Assembly: GCA_023266195.1 (NCBI GenBank)
Contig: JAHFRP010000004.1
Location: 62,001 to 126,000, forward strand
DNA: 64,000 bases
Source of the DNA: Sulfuricella sp.
GTDB lineage: Bacteria; Pseudomonadota; Gammaproteobacteria; Burkholderiales; Sulfuricellaceae
Direction of reading: 5' to 3'
The notes beneath the pieces are model-generated. The model made no database searches. It was not told the origin of the DNA and worked only from the letters and a program-made list of their open reading frames with translations. The first letter of the stretch is position 1; every line of letters starts with the position of its first letter. Both the position numbers and the translations under genes were made by a program. Shown here one piece after another: positions 1 through 64,000 of the stretch.

Positions 1-2
1 TT

Positions 3-422
3 CCTTCGTTCGCGCCGGAAATCTTCCGCCGCGCCCAGATCAAGAACCCGCTCAAGATGAAGCAGCTGCAAAAGGGTCTGCAGCAGCTCGCCGAAGAAGG
101 CGCGACCCAGCTGTTCCGCCCCCTCGCCAGCAACGACCTGATCCTCGGCGCGGTCGGCATGCTGCAGTTCGACGTGGTGGCGCACCGCCTGCAGCACGAA
201 TACGGCGTGGACGTGCGCTTCGAGCCGTTCGACGTCGCCACCGCGCGCTGGCTGCGCGGTTCCGAGCTGGAACTGAAAAAGCTCGCCGACAAGCACGGCT
301 TCAACGTCGCGCTCGACGGCGCCGGCGACTACGTCTACCTCGCGCCGAACCGCGTCAATCTCAACCTGACGCAGGAACGCTTCCCGGAAATCAAATTCCT
401 GGAAACACGGGAAATATTCTAA
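3..422 (+). CDS. prfC: Peptide chain release factor 3, C-terminal part (5' end outside window)
   Basis: Open frame from window start; [36 protein letters not shown]...[23 protein letters not shown] is typical of the RF3 C-terminal domain. Confidence 0.93.
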
Positions 423-643
423 GCATCTCCCTTCTCTCCCGAGGAGCGAGGGGCGTCCGCAGCGCCTGCAACCCTCTGTGACGCCTTGCCGTCGCCTTCA
501 CTCGTCATAACCGGACAACTGTTCTCGGGATTTTATTGCCTACTCGTTCATAAGAAATCGTAGGGGCGAGACACGAACCGCATCGTTGGCGCCACCGCCG
601 GCTCGGAGCGGCCGCGAGGCCGCTCCCACAGTCCGTCTCAGGA

Positions 644-1030
644 TCAGCCCCCGGTAAATCGCACGATATGGCGGCGGTCGCGCTTGGTGGGGCGGCCCTG
701 GCGCTCCGCGCCGGGGGTCGCCTCGGCTTTCAGCTGCGCAGCCAGCGCCTCGCGCGCAGCCCGGCTTTCGGCGGTTTCCTGGTACAGCTTCGCCGCCTCG
801 CTGGCCGGTCCGCGGCGCGCGGACAGGCCCAGCACCAGAACGGCGAATTCGAACCGGCCGATGTGGATTTCGAGCCGGTCGCCGACGCACACCGCCTTGG
901 CCGGCTTGACGCGCGCGCCGTCGAGGTGCACCTTGCCGCCGTCCACCGCGTCCGCCGCGAGCGAGCGCGTCTTGAAGAAGCGCGCCGCCCACAGCCATTT
1001 GTCGATGCGCAGCTTATCTTCCGCGCTCAT
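644..1030 (-). CDS. hslR: S4-domain RNA-binding heat shock protein Hsp15
   Basis: MSAEDKLRIDKWLWAARFFKTRSLAADAVDGGKVHLDGARVKPAKAV.. S4 domain with basic C-terminus; start trimmed to internal ATG. Confidence 0.88.
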   Translation of the reverse strand: MSAEDKLRIDKWLWAARFFKTRSLAADAVDGGKVHLDGARVKPAKAVCVGDRLEIHIGRFEFAVLVLGLSARRGPASEAAKLYQETAESRAAREALAAQLKAEATPGAERQGRPTKRDRRHIVRFTGG

Positions 1031-2355
1031 GCCGCGCCGCGACCCAAGCGCGCCAGCACCAGTTCCGCCAGCGTAGGCGAGCCGGTATCGCGGGCCGCGA
1101 ACCTCGCCCGCGCCACCGGCTGGGCAATGCCGGCGACTTGCGCCAGGTCGGCGGGCGTGCCGAGCAACACCGCGTCGCACGGCGTGGCGGCGATGGTGCG
1201 GCGCAGCTCGTCCAGCTGCTGCGCGCTGTAGCCCAGGGCCGGCAGCACCGCGCCCATCTGCGGGAAGCGCTCGTAGGCCGCGCGCAGCGAGCCGACCGCC
1301 CAGGGACGCGGATCCACCGGACGCGCGCCGAGCCGGCGCGCCGCCCAGGCGCCGACCGCCTCGGACAGCCCGCCGTGCGTGACGGAGGGGCCGTCTTCCA
1401 CCACCAGCACGTTTTTATCCCGGATCAGCTCGGGCCGGTCCACCGTCGCCGCCGAGTCCATCGGCACCACCGGCGCGGCGGGGTTGAGCGCCCGCGCCGC
1501 CGCCCGTGCGTGCGCGAGGCCCTCTTCAGTGGCGGCATTCGCCTTGTTGATGACAATGATGTCCGCCGCGCGCACGTTCGCCTCGCCGGGAAAATAGGCG
1601 TCCTCCTCGCCGGGGCGCAGCGGGTCGAGCACGACCACCGTCACATCGGGCCGGTAGAAAGCCATATCGTTGTTGCCGCCGTCCCACAGGATCACGTCCG
1701 CCTCGGCCTCCGCTCGCTCCAGGATGGCGCCGTAATCCACCCCGGAAAACACCACGCCGCCTTCGTCCACGTGCTGCTGGTATTCCTCCATTTCCTCGAC
1801 GGTGATGCCGGAGCCGGTCACGTCCCGGCTGGCGGCATAGCGTTCCACGCTCTTGTCGAGGCGCCCGTAGGGCATGGGATGACGCACCGCCACCGCCCGC
1901 CGCCCCGACTCGGCCAGCGCCGCGCGCAGGTAACGGGTCACCGTGCTCTTGCCGGCGCCGGTGCGCGCGGCGAGCACGGCGACCACCGGCCGGGCGGACT
2001 TCAGCATGGTGTCGTCCGGCCCCAACAGGTGAAAGCTCGCGCCGCAGGAAAATGCCAGCGAGGCGAGGTGCATGACGTGCGCGTGGGGCACGTCGCTGTA
2101 GGCGAAAAATACGTCCTGCACGCCGAAGCGCCGGATCAGATCGGGGAGCTCGCTTTCCGGGAAGATCGGAACGCCCGCCGGATAAAGCGGGCCGGCCAGG
2201 CTGGCGGGATAGGTGCGGTGCTCGATGTAGGGAATCTGCGTGGCGGTGAAGGCGACCACCCGGTAGCCCGCATGCCCGCGGAAGAACACGTTGAAATTGT
2301 GGAAATCGCGCCCCGCTGCACCGAGGATGATGGCCTTGCGTGGTTGGTTCGTCAT
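1027..2355 (-). CDS. P-loop GTPase of the cyclic 2,3-diphosphoglycerate synthetase-like family
   Basis: 442 aa; AARTGAGKSTVTRYL P-loop, Rossmann-like N-terminus; 4-bp overlap with hslR. Confidence 0.7.
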   Translation of the reverse strand: MTNQPRKAIILGAAGRDFHNFNVFFRGHAGYRVVAFTATQIPYIEHRTYPASLAGPLYPAGVPIFPESELPDLIRRFGVQDVFFAYSDVPHAHVMHLASLAFSCGASFHLLGPDDTMLKSARPVVAVLAARTGAGKSTVTRYLRAALAESGRRAVAVRHPMPYGRLDKSVERYAASRDVTGSGITVEEMEEYQQHVDEGGVVFSGVDYGAILERAEAEADVILWDGGNNDMAFYRPDVTVVVLDPLRPGEEDAYFPGEANVRAADIIVINKANAATEEGLAHARAAARALNPAAPVVPMDSAATVDRPELIRDKNVLVVEDGPSVTHGGLSEAVGAWAARRLGARPVDPRPWAVGSLRAAYERFPQMGAVLPALGYSAQQLDELRRTIAATPCDAVLLGTPADLAQVAGIAQPVARARFAARDTGSPTLAELVLARLGRGAA

Positions 2356-2410
2356 TGTGGAATATCCATGTAATGCCCCGGCTCGCGGGCACGGCGTACC
2401 AGACCGACAT

Positions 2411-3286
2411 TCAATGCTTCGTATGGCTGGCTTCCACCGGGTTTTCGGCGAATATCTGCTCGGCGTCCACCACGTCGAACACGTAATGCCGGTTGCAGAA
2501 TTCGCAATCCGCCTCGATGTAGCCGGTATCTTCCAGCAGCGAGTGCACTTCGTCGCGGCCCAGCATGCGCAGGGTGGAGGCGACCCGTTCGCGCGAACAG
2601 GTGCAGCCGAAGTGCAACGGCTTGCTGTCGAACAGGCGGATGTCCTCTTCGTGGAACAGGCGGCGGATCACTTCCCGCGCGGACAATTCCAGCAGCTCCC
2701 GCGGCTTGACCGTGCCGCCCAGAAGGATGCCGCGGTTCCACGCCTCTGCGTCGGCTTCCGGACTGTCCGGCATTTTCTGCAGCAGCATGCCGGCGGCCGA
2801 CGCATCGTCGCACGCCAGCCAGATCCGCGTATCGAGCTGTTCGGAGCGGCGCATGTAATTTTCCAGCACTTCCGCCACGCTGCCGCCTTCCACCTCGACG
2901 ATGCCCTGATAGGTCTGCCGGCCCTTTTTCGGATCGATGGTGATCACGAAACGCCCCTCGCCGACCAGTTCCGCCAGGGTCGCCCTTTCGGCCAGGTCGC
3001 CTTCCCAGTGGGCCATTGCCCGCATGGTCAGGTCGGCGCCGCACTCCACCACCAGCAGCTTGACCGGGCCGCCGCCCTGAATCTGCATGATCAGCGAGCC
3101 GGTGAATTTGAGGGTGGCGGACAACAGAGCGGCGGCGGCCATCAGCTCGCCGAGCAGGCCGCGCAGCGCGGGCGGATAGTCGCGCCGCTCCTGCACCGCC
3201 TGCCAGGTTGCCCCCAGGTGGACGATTTCGCCGCGCACGGCGGCGTGTTCGAACATAAAACGCTGCAGGCTATCGTTCTGCTTCAA
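2411..3286 (-). CDS. hslO: Redox-regulated Hsp33 family chaperone
   Basis: Conserved C-terminal CTC...CEFC cysteines and Hsp33 N-terminal domain. Confidence 0.93.
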   Translation of the reverse strand: MKQNDSLQRFMFEHAAVRGEIVHLGATWQAVQERRDYPPALRGLLGELMAAAALLSATLKFTGSLIMQIQGGGPVKLLVVECGADLTMRAMAHWEGDLAERATLAELVGEGRFVITIDPKKGRQTYQGIVEVEGGSVAEVLENYMRRSEQLDTRIWLACDDASAAGMLLQKMPDSPEADAEAWNRGILLGGTVKPRELLELSAREVIRRLFHEEDIRLFDSKPLHFGCTCSRERVASTLRMLGRDEVHSLLEDTGYIEADCEFCNRHYVFDVVDAEQIFAENPVEASHTKH

Positions 3287-3316
3287 ATTATTCCTCGTGA
3301 CAAAAAAGCAATTGCA

Positions 3317-3498
3317 TTAAACCCAGATAATCCATTAGGCGGCGCTTTGCGCCTGCATGAGCGCTGACGGCCACTTTGCGATCATTTTTGCGCCTTGTTC
3401 GTCGTCCATGGAACAACCGTGAACTCCTCTCAAGCCACAAAACTGCCTCGCAAACTGTCTCGTCATCATCTCATGCCCTAATGGATTATCTGGGTTAA
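3317..3498. repeat. MITE-like element bounded by ~22-bp inverted repeats
   Basis: TTAAACCCAGATAATCCATTAGG at 3317-3339 and CCTAATGGATTATCTGGGTTAA at 3477-3498. Confidence 0.7.
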
Positions 3499-3537
3499 AA
3501 TCGAACCATTGTACAGCCGAGCCCCCGCTGCCGAAAA

Positions 3538-3744
3538 ATGGACCACCCGAAAATCGCCCACTGCGTTGAAACACTGTGCCAAAGAGGCTGCAAGGAGGTA
3601 TCGCGGCTGATCCTGGCGCTGGAACGGAACGAGCCGGTGGCGGAAGCCGACGGCCTCCCCGCGGCGGAGCGCCAGGCCGTGCTCGACGAACTCAAGGCAA
3701 TCATGGCGGTTTACGACGAACGCGGTAGCTGCGGGCCGGCCTAG
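3538..3744 (+). CDS. Small conserved hypothetical protein
   Basis: 68 aa ORF with coding-like composition, directly after the 3317-3498 repeat. Confidence 0.5.
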   Translation: MDHPKIAHCVETLCQRGCKEVSRLILALERNEPVAEADGLPAAERQAVLDELKAIMAVYDERGSCGPA

Positions 3745-3795
3745 GAGCCTGTCGGACTTATAAGGAAACCGGCTGCAAATCCGACAGGCTCCTAG
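3741..3795. terminator. Perfect inverted repeat between convergent genes (terminator or repeat hairpin)
   Basis: CTAGGAGCCTGTCGGA / TCCGACAGGCTCCTAG, 16-bp perfect stem with 23-nt loop. Confidence 0.6.
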
Positions 3796-3804
3796 CGGCT
3801 TGTA

Positions 3805-4257
3805 TCAGCCCCCCGACCGCTTCCTCGCCTGAAAACCGGCGATGCCCCGGACAATTTCACTATAGGGCAAGGCCTGCAAATCGCCGAAGCGCGCTTCGGC
3901 TTCCTGCACCAGACTGCGGATGTCCGCCACCGGCTCCGCTTCCGCCGCATCGGGCCGTACCGCGCGCTGCAACCCGAGCAGGCCCCCGCACTGCACCTTG
4001 ACGTGCTTGGCATGGGGCAGAACGGCTTCGGCGTGAGTCAGCTTCAGCGCGAATGCCGCGCCGTGCAACAGCATGCCATGCAGCAGCGCGCAATCCGCCT
4101 GCGCCGCCGCATCGCCGCAATTCACCGCCACCCGCTCCGCGATGTTGACGCGCCGGGCTTCGCGACACGCGTAGCGGCAGATCAGCAGGGCCTTCTCGAA
4201 CGGGCACGCGAGCGCGCTAACCGCCCGGTAGGTCTCCTTATACGCCTGTTCGTCCAT
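3805..4257 (-). CDS. Hypothetical protein
   Basis: 150 aa ORF, coding-like composition. Confidence 0.55.
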   Translation of the reverse strand: MDEQAYKETYRAVSALACPFEKALLICRYACREARRVNIAERVAVNCGDAAAQADCALLHGMLLHGAAFALKLTHAEAVLPHAKHVKVQCGGLLGLQRAVRPDAAEAEPVADIRSLVQEAEARFGDLQALPYSEIVRGIAGFQARKRSGG

Positions 4258-4275
4258 GCCGCCTGGCCGGAAAAC

Positions 4276-4503
4276 TCAATAATCCTCGCCGGTCATCGGC
4301 TCCGGCTCGCGCACCTGGTTGAGCAGGTCTTCGGCCTGAAGCTCGTTCTCGGCGAAAATCACCTTGACCGTGAAGTCGTCCGCCGTGCTCATGCCGGCGC
4401 GCAACGACTTGGCGAAGGCGCCGGCTTCCTTGAAATTGGGGAAGGCATCGATTTTCTCCAGCTGTTTGAACGGTGGGCGGATTTTGTAGACGAAATAAGG
4501 CAT
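4276..4503 (-). CDS. Small hypothetical protein (MPYFVYKIRPPFKQLEKIDAF...)
   Basis: 75 aa from internal ATG; the longer ORF-track call (4276-6291) is antisense to the response regulator and rejected. Confidence 0.65.
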   Translation of the reverse strand: MPYFVYKIRPPFKQLEKIDAFPNFKEAGAFAKSLRAGMSTADDFTVKVIFAENELQAEDLLNQVREPEPMTGEDY

Positions 4504-4641
4504 GAAGCGCTCCAGGATGATTACACGATAAAAGATTATAACGGGGCTGCCGCCGCAGGCAAGACAACGGGTCCCCACCAGGCATGGTAAGATTTCCCTC
4601 TCGATAAACCATATGTGGCCGGAAGAAGTCAGAATCAAGCC

Positions 4642-6309
4642 ATGAGCGCGGAAGTGTTCCCAGCAAAAGCCGCCACCAAGGACGGCCAGCCGATCAAATT
4701 CCAGGACAAAACATTTCTGGTGATCGACGACGTCGCCGGCATGCGCTCGTCGATGCGCATCACCATCAGCACCCTGGGCGGCGTGCGCATCGACATGGCG
4801 GGCAACGGCATCGAGGCGATGAACCGCCTGGAACAGCGCACTTATGACATCATCCTGTGCGACTACGACCTGGGCGACGGCAAGGACGGCCAGCAGCTGC
4901 TGGAAGAAATCAAGCGGCGCAAGCTGATCAAGCATTCCACCATTTTCATGATGGTGACGGCCGAGCGCGGCTACGAAAAAGTCGTCAGCGCGGTCGAGCT
5001 GGCGCCGGACGACTACCTGATCAAACCCTTCGCGGGCGAGGTACTGCTGCTGCGGCTGGAGCGCCTGGTGCAGAAAAAAGCCTATTTCCTGCCGGTTTAC
5101 GAGCTGATGGACAAGCAGGACTACCGCCGCGCGATCCAGGTCTGCGACCTGCTGCTGCAAACGCCCGGCCAGCATCTGATCGACCTGCTGCGACTGAAAG
5201 CCGAAATCTGCATGACGCTGGGCGACTATGCCAAAGCCAGGACGCTCTACGAGCAGGTCATCGCCATCCGGGAAATTCCCTGGGCGCGCATGGGCCTTGC
5301 CAAGTCGCTGTTCCAGCAAAATAATTTCGGCGACGCCGCCGACATCTTCCAGCGCATCGCGGACGCCAACCCGAACTACATGGAAGCCTACGACTGGCTG
5401 GCGAAATCGCATACCGCCGCCGGCGACGAGCAGGCGGCGCAGGCGGCACTGACGGCGGCCACCGGAAAATCGCCGCGCACGCTGCACCGGCGCAAGACGC
5501 TGGGCGAAATCGCCTACCGCAACGACGACCTGGAGACGGCACAGAATTCCTACGAAGCAGTGCTGGAATTCGGCAAGAACTCCACCTTCACCTCGCCCGA
5601 GGATTACGCCAACCTGAGCCGCGTGTTTATCGACAAAGGCGAATGCGACCGCGCCATGACCATCATGAAGGACGCCCGCAAGGTCTTCAAGAATTCGCCG
5701 GAATCCTTGCTGCACGGCGCGGCCATGGACAGCCTGGCCTACGAAAAAGCGGGCGACCGCGAAGCCGCCGAGGCCGAATTGAGAAAAGCGCTCGCCTATT
5801 TCGACCTGAACGAATCCCGGCCGGGCAGGGTTTCCCTGGATCTGGGCCGCGCCTGCTTCCAGCTCGGCGAGGAAGAAGCCGGCAAGAAGATCGTGCAGGA
5901 CTTCATCAAAAACAACCACGACGACAAGAACATCCACCGCCACGCCGAAGACATGTTCAGGAAAATCGGCATGCACGACAAGGGCAAGGAAATCATCCGC
6001 GATTCCTCGCGCGTGGTGGTCACCCTCAACAACCAGGCGGTGCGCCTCGCCCAGGCGGGCGACCTGAAAGGCTCGGTCGATCTCCTGATGCAGGCGGTGG
6101 CCGAATACCAGGAAAACACCGTGATCGTGCTCAACGCCGCCCACGCCATCCTCGCCTACATGCAGGCCCAGGGCTGGAACGAAGAGCTGAGCCAGGCGGC
6201 GCGGGACTACCTGGCCACGGTAAAAAGCCGCGATCCGGACAACCGAAAATACCTGGTGCTGATCCAGATGTACAAGGATGTCGCGCTGCAATACGGCCTG
6301 AAAACATGA
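4642..6309 (+). CDS. Response regulator with receiver domain and TPR repeats
   Basis: FLVIDDVAGMRSSMRITI...ILCDYDLGDGKDGQQLLEEI...PDDYLIKPF receiver domain followed by TPR-like helices. Confidence 0.85.
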   Translation: MSAEVFPAKAATKDGQPIKFQDKTFLVIDDVAGMRSSMRITISTLGGVRIDMAGNGIEAMNRLEQRTYDIILCDYDLGDGKDGQQLLEEIKRRKLIKHSTIFMMVTAERGYEKVVSAVELAPDDYLIKPFAGEVLLLRLERLVQKKAYFLPVYELMDKQDYRRAIQVCDLLLQTPGQHLIDLLRLKAEICMTLGDYAKARTLYEQVIAIREIPWARMGLAKSLFQQNNFGDAADIFQRIADANPNYMEAYDWLAKSHTAAGDEQAAQAALTAATGKSPRTLHRRKTLGEIAYRNDDLETAQNSYEAVLEFGKNSTFTSPEDYANLSRVFIDKGECDRAMTIMKDARKVFKNSPESLLHGAAMDSLAYEKAGDREAAEAELRKALAYFDLNESRPGRVSLDLGRACFQLGEEEAGKKIVQDFIKNNHDDKNIHRHAEDMFRKIGMHDKGKEIIRDSSRVVVTLNNQAVRLAQAGDLKGSVDLLMQAVAEYQENTVIVLNAAHAILAYMQAQGWNEELSQAARDYLATVKSRDPDNRKYLVLIQMYKDVALQYGLKT

Positions 6310-7019
6310 GCGGGGGCGACAAACCGGAAGCCCTGCGTGAACTGGACGAGCTCGACTTCACCGCCCTCTTCGCCGCGCAAATCCACGACCTCAAGAACCT
6401 GCTGTTCCTCCTTCTTAGCGACCTCGACAACACCCTGAACCAGCGCGCCGACGCCGACCCCGGCGCCCAAACCAGGCTGGCGCTGCTCAAATACAACGGC
6501 CAGCTGATCAACGACAAGCTGATCCAGATGCTGTCGCTGTACCGCTTCAACCGCGGCGCCTACCCGATCAACCTCGAATACCGCCCGGCGGCGGACCTGA
6601 TCGAAGAAATCGTCGCCGAAGCCCGCCCTCTGCTCGCCGCCAGATCGATCGCCATCTCCAGCCAAGCCGACCCCGAGCTGTGCTGGTTCTACGACCGCGA
6701 CCTCGCCGCCGGCGTGCTCAACAACGCCATCCACAACGCGCTCGACTGCGCCCGCGCCCAAATCCGCCTCAGCGCCACCGTGGAAGACGGATTCCTGGCC
6801 ATCCGCGTCGAGGACGACGGCCCCGGCTTCCCCGAGGAAATCCTCGAAAGCGGCGGCGAAGTCAAAAGCCTCGACCGCTCCGGCGGCAAAACCGGCTTAG
6901 GTCTTTATTTTTCCTCGGTCTGCGCAAGACTGCACCGCAATGGGGACAAGAGCGGGCGGATCGAGCTGGGCAACGGCGGGAGCTTGGGCGGGGCGGTGTT
7001 TACGTTGCTGTTGCCTTGA
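6306..7019 (+). CDS. Sensor histidine kinase (HATPase domain), likely partner of the upstream response regulator
   Basis: ATGA overlap with upstream gene; QIHDLKNLLFLLLSDL H-box; NAIHNALDCA, EDDGPGFPEEI, GGKTGLGLYFSSVCARLH. Confidence 0.8.
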   Translation: MSGGDKPEALRELDELDFTALFAAQIHDLKNLLFLLLSDLDNTLNQRADADPGAQTRLALLKYNGQLINDKLIQMLSLYRFNRGAYPINLEYRPAADLIEEIVAEARPLLAARSIAISSQADPELCWFYDRDLAAGVLNNAIHNALDCARAQIRLSATVEDGFLAIRVEDDGPGFPEEILESGGEVKSLDRSGGKTGLGLYFSSVCARLHRNGDKSGRIELGNGGSLGGAVFTLLLP

Positions 7020-7200
7020 ACGCATTGCCGGCACCTGAGAGAAAATCAGGGAAACCCCTATGGTGTTGGGATGATTTTTGGGGCAAGGTGGCTGGAACAG
7101 ACCACGTTTTCGGGTATGTGTGAGCAATAACTGTGGTCCCCTATTTTTCTTTCCAGCTTCGTTGGACCTACAAAACCAATCAACTCGAGAGGAGGTTAAA

Positions 7201-7692
7201 ATGTCACTAATTTGCACAATTGTAACCAGCACGATAACCCAAGCCGTATTGGTTCCAGCTAATACGTGGGTGAGTCAGCAGCAACAACAGTGCGGTCGAT
7301 TACATTGGTGGGACCCTCGCAGCTGGTTCTGCTGGTTCGTTACAGTTTTGGTACTGGTTGTCTTTTGGGTTACTCAATATATTGTGGTGACTACTATGAC
7401 GGTCGTATGCACCGTTATTACGTACTTGATCGGTTTATTCATCCTGCCTTTTGCTTGGGCTATAGATGCGGTTTGTCAAACTTGCACTGCTGTAGACTGG
7501 ACCAACCATTGGTTCTTGACGCATACAAAAATCACATTTGTGAGTTCGGCGCCGTCGGCGACACAACCAGGTTATTCCGACTACACATTCACCTGTAATT
7601 GTCCAAATGGCAGCAGCAACATCATCGTCACGGCTTTGAATGATAATGACGCCGCAAGTCAGGCAAAGTTGGCCTGCGCAAAAGCTTGTTAG
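7201..7692 (+). CDS. Hypothetical Trp/Cys-rich membrane protein
   Basis: Strong RBS (gaggaggttaaaATG); WWDPRSWFCWFVTVLVLVVFWVTQYIVV hydrophobic segment and a Cys-containing C-terminal domain. Confidence 0.65.
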   Translation: MSLICTIVTSTITQAVLVPANTWVSQQQQQCGRLHWWDPRSWFCWFVTVLVLVVFWVTQYIVVTTMTVVCTVITYLIGLFILPFAWAIDAVCQTCTAVDWTNHWFLTHTKITFVSSAPSATQPGYSDYTFTCNCPNGSSNIIVTALNDNDAASQAKLACAKAC

Positions 7693-7771
7693 TCAGAAGT
7701 GAGCTTCCCCCCAAGGGTGATCTTGATGAACTTGATGGCGGCAACGGGCTATATATGTTCACAGAACATTC

Positions 7772-7840
7772 GGGGTCAGGTCTAGTGTTGTAGCACGCCC
7801 ATGCCATATTTCCGAATGCCATGATGCTAGACCTGCCCCC
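7772..7840. repeat. Short inverted repeat (REP/MITE-like)
   Basis: GGGGTCAGGTCTAG ... CTAGACCTGCCCCC. Confidence 0.5.
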
Positions 7841-7859
7841 TATTTCGAAGGAATAGCAT

Positions 7860-8576
7860 ATGCGCAAAGGATACAAAGTACTCTTGTGGCTCTTCGCGGG
7901 TGGTCTCTTTCTGATCCTTGTGATTGGCTTTCTTAGTGTCGGGTTTATTGGTATGAAATCGGAGGCACCGATGTCCATGCCAATGCCTGCACCGGAAGCC
8001 TCTGCGCCACCAGATAATCCATTTGAATCTGTTGATCGTGCCCTTGAAAAGATGCAGTTCGCAAATGCAGCTTTCAATGTGCCCGCCGCAATGAATCTAC
8101 GTGACACAGCATCTATTCAGTTGCTGCTATCGCTAGTCACTCCGACAGAAGAACTGAAGAAAATGATTGAAGCCGAGGGGCTTAAAGAAGGGGTGCGCAT
8201 TCAAGTATCTAACCGGATGGAAGCGCGGCTATCTGGTTCCAACTTCTCAATTACTGCGGTGACCCCGGAAGTGCAGGCTGTATCCCGCAACGTAACGACC
8301 GAATGGAAGTGGGACATTAAGCCAGTAAGTGAAGGAAAGCAGTATCTACATTTGACACTTTCCGCACTCATAAACGTGGATGGCGCATCGACACCCAGAG
8401 CCATTCGCACTTTTGACAAAACAATTGAAGTGGAGGTCCCTTGGCGACAAAAAACCTCACTATTCATTGAGAACAATTGGCAGTGGCTATGGGCAGTTAT
8501 TTTGGCGCCGCTTGCTGGATGGCTATGGAAAAGAAGAAAGGCATCCTCATCTAATGCTACACCAGACAACAGCTAA
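7860..8576 (+). CDS. Hypothetical membrane-anchored protein with N- and C-terminal hydrophobic segments
   Basis: 238 aa; VLLWLFAGGLFLILVIGFLSVGFIG and WLWAVILAPLAGWLWKRRK. Confidence 0.7.
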   Translation: MRKGYKVLLWLFAGGLFLILVIGFLSVGFIGMKSEAPMSMPMPAPEASAPPDNPFESVDRALEKMQFANAAFNVPAAMNLRDTASIQLLLSLVTPTEELKKMIEAEGLKEGVRIQVSNRMEARLSGSNFSITAVTPEVQAVSRNVTTEWKWDIKPVSEGKQYLHLTLSALINVDGASTPRAIRTFDKTIEVEVPWRQKTSLFIENNWQWLWAVILAPLAGWLWKRRKASSSNATPDNS

Positions 8577-8586
8577 CGAAGCTGTA

Positions 8587-8628
8587 GAAAAACCCGACTC
8601 TGAACCAGGGGGTTCAGAGTCGGGTTTT
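8587..8628. terminator. Strong bidirectional hairpin terminator
   Basis: AAAAACCCGACTCTGAACC-agg-GGGTTCAGAGTCGGGTTTTT. Confidence 0.85.
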
Positions 8629-8872
8629 TGGCTCTTCACGGTTTTCCTACGGTAGTCAGGCGAGTTGGTGTCGATGTCGATGCCGTTGGCATGGCGTGAT
8701 AAAGGAACCGACAATAGGGGGCAGACCACGGTTTTCTACTGCCCCATTCGCGCAAATCCGCCCCCCTTCGGCCAACCGGCGCACGCAAAAGCCGCTCGGC
8801 CGCTCAACTCTTGACTATCACACGGGGTCGGATCTTGCTACAGATTGATGCCATAAAGCACACAGGTGTATC

Positions 8873-9160
8873 ATGGAGAATATGAAGCCTGTGAACTGGA
8901 ACACCGAAAAGAACATTCGCCTCAAGGCGGAACGAGGCGTCTCCTTTGAGGAGGTGTTATCGGCCATGTCACATGGTGGCCTTCTTGATATTCAAGACCA
9001 TCCCAATACGGGCCAGTATCCGAACCAACGTATGCTGATAGTTCGCATTCGCGGCTATGCCTATTTGGTGCCGTTCGTGGAAACCGAAAACGAAGTCTTC
9101 CTGAAGACAATCATTCCAAGCAGGAAAGCTACTCGCAACTATTTGACTGAGGGGCATTGA
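8873..9160 (+). CDS. BrnT-like toxin
   Basis: WNTEKNIRLKAERGVSFEEVLSAM...YPNQRMLIVRIRGYAYLVPFVE...FLKTIIPSRKATRNYL. Confidence 0.75.
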   Translation: MENMKPVNWNTEKNIRLKAERGVSFEEVLSAMSHGGLLDIQDHPNTGQYPNQRMLIVRIRGYAYLVPFVETENEVFLKTIIPSRKATRNYLTEGH

Positions 9161-9161
9161 A

Positions 9162-9485
9162 ATGGATAAAGAACGCAAACTTGAAGAGGAAATTTTGGCT
9201 TCCTTTGAAAGAGGAGAATGGCAGTCCGTCCCCAACCTCAAGGCTGAAATTGCTCGCTTTGCCTCAATGGCATCGGCATCGCTTGCCAAAGACAAGCGTG
9301 TCAACATTCGTATTTCCTCTCGCGATCTCGAAGATATTCAAGCCAGGGCCGCAGAGGAAGCGATCCCTTATCAAACACTCATGGCTAGCGTACTTCACAA
9401 ATTTGTCACTGGCCGTCTTGTTGAGCCAACACCAAGCCCAACCTCTCGTTCAAGCGGGACGCGCCAAAAGCGGCGCGCCCCTTAA
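9162..9485 (+). CDS. CopG/BrnA-like ribbon-helix-helix antitoxin
   Basis: 1 nt downstream of the toxin; KRVNIRISSRDLEDIQARAAEEAIPYQTLMASVLHKFVTGRL. Confidence 0.75.
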   Translation: MDKERKLEEEILASFERGEWQSVPNLKAEIARFASMASASLAKDKRVNIRISSRDLEDIQARAAEEAIPYQTLMASVLHKFVTGRLVEPTPSPTSRSSGTRQKRRAP

Positions 9486-9498
9486 CGAGCGCATTGTC
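9436..9498 (+). repeat. attC-like (integron recombination site) imperfect hairpin overlapping the antitoxin 3' end
   Basis: GCCCAAC-CTCTCGTTCAAGCGGGACGCGCC-aaaagc-GGCGCGCCCCTTAACGAG-...ATTGTC: R''-L''-L' layout with extrahelical bases; R' box degenerate. Confidence 0.5.
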
Positions 9499-9512
9499 AT
9501 CACGGTTAGCCC

Positions 9513-9606
9513 GCGTAGGGCGCAATAACCGAAGGGCATTGCGCCGAATGTCTGGTGGCTTAAACATCCGGCGGATTACGGCTTTCGGCCTAATCCGCCC
9601 TACGCG
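9513..9606. repeat. Pair of dispersed hairpin repeats (GCGTAGGGCGCAAT.. and GGCGGATTACGG..CCTAATCCGCCCTACG)
   Basis: Two inverted-repeat hairpins: gcgtaGGGCGCAATaaccgaagggcATTGCGCCg and GGCGGATTAcggctttcggccTAATCCGCC. Confidence 0.6.
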
Positions 9607-9680
9607 TTCTGTTGGTAAGTCCTCGCAAATGTGCCATTGAGATGGCGCGGACTTTGGATAAAGAGTCAGAAGGAATCATT

Positions 9681-10583
9681 ATGAATGTTCGAGGCATCAA
9701 ATTCGGCGGTCTCATCATTGCCGCGATAATCGTCACTGCCATTTTGATCCGTGGCACGATGATTGATTGGGTCATCATTCCCCCGGGGTACACCGGCATA
9801 AAGGTCAATCGCCTCGTAAACCGTGGGATTACCCGCGAAGATGTGGTGACCGGTTTCGTCTTTTTCAACCCAATACAGTCCATTGTCATTACCTATCCAA
9901 CATTCGTGCAGCGGGTTATTTGGACGCATGACTTGAAAGAGGGCAAACCCATAAACGAGGAGTTGACTTTCAACACAAAAGACTCGGTGCCGGTGAATCT
10001 CGATGTTGCTGTTTCATATGTTCTGGACTCCGCCAAAGTGCCAGACTTTTACACAAAATTTCGTGCCGACCGTATTGAATCATTTACTCACGGATATTTG
10101 CGGGATACTGCGCGCAACGCGGTAGTAATGATCGGTTCGGAATATACCTTCGACGATATCAACGGCTCCAAGAAAGAGGAATTTCTGACTCGACTGGGCA
10201 AAGAGTTAGATGGCCATGTCAATCCAATCGGGGTAAATATTCAGCAGTTCGGTCTTGTCGGCGCACTGAGGCCACCACAAGCACTGCTCGACGCTGTTAA
10301 TGCCAAGACGCGAGCGATTCAGGATGCCATCAAGGTCGAAAACGAACTGCGCACCACGCAAGCAGAAGCGAAAAAGAAAGTGGCCCTAGCGGAGGGTGAG
10401 GCGGCAGCGAACCGCGCGCTTGCATCGTCAATTGATGACCGTCTACTTGCATGGGAACGCATCAAACTACAAAAGGATGCAATAGCCAAGTGGAACGGCC
10501 AAATGCCGTCTGTTGTAAGCGGAGAGGGTAACGGAATGTTGTTTAACATTCCTATGCCAGCGAGTGCCCCTGTGCGTAAGTGA
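9681..10583 (+). CDS. SPFH/Band 7 (prohibitin-like) membrane protein
   Basis: N-terminal TM, VIIPPGYTGIKVNRLVNRG, EAEAKKKVALAEGEAAANRALA coiled coil. Confidence 0.85.
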   Translation: MNVRGIKFGGLIIAAIIVTAILIRGTMIDWVIIPPGYTGIKVNRLVNRGITREDVVTGFVFFNPIQSIVITYPTFVQRVIWTHDLKEGKPINEELTFNTKDSVPVNLDVAVSYVLDSAKVPDFYTKFRADRIESFTHGYLRDTARNAVVMIGSEYTFDDINGSKKEEFLTRLGKELDGHVNPIGVNIQQFGLVGALRPPQALLDAVNAKTRAIQDAIKVENELRTTQAEAKKKVALAEGEAAANRALASSIDDRLLAWERIKLQKDAIAKWNGQMPSVVSGEGNGMLFNIPMPASAPVRK

Positions 10584-10740
10584 GGATTGCGTGTATTCAA
10601 ACAGCGCAGGCCTCCCAAGAAACACCATACAACCCATTGATTATGTGAGGTGCGCGCGTTAACCAGTGGCTGCAATGGTGCGCACGGCGCACCCTACAGT
10701 GGTTCTTCGGCGCGATTTGCGGCATAGGGCCGATTACCTC

Positions 10741-10792
10741 GCTAACCTCTCGTTGCGAGGGACGTTCCGCCCCTGAACTCAATCATTAGAAC
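10741..10792 (+). repeat. attC-like site (degenerate R' box)
   Basis: GCTAAC-CTCTCGTTGCGAGGGACG-ttc-CGCCCCTGAACTCAATC-ATTAGAAC; arms pair as GTT..GAGGGaCG/CGcCCCTGAAC. Confidence 0.45.
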
Positions 10793-10848
10793 CCATACCC
10801 CAAGGCTCTCTGCTTGCCATTGCACTACAATGTAACTACACTTGTCTT

Positions 10849-11130
10849 ATGAGCGCACTGCACTTCGAGTGGGACGAACGGAAGGCTGTTGCTAATGTCA
10901 AAAAGCACGGCGTGACCTTTGAAGAGGCGAGATCCGCCTTCTACGATGAACACGCGAAACTCATTGACGACCCCGACCACTCCGAAGACGAAGATCGTTT
11001 TGTCCTGCTCGGTCTAAGCTCTGCGTTAAGGCTCTTGGTCGTCTGCCACTGCTACCGAGGTGACGGCGGAGTAATTCGAATCATCTCCGCTCGTAATGCA
11101 ACAGCCAAGGAAGTGAAGTCCTACTCGTAA
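10849..11130 (+). CDS. brnT: BrnT family toxin
   Basis: FEWDERKAVANVKKHGVTFEEARSAFYDEHAKLIDDPDHSEDEDRFVLLGLS...IRIISARNATAKE. Confidence 0.9.
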   Translation: MSALHFEWDERKAVANVKKHGVTFEEARSAFYDEHAKLIDDPDHSEDEDRFVLLGLSSALRLLVVCHCYRGDGGVIRIISARNATAKEVKSYS

Positions 11131-11139
11131 AGGTATCCC

Positions 11140-11349
11140 ATGCGCAAAGAATATGACTTCTCCAACGCCCGGAAGAACCCCTACGCTTCGCAGTTGAAGA
11201 AGCAGGTCACGATCCGCCTGGATGAAGAATCAATCGGCTACTTTAAGTCTCTCTCCGAGGAGGTTGGCATTCCGTACCAAAGCCTCATCAATCTCTACTT
11301 GCGAGACTGCGCGGCTTCCCACCGCAAGTTGAATCTCAACTGGAAGTAG
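11140..11349 (+). CDS. brnA: BrnA/CopG-type antitoxin
   Basis: Adjacent to brnT; KKQVTIRLDEESIGYFKSLSEEVGIPYQSLINLYLRD. Confidence 0.85.
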   Translation: MRKEYDFSNARKNPYASQLKKQVTIRLDEESIGYFKSLSEEVGIPYQSLINLYLRDCAASHRKLNLNWK

Positions 11350-11416
11350 CGCAATACGTCAAGCCGAAAGGGCTCTAACATTATGCTCTCTGTGACCCGT
11401 GTCTAAACTCGTCGCC

Positions 11417-11878
11417 ATGCCCCCGCCCATGCCCACACCTGTTGCAACGGTCAAACTTTCCGAGCTCCTCTGTGCCCTCGAATTCGCGAGCGCCAACGCT
11501 CCTTTCGAGCACGGCGCATTCATCGACCGGGATACCGGAGCGATTCGTTACCTTTCGTCTGAAATCGACGTCGAAGAGGAAATCCCCGACGACCTGGAAA
11601 CGTCCGACAGATACATCGAAATTCCTCACAAGAACGACTTGAACCTTGGCCGTAACTTGGTGTTGTTGTTCGCGGATGAAACTATCCCCGACGAATACGA
11701 AACCATCGCGGCCTTCTTTCGAAAGAAGGGGGCCTATGCACGCTTCAAAGACTTTTTGGAAGCCCGCCAACTACTCGAACGCTGGTACTCATTCGAGGCC
11801 CGCGAGACCGAGAAGGCGTTGCGCGCTTGGTGCTCCAAGAATGGCGTGGCGCTTGCCAATGAACCGTCTGCGGCCTGA
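11417..11878 (+). CDS. UPF0158-like protein
   Basis: FIDRDTGAIRYLSSEIDVEEEIPDDLETSDRYIEIPHKNDLNLGRNLVLLFADETIPDEYETIAAFFRKKGAYARFKDFL. Confidence 0.75.
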   Translation: MPPPMPTPVATVKLSELLCALEFASANAPFEHGAFIDRDTGAIRYLSSEIDVEEEIPDDLETSDRYIEIPHKNDLNLGRNLVLLFADETIPDEYETIAAFFRKKGAYARFKDFLEARQLLERWYSFEARETEKALRAWCSKNGVALANEPSAA

Positions 11879-11928
11879 CTCGGCGCAACGCTTTCGCCGC
11901 GAGCGGCGTAACAACACACGGAGCTTGG

Positions 11929-12237
11929 ATGTCGTCATTTTGCCATTGGGAAGAAAACACCCTGGTTTTGAATATCCTGGGGCGGCCGCGCGCGAAGCAG
12001 ACTGCATTCGGCAAGGTCATCGGCAAACAGCTGGAGATTCATGTCGCCGAACAGCCGGTGCGCGGCAGGGCTACCGTGCATCTGGTGCAATTCCTGGCCG
12101 GCGAGTTCCAGGTGGCGGAAAGTGCCATCGAGGTGGTTTTCGGGGTGTACAACGTGAACAAGCAGCTGCGCATCGCGGCGCCCCAGCGGCTTCCTTCCGG
12201 TGTTCCCTGGCCGTCCGGGCAGGGGTCGTTGTTTTAA
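11929..12237 (+). CDS. DUF167/YggU-like protein
   Basis: RPRAKQTAFGKVIGKQLEIHVAEQPVRGRATVHLVQFLAGEFQVAESAIEVVFGVYNVNKQLRI. Confidence 0.65.
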   Translation: MSSFCHWEENTLVLNILGRPRAKQTAFGKVIGKQLEIHVAEQPVRGRATVHLVQFLAGEFQVAESAIEVVFGVYNVNKQLRIAAPQRLPSGVPWPSGQGSLF

Positions 12238-12358
12238 CCAGACCGCATCGCCAAGACTGCAAAAACCGACATCACGAAGATTGTTGATTGGCGGCGTCTG
12301 CGCGTAGAATAGCAGGCGGAATCGCCTATTAAAATCGATCGCATCCCGGCCCAAAAAA

Positions 12359-13645
12359 ATGACAGACAGCACCCTTAGTTCCGTCAACGAGCACTGTCTC
12401 GATAGCGTCATGAAGCTGGCCGAATCGACGCAGGTTTCCGCGTCGGAAGACATTTACGACGCGCACGGCACCAAGCTCCTGGCCAAGGGCGCCGCCATCG
12501 CGCCGGCGATGAAGGAGCGGCTGGTGCGCCACAAACTGCGCAAGCCGCTGGAAATGTCTCTCAGCGTGGCTGACGGCCTGACCGCGGCGACGGTTCTGGC
12601 CGAGGCGAAGGCGCTGTTGGATGAGGTGCCGGCGCTCAAGGTGTTCATGGGGGATAAGCAGGCCGCCATCTTCGAGACTTTATCCGGCCTGTCGCTGCAC
12701 CCGGTTGCCGCCTTGCTGCTGACTGTCGCGGAAAAAAGCCGGGAAGGCGCCTTTCGGCACGGCGTCCTGGTCGCGCTGATTTCGGTCTCGCTCGGCGCCC
12801 ACCAGAGGCTGCCGCACAACGTGCGGGCGATTCTGGCGTCGGCCGGCCTGCTGCACGACATCGGCGAACTGTACATCCAGCCCGATTTCTTCCGCACCCA
12901 GCGCCCTTTGCGGCCGGAGGAATGGAAGCACGTGGCGGCGCATCCGCGCATCGGCCAGATCGTTCTCGACGAGCTCACCGATTATCCCAAGACCCTGATC
13001 GACGCCATCGCCGGGCATCACGAGCGGCTCGACGGCAGCGGCTACCCGCGCCAGCTCGCCGGCGACCGGATCAGCCAGGAGGCGCAGGTGCTTTCCATGG
13101 CGGAGGCGCTGAGCGGGATTGTCGTGCGCAAGGACGACGTCCTGATCCGCTCGTGCCTGGCGCTGAAATGCGTGCCTGGCGAGCACCCGCGCAGCCTGAT
13201 TTCGGTGGTCTCCACGCTGCGGCACAATTATTCCGGCGAGCCCTTCCCCGTCGGCGCGGTCGAGGCGCAAAGCGTTTCCAAGACCCAGGAGGTGGTCAAA
13301 ACCCTGGCTTTCGCTTTCGCGGAATGCGAAAAAATCTCGCGGACCGCGCCCCTGTCCGGCGCCGGCTCGCATCTGCTGGAACGGGTCATCGGCCGGCTCG
13401 ACGGGCTGGGGCAGGCATTGAAGGCCACCGGAATCGAAGTCTGCTTCGAGAACGGCTACCTGCCGGCCTTTGCGCCGGAAGACCGGGAAATTTTCCTGGA
13501 AATCGACGTGGTCGGGCACGAGATCAGCTGGCGCCTGCGCGATATCGCCCGCGACCTGTACCTGCGCCTGGAGAATCTCACCCCGGAAGCCGCCGCCGTC
13601 TTCGCCGACCTGATCGGCATCCTCGACAATCCGGTGAACGCCTGA
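12359..13645 (+). CDS. HD-GYP domain protein (putative c-di-GMP phosphodiesterase)
   Basis: LLHDIGELYIQ...HHERLDGSGYPRQLAGDRIS motif. Confidence 0.85.
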   Translation: MTDSTLSSVNEHCLDSVMKLAESTQVSASEDIYDAHGTKLLAKGAAIAPAMKERLVRHKLRKPLEMSLSVADGLTAATVLAEAKALLDEVPALKVFMGDKQAAIFETLSGLSLHPVAALLLTVAEKSREGAFRHGVLVALISVSLGAHQRLPHNVRAILASAGLLHDIGELYIQPDFFRTQRPLRPEEWKHVAAHPRIGQIVLDELTDYPKTLIDAIAGHHERLDGSGYPRQLAGDRISQEAQVLSMAEALSGIVVRKDDVLIRSCLALKCVPGEHPRSLISVVSTLRHNYSGEPFPVGAVEAQSVSKTQEVVKTLAFAFAECEKISRTAPLSGAGSHLLERVIGRLDGLGQALKATGIEVCFENGYLPAFAPEDREIFLEIDVVGHEISWRLRDIARDLYLRLENLTPEAAAVFADLIGILDNPVNA

Positions 13646-13680
13646 CGGCCGGAAAAATTCAAGAAGCCGGCAGAAAGTGC

Positions 13681-13733
13681 AGGAGCGGCCTCCCGGCCGC
13701 GAAGATCGGAATCGCGGCCGGGAGGCCGCTCCT
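13681..13733. repeat. REP-like palindrome
   Basis: AGGAGCGGCCTCCCGGCCGCGA / TCGCGGCCGGGAGGCCGCTCCT, 22-bp perfect stem; related sequences at ~604-632 and 47163-47195. Confidence 0.8.
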
Positions 13734-13849
13734 ACGCGCCATCTATCCCCCTCGGCTGCGGTTTGAGGGCGGCCGGGTCAAAACCTGTCATTGCCATGTA
13801 ACAATCAAAACCTAAGCTGTCCGCACCGTAATTTCCCGGGAACGGACAG

Positions 13850-15130
13850 ATGTTCAACAATTCAACGGTTGCCCAATCCAAGGCCGGATTGGCCCAGATC
13901 GAGGCGGAATACATCGCCCACAGCCTGATGAAGGATGTGCCGGTGGTGACGCCGCAGCACACCAACGACGACGTGCTCAGACTGCTGACCGACCAGCCGG
14001 AAGTCATCGGGCTGCCCGTGGTCGAGAACGGGCGGCCGATCGGACTGATCAACCGCAACATTTTCATGGACGGCTTCGCCAAGCCCTTCCGCCGCGAGCT
14101 TTACAGCCGCAAGAGCTGCATCGCTTTCATGGACAAGGAGCCGCTCGTCGTCGACCGGAACCTGTGCATCCAGGATCTGAGCTTCAAGGTGGTCGGCGCC
14201 GGCGGCAAGACCCTCAACGACGGCTTCATCATCACCGGCGAGGACGGCAGCTACCTCGGCATCGGCACCGGCGAGGATCTGGTGCGGGTGGTTTCCCACC
14301 TGCAGGCGGAAAAGAACCGGCTGGTGATGGAAAGCATCAACTACGCGAGCATCATCCAGAAATCGTTCCAGCGCTCGTCGAAGGAAGACCTCGCCGCCTC
14401 GCTCGACGACTATTTCATGCGCTGGGAGCCGCGCGACCGGGTGGGCGGCGATTACTACTTCTGCAAGAAATTCGACGACGGCTTTTTCTTCGCCCTGATC
14501 GACTGCACCGGCCACGGCGTGCCGGGCGCGTTCATGACGCTGATCATGGCGTCCTTCCTCGACCACATCCTGCTGGAAGACAACCGCCACGACCCCGCCG
14601 GCGCGCTGTCGATCATGAACCGCAAGGTCAAGACCTCCCTCGGCCAGATCGGCGAACAGAACATCGTATCCATCGATGGCTCCCGGCATGCGCACGACGG
14701 CCACGAACGCTCCGACGACGGCATGGACACGGCGTTCTGCTGGGTCAATCCCGCCGCGGGCAAACTGGTCTACGCCGGCGCCAAGACGCCGATTTTCTTC
14801 ATCGCGGAAGGCGCCGCCGAAGTCGGCCTGCTGGAAGGCGACCGCAAAGGCGTGGGCTACGTCGATACGCCGATGGACTACACCTGGACCAACAAGGAAA
14901 TCGCCCTGTCGCGGGGGATGCGGCTGTACCTGACCACCGACGGCATCATCGACCAGATCGGCGGCCCGAAGGAGATTTCCTTCGGCAAGAAGCGCTTCTC
15001 CGGCCTGCTGCTGGAACACCACCAGAAGCCGATGGCGGAGCAGGAGGAACTCATCATGCAGGCGTTTTACCAGTACCAGGGCAAGCAGCGCCGGCGCGAC
15101 GACGTCAGTTTGATAGGGTTCAGGGTCTAG
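13850..15130 (+). CDS. SiaA-like SpoIIE/PP2C phosphatase with N-terminal CBS-type domains
   Basis: CBS-like N-terminus; ASIIQKSFQ, DRVGGDYYFCKKF, FFALIDCTGHGVPGAFMTLI, YLTTDGIIDQIG. Confidence 0.85.
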   Translation: MFNNSTVAQSKAGLAQIEAEYIAHSLMKDVPVVTPQHTNDDVLRLLTDQPEVIGLPVVENGRPIGLINRNIFMDGFAKPFRRELYSRKSCIAFMDKEPLVVDRNLCIQDLSFKVVGAGGKTLNDGFIITGEDGSYLGIGTGEDLVRVVSHLQAEKNRLVMESINYASIIQKSFQRSSKEDLAASLDDYFMRWEPRDRVGGDYYFCKKFDDGFFFALIDCTGHGVPGAFMTLIMASFLDHILLEDNRHDPAGALSIMNRKVKTSLGQIGEQNIVSIDGSRHAHDGHERSDDGMDTAFCWVNPAAGKLVYAGAKTPIFFIAEGAAEVGLLEGDRKGVGYVDTPMDYTWTNKEIALSRGMRLYLTTDGIIDQIGGPKEISFGKKRFSGLLLEHHQKPMAEQEELIMQAFYQYQGKQRRRDDVSLIGFRV

Positions 15131-15200
15131 CGTGAAACTCGCGAAGCGAGACCTCGTCCCCCTCGCCCGCTTGCGGGAGAGGGTTAGGGGAGAGGGTTAG
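15131..15200. repeat. Palindromic repeat family copy 1 (minimal form)
   Basis: GTGAAACTCGCGAAGCGAGACCTCGTCCCCCTCGCCCGC..GCGGGAGAGGGTTAGGGGAGAGGGTTA; shared with 20343-20462 and 36138-36262. Confidence 0.85.
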
Positions 15201-15246
15201 CCGATTAAGCAGTTGAACTCAGACCAACAACCACCAGGAAAATCAC

Positions 15247-15798
15247 ATGCAACTCGAAGGATTCAACGCTTTTTGCGACAACGCCGACCAGAACGGCATC
15301 ATTTTCTACTACAACGGCAGCCTTTCGCAGAACGTCATCGGCACCATGGGCGACGCCCTGAAGCAGCGGCTGGAAAGCCAGGACGCGAAAGGGCCGACCT
15401 CGCGCAAGCTGTTTTCCAGCTTCATCGAAATGGTGCAGAACGCGCTGCATTACTCGCCGGAAGTGCCCGATTCGAAGGGCGAAAAAATCGGGACGGTCGC
15501 GGTGGGCAAGCGCGGCGGCAAGTATTTCATCATGTGCGGCAACCTGGTCCGGAAGCAATATGCCGACCGCATCCGCGCCAGGATCGACCCGCTCACGTCG
15601 ATGACCCTGGACGAAATCAAGCAGGCCTATCGCGCGCAGCTCAAAAACGGCGACAACGACGACGGCATCAGCAAGGGCGCCGGGCTGGGTCTGCTGACCG
15701 TGGCGCGCGACGCCTCCGAGCCGATCGAATATTCCCTGATCGACATGCCGGGCCACGAGACGGAACTGTCATTTTTCAATCTGAAAGCCATCATTTGA
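15247..15798 (+). CDS. SiaB family protein kinase
   Basis: GIIFYYNGSLSQNVIGTMGDALK...KLFSSFIEMVQNALHYS...GLGLLTVARDASEPIEYSL. Confidence 0.88.
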   Translation: MQLEGFNAFCDNADQNGIIFYYNGSLSQNVIGTMGDALKQRLESQDAKGPTSRKLFSSFIEMVQNALHYSPEVPDSKGEKIGTVAVGKRGGKYFIMCGNLVRKQYADRIRARIDPLTSMTLDEIKQAYRAQLKNGDNDDGISKGAGLGLLTVARDASEPIEYSLIDMPGHETELSFFNLKAII

Positions 15799-15808
15799 GG
15801 AACCCATC

Positions 15809-16210
15809 ATGAACGACATCTACATCGCACGCACCCTCGAATCGCCCGAAGTGGACTTCCGCTTTTCCCAAAACGTCCTCACCATCGCCGGCGAAGCCTA
15901 TCCGGAAAACGCCGCCCATTTTTTCCAGCCGCTCCTGACCGGGCTGGCGTCCTACCTGAAATCGGTGGACGGGCGCGATATCGAATTCAATTTCCAGCTG
16001 ACCTATTTCAACAGCGCCAGCACCAAGATGCTCTACAGCCTGTTCGACCTGCTCAACGAATCGGCCTGCACCAGCAACCGGGTCAGGCTGAACTGGTTCC
16101 ACGACGAGGAGGACGACACCATCCTCGATTTCGGCCACGGCGTGCAGGACGACTTCAGCGCACTCGATTTCCGGCCGGTGACGGTGGACCTGAGTCAGAT
16201 GGCGGCCTGA
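15809..16210 (+). CDS. SiaC family (DUF1987) protein
   Basis: TLESPEVDFRFSQNVLTIAGEAYPENAAHFFQPL...FQLTYFNSASTKMLYSLFDLL. Confidence 0.9.
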   Translation: MNDIYIARTLESPEVDFRFSQNVLTIAGEAYPENAAHFFQPLLTGLASYLKSVDGRDIEFNFQLTYFNSASTKMLYSLFDLLNESACTSNRVRLNWFHDEEDDTILDFGHGVQDDFSALDFRPVTVDLSQMAA

Positions 16211-16282
16211 TCCGAGGGCATTGTCGGTTCCGCTTCGCTTGAACCGACCTACGCCCTGTAGAGCGCAACCCCCGACCGCATC

Positions 16283-17215
16283 CTACGACTCGGCGGATAA
16301 CGCTATCGCCCGCCGCGCCGGCAGCCTGTCGGCGCGCCAGTGGGTTAGCGCCCACTCCCACAACGATTCAATCCCGGCGTCCCTCGATTCCGGCGGCGGT
16401 GTCTGGCCAAGAAACATCAGCACCGCGAACAGCGCGTCCGCCGGATCGCCCGCGCTCACCGCCGGCGCCAGGGTCTGCTTGCTGAGTTTTTCGCCCCGTT
16501 CGTTCACCGCCACCGGCAGATGCAGGTAGGCCGGGGTGGGCAGGCCGAGCAGGCGTTGCAGGGTGATCTGGCGCGGCGTGGAGTCGAGCAGATCGGCGCC
16601 GCGCACGACGTGAGTGACCGCTTGCTCGGCGTCGTCCACCACCACCGCGAGCTGATAAGCGAACAGGCCGTCGGCGCGGCGGATGACGAAATCGCCCACT
16701 TCCGCGGCCAGATTCTGGCCTACCCGCCCTTGCAAGCCATCGTCGAACTCGACCACGCCGGAATCGGTGCGAAGACGCACGGCGCGGGCGCTGCGCCCGG
16801 CCGGCAGGCCACCGCGGCAGGTGCCGGGATAGACCGGGCCGTCGATGCCGCCGAGGGCGGAATCGGCGATTTCCTTGCGGGTGCAGGCGCACGGGTACAC
16901 CGCGCCGAGTTTCTCCAGTTCGGCCAAGGCGGCGCGATAGGCTTCGTCGCGCGCGCTCTGCGCCAATACCGGGCCGTCCCAGTGCAGGCCGAACGCCTCC
17001 AGCGTGCGCAGGATGCCGTCCGCCGCGCCGGGCACGACGCGGGGCAAATCCAGATCTTCCATCCGCACCAGCCATTCGCCGCCGCGGCTGCGGGCTTCGA
17101 GAAAGCTGCCCACCGCCGCCAGCAGCGAGCCGAAATGCAGCGGCCCGGTCGGCGAAGGCGCGAAGCGGCCGCGATAAAGGGGAAGGGATTTTTCTGCCGG
17201 CATCTTGAAACTCAT
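16283..17215 (-). CDS. gluQ: Glutamyl-Q tRNA(Asp) synthetase
   Basis: YRGRFAPSPTGPLHFGSLLAA...CACTRKEI...RGADLLDSTPRQI...GEKLSKQ. Confidence 0.94.
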   Translation of the reverse strand: MSFKMPAEKSLPLYRGRFAPSPTGPLHFGSLLAAVGSFLEARSRGGEWLVRMEDLDLPRVVPGAADGILRTLEAFGLHWDGPVLAQSARDEAYRAALAELEKLGAVYPCACTRKEIADSALGGIDGPVYPGTCRGGLPAGRSARAVRLRTDSGVVEFDDGLQGRVGQNLAAEVGDFVIRRADGLFAYQLAVVVDDAEQAVTHVVRGADLLDSTPRQITLQRLLGLPTPAYLHLPVAVNERGEKLSKQTLAPAVSAGDPADALFAVLMFLGQTPPPESRDAGIESLWEWALTHWRADRLPARRAIALSAES

Positions 17216-17262
17216 GGTGATCGAACCCATCGAATCATAACAAACTAGCCACAGGAGGCACC

Positions 17263-17961
17263 ATGATCCTCATCCGCAAAGCCGCCGAGCGCGGCCACGC
17301 CGACCACGGCTGGCTGGACACCTGGCACACGTTCTCCTTCGCCGATTATTACGATCCCGCGCAGATGGGCTATTCCAGCCTGCGCGTGATCAACGACGAT
17401 ACCGTGGCACCGGGGGCCGGCTTCCCCACCCACCCCCACCGCGACATGGAAATCGTCACCTATGTCCTGTCCGGCGCGCTGGAACACAAGGACAGCATGG
17501 GCAACGGCACCGTCATCCGCCCCGGCGAAGTGCAGCGCATGAGCGCGGGCAGCGGCATCACCCACAGCGAATTCAACGCCTCGGCCACGGAGCCGGTGCA
17601 TCTGCTGCAAATCTGGATCGAAACCGCGAGGAAGGGCATCGCGCCGAGCTACGAGCAGAAATATTTCGGCGCCGAGGAAAAACTCGGCAGGCTGCGCCTG
17701 GTCGCCTCCCCCGACGGCAGCGACGGCTCCGTGACGATCCATCAGGACGCGAAGCTCTATGCCGCGCTGATCGACCGCGACCACGGCGCCGAAACCCGCC
17801 TGCCGGCCGGCCGCCGCGCCTGGCTCCAGGTGGCGCGGGGAACGGCGCGGCTCAACGGCATGGAACTCGCCGCCGGCGACGGCGCACGCATCGAGGGCGA
17901 AAGCACGCTCCATCTGGAATCGGACGGTTCCGCCGAAATCCTGTTGTTCGATCTGGCCTGA
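17263..17961 (+). CDS. Pirin family protein (YhhW-like)
   Basis: [58 protein letters not shown]. Confidence 0.93.
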
Positions 17962-17978
17962 GCGAAGAGACGATTCCG

Positions 17979-18033
17979 GTAGGGTGCGCCGCGCGCACCA
18001 TTTGACGCGAACGGTGCGCACGGCGCACCCTAC
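17979..18033. repeat. Dispersed GTAGGGTGCGC..GCGCACCCTAC palindrome
   Basis: GTAGGGTGCGCCGCGCGCACC...GGTGCGCACGGCGCACCCTAC; a half copy at ~10673-10696. Confidence 0.75.
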
Positions 18034-18104
18034 GGGGTATCGGGGAGGCGCCAAGCCAACCTCGCTTGTGACAAATAAAACCAATACCCAGAAAAGGAAC
18101 CTCC

Positions 18105-18713
18105 ATGCAGCACAAAACCGCCCAAACCCAGGCCGACATCCACGAACTCCTCGCCCGCCGCTGGAGCGGCCGCGCCTTCGACGCCAACCGGCCGGTCAGC
18201 CGCGAGCAGATCGTCTCCCTGCTGGAAGCGGCGCGCTGGGCGCCGTCCTGCTTCGGCGACGAGCCGTGGCGCTTCATCGTGTGGGACCGCAACAGCGACG
18301 AGGCGGCCTGGCGGAAGGCCTTCGCCTGCCTGGGCGAGTGGAACCAAAACTGGGTGAAGAATGCGCCGGTACTGCTGGTATCCACCGCCAACAGCCTGTT
18401 CCGCAAGAACGGCAAACCCAACCGCTGGGGCCAGTACGACACCGGCGCCGCCGCCGAGAACATCTGCCTCCAGGCCGTGGCGAGCGGCCTGATGGCGCAC
18501 CAGATGGGCGGCTTCGACGACGCCAGGGTGCGCGCCGAATTCGGCATCCCGAACGAATTCGCCATCATGGCGATGATCGCGGTCGGCTACCAGACCGAGG
18601 CCGACGTACTCGACGACGAGCTGAGGCAGGCGGAACTCGCGCCCAGGGAAAGAACCCCGCTGGGCACGCATTTCTTCGAGGGCGGCTGGGATGTGCCGGT
18701 GAAAACCGCGTAG
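18105..18713 (+). CDS. Nitroreductase family protein
   Basis: RRWSGRAFDANRPVSREQIVSLLEAARWAPSCFGDEPWRFIVW; GAAAENICLQAVASGLMAHQMGGFD. Confidence 0.9.
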   Translation: MQHKTAQTQADIHELLARRWSGRAFDANRPVSREQIVSLLEAARWAPSCFGDEPWRFIVWDRNSDEAAWRKAFACLGEWNQNWVKNAPVLLVSTANSLFRKNGKPNRWGQYDTGAAAENICLQAVASGLMAHQMGGFDDARVRAEFGIPNEFAIMAMIAVGYQTEADVLDDELRQAELAPRERTPLGTHFFEGGWDVPVKTA

Positions 18714-18738
18714 CCGGAATGCGGCATGAAGTAGCGGC

Positions 18739-18838
18739 TTCCCCCTTTAACAAAGGGGGATTGAGGGGGATTTAACGATGGATGCTCTTTGGCGCATGTT
18801 CAAATCCCCCCTAGCCCCCCTTTTTCAAAGGGGGGAAC
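18739..18838. repeat. Dispersed C/G-tract inverted repeat (TTCCCCCTTT..AAAGGGGGGAA)
   Basis: TTCCCCCTTTAACAAAGGGGGATTGAGGGGGATTT ... AAATCCCCCCTAGCCCCCCTTTTTCAAAGGGGGGAA; copies at 33692-33788 and 51796-51894, half copy at 27934-27957. Confidence 0.85.
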
Positions 18839-18913
18839 CGGCTTTGCTCAGCATGACTAAACTGCCAAGACCCTACTAGTCAGTCAAGGTAAAACAAACG
18901 GAGGTGCGAGCTA

Positions 18914-18963
18914 TTGTGGGTACGGCTTCAGCCGTACATGTCAGGCTGAAGCCTGACCCACAA
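18914..18963. repeat. Inverted repeat hairpin
   Basis: TTGTGGGTacGGCTTCAGCC...GGCTGAAGCCtgACCCACAA. Confidence 0.7.
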
Positions 18964-19046
18964 CACCCCTGAATCAAGTTGACTGACTACTACGATCTCT
19001 ATCGGCGTTTATCTGCGTTAATCGGCGGTTAAACAAGGTTTTCAGC

Positions 19047-22000
19047 ATGAACCCAGCCCCTTCCCTCACCGCCCTGCGCGCCGCCGTCGGCGCGGCCCAC
19101 CTGACGGACGAAACCGCCTGCGTGGAACGGCTGCTGCGCGAGGCGCGGCTGGACGAGCCGCTGCAACGGCGAGTCGGCGGCGATGCCTTGCGGCTCGCGG
19201 CGTCGGCGCGGGCGCATCCGTCGTCCGCCCTGGCCGACGCGCTTCTTCACGAATACGACCTGTCTTCCGAGGAAGGCGTGCTGCTGATGTGCCTCGCCGA
19301 GGCGCTGCTGCGCATCCCCGACGCGGCCACCGCCGACCGCCTGATCCACGACAAGCTGGCGCAGGGACATTGGCTGCGCCACCTGGGCCACAGCCCTTCG
19401 GCGCTGGTCAACGCCTCCACCTGGGGGCTGCTGTTCACCGGCAAACTGGTCAAACTGCACGACGCCGGCGCGCTGCTGGAGCGCATGGCCGTGCGCATCG
19501 GCGAATCGGCGGCGCGGCTGGCGCTGAAACGGGCCATGAGCCTGCTCGCCGATCATTTCGTCTTCGCCCGCACCATCGAAGAAGCGCTGCAAACCACCCT
19601 GCACGACGAATACCGGACGAGCCGCTTTTCCTTCGACATGCTGGGCGAGGCCGCGCTCACCGCCGCCGACGCCGGGGAACATTTCGCGGCCTATGCCTGC
19701 GCCATCCGCGCCATCGCCATGACAACCGATGGCGGGCCGGACGCGCCGGGCATTTCGGTCAAGCTGTCCGCGCTGCACCCGCGCTTCGAGCACGCCCAGC
19801 GCGAGCGCGTGCTGGCGGAACTGGCGCCGCGTCTGGCGGAACTGGCGGAGCTCGCCGCCGCCGCGAACATCGGCCTGACGGTGGACGCGGAGGAAGCCGA
19901 CCGCCTGGAAATCACCCTGGACGTGTTCGAGGCGGCCTGCCGCCGCCTCCAGCCGACCGCCTGGAACGGGCTGGGGCTGGCCGTGCAGGCCTACCAGAAG
20001 CGCGCGCCGGCGGTGCTCGACTGGCTCGGCGCGCTGGCGCGGGAGCTCGGCGGCCCGCTGCCGGTGCGCCTGGTCAAAGGCGCCTACTGGGACAGCGAAA
20101 TCAAGCGCGCCCAGGTGCAGGGGCTGGCCGGCTATCCGGTGTACACCCGCAAGTCGGCCACCGACGTGTCCTACCTCGCCTGCGCCCGGCGCCTGCTCGC
20201 CCGCCCCGACCTGTTCGCCCCCATGTTCGCCACCCACAACGCCCATGCCGTCGCCTATGTGCAGGCGGTCGCGGGCGACGGCGGCAATTTCGAATTTCAG
20301 CGCCTGCACGGCATGGGCGCGGCGCTCTACGCGGAAATCGGCGCCCTCTCCCCTAACCCTCTCCCGCAAGCCCTAAAGGACTCCGATCCGCTACGGGCTA
20401 AAGCCCGTGCGGAGTCGTATGCGGGAGAGGGGGACGAGGGCTCGCTTCGCGAGTTTCATGTTACCCGCCCCTGCCGCATCTACGCGCCGGTGGGCGGCCA
20501 CCGCGAGCTGCTGCCCTACCTCGTCCGCCGCCTGCTGGAAAACGGCGCCAACACCTCGTTCATCAACCGGCTGGCCGACCCGGCCACGCCGCTCGCCGCC
20601 GTGGTTGCCGACCCCGTCGCGACGCTGGCCTCCCATCCCGCCAAGCCCAACCCGCGCTTTCCGCTGCCGGCCGCACTCTACGGCGACGAACGGCGCAATT
20701 CGGCGGGCCTGTCGCTGGCCGATCCGGCCGCGCTGGCCGCTCTCGCCGAGGGCATGGACCTGGCCTGGGCGCGGGAATGGCTGGCCGCGCCGGTGGTGGG
20801 CGGAAAGACCGTGGCGGGCGAGCCGCGCCGCATCGCCGACCCGTCCGACCGCCGCCGCAGCGCCGGCAGCGTGATCGAGGCGGACGAAGCCGCGCTGGAA
20901 CGGGCGCTGGCGCTGGCCGCCGCGGCGGCACCGGGCTGGGATGCCGCTCCCGCCGAAACCCGCGCGGCCTGCCTCGACCGCGCCGCCGACCTGTTCGAGG
21001 CGCACCGCACCGAGCTGATGGCGCTGTGCGTGCGCGAGGGCGGCAAATGCATTCCCGACGCCCTGGCCGAAGTACGCGAGGCCGTCGATTACTGCCGCTA
21101 CTACGCCCACCTCGCGCGGCGCGATTTCGCCGCGCCGCAAGTGCTGTCGGGCCCGGCGGGAGAACTCGACACGCTCGCGCTGCACGGCCGGGGCGTGTTC
21201 GCCTGCATCAGCCCGTGGAATTTTCCGCTGGCGATTTTCGTCGGCCAGGTTGCGGCGGCGCTGGCGGCCGGCAACGCGGCCGTCGCCAAGCCGGCCAGCC
21301 GGACGCCGCTGGTCGCCGCGCTCGCCGTGCGCCTGCTGCACCAGGCCGGCATTCCTGCCGATGTCCTGCATTTCCTGCCGGGCGCGGGCGGCACGCTGGG
21401 GCTCGCGCTGGCGGCCGATGCGCGCGTCGCCGGCGTGGCCTTTACCGGTTCGACGGAAACGGCTCACCGCATCCAGCTCGCCCTGGCGGCGCGGCCGGGG
21501 CCTATCGTGCCGTTCATCGCCGAGACCGGCGGGCAGAACGCCCTGATCGCCGACAGCTCCGCCCTGCCCGAGCAGTTGGTGAACGATGCCGTCCAGTCCG
21601 CCTTCAACAGCGCCGGCCAGCGCTGCTCGGCGCTCAGGGTGCTGTTCGTGCAGGAGGAGATCGCCCCGCGCATCATTGAACTGCTGGCCGGCGCGATGGC
21701 CGAGCTCCGCGTGGGCGACCCGGCGCGGCTTGCCACCGACGTCGGCCCGGTGATCGACGAAAACGCGCTCGCCGTGCTGGAACGGCATGTCGGATTTCTG
21801 GAAACGCATGGCCGCCTGATCGGCCGCGCGCCGCTGCCCGCCGGGACCGAACAGGGCTGCTTCTTCGCCCCGCGCGCCTATGAAATCCCCGATCTCGCCC
21901 TGCTCGAACGCGAGGTGTTCGGGCCGATCCTGCACGTCGTGCGCTACCGCGCCGATCGGCTCGACCAGGTCGCCGCCGCCGTCAACCGCACCGGCTACGG

Positions 22001-22265
22001 CCTGACCTGCGGCATCCACAGCCGCATCGGCGAGACCGTCGATTTTCTCCAAAGCCGGCTCCGCGTCGGCAACCTCTACGTCAACCGCAACCTGATCGGC
22101 GCCGTCGTCGGGGTCCAGCCGTTCGGCGGCGAAGGGCTGTCCGGCACCGGCCCCAAAGCGGGCGGGCCAAATTATTTACAGCGTTTCGCGCTGGAGCGGG
22201 CGGTGGCGGTCAACACCGCCGCCGTGGGCGGCAACGCGTCGCTGTTGTCGGGCGGGGAAGACTGA
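19047..22265 (+). CDS. putA: Bifunctional proline dehydrogenase / L-glutamate gamma-semialdehyde dehydrogenase
   Basis: VRLVKGAYWDSEIKRAQVQGL, RPCRIYAPVGGHRELLPYLVRRLLENGANTSF, ACISPWNFPLAIF, PFIAETGGQNALI, NSAGQRCSALRV. Confidence 0.95.
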   Translation: MNPAPSLTALRAAVGAAHLTDETACVERLLREARLDEPLQRRVGGDALRLAASARAHPSSALADALLHEYDLSSEEGVLLMCLAEALLRIPDAATADRLIHDKLAQGHWLRHLGHSPSALVNASTWGLLFTGKLVKLHDAGALLERMAVRIGESAARLALKRAMSLLADHFVFARTIEEALQTTLHDEYRTSRFSFDMLGEAALTAADAGEHFAAYACAIRAIAMTTDGGPDAPGISVKLSALHPRFEHAQRERVLAELAPRLAELAELAAAANIGLTVDAEEADRLEITLDVFEAACRRLQPTAWNGLGLAVQAYQKRAPAVLDWLGALARELGGPLPVRLVKGAYWDSEIKRAQVQGLAGYPVYTRKSATDVSYLACARRLLARPDLFAPMFATHNAHAVAYVQAVAGDGGNFEFQRLHGMGAALYAEIGALSPNPLPQALKDSDPLRAKARAESYAGEGDEGSLREFHVTRPCRIYAPVGGHRELLPYLVRRLLENGANTSFINRLADPATPLAAVVADPVATLASHPAKPNPRFPLPAALYGDERRNSAGLSLADPAALAALAEGMDLAWAREWLAAPVVGGKTVAGEPRRIADPSDRRRSAGSVIEADEAALERALALAAAAAPGWDAAPAETRAACLDRAADLFEAHRTELMALCVREGGKCIPDALAEVREAVDYCRYYAHLARRDFAAPQVLSGPAGELDTLALHGRGVFACISPWNFPLAIFVGQVAAALAAGNAAVAKPASRTPLVAALAVRLLHQAGIPADVLHFLPGAGGTLGLALAADARVAGVAFTGSTETAHRIQLALAARPGPIVPFIAETGGQNALIADSSALPEQLVNDAVQSAFNSAGQRCSALRVLFVQEEIAPRIIELLAGAMAELRVGDPARLATDVGPVIDENALAVLERHVGFLETHGRLIGRAPLPAGTEQGCFFAPRAYEIPDLALLEREVFGPILHVVRYRADRLDQVAAAVNRTGYGLTCGIHSRIGETVDFLQSRLRVGNLYVNRNLIGAVVGVQPFGGEGLSGTGPKAGGPNYLQRFALERAVAVNTAAVGGNASLLSGGED
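20343..20462. repeat. Palindromic repeat family copy 2, inserted in frame inside putA (opposite orientation to copies 1 and 3)
   Basis: CCCTCTCCCCTAACCCTCTCCCGCA..TGCGGGAGAGGGGGACGAGGGCTCGCTTCGCGAGTTTCA; the centre contains a nested GGACTCCG..GGGCTaaAGCCC..CGGAGTC palindrome. Confidence 0.85.
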
Positions 22266-22400
22266 ATTCGGGAGAAATGGCCGGCACGGCTCAACCTTTT
22301 TTCGGACTGAACCGTCTGCGCGGCAAACGGTCACAGAAAGGCGTAATGAATGCGTGTCATTTTGATATGATAAACGACGCCAATAACCGATAGCGAAACC

Positions 22401-24821
22401 ATGTCCCCAAGCCTTTCCCCCGCCCGGCGGAAAACCATCAACCAGCGCACCGGATGGGTTGCCCTGTTGTGGACGCTGGCGGTGGGAGCGTCGCTCGCCT
22501 GGAACATCCACCAGGAAAACGCCAAGGTGATGGGGCTCGCCATGGCGGAGGCCAAGGCCAACCTCGACCGCGACCTCGCTTTCCGCCTCTGGGCGACCAG
22601 CCGCGGCGGCCTCTACGCCCTGGTGGGCGGCAAGGTGCAGCCCACCCCCTTCCTCGCCCACATCGCCAACCGCGACCTCACCGCCACCACCGGCGAAAAG
22701 CTCACCCTGATGAACCCGGCCACCATGCTGCGCCAGATGATGGAGGAGTTCAGCGAACTCTACGGCGTCAAGGCACGCATCACCGGGCTGAAAGTGCTCA
22801 ACCCGGCCAACCGGCCGGACGAGTGGGAAAAACAGGCGCTGTTCGCTTTCGAAAGAGGCGAGAAGGAAGCCGTCGCGGTCATGCGGGTCAACGGCGAGCC
22901 CCTCCTGCGCGTGATGCGGCCGATGATCATGGAACACGGCTGCCTGCAGTGCCACGCCTGGACGAAAATCCCGGTAGGCGGCATCCGCGGTGCGACGGGC
23001 GTTTCCGTGCCCCTCAAGCAGTATTTTCGGATCCGGCAGGAGGCGATCGAGAATTTGAGCCTCACCCACGGCGGCATCTGGCTGCTGGGACTGGTCGCAG
23101 CCGGTTTCGTGTCCCTGCGCGCCCGGCGCCAGTCGGCGGAGCAGGAACAGGCCGACGGGAAAGTGCGCAAACTGTCGCGCGCCGTGGAATACAGCCCCAA
23201 CGCGGTGATCATCACCGACCTCAAGGGCAATATCGAATACGTCAACCCCAAGTTCACCGAGATCAACGGCTACGAAGCCGAGGAAGTGGTCGGAAAAAAC
23301 CCGCGCCTGCTCGCCTCGGGAGAAACGCCGCGCGAGCTGTACCGGGAAATGTGGAGCATGCTGCTTTCCGATGCGGAATGGCGCGGCGAATTCAGGAACC
23401 GCCGCAAGAGCGGGGAGCTGTACTGGTGCCTCGAATCGATTTCGCCGGTGAAGAACGAGCGCGGCGCCGTCACCCATTTCGTCGGCCTGATGGAGGACGT
23501 CAGCGAACGCAAGCTGGCGGAATCCACCATCCGCCGGCTGGCCTTCTACGATCCGCTCACCGACCTGCCCAACCGCCGCCTGCTGCGGGAGCGGCTGGAG
23601 CGCGCCGTCATCTGGAGCCGGCGCGAAGAAAGCCTGGCCGCTTTGCTCTACATCGACCTCGACCGCTTCAAGACGGTCAACGACACCCTCGGCCACGGCA
23701 TCGGCGACGCGCTGCTCAAGGCGGTGTCGGTCCGCCTGGCCCACTGCGTGCGCGAGGAGGACACCATCGCCCGCCTCGGCGGCGACGAGTTCGCCGTCGT
23801 TCTCGGCAATGTCCACGGCAGCGAGGAAGCCGCCACCGTGGCGGAAAAAATCATCGAGATCATGGAGGCGCCCTTCCCGCTCGGCGGGCACGAAGTGTTC
23901 GCCAGCGCCAGCATCGGCATCAGCCTCTACCCGACCGACAGCACCGACCTCGACACCCTGCTGAAGAATGCCGATATCGCCCTGTACCAGGCGAAAGACC
24001 TGGGCCGGAACACGTTCCAGTTCTATTCGGAAAGCGTCAACACCTTGGCGATGGAGCGGCTGGAGCTGGAAATCGGCCTGCGCAAGGCGGTGGAACGCGG
24101 CGAACTGTACCTGGAATACCAGCCCCAGCTCGACCTCGCCGGCGGCAAAATCTTCGGCCTGGAAGCCCTGGCGCGCTGGCGCCATCCGGCCATGGGCCAG
24201 ATCCCGCCGAGCCGGTTCATCCCGCTGGCGGAAGAAACCCGGCTCATCGTCCCGATCGGCGAATGGCTGCTGCGAGCCGCCTGCAACCAGCTTCGGGCGT
24301 GGCACGACGCCGGATTCGACCATCTGTCGGTGTCGGTCAACCTGTCGGCGGTGCAGTTCCGCCAGCAGGGTTTGCTGGATACCGTCACCCGCGCGCTGGC
24401 CGAGGCCGGCATCCCGCCCGGCAAGCTGGAGCTCGAAATCACCGAAAGCGTGCTGATGGGCGACACCGAAGGAACCATCGCCACTCTCAACGGCCTGAGC
24501 AACCTGGGCGTACGCCTGTCGATCGACGATTTCGGCACCGGCTATTCCTCGCTCGGCTATCTCAAGCGCTTCCCGGTGAGCACGCTGAAGATCGACCGCT
24601 CTTTCGTGAACGACATCACCGTGAACCCGGACGACAGGACCATCGCCGAAGCGGTGATCGCCCTGGCGAGCAGCCTCAAGCTATGGGTGATCGCCGAGGG
24701 CGTGGAAAACCAGGCACAGCTCGACATCCTCAAAGAGCTCCACTGCAACGGCATCCAGGGCTATTTCATCAGCCGGCCGATGGCGGCAAGCAAGGTGACG
24801 GCGTTCATGGTGGAACGGTGA
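22401..24821 (+). CDS. Diguanylate cyclase/phosphodiesterase with DUF3365-like heme-binding (CxxCH) sensor, PAS, GGDEF and EAL
   Basis: N-terminal [28 protein letters not shown], second [25 protein letters not shown]. Confidence 0.9.
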
Positions 24822-24958
24822 GAACTCGCTTACCTTTCCAGTAGCCAAGCAACTCGATTCGCCGTGCTGTTCAACCTGGCTCGCGCCGCTATTGACGCGA
24901 CATGCCGAATGGGTTCTACTGCCGGAGACGGCCTTTAGACGAACCTGAGGAGCGGCGA

Positions 24959-25900
24959 ATGGCGACATTGTTCTGGTTGCAGACCGGGGCCTGCGGCGGC
25001 GATTCCCTGTCCATCCTGGGGGCGGACAGCCCCAGCCTGGAAACCCTGATTGCGGTTCAGGGCGTGGAACTCCTGTGGCACCCTTCCCTCTCGCACGCCC
25101 CCGCACGCCGCTTCGACGAGCTGGTGAGCCGCATCGAGAGCGGCGAACAGGCGCTCGACATCCTGTGCGTGGAGGGCAGCATCGTCACCGCGCCGCGCGG
25201 CACCGGGCTTTACGACAGCCATCACGGCCGGGCCAAGATGGCCATCGCGCGAGCCCTCGCCGAGCGCGCCGGAGCGGTGGTGGCGATGGGCACCTGCGCC
25301 GCGTTCGGCGGCGTGCACGCCGCCCCGCCCAATCCGGGCGACTGCGTCGGCCTGCAATTCCTGCGCACCGATCCGGGCGGGCTGCTGGGTGCGGACTGGC
25401 GCTCGCGGCGCGGCCTGCCGGTGGTCAACGTCGCCGGCTGCCCGGCCCATCCCCACGCCATGACCCAGACCCTGGCCTGGCTGGCCACCGGCCTGCCGCT
25501 GCCGCTGGACGAGCTCAACCGCCCCGAGCCCTTCTTCAACACCCTGGTGCACCAGGGCTGCACCCGCAACGAATACCACGAGTACGACGTCGAGGAGACC
25601 GAACTGGGCGGACGGGGATGCCTGTTCTTCAACCTCGGCTGCCAGGGCCCCATGACTTCCGCCATCTGCAACACCGACCTGTGGAACGGGCGCTCCAGCA
25701 AGACGCGCGCCGGCGTGCCGTGCTTCGGCTGCACCTCGCCGGACTTTCCGCGCGAGGAAGACCTGTTCCGCACCGAAAAGATCGGCAGCGTGCCGGTGCG
25801 CCTGCCGCTGGGGGTGGAGCGCGCCCGCTACATGGCCTACAAGAATCTGGCCCGCGCAGCCGCCCCGGAACGGCTGCGCAAGAAGAAGATGGAGACCTGA
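24959..25900 (+). CDS. [NiFe]-hydrogenase small subunit, group 2-like (HupU/HoxB/HupS type), no Tat signal
   Basis: MATLFWLQTGACGGDSLSIL; AMGTCAAFGGVHAAPPNP; NVAGCPAHPHAMTQTL; HQGCTRNEYHEYD; GCQGPMTSAICNTDLWN; PCFGCTSPDFP. Confidence 0.93.
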   Translation: MATLFWLQTGACGGDSLSILGADSPSLETLIAVQGVELLWHPSLSHAPARRFDELVSRIESGEQALDILCVEGSIVTAPRGTGLYDSHHGRAKMAIARALAERAGAVVAMGTCAAFGGVHAAPPNPGDCVGLQFLRTDPGGLLGADWRSRRGLPVVNVAGCPAHPHAMTQTLAWLATGLPLPLDELNRPEPFFNTLVHQGCTRNEYHEYDVEETELGGRGCLFFNLGCQGPMTSAICNTDLWNGRSSKTRAGVPCFGCTSPDFPREEDLFRTEKIGSVPVRLPLGVERARYMAYKNLARAAAPERLRKKKMET

Positions 25901-25901
25901 C

Positions 25902-27431
25902 ATGGCGCGGATGGAAGTGAACGTCGATCTCAACCGGGTGGAAGGCGACCTGGAATTCCGCCTTGCCATCGAGGACAACGTGGTGGTGGAGGCGCGGGCG
26001 GTGGGCACGCTGTACCGGGGTTTCGAGCAGATTCTGCTCGGCCGCAAGCCGCGCGACGCCCTGGTGATCACCCCGCGGGTGTGCGGCATCTGCGGCACCG
26101 CCCATCTCTACAGCGGCGTGCTGGCCCTGGAGCAGGCATGGGGGCTGGCGCCGCCGCCCAACGCCACGCGCATCCGCAACCTGTGCCTGATCGCCGAGGG
26201 CATCCAGAGCGACCTGCGCCAGAGCTTCCTCTATTTCGCCGTCGATTTCTGCCACGAGCGCTATGCCGGCCACCCGCTGCGCGACGCGCTGATCGCCGCC
26301 TTCGAACCGTTCCGCGGCTGGGCGCACCTGGAAACCCTGGCGCGCACCCGCCGGGTGGTGGAGATCGTCGCCCATTTCGGTGGCCAGTGGCCCCATTCCT
26401 CGTACATGCTGCCGGGAGGCGTGACCACGCCGGCCAACCCGCGCCGCCTCGTCGAATGCGGCACGGTGCTGGACGAAACCCGGCGCTGGTTCGAGGAGCG
26501 GGTGCTGGGCGGGCCGATGGACGAATGGCTGGCGCTGGACAGCGCCGACGCCCTGTTCGCCTGGATGGAGCGCCCCGGCCGCGGCGACGCCGCGCTCGGC
26601 CTGCTGACCCGTTTTTCGCGCGCCATCGGCCTGCACCGCGTCGGCGTCGGCACGCCCCACATGCTGTCCTACGGCGCCTGGTGCGACCCAGAGCGCTGGG
26701 GGCCGCCGTTCGACGCCCACCTGCTGCCCGGCGGCTTCCACGACGGCGACAGCGGACGGACGGAGCGCCTGGACCAGGGCCGCATCAACGAGCACGTGCG
26801 CCATTCCTGGTTTCGCCCCTATCCCGGCGGCCGCCATCCCTACGACGGGGAAACGGTGCCCGACTACCAGCCCTCCGCCGACCGCTACACCTGGGCCAAG
26901 GCGCCGCGCTACGGCGACCGGGTGGTGCAGACCGGCCCGCTGGCCGAGCTCCTGATCGGCGGCGACGCCCTGATCGGCGCGCTCCACGCCGCCGAGGGCG
27001 GCAGCGCCTGGCTGCGCCAGTTCGCCCGCCTGCGGCGCGTCGCGGTGGGGCTGGTGCAGGCGCGGCGCATGCTGGACGAGCTGGCCACCCACCTCGACGA
27101 TCCCCATTTCCTGGCTCCGCACCCGGACGCCGAAGCCGACGGCCAGGGCCATGGCATGGTGATGGCCGCGCGCGGCGCGCTGGGGCATTGGGTGCGCATC
27201 GAAAACGGGGTGATCGCGAAATACCAGATCATCACCCCCACCGCCTGGAACGCCTCGCCGCGCGACAGCGACGACCGGCCGGGACACTGGGAGCAGAGCC
27301 TGGTCGGCCTGGAAGTGGCCGATCCGGACGACCCGGTGGAGATCGGCCACGTCATCCGCTCCCACGACCCGTGCCTGGTGTGCACGGTGCACATGCTGGA
27401 CAGCGGGCGCCGCCTGCGCTTCGCGCCGTGA
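25902..27431 (+). CDS. [NiFe]-hydrogenase large subunit, group 2-like (HupV/HoxC/HupL type)
   Basis: L1 motif RVCGICGTAH; L2 motif DPCLVCTVH followed by a short tail MLDSGRRLRFAP. Confidence 0.94.
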   Translation: MARMEVNVDLNRVEGDLEFRLAIEDNVVVEARAVGTLYRGFEQILLGRKPRDALVITPRVCGICGTAHLYSGVLALEQAWGLAPPPNATRIRNLCLIAEGIQSDLRQSFLYFAVDFCHERYAGHPLRDALIAAFEPFRGWAHLETLARTRRVVEIVAHFGGQWPHSSYMLPGGVTTPANPRRLVECGTVLDETRRWFEERVLGGPMDEWLALDSADALFAWMERPGRGDAALGLLTRFSRAIGLHRVGVGTPHMLSYGAWCDPERWGPPFDAHLLPGGFHDGDSGRTERLDQGRINEHVRHSWFRPYPGGRHPYDGETVPDYQPSADRYTWAKAPRYGDRVVQTGPLAELLIGGDALIGALHAAEGGSAWLRQFARLRRVAVGLVQARRMLDELATHLDDPHFLAPHPDAEADGQGHGMVMAARGALGHWVRIENGVIAKYQIITPTAWNASPRDSDDRPGHWEQSLVGLEVADPDDPVEIGHVIRSHDPCLVCTVHMLDSGRRLRFAP

Positions 27432-27877
27432 GCGGAGGGCGAGGCATCTTCTGCTTCGGCAACCCGCTGCACGGCGACGACGGCTTCGGCCCCGCCGTGT
27501 TCCGCCGCCTGGCCGGCGTCGCGCTGCCCGCCGACGTGCGGCTGGTCGAGGCGGGCACGGCGGGACTCAATACCCTGGCCCTGTTCCAGGGCTGCCGGGA
27601 AGCCGTCCTGGTCGATGCCATGGCGCCCGGCGGGGAGCCGGGAAGGCTGCGGGTGCTGGCCGCTGAGGAGGTGCCGATGGAAGCGGCGGGCGGCCACGGC
27701 CAGGGGGTGGGCTACCTGCTGCGGGCGCTCGCCGCCCTAGGCGAGCCGCTGCCCGGCTTGACCATCCTGACGGCCGAAGCCGACGCCCTGACGCCCTTCC
27801 GCCCTGGCCTTTCGCCCGCGGTGGAGGCGGCGGTGGAGGCGGCAGCCGCCTGGATCGCGCGCTGGCTGGACGAGTAG
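27428..27877 (+). CDS. Hydrogenase maturation protease (M52 family)
   Basis: GIFCFGNPLHGDDGFGPAVFRRL...VEAGTAGLNTLALFQGCREAVLVDAM; GTG start overlapping the large-subunit stop. Confidence 0.88.
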   Translation: MSGGRGIFCFGNPLHGDDGFGPAVFRRLAGVALPADVRLVEAGTAGLNTLALFQGCREAVLVDAMAPGGEPGRLRVLAAEEVPMEAAGGHGQGVGYLLRALAALGEPLPGLTILTAEADALTPFRPGLSPAVEAAVEAAAAWIARWLDE

Positions 27878-27933
27878 TTTTGCGGAATCCGGTATCGATG
27901 AGGCTCCTGGCCGGGATGCAGCAAAGCTGACCG

Positions 27934-27957
27934 CCTCCCCCTTTGAAAAAGGGGGGA
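27934..27957. repeat. Half copy of the C/G-tract dispersed repeat
   Basis: CTCCCCCTTTGAAAAAGGGGGGAA; flanking GGATGcaGCAAaGCTGACCGCCTCCCCC also matches 33672-33700. Confidence 0.7.
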
Positions 27958-27986
27958 ATACCCTTGTTTTGTATTGGCTGACTCGA

Positions 27987-37190: not shown

Positions 37191-37757
37191 ATGAAAACAA
37201 GACTTTTGGCCCTCTTCTTCGGCCTGTGCTTTTCCCTCTCCGCCTTCGCCGCCAATCCCATGGTGGAAATGGAGACCAACCTCGGCAGCTTCACGCTGGA
37301 GCTGTATCCGGACAAGGCGCCGAAGACGGTGGAAAACTTCCTGAAATACGTCAAGGGCGGCTTTTACCAGGGCACGGTGTTCCATCGCGTGATCGACAAT
37401 TTCATGATCCAGGGCGGCGGCTTCGACGCCAGCCTGCGCGAGAAGGAAACCTTCTACCCGATCCGGAACGAAGCCGACAACGGCCTGAAGAACGAAACCT
37501 ACACCATCGCCATGGCGCGGACGATGGACCCCCACTCCGCCGCCGCGCAGTTCTTCATCAACGTGAAGGACAATGCCTTTCTCGATTTCACCGTGCCGAA
37601 GGGCCAGGGCTGGGGTTACGCCGTGTTCGGCAAAGTGGTGAAAGGCCAGGACACGATCATGAAAATCGCCAGGGTGCGCACCGGCGCGCGCGGCCCGTTC
37701 CCCTCCAACGCGCCGCTGGGGAACGTGGTGATCGAAAATGTGAGACTTCTTCCATAA
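37191..37757 (+). CDS. ppiA: Periplasmic cyclophilin-type peptidyl-prolyl isomerase
   Basis: VEMETNLGSFTLELYPDKAPKTVENFLKYV...GTVFHRVIDNFMIQGGGF; signal peptide. Confidence 0.92.
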   Translation: MKTRLLALFFGLCFSLSAFAANPMVEMETNLGSFTLELYPDKAPKTVENFLKYVKGGFYQGTVFHRVIDNFMIQGGGFDASLREKETFYPIRNEADNGLKNETYTIAMARTMDPHSAAAQFFINVKDNAFLDFTVPKGQGWGYAVFGKVVKGQDTIMKIARVRTGARGPFPSNAPLGNVVIENVRLLP

Positions 37758-37833
37758 CCCTCTGACAAACAATAAGATCGACAAGGCGGAGTGGGAAGCT
37801 CCTGCCAGGCGAAAACCTGATTGGCCCGCTATC

Positions 37834-39612
37834 ATGCCCACTACTTACACCTGGCCTTCCATCCTTGCCATCGTGCGCGAGCACAAGAAGGGGCTGATCA
37901 GTGCGCATCTCGTCGCCATCCTGGCCGCGCTGGCGAGCGTGCCGATCCCGCTGCTGATGCCGCTCCTGGTCGACGAAGTGCTGCTGCACCGGCCGGGAAC
38001 CATGGTGACGTGGGTCAACGGCCTGTTCCCCGCCGCCTGGCACGGCCCGGCGCTGTATATCGGCGCGGTGCTGGCGGTCACGCTGTTGCTGCGATTCACC
38101 ACGCTGGTGCTGGGCGTGTGGCAGACGCGCAACTTCACCCTGATCGCCAAGGATGTGGTCTACCGCATGCGCGAACAGATGCTGCTGCGCCTGTCGCGCA
38201 TCGCCATGTCGGAATACGAAACCCTCGGCAGCGGCGCGGTGGCGTCCCATTTCGTCAAGGATCTGGACGCGGTGGACAGCTTCATCGGCGCGTCGGTGTC
38301 GAAATTCCTGGTCGCCGTGCTCTCCATCGCCGGCACCGCCGTGGTGCTGTTGTGGATGAACTGGCAGCTGGCGCTGTTCATCCTGCTGCTCAACCCGGCG
38401 GTGGTGTATTTCACCATGGTGCTGGGCAAGCGGGTGAAAGACCTGAAACGGGAGGAGAACAGCGCCTTCGAGCTGTTCCAGCAATCGCTGGCCGAAACCC
38501 TCGACGCGATCCAGCAGATCCGCGCCATCAACCGCGAACGCCATTACATCGGCCGGGTGATCGACACCGCGCGCGGCATCCGCACCCACGCCGCCGCCTT
38601 CTCCTGGAAAAGCGACGCCGCCGGACGGCTGTCGTTCATGGTGTTCCTGTTCGGCTTCGACGTGTTCCGCGCCATCAGCATGCTGATGGTGGTGTATTCC
38701 GACCTTTCCGTCGGCCGGATGATGGCGGTGTTCGGCTACCTCTGGTTCATGATGGGGCCGGTGCAGGAAATCCTCGGCATCCAGTATGCCTACTACGGCG
38801 CCAAGGCCGCGCTGGCGCGCATCAACCGCCTGCTCGGGCTAAAGGAGGAACCGCATTATCCGCATCTAAAAAACCCCTTTGCAGGCCACCACACCGTCGG
38901 CGTCGAAGTGGCGGACGTCCGCTTCAGCTACGGCGAAACGCCGGTGCTGAACGGCGTCAGCCTGGCCATCCAGCCGGGCGAAAAAGTGGCTCTGGTGGGT
39001 GCTTCCGGCGGCGGAAAATCGACCCTGGTGCAGGTGATCCTGGGGCTTTATCCGCCCCAGTCGGGGACGGTCGGTTTCGACGGCGTGCCAACCACCGAAA
39101 TCGGCCTGGAAGTGGTGCGCAGCCACGTCGCCACCGTGCTGCAGCACCCCGCGCTGTTCAACGACACGGTGCGGATGAACCTGACCCTGGGCCGCGAACT
39201 CACCGACGAGCAATTGTGGCAGGCGCTGGAAGTGGCGCAGCTGGCCGCCACCGTGCGCGAACTGCCGCATGGGCTCGACACCATCGTCGGACGCCAGGGC
39301 GTGCGCCTCTCTGGCGGCCAGCGCCAGCGCCTGGCGATCGCGCGCATGATCCTGTCCGACCCGCAGGTGGTGATCCTCGACGAAGCCACCTCGGCGCTCG
39401 ACGCGGAAACCGAAGCGAAGCTGCACGAAGCCCTGCGCGCCTTCCTCAAGGACCGCACCACCCTGATCATCGCCCACCGCCTGAGCGCGGTGAAACAGGC
39501 CGACCGGGTCTACGTCTTCGACAGCGGCCAGATCATCGAACAGGGCGCCCACGACGAGCTGATCCGCAACAATGGGCTCTACAGCCGGCTGTATGGAAGG
39601 CTGCAACATTGA
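37834..39612 (+). CDS. ABC transporter, fused permease/ATP-binding protein
   Basis: TM region; VALVGASGGGKSTLVQVILGLY Walker A, LSGGQRQRLAIARMIL signature, VVILDEATSALD Walker B. Confidence 0.93.
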   Translation: MPTTYTWPSILAIVREHKKGLISAHLVAILAALASVPIPLLMPLLVDEVLLHRPGTMVTWVNGLFPAAWHGPALYIGAVLAVTLLLRFTTLVLGVWQTRNFTLIAKDVVYRMREQMLLRLSRIAMSEYETLGSGAVASHFVKDLDAVDSFIGASVSKFLVAVLSIAGTAVVLLWMNWQLALFILLLNPAVVYFTMVLGKRVKDLKREENSAFELFQQSLAETLDAIQQIRAINRERHYIGRVIDTARGIRTHAAAFSWKSDAAGRLSFMVFLFGFDVFRAISMLMVVYSDLSVGRMMAVFGYLWFMMGPVQEILGIQYAYYGAKAALARINRLLGLKEEPHYPHLKNPFAGHHTVGVEVADVRFSYGETPVLNGVSLAIQPGEKVALVGASGGGKSTLVQVILGLYPPQSGTVGFDGVPTTEIGLEVVRSHVATVLQHPALFNDTVRMNLTLGRELTDEQLWQALEVAQLAATVRELPHGLDTIVGRQGVRLSGGQRQRLAIARMILSDPQVVILDEATSALDAETEAKLHEALRAFLKDRTTLIIAHRLSAVKQADRVYVFDSGQIIEQGAHDELIRNNGLYSRLYGRLQH

Positions 39613-39624
39613 TCATTGATGCAA

Positions 39625-39702
39625 TTAACCGCCGATTAACGCCAATAAACACAGATTACTCCCTGGAAGTATCGGTGTTTATTGGCGTTAATCGGCGGTT
39701 AA
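39625..39702. repeat. Long perfect inverted repeat
   Basis: TTAACCGCCGATTAACGCCAATAAACAC / GTGTTTATTGGCGTTAATCGGCGGTTAA (28-bp arms, 22-nt loop); one arm resembles ~18997-19033. Confidence 0.85.
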
Positions 39703-39723
39703 ACAAGTGTTTAAGGTGACGCC

Positions 39724-40131
39724 ATGCCAAGAATCATCTCCGCCCTGCTCCTCCTCGCCGCCCTGGCCGGCTGCGCCACCACCATGCCGTGGACCGACTC
39801 GCGCCAGGACACGCTGCGCCAGGAAGCGGAATATCTGTCCGGCCTGGTCAAAACCCATAAAATCACCAAAACGCAGGCCGCCGACCGGCTCAACATCAAG
39901 CGGGTCGCGCTGATCGGCCATAATGCCTACGACGACGAGGTGTTCGATTATTACCACCACCTCGCCGAGGAACGCGACCACAACCGCATCGGCCAGGCCG
40001 AGTCGCAATCGCTGATGAAGAAGAAACTGGCCGAAGTGCGCGCCCGCTACCAACAGGAGAAAGAAAAACCCCGCAAGGCGCCGGTGTTTACCGACTTCGT
40101 GATGGAGTTGTATGGGTTGCCGGCGCTGTAA
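39724..40131 (+). CDS. Hypothetical lipoprotein
   Basis: LLLAALAGCATT lipobox. Confidence 0.75.
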   Translation: MPRIISALLLLAALAGCATTMPWTDSRQDTLRQEAEYLSGLVKTHKITKTQAADRLNIKRVALIGHNAYDDEVFDYYHHLAEERDHNRIGQAESQSLMKKKLAEVRARYQQEKEKPRKAPVFTDFVMELYGLPAL

Positions 40132-40167
40132 TAGTGAAGAACCAGCTACGTCCGCTACCAGCGCACC

Positions 40168-40422
40168 TTACGCGCGCTTTGCAACAAGCGGGAATTGGCT
40201 GGGGTCAAGGATGGACTCAAGCGCCAAATCCACGTCGAGTAGCGGCCAATAGAGGTGGTTCTTGCCCGGCCTCTCTATGGTCGTAATCTCATCAAGGGTG
40301 GCTTGCTTGAACCAAGGGAACTCTGAAAATGCGACAAAAATCTCCTCATCATCCAGCAGCAGCCAGAACCCCTTATTAGAGGCGAGAGAAACTTCAATTT
40401 CCGAAGTGCTTGTGCCAAGCAT
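40168..40422 (-). CDS. DUF2442-like protein
   Basis: SEIEVSLASNKGFWLLLDDEEIFVAFSEFPWFKQATLDEI...HLYWPLLDVDLALESI. Confidence 0.8.
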   Translation of the reverse strand: MLGTSTSEIEVSLASNKGFWLLLDDEEIFVAFSEFPWFKQATLDEITTIERPGKNHLYWPLLDVDLALESILDPSQFPLVAKRA

Positions 40423-40483
40423 GGACAATCTCCTCGATGTGTTGCTGAACCAATGAAAAAGCTTCACTCCGCCTGTGTAGCGG

Positions 40484-40490
40484 GTTAGGC
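40484..40490 (-). repeat. attC R''-type core box (GCCTAAC) containing the stop codon of the upstream cassette gene
   Basis: Minus-strand GCCTAAC; TAA of the 40485-41033 gene lies inside the box; matching L'/R' arm not clear. Confidence 0.4.
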
Positions 40491-41033
40491 CGCGGATTCA
40501 CGGTTCTTGACATAGTAGGCGAGCATTTCTGCAATGTCAGTTCCGGCACCACCTTTGTGTGCAGCTACTTCATCGTTGCAAAGCGAGGCCAGAACAGAAT
40601 AGAACGTATGCATTTTTATCCCTTTGTCGCGGATGAGGTCAAGTTCTTCTGGGTGACGGACAGAACCATGAACAAACTCAAGTGACCACGACAAACCAGG
40701 CCACGCCCTGTTTCCGGCTTTAACCTTCCCCGGAGAGTGAAACTTCTTTTCCACCCATGCGGAAACAGCCACTTCCAAAACGTCTCGGGGACGAGCCCAG
40801 GCAGAAGTCTTGGATTTGCCGAGCACCTTTACCTGTGCCTCTGTGAGCGACGAAATATAAGCGATTGGGTTCGTGCTGACCTGTACTTCAACGTGGCGAG
40901 CTTCAAGCCCCGACTCGCCCTGACGGACGGCAAGAAGGTCCATTTCGCTCACACCGAAGCGGGCGCCACGAATGGTGAAGTAGCCGTCGCGGTTCAACCA
41001 TTCTTCAACAAGCGATTCAGCGAGGAGAGACAT
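40485..41033 (-). CDS. Cassette-type hypothetical protein, possible PD-(D/E)xK-like fold
   Basis: LLAESLVEEWLNRDGYFTIRGARFGVSEMDLLAVR...EARHVEVQVS. Confidence 0.65.
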   Translation of the reverse strand: MSLLAESLVEEWLNRDGYFTIRGARFGVSEMDLLAVRQGESGLEARHVEVQVSTNPIAYISSLTEAQVKVLGKSKTSAWARPRDVLEVAVSAWVEKKFHSPGKVKAGNRAWPGLSWSLEFVHGSVRHPEELDLIRDKGIKMHTFYSVLASLCNDEVAAHKGGAGTDIAEMLAYYVKNRESAA

Positions 41034-41769
41034 GTCTCTTCGGCCCAACGTCTGAGTTCAACGGGGGCGCGCCACCGATAGAGCCCCCTGGATTATAGAA
41101 ATGCTTTCGGTATGCATCGGAAAACCTCCATGTTGCATGGCCGTAACGGTAGCGGGCCATGTCAAAGACGGGCGAAATTGGTGCGTCTTCAATTGGATGA
41201 CATACGAATTGTGTGGCTACTTCGCAGAAGGCCGCAAGCGCCGTGGCTGCCGCCCGTTTTTGAACACCAAGATAGTCAGCGACCTGATTGATTGAAAGGA
41301 AGCCATCAACAACTGTGCGACGGCCAGGCAAAAGCCGCTCTATTGGCGAATTGTTGACGGTTGCCGCAATCATGCCGTACAGAACCTTTCGGTTTCGGAG
41401 AGAAGCCTTGGGTTGGTAGTGAGCGCCCAGGACCGTATTACTCAGGAAGATTCCCTCTGACATAGTGCAGTTCTCTTCTTCGAACGCGGCAATTTCCAGC
41501 GACAAAGTCTTTGCAATTTCTGGCGAGACCCGGAAAAACTCTTTCGAGTTGTTTACGCGCTGATCGTCAAGTACAAGATGTAGCCGGCGCTCGGCTTGGG
41601 AAACACCACGCACAGGACAGGCAAAGGAAACACTGAATGGAGCTGGAATTGCAGCCATTTTGCTGAGTACCTGTGCCCGGCGCTCTGGGGACAGGCGCGT
41701 GAGACCGATCTTCACACAGTCTGGCGGAAGCATAGGATTGCTCAGAACGTAGATGTACCCCGTCAGCAT
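41017..41769 (-). CDS. GIY-YIG/T5orf172-like domain protein
   Basis: MLTGYIYVLSNPMLPPDCVKIGLTRLSPERRAQVLS; ORF reads through the downstream attC-like 3' half. Confidence 0.7.
   Translation of the reverse strand: MLTGYIYVLSNPMLPPDCVKIGLTRLSPERRAQVLSKMAAIPAPFSVSFACPVRGVSQAERRLHLVLDDQRVNNSKEFFRVSPEIAKTLSLEIAAFEEENCTMSEGIFLSNTVLGAHYQPKASLRNRKVLYGMIAATVNNSPIERLLPGRRTVVDGFLSINQVADYLGVQKRAAATALAAFCEVATQFVCHPIEDAPISPVFDMARYRYGHATWRFSDAYRKHFYNPGGSIGGAPPLNSDVGPKRHVSPR
41043..41100 (-). repeat. attC-like site, 3' half canonical
   Basis: Minus strand ...GGGGGCtctatcggtggcgcGCCCCCGTTGAACTCAGACGTTGGGC; L' arm plus R' GTTGGGC, weak R''. Confidence 0.5.
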
Positions 41770-41774
41770 AAGAT

Positions 41775-41840
41775 GGTTAACGTGGAGTTGAGGCGCCTGC
41801 ACGGCTTTTCGCGCAGGTCGCCTCGAACGCAGGGTTAGGG
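41775..41840 (-). repeat. attC site
   Basis: Minus strand CCCTAACCCTGCGTTCGAGGCGACCTGCGCGaaaaGCCGTGCAGGCGCCTCAACTCCACGTTAACC; paired arms with extrahelical bases. Confidence 0.72.
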
Positions 41841-41844
41841 CGCA

Positions 41845-42291
41845 TTACTTCAACTCCGACCACAGTTTGGCGACATGCTCTTCTGAATTTGGCACGTGAT
41901 ACCTGTTCCCGAGCGAGTCCTCAACCCACAAGCATTCAAAAAGAATATCGTCGTTATCGAGATCAAAACTCACGGTATCTTCCTTCTCGATCGTATGCTC
42001 GTAGCGCTCGTGCTCACCAAGACGAAGCCCACCCTTATCCTGGCCCAGGAATGTGGCGGACCATTTTCCAATCTTGGATGTTCCACCAAGCAGCCGAAGA
42101 ATCACCGGCCTTCGACCCGTGTTCGTCAGCGTGAGAACAATTCGATCCGGACCATATTCGGATGCCCAAAGAAAACGACTTGAGACCTTGAGCCGCGGTC
42201 GATCACGGAACGCGACATATGCGGAAACACTGAGACTTCCGAGTGAGGCCACGAGAGCAACGGAAGATAGGACGTCTGAGTAACTTGGCAT
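41845..42291 (-). CDS. Cassette-type hypothetical protein with N-terminal TM segment
   Basis: VLSSVALVASLGSLSVSAYVAF; bounded by CCTAAC/GTTAGGGC boxes. Confidence 0.65.
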   Translation of the reverse strand: MPSYSDVLSSVALVASLGSLSVSAYVAFRDRPRLKVSSRFLWASEYGPDRIVLTLTNTGRRPVILRLLGGTSKIGKWSATFLGQDKGGLRLGEHERYEHTIEKEDTVSFDLDNDDILFECLWVEDSLGNRYHVPNSEEHVAKLWSELK

Positions 42292-42308
42292 GGCGGTATC
42301 GATGATGC

Positions 42309-42316
42309 GCCCTAAC
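42309..42316 (-). repeat. Left boundary core box of the first cassette (GTTAGGGC)
   Basis: Minus strand tttacGTTAGGGCgcatc immediately upstream of the first cassette ORF. Confidence 0.5.
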
Positions 42317-42744
42317 GTAAAATCGATTTCAGATTTGAAAGATTACCAGGCACTTCGTGCCGGGTAATCTTTTGCGAAGGTGGCATTTGTATTGACTAAC
42401 ATCATTTTATAAACAAACGCGGCACCTCGTCCACTGGGTTGCGGCGCAGCCTCAAATTCACCATCCGATGAATCCTGTAACCCATTAGCATGGTAGCGCG
42501 GAAGACATGAATCGGGCAACTTGTTGCCGAATCGCGGTTTTGTGCGCTTCGCACGCTGCTCTGGTGCCGGTTGCGCCCGGCGGACGGATTGCCCCCGGCT
42601 ATCGATCATCCGCGCGAAGCGCACAAAATCAAAGCCCTAAAGAGGCTCAGATCAAACGTCAAGCGGGAACCCCATCCTCCTGAAAACACCTGGGTTCCCG
42701 TCTTCGCGGGAATGACGGACTCCGAAAAAATCGGCGCCTCCAAG

Positions 42745-43305
42745 CTACCCTTCCAGCGTCCGATAAGCCACCTCCACCACCTCGATCTCTTCCTTTCCCC
42801 CCGGCGTCTGCAAAATCACCACGTCCCCCTCGCGCGCCTTGAGCAGCGCCCGCGCCAGCGGCGACACCCAGCTGATGCGGCCGCGCCCGGCATCGGCTTC
42901 GTCCACGCCGACGATGCTGTAGGTGTGTTCCTCGCCGTCCCGGCCGCACACCGTCACCGTGGCGCCGAAAAATATCTGGTCGCAGTCCTCGCGCGCGCCC
43001 GGATCGACCACTTCGGAATTTTCCAGGCGCTTGGACAGGAAGCGGATGCGCCGGTCGATTTCGCGCAGGCGCTTCTTGCCGTAGATGTAGTCGCCGTTTT
43101 CCGAGCGGTCGCCGTTGGAAGCGGCCCAGGTGATGGTCTTCACCAGTTCGGGGCGCTCTTCCTTCCACAGCTGGTCGAATTCGTCCTTGAGCGCGCGATA
43201 GCCTGCCGGGGTAATGTAGTTCTTCAGCCCCTGCGGCAGTTGCGCCGCGGGCGCCAGGTCATCCTCGTCGTCGCCGTCCGCTTCCCTGGTAAATGCCTTG
43301 CTCAT
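42745..43305 (-). CDS. greB: Transcription elongation factor GreB
   Basis: YITPAGYRALKDEFDQLWKEERPELVKTITWAASNGDRSENGDYIYGKKRLREIDRRIRFL. Confidence 0.95.
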   Translation of the reverse strand: MSKAFTREADGDDEDDLAPAAQLPQGLKNYITPAGYRALKDEFDQLWKEERPELVKTITWAASNGDRSENGDYIYGKKRLREIDRRIRFLSKRLENSEVVDPGAREDCDQIFFGATVTVCGRDGEEHTYSIVGVDEADAGRGRISWVSPLARALLKAREGDVVILQTPGGKEEIEVVEVAYRTLEG

Positions 43306-43946
43306 GATTGTCCCAGCTCTTCCAGTGATTCCGCCGCGATCTCGCGCACTTCCTTGTCCTCGTCGTCGAGGCAGGCGCGCAGCCAGGGGATGACGGCGGC
43401 GGCGCCGATCAGAGACAGAAAATGGCAGGCATCCGCGCGGGTAAGCGCATCGCCGCTGCGGGCCAGGGCACCCAGCCCGGGGATCAGGATTTCGGCCAGC
43501 CCGCTATCGTGCAGTTCCTCAAGCACCGCGGCGATCCCCAGGCGCACCGCCATGCTGGTATCCGGCCGCTCCATCAGGCGCACCAGCGCGTGCAGCCGGG
43601 CCGGCTCCTGCCGCGCCATTTCCTCGACGCGGTTGCGGCGGCCGCTTTTCAGCATATCGAAGAAGTAATCCGCCATGCCGTCGAGGCTGTCCGCCCGCCC
43701 GGCCCAGCGCCGCAGTTCGTCGGGCGGCAGCGCTCCCGCCAGCTCGAACGGGCCGATCCGCGCCCATGGCACGGTCTTCACACCGAGTTCCGCCGCGCGG
43801 GCGGGGTGAACCGCCGCGTTGACCACTTCCAGCCGCCCGATCGCGCCTTCCTTGACCAGTCCGGCCAGGCTTTCCAGCACGGCGGGGCAATGCGGGCAGC
43901 CGGGCGCAACAAACAACAGCACATCTGGGATAACGCTCTGGCTCAT
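43302..43946 (-). CDS. Thioredoxin-fold protein with C-terminal HEAT-like repeats
   Basis: LLFVAPGCPHCPAVLESL; AVIPWLRACLDDEDKEVREIAAESLEEL. Confidence 0.8.
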   Translation of the reverse strand: MSQSVIPDVLLFVAPGCPHCPAVLESLAGLVKEGAIGRLEVVNAAVHPARAAELGVKTVPWARIGPFELAGALPPDELRRWAGRADSLDGMADYFFDMLKSGRRNRVEEMARQEPARLHALVRLMERPDTSMAVRLGIAAVLEELHDSGLAEILIPGLGALARSGDALTRADACHFLSLIGAAAVIPWLRACLDDEDKEVREIAAESLEELGQS

Positions 43947-44035
43947 GACGTTCACCGGAAAAATGCGAGGGTGGATTATATTAGCACTTGATGATATTTT
44001 ATCGGATTCAATCCAATTGACCACAGGAGAACAGC

Positions 44036-44407
44036 ATGGCCACCATCGACCTCAACCAGGAAAACTTCGAGGGCATCGTCACCGGCAACGACATGGTGAT
44101 CGTCGATTTCTGGGCGCCGTGGTGCGGTCCGTGCCGTTCATTCGCGCCCACCTACGAGCAGATGTCGGAAAAATTTCCCGGCATCGTCTTCGCCAAGGTC
44201 AACACGGAAGAAGAAACCGAACTGGCGGGCTACTTCCAGATCCGCTCGATCCCGACCCTGATGGTGTTCCGCGAAAACGTCATCATTTACTCCGAACCCG
44301 GCGCGCTGCCGGCCTCCGGCCTGGAACAGCTGATCGAGCAGGCGCAGAGCCTGGATATGGCCGAAGTGCACAAGCAGATCGCCGAGGAAGCCGCCGAGGG
44401 CCAGTAG
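44036..44407 (+). CDS. trxA: Thioredoxin
   Basis: VIVDFWAPWCGPCRSFAPTYEQMSEKFPGIVFAKVNTEEE...IRSIPTLMVFRENV. Confidence 0.88.
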   Translation: MATIDLNQENFEGIVTGNDMVIVDFWAPWCGPCRSFAPTYEQMSEKFPGIVFAKVNTEEETELAGYFQIRSIPTLMVFRENVIIYSEPGALPASGLEQLIEQAQSLDMAEVHKQIAEEAAEGQ

Positions 44408-44434
44408 CCCGCAGAAGCAACGGGATGCATGAGC

Positions 44435-44461
44435 TTGTGGGTATGGCCTCCATGCCCACAA
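44435..44461. terminator. Hairpin between convergent genes
   Basis: TTGTGGGTATGGcctCCATGCCCACAA. Confidence 0.5.
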
Positions 44462-44480
44462 CTCGCCGCCTATCAAGCAA

Positions 44481-45557
44481 CTACCCCGGCAACAATTCCT
44501 GCAGGAAATCCGCCGCCTGCGCGATCCCCTCCGGCTCGACCGGCGCGGCTAAGGGCCGCGCCCACAGCGCCTCCAGCAGGGGCGCGACCGCGCCGGACAA
44601 AAGTGCGTCGCGGTCCGCTTCCAGGCAGCAGCCATGGCGCTCCAGCCACGCCACCAGGCAGGCCGCCTCGGGCCAATCCTCGCGCCCCAGATAAAGCACC
44701 GGCACGCCGTTGCAGGCCGCTTCGGTGAAGCTGCCGTAGCCCGGCTTGGTCAGGAGCGCGTCGCAGGAGGCGAGCACGTCGGTGAAATCCAGGCCGAGAC
44801 TTTCCAGTTCCACCGCGTCGGGATGGCGCACCCGCCAGGACGACTGCACCACCCAGCGCACGCCGGGAATGCGCGGCCAGTTCTCCAGCGGCAGGCGGAA
44901 TGCCAGGCCGCCCATGGCGATCAGCACCAGCTTGTCGCCGGCCGGCAGACCGAGCCGGGCGTCGATCTCGCCGCGGCGGTCGCGCCCCACCCGCGCAATC
45001 GGCCCGATCTCGCGGCCGTTGGGCAAATCCGCCATCGCCATGCTGGGCCGGGGCCGGAGAAAGCATACGGCGCCGCGGTACGCATCGGCGATCTGGCCGT
45101 GGATTTCCTGGGCTTCCGGCCTCTCATGGCAATAATGGCGGTAGATGTCGGCCCAGTTGAGCGAGCACATCGCCACCGCCGGAACGCCGGCCCGCGCCGC
45201 GGCGGCCAGGCTGAGGTAGGGCACGTCGGCGAACACCAGGTCGGGTTCGAGCGCGGCCGTGGCTTCCGCTTCCCGCGCCATCTTGTCCGCCCAGCCATGA
45301 TGGAAAGCCCGGTAGGCCGCGGCGCTCTCCTCCACGTTCACCGTCACCGCATCCGTCATCGCCATGCCGAAATCGAGCGCCCGCGGGATCAGGACGAAAT
45401 CGCAGCGAAAGCGCTGCGCCAGCACCTCGCGCGGGGCGCCGCTGCGCAGCGTGACGCGCAGATCCGGCCGCCGCTCGGCCAGCGCGTTGACCACCGGCGC
45501 GGCCTGCGCGATATGGCCGAAGCCGTGGTAGGAAAGATCGACCAGCAGGTGGGACAA
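44481..45557 (-). CDS. Glycosyltransferase-like protein (UGT/MurG-like fold)
   Basis: DLSYHGFGHIAQAAPVVNALAERRPDLRVTL...LLTKPGYGSFTEAACNGVPVLYL. Confidence 0.75.
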   Translation of the reverse strand: MSHLLVDLSYHGFGHIAQAAPVVNALAERRPDLRVTLRSGAPREVLAQRFRCDFVLIPRALDFGMAMTDAVTVNVEESAAAYRAFHHGWADKMAREAEATAALEPDLVFADVPYLSLAAAARAGVPAVAMCSLNWADIYRHYCHERPEAQEIHGQIADAYRGAVCFLRPRPSMAMADLPNGREIGPIARVGRDRRGEIDARLGLPAGDKLVLIAMGGLAFRLPLENWPRIPGVRWVVQSSWRVRHPDAVELESLGLDFTDVLASCDALLTKPGYGSFTEAACNGVPVLYLGREDWPEAACLVAWLERHGCCLEADRDALLSGAVAPLLEALWARPLAAPVEPEGIAQAADFLQELLPG

Positions 45558-45560
45558 GCG

Positions 45561-46238
45561 CTATGCTTCCGGCGGCAGTTGCAGGATTTCGCGCAGCAGC
45601 GGCACCGTGGCCGGGCGCTGGGTTTCCAGCGAGTGGCGGTCGAGCGCGTCGAGCACCGCCAGCAGGGACGGCAGGTCGCGCCGCCAGTGGCGCAGCAGGT
45701 ATTCCGCCACACCCGCGCCGAGCCGGAAGCCGCGGCTCGCCGCATGGGCATGCAGCGCCTGCGTCTTCTCCTCGTCGCTCAGGCCGTGGACCTGGTATAC
45801 CAACCCCCAGCCGAGACGGGTCACCACATCCGGCCGCAGCGGCAACTGCGCCGGGGCGCACGGACCGCTCGCCAGCAGCCGCCCGCGCCCTTCGCGCAGG
45901 CGGTTGTACAGATTGAACAGGGCGATCTGCCCGTCGCCGTCGAGCCGGCCGACATCGTCCAGCGCCACCACGTCATGCCCGTCCAGATCGCCCGGCAGGG
46001 CAGCGCCGCAGGCGGCGTAGACCGCGCTCCCGCCCCGGCCGGAGACCGCCGCGGCGAACGACTTGAGCAAATGGGTCTTGCCGCTGCTCGGCGCCCCCCA
46101 AAGATAAACGAAGCGCTCCGCCTGGGAACCGTCCGCGCCCTCGCGCAGCGCTTGCAGCAGCTCGGCGTTGCGCCCCGGAACGAAATTATCCAGCGAGGGG
46201 ACGAAATCCGGTGAAATTTCAAGCAGCAGCTGTTTCAT
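45561..46238 (-). CDS. hda: DnaA regulatory inactivator Hda
   Basis: KQLLLEISPDFVPSLDNFVPGRNAELLQAL...YLWGAPSSGKTHLL...DDVGRLDGDGQIALFNLYN. Confidence 0.9.
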   Translation of the reverse strand: MKQLLLEISPDFVPSLDNFVPGRNAELLQALREGADGSQAERFVYLWGAPSSGKTHLLKSFAAAVSGRGGSAVYAACGAALPGDLDGHDVVALDDVGRLDGDGQIALFNLYNRLREGRGRLLASGPCAPAQLPLRPDVVTRLGWGLVYQVHGLSDEEKTQALHAHAASRGFRLGAGVAEYLLRHWRRDLPSLLAVLDALDRHSLETQRPATVPLLREILQLPPEA

Positions 46239-46337
46239 TTTAAATGCCAAATCAATGGGATTGCCCTCTATTCTAGCAGTTTGCACCGGATGGGCTACAA
46301 TCCCGATTCCGTTACTCAGCTCGCCCGCATCCAGCCG

Positions 46338-46655
46338 ATGGATTTCCTGGATTTGCTTTTCATATTATTGGTCGCCGCCGTCGCGTGGTTCTGGCTCGAC
46401 AGCCTGCGCGCCCTGGAAACCGCCCGCAATGCCGGCAGGCGGGCGTGCAACGGCGCCGGCGTGCAATTTCTCGACGACACGGTCGCCGCCACCGCGCTGG
46501 CGCTGGACCGCGACGCGCGGGGACGCCTCGCGCTCCGCCGCACCTACCGTTTCGAGTTCAGCGACACCGGCGACAACCGGCGGGAAGGCACCCTGGTTTT
46601 GCTCGGCGCGCGGGTTATTTCGGTGAGCATGGAACCTTTCCGGCTATTGGAATAA
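46338..46655 (+). CDS. DUF3301 family protein
   Basis: FWLDSLRALETARNAGRRACNGAGVQFLDDTVAATALALDRDARGRLALRRTYRFEFSDTGDNRREG. Confidence 0.85.
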   Translation: MDFLDLLFILLVAAVAWFWLDSLRALETARNAGRRACNGAGVQFLDDTVAATALALDRDARGRLALRRTYRFEFSDTGDNRREGTLVLLGARVISVSMEPFRLLE

Positions 46656-46739
46656 AAATTAAGCCAAAAAAACAACACCGGCCACCCGCAGACCGCAAAA
46701 AATCGAACATTTTTTTCAACAGCCCGCAAATTTCTGCTA

Positions 46740-46896
46740 TAAAGTGCATATCGCTTGACTTGCATAAAGTTAAGGCGTAAAAACGTTCTGGTGTTTGGAT
46801 TCAAGTTTTTTGCACTATCGGTTTCGCCGTTTGCAGTCTTGAAATTCAGGCATTTTCGCGGGATTTTCCCGTTTTTTTTCAGCAAGGGACTACGTA
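46740..46896 (+). promoter_or_regulatory. AT-rich leader upstream of csp gene (candidate cold-shock 5' UTR)
   Basis: ~150-nt non-coding AT-rich stretch directly upstream of a cold-shock gene; csp genes are known for long regulatory 5' UTRs. Confidence 0.45.
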
Positions 46897-47100
46897 ATGG
46901 CAACTGGTACTGTAAAATGGTTTAACGATTCCAAGGGTTTCGGCTTCATCACTCCGGACGACGGCAGCGAAGATCTGTTCGCTCACTTCTCCGCGATCCA
47001 GATGGGCGGATTCAAGACCCTGAAGGAAGGTCAAAAGGTGCAATTTGAAGTCACCCAAGGCCCGAAGGGTAAACAAGCTTCCAACATTCAAGCAGCCTAA
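46897..47100 (+). CDS. Cold-shock protein (CspA family)
   Basis: [35 protein letters not shown]. Confidence 0.96.
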
Positions 47101-47125
47101 GCTCCCGGTTTAGCGCTTGAATGCA

Positions 47126-47158
47126 GGCCCCGGAGCCATCGGCTCCGGGGCTTTTTTA
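47126..47158 (+). terminator. Rho-independent terminator of csp
   Basis: GGCCCCGGAGCC-atc-GGCTCCGGGGCTTTTTT. Confidence 0.9.
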
Positions 47159-47162
47159 TTCC

Positions 47163-47195
47163 CGAGCGGCCTCGCGGCCGCGAGGCCGCTCCTAC
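47163..47195. repeat. REP-like palindrome
   Basis: CGAGCGGCCTCGCGGCCGCGAGGCCGCTCCTAC; same family as 13681-13733. Confidence 0.65.
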
Positions 47196-47216
47196 ATGTT
47201 CCGCTAATTCAGGTTG

Positions 47217-48290
47217 TTATTTATCCGCATCGGCGGGACGGTACAGCCCGCTATCCAGATAGTTCTTCCGCAAGATCCGCAAGCCGACCAACAATGCCGC
47301 GCTCGCCGGCAAGGCGAGCAGCACGCCGAAAAAGCCGAACAATTGGCCAAACGCCAGCACCGCGAAAATCACCGCCAGCGGATGCAGGCCGATGCGCTTC
47401 CCCACCAGCCACGGCGTCACCGCCATGCCTTCCAGCGCCTGCCCGGCGCCGAACACGATCCATACCGGAATCATGGCGCCGAAGCTCTGGAACTGCATCA
47501 ACCCCGCCAGCGTAGCCAGAGTCAGGCCGAAGATCATGCCGAGATAGGGCACGAACACCAGCAAGCCGGCGACGATGCCGATCGGCAGCGCCAGCTCCAG
47601 CCGGGCCAGCCACAGGCCGAGCGGGTAGTACAAACACATCAGCAATATCACCAGAAGCTGCCCGCGCAGGAAGCCGGCAAGCACCTCGTCCACTTCCCGC
47701 GCCACTTCACCGACCCGGCCATGCCAGCGCCGTGGGACGAATTCATCGACGTCCGCCACCAGCACGTTCCAGTCGCGCAGCACGTAGAACAGCACCACCG
47801 GCAACAGCACCAGATTGGCGAGAATGCCGACCACCGCGATCCCGCCGCTGGCAAGGGAAGGCAGGAGACCGCCGGCGCCTTGCCAGTGCTCGCTGAGCAC
47901 TTGTTTCAGGTAATCGGCGTCGAGCCGCAAATCCAGGTCGAAGCGGGCCTTGAGCCAGGGCGCCAGGTGTTGCCGGACCCAGTCGAGATAGCCGGGGAGG
48001 CGGTCGAGGAACAATTCCACCTGCCTCTCGAACAGCGGGACCATCACCAGCAGGAGCGCGGCGAATATGCCATACAGCAGCGCCATGGCCAACAGCGTGC
48101 CCAGGGTGCGCGGGATTTTCAGGCGCGCCATCCGCTCCACCAGCGGATTGCAGATGTAGGCCAGGATGACGGCGAACAGGAAAGGGGTGAGCACCGGCCG
48201 CAGCAGGTAGAACAGCCAGCCGGCCGCAGCGGCCGGCAACAGCCACCACAGGCGATTAAGATTGAGCCCGTCAGGGCGTTTCTTGTCCAT
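47217..48290 (-). CDS. AI-2E family transporter (PerM-like)
   Basis: Multiple TMs; FVPYLGMIFGLTLATLAGLMQF...EGMAVTPWLVGKRIGLHPLAVIFAVLAFGQLFGFFGVLLALPASAALLV. Confidence 0.9.
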   Translation of the reverse strand: MDKKRPDGLNLNRLWWLLPAAAAGWLFYLLRPVLTPFLFAVILAYICNPLVERMARLKIPRTLGTLLAMALLYGIFAALLLVMVPLFERQVELFLDRLPGYLDWVRQHLAPWLKARFDLDLRLDADYLKQVLSEHWQGAGGLLPSLASGGIAVVGILANLVLLPVVLFYVLRDWNVLVADVDEFVPRRWHGRVGEVAREVDEVLAGFLRGQLLVILLMCLYYPLGLWLARLELALPIGIVAGLLVFVPYLGMIFGLTLATLAGLMQFQSFGAMIPVWIVFGAGQALEGMAVTPWLVGKRIGLHPLAVIFAVLAFGQLFGFFGVLLALPASAALLVGLRILRKNYLDSGLYRPADADK

Positions 48291-48335
48291 TTGGGTTAAA
48301 ATAGCACACTTTTCCAGTCAAATGCGGGAGCCAAC

Positions 48336-49394
48336 TTGAACCAGCCCGATTCATCCAGCCCAACCTCCAACTCCCTGAGTTACCGCGACGCCGGCGTGGA
48401 TATCGACGCCGGCGATGCCCTGGTGGAGAACATCAAGCCCTTCGCCAAGCGCACCATGCGCCCCGAAGTCCTCGGCGGCCTAGGCGGTTTCGGCGCGCTG
48501 TTCGAGATTTCGAAGAAATACACCAACCCGGTGCTGGTATCGGGCACCGACGGCGTCGGCACCAAACTCAAGCTCGCTTTCATGCTCGACAAGCACGATA
48601 CGGTCGGCATTGACCTGGTGGCGATGAGCGTCAACGATATCCTGGTGCAGGGCGCCGAACCGCTGTTCTTCCTCGACTACTTCGCCTGCGGCAAGCTCGA
48701 CGTCGCCACCGCCACCGACGTCATCAAGGGCATCGCGGCCGGCTGCGAACAGGCCGGCTGCGCCCTGATCGGCGGCGAAACCGCGGAAATGCCGGGGATG
48801 TATCCGGCGGGCGAATACGACCTCGCCGGCTTTGCGGTGGGCGCGGCGGAAAAAGACAAGCTTATCGACGGCTCCACCATCGAGGCGGGCGACGCGGTGC
48901 TGGGTCTGGCTTCCAGCGGCGCCCATTCGAACGGCTATTCGCTGATCCGCAAGATCATCGAACGCAGCGGCATCGATCTCAACTCCGACTTCCACGGCCG
49001 CCCGCTGGCCGAAGTGGTGCTGGCGCCCACCCGCATCTACGTCAAGCCGATGCTGGCGCTGATGGCGGCCCTGCCGGTCAAGGGCATGGCGCACATCACC
49101 GGCGGCGGCCTGCTCGAAAACATCCCGCGCGTGCTGCCGGAACACCTGACCGCCGTGATCGCCAAGGACAGCTGGGTCATGCCGCCGCTATTCGCCTGGA
49201 TGCAGAAGGAAGGCAACGTGGCCGAGAAGGAAATGCACCGCACCTTCAACTGCGGCATCGGCATGGCGGTGATCGTCGCCGCGGAACACGCCGAACGGGC
49301 GATGCAGCTGCTCTCCGACGCCGGCGAAACGGTGTGGCGCATCGGCCAGGTCGAAGCGCGCGCCGAAGGGCAGCCCCAGACCGTGGTGCGATGA
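48336..49394 (+). CDS. purM: Phosphoribosylformylglycinamidine cyclo-ligase
   Basis: [45 protein letters not shown]. Confidence 0.97.
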
Positions 49395-50032
49395 AATCCA
49401 TCGTCATCCTCATCTCCGGCCGCGGCAGCAACATGCAGGCGATCCTGGAAGCCGACCTGCCGATCCGGGTTTCCGCGGTGGTCAGCAACAATCCCGACGC
49501 GCCGGGCCTGGATATCGCCCGGCGGCATGGCGTGCCGGTAGAGGTGGTGAACCACCGCGACCATGACAGCCGCGACGCGTTCGACGCCCAGCTGGCCGCC
49601 GGCATCGACCGCCATTCCCCGGACCTGGTGGTGCTGGCCGGATTCATGCGCATTCTCACGCCGGGCTTCGTCACGCATTACGCCGGGCGGCTGATCAACG
49701 TCCATCCCTCGCTGCTGCCGGCTTTCACCGGCCTCAACACACATGCCCGCGCCCTCGCCGAGGGGGTGAAAATCCACGGCTGCACGGCGCATTTCGTCAC
49801 TCCCCACCTCGACAAGGGGCCGATCATCGCGCAGGCCGCCGTGCCGGTGCTGGCCGGCGACACCGAGCAATCGCTGGCGGCGCGGGTGCTGGCGCAGGAG
49901 CATGTCATCTATCCCCAGGCGATCCGCTGGTTTGCCGAAGGCCGGCTGCGCATCACCCCCGACGGAAACGTTATACTGAAAAACCAGCCGCCGATGGAAA
50001 CCGCCTTGATCTCGCCGCAGGAACCGCAATGA
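49391..50032 (+). CDS. purN: Phosphoribosylglycinamide formyltransferase
   Basis: [21 protein letters not shown]...[35 protein letters not shown]. Confidence 0.96.
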
Positions 50033-50727
50033 AACGCCTGTTCGCGCTCGCCGCCCTGGTTTGGGCCGGCGCATTGTACGCCGCGCCGCCGCACCAGACC
50101 GCGGCGACCTACGCGCTCACCAAGCAAGGCCAGCGCATCGGCACCGTGACGGAAACGTTCAAGCAGGACGACGGCCGCTACACGCTGGAAAGCGTGACCG
50201 CCGCCACCGGCATCTACGCCTTGTTCGCCAAAGGAAAAATCGTCCTGGCCAGCAGCGGCGAAGTCACCGACAAAGGCTTGCGTCCCCTGCACTTCGAGCA
50301 CCAGCGCGGCGGCGACCCGGCGAAGACCATCCGCGCCGATTTCGATTGGGACGCCATGAGCCTCGTCCACCATTTTGACGGCAACACCGAAACCGCCAAG
50401 CTGGAACCCGGCACGCAGGATCGCATCAGCCTGCTCTACCAGTTCATGTTCATGCAATCGGCCAAGGGCGACGCCAAACTCTGGATGACCACCGGCAGGA
50501 AGCTCAACCTGTACCAATACAAACGCGCCGGCGAGGAAAAAATCGCCACGCCGGCAGGCACGTTCCTGACGCTGCATTTCATCAAGCAGCACGCGGCGGA
50601 CGAGGACGGCACGGAAATCTGGCTGGCGAAGAAACGCCATAATTTCCCGGTGCGGATCGTGATCGAGGAACATGACGGCGGCCGGATCGAACAGAACCTG
50701 ACGGCCCTGAGTTTCGAGGGCGAATAG
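50029..50727 (+). CDS. DUF3108 domain protein
   Basis: ATGA overlap with purN; signal peptide; YALTKQGQRIGTVTETFKQDDGRYTLESVTAATGIYALFAKGKI. Confidence 0.85.
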   Translation: MKRLFALAALVWAGALYAAPPHQTAATYALTKQGQRIGTVTETFKQDDGRYTLESVTAATGIYALFAKGKIVLASSGEVTDKGLRPLHFEHQRGGDPAKTIRADFDWDAMSLVHHFDGNTETAKLEPGTQDRISLLYQFMFMQSAKGDAKLWMTTGRKLNLYQYKRAGEEKIATPAGTFLTLHFIKQHAADEDGTEIWLAKKRHNFPVRIVIEEHDGGRIEQNLTALSFEGE

Positions 50728-50748
50728 GCTTTTGGGCAGCCCGAAAGC

Positions 50749-51747
50749 ATGCAGGATTTGCTGAAAAAACTGCTGTGGGTGCTGGCGCTATCCCTAACGG
50801 CGCACCTGATCCTGCTGTTCGGCCCCCGCTTCTCGCTGCCGGTGGACCTGGCGCCAGCCCCCGCGCTGGAAGCCCGGCTGGAAAAGATCCCGCCGCCCGC
50901 ACCGGCCCAGCCGGAAACGCCAAAACCGGCCAAGCCGGCGCACCGCGCGAAGCCCAAGCCGCGCCCGGCGGCAAAGCCGGCGGCCGCCGTCCGGCCCGCC
51001 GCCGTGGAGGCGCCGAGCGAACCGCCTTCGGTCGAAGCCTCGCAGGCAGCGGCGCCCGCGCCGGCAGAACCGGAAGCCGAAGCGGCGGAACAGCCCGCGC
51101 CGGCCATGCCGCAGCGGGTGACCATCAGGTTCACCGTGTTCAAGGGCCTGCACGGCTTGAACGTCGGCCGCGCCGAGCAAAGCTGGCAGCTCGACGGCGA
51201 GCGCTACACGATTACCAGCGTGGCGGAAGCCACCGGGCTGTTTTCCTTGTTCGCCTCCGGCCGGCATATCCAGGAAAGCCACGGCGAGCTCGACCGCACC
51301 GGGCTAAAGCCGTCGAGCTTCCGGGTGGAGCGGGGACAGGGCGCGGACAAAACCGACACCGCCCGCTTCGACTGGAACGCGATGACGCTTACCCTCGCCA
51401 GCGGCGGCGACAGCCGGACGCTGAAGCTGGAGGAAGGCACCCAGGATTTGCTGAGCATGATGTACCAGCTCGCCTATGCGCCGCCACAGCAAAGCTCGGT
51501 GCAGATGCGCGTCACCAACGGCCGCAAGCTCGACAGCTACAGCTATTGGGTAGTGGAAGAAGCGCTGGACACCCGGATGGGCCGGCTGAAAACCCTGCAT
51601 CTGGGCAAGCAGCACGAGGAAGGCGAAAAGGACACGGAAATCTGGCTCGCCGCCGATTATCATTACCTGCCGGTCAAGATCAGCCAGTTCGACAAGGACG
51701 GCGACGGGCTGGTCCTGCTGGCGAACGACATCGATATAACACCGTGA
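50749..51747 (+). CDS. DUF3108 domain protein with TM and Pro/Ala-rich linker (paralogue of the preceding gene)
   Basis: TM, PAPAQPETPKPAKPAHRAKPKPRPAAKPAA linker, AEQSWQLDGERYTITSVAEATGLFSLFASGRHIQESHGELDRTGLKPSSF. Confidence 0.85.
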   Translation: MQDLLKKLLWVLALSLTAHLILLFGPRFSLPVDLAPAPALEARLEKIPPPAPAQPETPKPAKPAHRAKPKPRPAAKPAAAVRPAAVEAPSEPPSVEASQAAAPAPAEPEAEAAEQPAPAMPQRVTIRFTVFKGLHGLNVGRAEQSWQLDGERYTITSVAEATGLFSLFASGRHIQESHGELDRTGLKPSSFRVERGQGADKTDTARFDWNAMTLTLASGGDSRTLKLEEGTQDLLSMMYQLAYAPPQQSSVQMRVTNGRKLDSYSYWVVEEALDTRMGRLKTLHLGKQHEEGEKDTEIWLAADYHYLPVKISQFDKDGDGLVLLANDIDITP

Positions 51748-51795
51748 GGAGCAGGGAGTTAGCTTTACTTTGTCAGATTGAATTCGCATAGCGCC

Positions 51796-51894
51796 TTCCC
51801 CCTTTGAAAAAGGGGGATTGAGGGGGATTTAAAAATGCCGGCAGTCGTGGTGCCGCTTTAAATCCCCCCTACCCCCCCTTTTTCAAAGGGGGGA
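51796..51894. repeat. Dispersed C/G-tract inverted repeat
   Basis: TTCCCCCTTTGAAAAAGGGGGATTGAGGGGGATTT...AAATCCCCCCTACCCCCCCTTTTTCAAAGGGGGGAA. Confidence 0.85.
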
Positions 51895-52003
51895 ACATTA
51901 CCGTCAGCCAAGTCTGACAAAGTGGAATTAGGAGTGGGGAGAAAAACCGGCGCTATTTTTTCTTCACTCCTAACTCCTTGCTCCTCACTTACCAGGAAAA
52001 ACC

Positions 52004-53260
52004 ATGCAACTCACCCCCACCCGCCTCGGCCATGCCGTGCACGCCCTGGCCGAAATCCTGCCACTGAGCCATCCGGCGGATTCTTCCTTGAGCCGGTATT
52101 TCCGCAACAATCACGAACTCGGCGCGAAAGACCGCGCCTTCGTCGCCGAAACGGTCTACGGCGTGCTGCGCCGCAAGCGCCTGCTGGAGCACCTGGCTGC
52201 GCCGCACACCGACCCGCGCCACCTGATCCTGGCGGCCTTGGCGCGATTGCAGGGCTTGAGCCTGCGCGAGCTGGAGCCGCTGCTGCAAAAAGGCGAAGAC
52301 GAATGGCTGAAACAGGTCAAGGCGGTGCCGACCGACGACCTGCCGCTGGCGGTGCGGACGGATTTCCCCGACTGGCTGGCCGAGCGCCTGGCGGCGCGCC
52401 TGCCGGAGGCGGAAATCCTTATCCTGGCGCGCGGCATGCAGCAGCCCGCGCCGCTCGACCTGCGCGTCAACACCGTGCTCGCCAGCCGCGACGAAGTGCT
52501 GGCGACGCTGGCGCGCGACGGCATCGACGCCAGCGCCACGCCCTATTCCCCGGCCGGCGTGCGGCTCAAGGAAAAGCCGGCGATCAACCGCCACCCGCTA
52601 TTCCTTGACGGCAAGATCGAAGTGCAGGACGAAGGCAGCCAACTGCTCGGCTACCTGGTCGCGCCCCGGCGCGGCGAGATGATCGCCGATTTCTGCGCCG
52701 GCGCCGGCGGCAAGACCCTGCTGCTGGGCGCGCTGATGCATTCGCAAGGCCGCATCTACGCCTTCGACGTGTCGGACAAGCGGTTGTCCCAGCTCAAGCC
52801 GCGCCTGAAACGCTCCGGCCTGTCCAACCTGCACCCGCAGCTGATCGCCAACGAAAACGACCTCAAGATCAAGCGCCTCGCCGGCAAGCTCGACCGCGTG
52901 CTGGTGGATGCGCCATGCAGCGGACTCGGCACCCTGCGCCGCAACCCCGACCTGAAATGGCGGCAGCAGCCGCGGGACATCGAGGAGCTGACGCGAAAGC
53001 AGGCCGCCATCCTCAACGCCGCGGCCCGCCTGGTCAAGACCGGCGGCCGGCTGGTCTACGCCACCTGCAGCATCCTGACGGAAGAAAACGAACAGATCGT
53101 CGAAGCCTTCCTCGAAGCCCACCCCGAGTTCCGCCTGATCGAGGCATCGGGCGTGCTGGCGCAGCAGCATATCGCCCTGGACACCGGCAAATACCTCAAG
53201 CTCGCGCCGCATGTGCACGGCACGGACGGATTCTTCGCGGCGGCGATGGAGAGAGTGTGA
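52004..53260 (+). CDS. RsmB/NOP-type RNA (cytosine-C5) methyltransferase
   Basis: EVQDEGSQLLGYLVAPRRGEMIADFCAGAGGKTLLLGALM...DAPCSGLGTLRRNPDLKWR...YATCSILTEENE. Confidence 0.93.
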   Translation: MQLTPTRLGHAVHALAEILPLSHPADSSLSRYFRNNHELGAKDRAFVAETVYGVLRRKRLLEHLAAPHTDPRHLILAALARLQGLSLRELEPLLQKGEDEWLKQVKAVPTDDLPLAVRTDFPDWLAERLAARLPEAEILILARGMQQPAPLDLRVNTVLASRDEVLATLARDGIDASATPYSPAGVRLKEKPAINRHPLFLDGKIEVQDEGSQLLGYLVAPRRGEMIADFCAGAGGKTLLLGALMHSQGRIYAFDVSDKRLSQLKPRLKRSGLSNLHPQLIANENDLKIKRLAGKLDRVLVDAPCSGLGTLRRNPDLKWRQQPRDIEELTRKQAAILNAAARLVKTGGRLVYATCSILTEENEQIVEAFLEAHPEFRLIEASGVLAQQHIALDTGKYLKLAPHVHGTDGFFAAAMERV

Positions 53261-53307
53261 GCTGTGAAGGATAATCACATGCGGCGAAGCCGCATGCTAT
53301 TCACTAT

Positions 53308-53850
53308 TCACCGCTCCCCGCTCGCGATTTTTTCTCTGAACTTCTGCTTCAGTTTCGCCACCTTGGGCGCGACCACGAACTGGCAGTAGGGCTGCTCGCC
53401 GTGCAGACGGAAATATTCCCGGTGGTAATTCTCCGCCGGGTAGAAAATCCCGGCGGGCACGATTTCCGTGACCACCGGCGCGACCGCGAGGCCGGCGACA
53501 ACCTCCTCCGCAGCCGCCTTCTGCTCCGCGCTGTGGTAGAAAATGGCGGAGCGGTACTGGCTGCCGACGTCATTGCCTTGGCGATTCAAGGTAGTGGGGT
53601 CGTGAATGGTGAAGAATACGTCCAGCAAGTCGCGGAACGAAATCGCCGCCGGATCGAAGCCGATGCGCACCGCCTCGGCATGGCCGGTGGCGCCGCCGCA
53701 AACCTGTTCGTAGGTGGGATCGGGCGCCGCGCCGCCGGTGTAGCCCGACTCGACGTTTTCCACCCCGCGCAGCAGTTCGAACACCGCCTCCAGGCACCAG
53801 AAGCAGCCGCCGGCCAGCGTTGCGGTTTCCTTGCCCGTTCCCTGGTTCAT
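53308..53850 (-). CDS. msrA: Peptide-methionine (S)-S-oxide reductase
   Basis: ATLAGGCFWCLEAVFELLRGVENVESGYTGG...ATGHAEAVRIGFDP. Confidence 0.96.
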   Translation of the reverse strand: MNQGTGKETATLAGGCFWCLEAVFELLRGVENVESGYTGGAAPDPTYEQVCGGATGHAEAVRIGFDPAAISFRDLLDVFFTIHDPTTLNRQGNDVGSQYRSAIFYHSAEQKAAAEEVVAGLAVAPVVTEIVPAGIFYPAENYHREYFRLHGEQPYCQFVVAPKVAKLKQKFREKIASGER

Positions 53851-53934
53851 CGCGCCTCCTCGCAATCGATTGCCGCCGTCCATATCATGCATAATAGCCG
53901 ATATTCGCTCCGCCCCCGCTGACAGGAATCCGAC

Positions 53935-54513
53935 ATGACACGCCCTTTCCGACGCGCCTTGCTGCTCGTTTCGCTGACCCTGCTGGCTCCAGCCGCCCCG
54001 GCTTTCGACCTCTCATTCCACGGCAGAGGCAACACCATCGCCGCGAACGGCACCGTGCAGGTGCTGTTCACGCCGGAAGACGATGCCACCGGCCAGATCG
54101 TGCAGGCTGTCGAACACGCGCAAAAACAGGTGCTGGTGCAGGCGTTCAGCTTCACCAGCAAGGAAATCGCCCGCGCGCTGATCGGCGCCGGACAACGCGG
54201 CGTGGATATTCAGGTGATCGCGGACGCGGAGCAATTGCGCAAAATGGAAAACGGCAAAGTGCCGGAACTCGCCGCCGGCGGCATTCCGGTATTCGTCGAC
54301 AGCCGGCACGACAGCGCCCACAACAAGATCATGGTGATCGACGCCAGCGGCGCCAACCCGGTGGTGATCACCGGCAGCTTCAACTTCACCCATGCGGCGC
54401 AGTTCAGGAATGCGGAGAATTTACTGATATTCCGCCAGAATCGGGAATTGACGGCGGCTTATCTGGAGAACTGGCGCAGGCACCGCGAACATTCGCGGGA
54501 ACTGGAAAGATAA
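53935..54513 (+). CDS. Phospholipase D-like (Nuc/endonuclease) secreted protein
   Basis: Signal peptide; HDSAHNKIMVIDASGANPVVITGSFNFTHAAQFRNAENLLI (HKD-like motif). Confidence 0.88.
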   Translation: MTRPFRRALLLVSLTLLAPAAPAFDLSFHGRGNTIAANGTVQVLFTPEDDATGQIVQAVEHAQKQVLVQAFSFTSKEIARALIGAGQRGVDIQVIADAEQLRKMENGKVPELAAGGIPVFVDSRHDSAHNKIMVIDASGANPVVITGSFNFTHAAQFRNAENLLIFRQNRELTAAYLENWRRHREHSRELER

Positions 54514-54611
54514 TTCCGCCAAATCAACGTAGGATGCGGTGAGGAACGAACCGCATCGGTCGCGATCAATGCGGTTCGCGCATGCCGGGTAATCCGGCGA
54601 CCCATTCGGGC

Positions 54612-54689
54612 GTAGGTCGGGCACCCTGTGCCCGACGGCTTCGATGGCCCGCGAGCGGAATTTTGTCGGGCACGGGGTGCCCGACCTAC
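54612..54689. repeat. GTAGGTCGGGCACC palindromic repeat overlapping the 3' end/stop of the PPK2 gene
   Basis: GTAGGTCGGGCACCCTGTGCCCGAC ... GTCGGGCACGGGGTGCCCGACCTAC. Confidence 0.85.
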
Positions 54690-56167
54690 TTGAGCGCCGC
54701 TTCGATCCGCTCACACAAGGTTTTCAAAATCTTGATCCGGGCGAAATTCTTGTCGTTGGCTTCGACCAGCGTCCACGGCGACATCGCCGAGCTGGTGCGG
54801 TCCACCATGTCGCACACCGCCATTTCGTAGGCGTCCCATTTCTCGCGGTTGCGCCAGTCCTCGTCGGTGATCTTGAAGCGCTTGAAGCCGGTTTGCTGGC
54901 GCTCCTCGAAGCGCCTGAGCTGCTCTTCCTTGCTGATGGAAAGCCACAGTTTCACCAGCACGGTGTCGTTCTTCACCATCTGCTCCTCGAAATCGTTGAT
55001 TTCGCTGTAGGCGCGCATCCAGTCGACGTTGGAGCAGTAACCCTCGACCCGCTCGACCAGCACGCGGCCGTACCAGGAGCGGTCGAAGATGCTGACCCGG
55101 CCCTTGCGCGGAATGTGGCGCCAGAAGCGCCACAGATAGGGCTGGGCGCGCTCTTCCTCGGTGGGGGCGGCGATCGGGGTGACCTGGTACTGGCGCGCGT
55201 CGATGGCGCCGGTCAGGCGGCGGATGCTGCCGCCCTTGCCGGCGGCGTCGTTGCCCTCGAACACCACGACCACGTTGAAGTCCTTGAATTTCGGATCGCG
55301 CGTAAGCAGGTTGAGCTTGCCCTGGTATTTTTCCAGATCCTCGTCGTATTTTTTCTTGGTCAGCTTCTGGCCGAGGTCGAGGGTTTTCAGGATGTGCAGA
55401 TTGTCGATCGAGGGCAGGAGCGGCGGGGCATGCACCACCGCAGCCGGCGCCGCTGCTTCGTCGAGGCGTTTGCGGATCGCCTGCAGGATCACCTTCCCCA
55501 CGGTCAGGCTGCGGTAGCGCTCGTCCTCGCCCTCGACGATGATCCACGGCGCTTCGGCGGTGCTGGTCTGGCGGATGACGCGCTCGGACACCTTGCGGAA
55601 GCGGTCGTACATCTTGAAGTGCATCCAGTCGCGCTCGGTCACGCGCCAGCGGGTCTTGGGATTCTTCTCCAGGGTTTTCAGCCGCTTTTCCTGTTTTTCC
55701 TTGGACAGATGCAGCCAGAACTTGAGGATCAGCGCACCTTCGGCACTGAGCATCTTCTCGAAGCGCACGGTGCGCTCCATGCTCTGGTCGAGGTCCGCGT
55801 TCTTGATGCGGTTGAACACGCGGTTGAGAATGTCCCAGGTGTACCAGGAGCCGAGAAAAATGCCGACCTTGCCCTTGGGCGGCAGGGCGCGCCAGAAGCG
55901 CCACATGATCGGGCGCTCCAGCTCCTCGTCCGAGGGCGTGCCCATGCCGTGGCTCTGAACGAAGCGCGGGTCCATCCACTCGTTGATCAGGTTGAGGGTC
56001 TCGCCGCGCCCGGCGCCGTCCACCCCGCCGATCAGGATCACCACCGGGAAATTCGCCGCGCGCGACAGATCCATCTGCGCTTCGAGCAGGGCTTCGCGCA
56101 GCGGCGGCACTTCCTTGTCATAAGTGGCCTTGTCGATTTTGTGGCCCAGCTCGGCGGATTCGAACAT
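54686..56167 (-). CDS. pap: Polyphosphate:AMP phosphotransferase (two fused PPK2 domains)
   Basis: VVILIGGVDGAGRGETLNLINEWMDPR ... NVVVVFEGNDAAGKGGSIRRLTGAIDARQYQVTPIAAPTEEERAQPYLWRFW. Confidence 0.9.
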   Translation of the reverse strand: MFESAELGHKIDKATYDKEVPPLREALLEAQMDLSRAANFPVVILIGGVDGAGRGETLNLINEWMDPRFVQSHGMGTPSDEELERPIMWRFWRALPPKGKVGIFLGSWYTWDILNRVFNRIKNADLDQSMERTVRFEKMLSAEGALILKFWLHLSKEKQEKRLKTLEKNPKTRWRVTERDWMHFKMYDRFRKVSERVIRQTSTAEAPWIIVEGEDERYRSLTVGKVILQAIRKRLDEAAAPAAVVHAPPLLPSIDNLHILKTLDLGQKLTKKKYDEDLEKYQGKLNLLTRDPKFKDFNVVVVFEGNDAAGKGGSIRRLTGAIDARQYQVTPIAAPTEEERAQPYLWRFWRHIPRKGRVSIFDRSWYGRVLVERVEGYCSNVDWMRAYSEINDFEEQMVKNDTVLVKLWLSISKEEQLRRFEERQQTGFKRFKITDEDWRNREKWDAYEMAVCDMVDRTSSAMSPWTLVEANDKNFARIKILKTLCERIEAALK

Positions 56168-56191
56168 TATTATTCTCCCCAAAAGACCTTG

Positions 56192-64000: not shown

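Follow-up and report, generated by a model that had tools for sequence, protein, structure and literature searches.

The window analysed here, a stretch of 64,000 nucleotides from Sulfuricella sp., carries putA (19047..22265, + strand), which encodes a bifunctional proline dehydrogenase / P5C dehydrogenase of 1072 aa in a single unbroken open reading frame (ORF) with the Pfam domains Pro_dh, Aldedh, Pro_dh-DNA_bdg and the N-terminal PRODH domain. Within this gene lies, in frame, a dispersed modular palindrome of 124 nt (20341..20464, − strand). The original prediction had placed such a repeat at 20343-20462; the in-frame repeat was confirmed by the sequence, the ORF and the empty site in the congener G011, and its location stood, with the exact ends shifted to those given here. 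On the + strand the insert reads as GALSPNPLPQALKDSDPLRAKARAESYAGEGDEGSLREFHVT, approximately 40 extra residues (including ALSPNPLPQALKDSDPLR...GEGDEGSLR) between LYAEI and RPCRIYAPVG. Homologues had been said to pass almost directly from LY to RPC at this point, which is roughly right, other PutAs having about 5 to 12 residues there. Coding was called from codon bias and homology; the hairpin in putA is probably translated.

Read as its reverse complement, the insert is TAACATGAAA-CTCGCGAAGCGAG-CCCTCGTCCCC-CTCTCCCGC-[apex]-GCGGGAGAGGG-TTA-GGGGAGAGGG. Its parts, all on the − strand, are the left terminus TAACATGAAA (20454..20463; family consensus TTAACGTGAAA), the small terminal hairpin CTCGCGAAGCGAG (20441..20453), the core palindrome arms CCCTCTCCCGC (20421..20431) and GCGGGAGAGGG (20357..20367), the nested apex module ATACGACTCCGCACGGGCTTTAGCCCGTAGCGGATCGGAGTCCTTTAGGGCTT (20368..20420) between these arms and the second purine block GGGGAGAGGG of a triplex-like core (20344..20353). 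The apex exceeds the short apex by 51 nt, and the module, a 51-nt palindrome (ATACGACTCCGCACGGGCTTTAGCCCGTAGCGGATCGGAGTCC...), is common to several other copies. The insert had been taken to be exactly the repeat found at 15131. That repeat, an intergenic short-apex half-element (15128..15200, + strand), belongs to the same family and has arms matching the putA copy (100% complementarity for a 28-nt arm and 88% for a 48-nt arm against 15128-15196), and like the putA copy it is without the right-hand hairpin of full-length copies; the identity breaks down at the apex, where the putA copy has the extra 51-nt palindrome. A third copy in the window (36135..36319, + strand) is full-length and has the right-hand hairpin; its long apex is a different one. 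The repeat is not due to chance: the sequence CCCTAACCCTCTCCCGC (≤3 mismatches) had 3 matches in the window versus 0.26 expected, a number reached in 0 of 100 shuffles.

Copies were frequent throughout the genome. The hairpin CTCGCGAAGCGAG occurred exactly 47 times in 3.12 Mb, and a genome-wide search with a covariance model of the element, a check proposed with the original prediction together with a count of in-frame insertions, gave 96 hits in the source genome (E ≤ 1e-3), with copies in frame in other proteins, and 102 hits in G011. Hits to the element model were present in 22 of 22 genomes of the family (E ≤ 1e-5). In a sample across the class (75 genomes, one per family), searched with a stricter cut-off and stricter filters than the family (E ≤ 1e-10), the full-length model matched the source genome and 0 of the 74 others. 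Rfam held no family for the element, its two subthreshold matches both being to unrelated families. Full-length copies have the structure TTAACGTGAAACTCGCGAAGCGAG...core...GGAAACGGTCATGGCGAATCGCC...GGCGATTCGCCATGACCGTTAG, with termini TTAACG...CGTTAG, and measure about 130 nt with the short apex and 170 to 240 nt with longer apex modules. Many copies, the putA copy among them, are half-elements that stop after GGGGAGAGGG, of 70 nt or, with nested apex modules, 121 to 127 nt. The DNA consensus folded far better than shuffled sequences (z = −7.95). Most copies lie outside genes.

We compared putA with its relatives. The PutA proteins of the window and G011 are 88% identical (1030 aligned codons), and at the point of the insert putA of G011 reads ATCGACAAGTCCCGGCCC, 7 nt versus 124 nt in the window; the insert thus adds a net 117 nt, or 39 codons. 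Alignment with a relative lacking the insert, as had been suggested, therefore found an empty site. That relatives might have the same residues encoded by DNA unlike the repeat was not borne out, as the sampled relatives lack the residues. The claim that a dispersed palindrome became coding with the frame intact was upheld by the empty site, the 39-codon difference and the dozens of DNA copies elsewhere. PutA of G011 has an in-frame copy of its own (126 nt; ...VSLREFRVNR, after residue 191 or 192) about 240 residues upstream of the window insert, in the same orientation and frame, at a site that is empty in the window (19617..19622, + strand). These reciprocal empty and filled sites mean that one family inserted twice in one gene, in two sister species. 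The second insertion, the nested module and the many other host genes described below had not been part of the original prediction. Public genomes supplied 80 putA loci, 78 of them with a usable long ORF; in one, from Methylomonas sp. WSC-7 (L136:5282-5425), the loop that holds the window insert also has an insert. The Methylomonas insert is an in-frame 119-nt dispersed palindrome with 46 hits in its own genome and is unrelated in sequence to the window element; its presence in the same loop is independent convergence. A putA match in a Betaproteobacteria MAG (L091:4001-8519) spanned approximately 4.5 kb, not 3.2 kb.

The insert was also mapped on a PutA structure, as had been proposed. An AlphaFold2 model based on an alignment of 32 PutAs (mean pLDDT, 84; pTM, 0.87) was mostly confident outside the insert, had the PutA fold and matched solved PutA structures, and the sequence alignment to these structures broke exactly at the insert. 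Residues 434 to 470, between a helix (425-431) and a strand (476-482), had pLDDT values of <50, so that the insert occupies a predicted disordered loop in an otherwise confidently predicted fold. The insertion site in G011 PutA is likewise between a helix (177-183) and a strand (193-198). Because the insert lies in a predicted disordered loop, the folding and function of PutA are most likely retained. The gene was found in only 2 of 12 same-genus genomes searched, which makes the need for it uncertain and would fit a putA that is decaying in this lineage, with the in-frame reading being a matter of luck before loss. We regard this as highly improbable, since the ORF is intact, the catalytic stretches are conserved, dN/dS between the window and G011 was 0.25 (NG86) or 0.10 (YN00) with similar values on either side of the insert, and in-frame copies occur in genes essential elsewhere. 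Purifying selection acts on the putA sequences flanking the insert.

Another explanation is that the insert was selected for a function, in which the peptide or a strong mRNA hairpin would tune PutA, for instance in how its domains couple, how it associates with the membrane or how fast it is translated. The insert RNA indeed folded more stably than shuffled sequences (−66.4 versus −44.8 kcal/mol; z = −5.55), and PutA was struck three times independently, twice in one loop. However, the insert is predicted to be disordered, the same peptides turn up in unrelated proteins, each of the PutA insertions was found in a single one of the species compared, and repeated use of one loop is equally explained by tolerance, all of which make a selected function very unlikely.

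Retrieved copies were scanned for coding sequence on both flanks, and hosts were confirmed by protein families. Since a strict test on 150-nt flanks overlooked genuine cases, the host list is based on homology; it leaves out long open frames from the first protein search, e.g., G011:C49 (952 aa) and G000:C8:214656 (397 aa). In-frame hosts in the source genome were IleRS, ValRS (a short fragment), Lnt, FolC, an HrpA-like helicase, an MFS transporter and an LplA-like protein, and those in G011 were EgtB, GluQRS, DapC, an ArnT-like protein, an LplA-like protein, an MFS transporter, ValRS, HrpA and a Qrc-like molybdopterin/iron-sulfur oxidoreductase with two in-frame copies; DnaE of G011 contained most of the apex module alone, in frame. 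Seven further sites were empty in the other species, with IleRS and Lnt filled in the source genome and EgtB, GluQRS, DapC, the ArnT-like gene and DnaE (apex module only) filled in G011. One of these, gluQRS, lies in the window (16283..17230, − strand) and is empty, while its ortholog in G011 has the in-frame copy. ValRS, HrpA and MFS share their copies between the two species, the inserts of the LplA-like gene are related between the species without being the same, and for FolC and the Qrc-like gene no ortholog was found in the other of the two genomes. Several candidates were dropped: L263, with both flanks coding-like in one frame, consists of two genes with an intergenic copy between them, and L272, L281, L294, L297, L222 and L006 are likely spurious or N-terminal readings.

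The element family has thus entered about a dozen other proteins in two species, always in frame, and repeat insertion is therefore a recurring source of new protein loops. Other bacteria cannot do without DnaE, IleRS and ValRS. Because repeats readily cause assembly errors, the putA insert might be an artefact of assembly or binning. The probability of this is negligible, since an assembly error does not account for independent insertions seen in both genomes and in about 14 genes, every one in frame; moreover, the contig of the window is 238 kb long, and the listed completeness and contamination of the assembly are 100% and 0.03%.

The capacity to be read through was assessed in copies inside and outside genes. 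In the consensus full element 2 of 6 frames are open, and in a half-element with the putA apex only 1 of 6, antisense frame −2, the one used in putA. Among half-elements outside the listed host genes (n = 94), frame −2 was open in 88 and two other frames in 73 and 71; lengths were 1 mod 3 in 77 of these 94 and in 12 of 12 half-elements matched to host genes. Since the frames are mostly open outside host genes too, the capacity for read-through is a property of the element, and selection in genes picks frame and site. Counted from peptides, there were 12 independent half-element events, 9 of them in frame −2 (PutA twice, IleRS, Lnt, FolC, DapC, ArnT-like and Qrc-like twice) and 3 in sense frame +2 (MFS, EgtB and GluQRS); the third usually open frame, which is arginine-rich, was used in 0 of 12. 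With three frames equally likely, frame −2 in at least 9 of 12 events has a probability of about 0.004 and the absence of the third frame one of about 0.008, both post hoc. The bias could partly reflect a strand preference of insertion.

We favor, with a probability of about 0.88, the explanation that a small non-autonomous palindrome present in the genus and family entered putA, in frame, once the lineage had separated from G011, and was tolerated in a loop. The element, whose dispersal, empty and filled sites, frame and open reading were observed, would spread through genomes of the genus and family as such a palindrome. It would have entered putA in antisense orientation and in the frame most often open among copies, adding the 39 net codons, and its peptide would sit, predicted to be disordered, in the loop that precedes strand beta-8 of the proline dehydrogenase barrel. 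Insertions in a wrong frame or in the protein core would have been purged by selection, and in-frame insertions in loops would have survived because they are tolerated there. The same process may have put the family into the dozen or so other genes of the two species. A broader version, in which a triplex-forming mobile repeat serves a bacterial family as a general means of inserting loops into its proteome, with open frames of fixed phase kept in the nested module lengths, and repeatedly remodels housekeeping enzymes, some inserts gaining function, seems doubtful.

Palindromes in frame inside proteins are known from Rickettsia palindromic elements (RPEs; Ogata, Claverie and colleagues; PMC10969869, PMC3733652), and entry of the same gene at several sites has been reported for RPEs and REPs (PMC10969869, PMC3733652). 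Like RPEs, the window element is a dispersed palindrome, roughly 100 to 150 bp, found in frame in many unrelated housekeeping genes with the frame kept open. It differs in organism group, in its modular, nested apex palindromes and triplex-like core and in that most copies lie outside genes. The likeness to RPEs drawn in the original prediction is thus apt as a description of behavior and not of membership, RPEs being compared by description and the core fitting a relaxed triplex-motif consensus. REPs with GTAG or CGTC tags also occur within ORFs, in Opitutus, Thauera, Thioalkalivibrio, Xanthomonas and others (BMC Genomics 2013, PMC3733652), and are likewise translated in known proteins, sometimes at different sites of one gene. 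However, a single REP is 20 to 40 bp long and ends in GTAG/CGTC, and RAYT enzymes are associated with the GTAG type (PMC3733652), whereas the window element measures 70 to 240 nt, starts with TTAACG, has no GTAG or CGTC tetranucleotide at its ends and does not have its left hairpin or core beside a Y1 transposase. Enterobacterial RU/ERIC small mobile sequences in ORFs (Delihas 2007, PMC2759123) are MITE-like repeats similarly fused in frame with genes; they were described from enterobacteria and are compared here by description. The core, CCCTCNCCC-loop-GGGNGAGGG-loop-GGGNGAGGG, resembles in sequence the intrastrand triplex motif TMECO of E. coli, which is found there exclusively between genes and has been associated with genome instability (Holder and colleagues 2015, PMC4666352). 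The strict form, CCCTCNCCC N3-6 GGGNGAGGG N3 GGGNGAGGG, had 21 distinct matches in the stretches retrieved from the two genomes, where relaxed TMECO-like matches were also frequent. The putA copy does not match the strict form and fits only if the first loop is long and the second 4 nt; most copies differ from TMECO in having a 4-nt second loop or a long, nested first one, and, in contrast to the intergenic E. coli motif, copies of the element are read in proteins.

In-frame palindromes were thus already known, and what is new is a distinct modular element that behaves like RPEs, with unusually clean reciprocal evidence. It offers a system outside Rickettsia, two congeners with reciprocal sites, for how mobile palindromes add protein segments. 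In sister species the element entered one enzyme at two sites, and in another lineage an unrelated repeat entered that enzyme too; the hosts include DnaE, IleRS and ValRS, whose loss of function should be lethal. Whether inserts are neutral loop passengers and which frames selection allows become testable.

As to mobility, the element probably inserted by transposition. The two genomes contain 13 Y1_Tnp loci (one just below the family cut-off), none of which adjoins the left hairpin or core; one has a right-hairpin-like match. Mobilisation by RAYT was considered, and no link was found, with no Y1 gene beside the left hairpin or core; in a search for a parent that covered Y1 transposases, none was tied to the element. 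With regard to the features of a MITE, pairs of empty and filled junctions had no clear target-site duplication, and the ends of this short, dispersed element match over only about 6 nt (YTAACG/CGTTAR).

Other repeats occur nearby. A second dispersed palindromic repeat (CCCCCTTT...AAAGGGGG) is present at 18732-18838, 33686-33791 and 51789-51896. This repeat, unrelated to the putA element, is also in frame in IleRS of the source genome (L041:2604-2738), with 97% identity over 34 nt to 18802-18835 and 51860-51893 of the window; IleRS of G011 has a different extra segment at this spot. Members of a further inverted repeat family (TTAACCGCCGATTAACGCCAATAAACA) lie at 39625-39702 and 19000-19045. 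Classic GTAG REP palindromes (GTAGGTCGGGCAC...GTGCCCGAC) were found at 54612-54689 and 57751-57778, and the same ordinary REPs lie on both flanks of one Y1 transposase (L344; G000:C15:265442).
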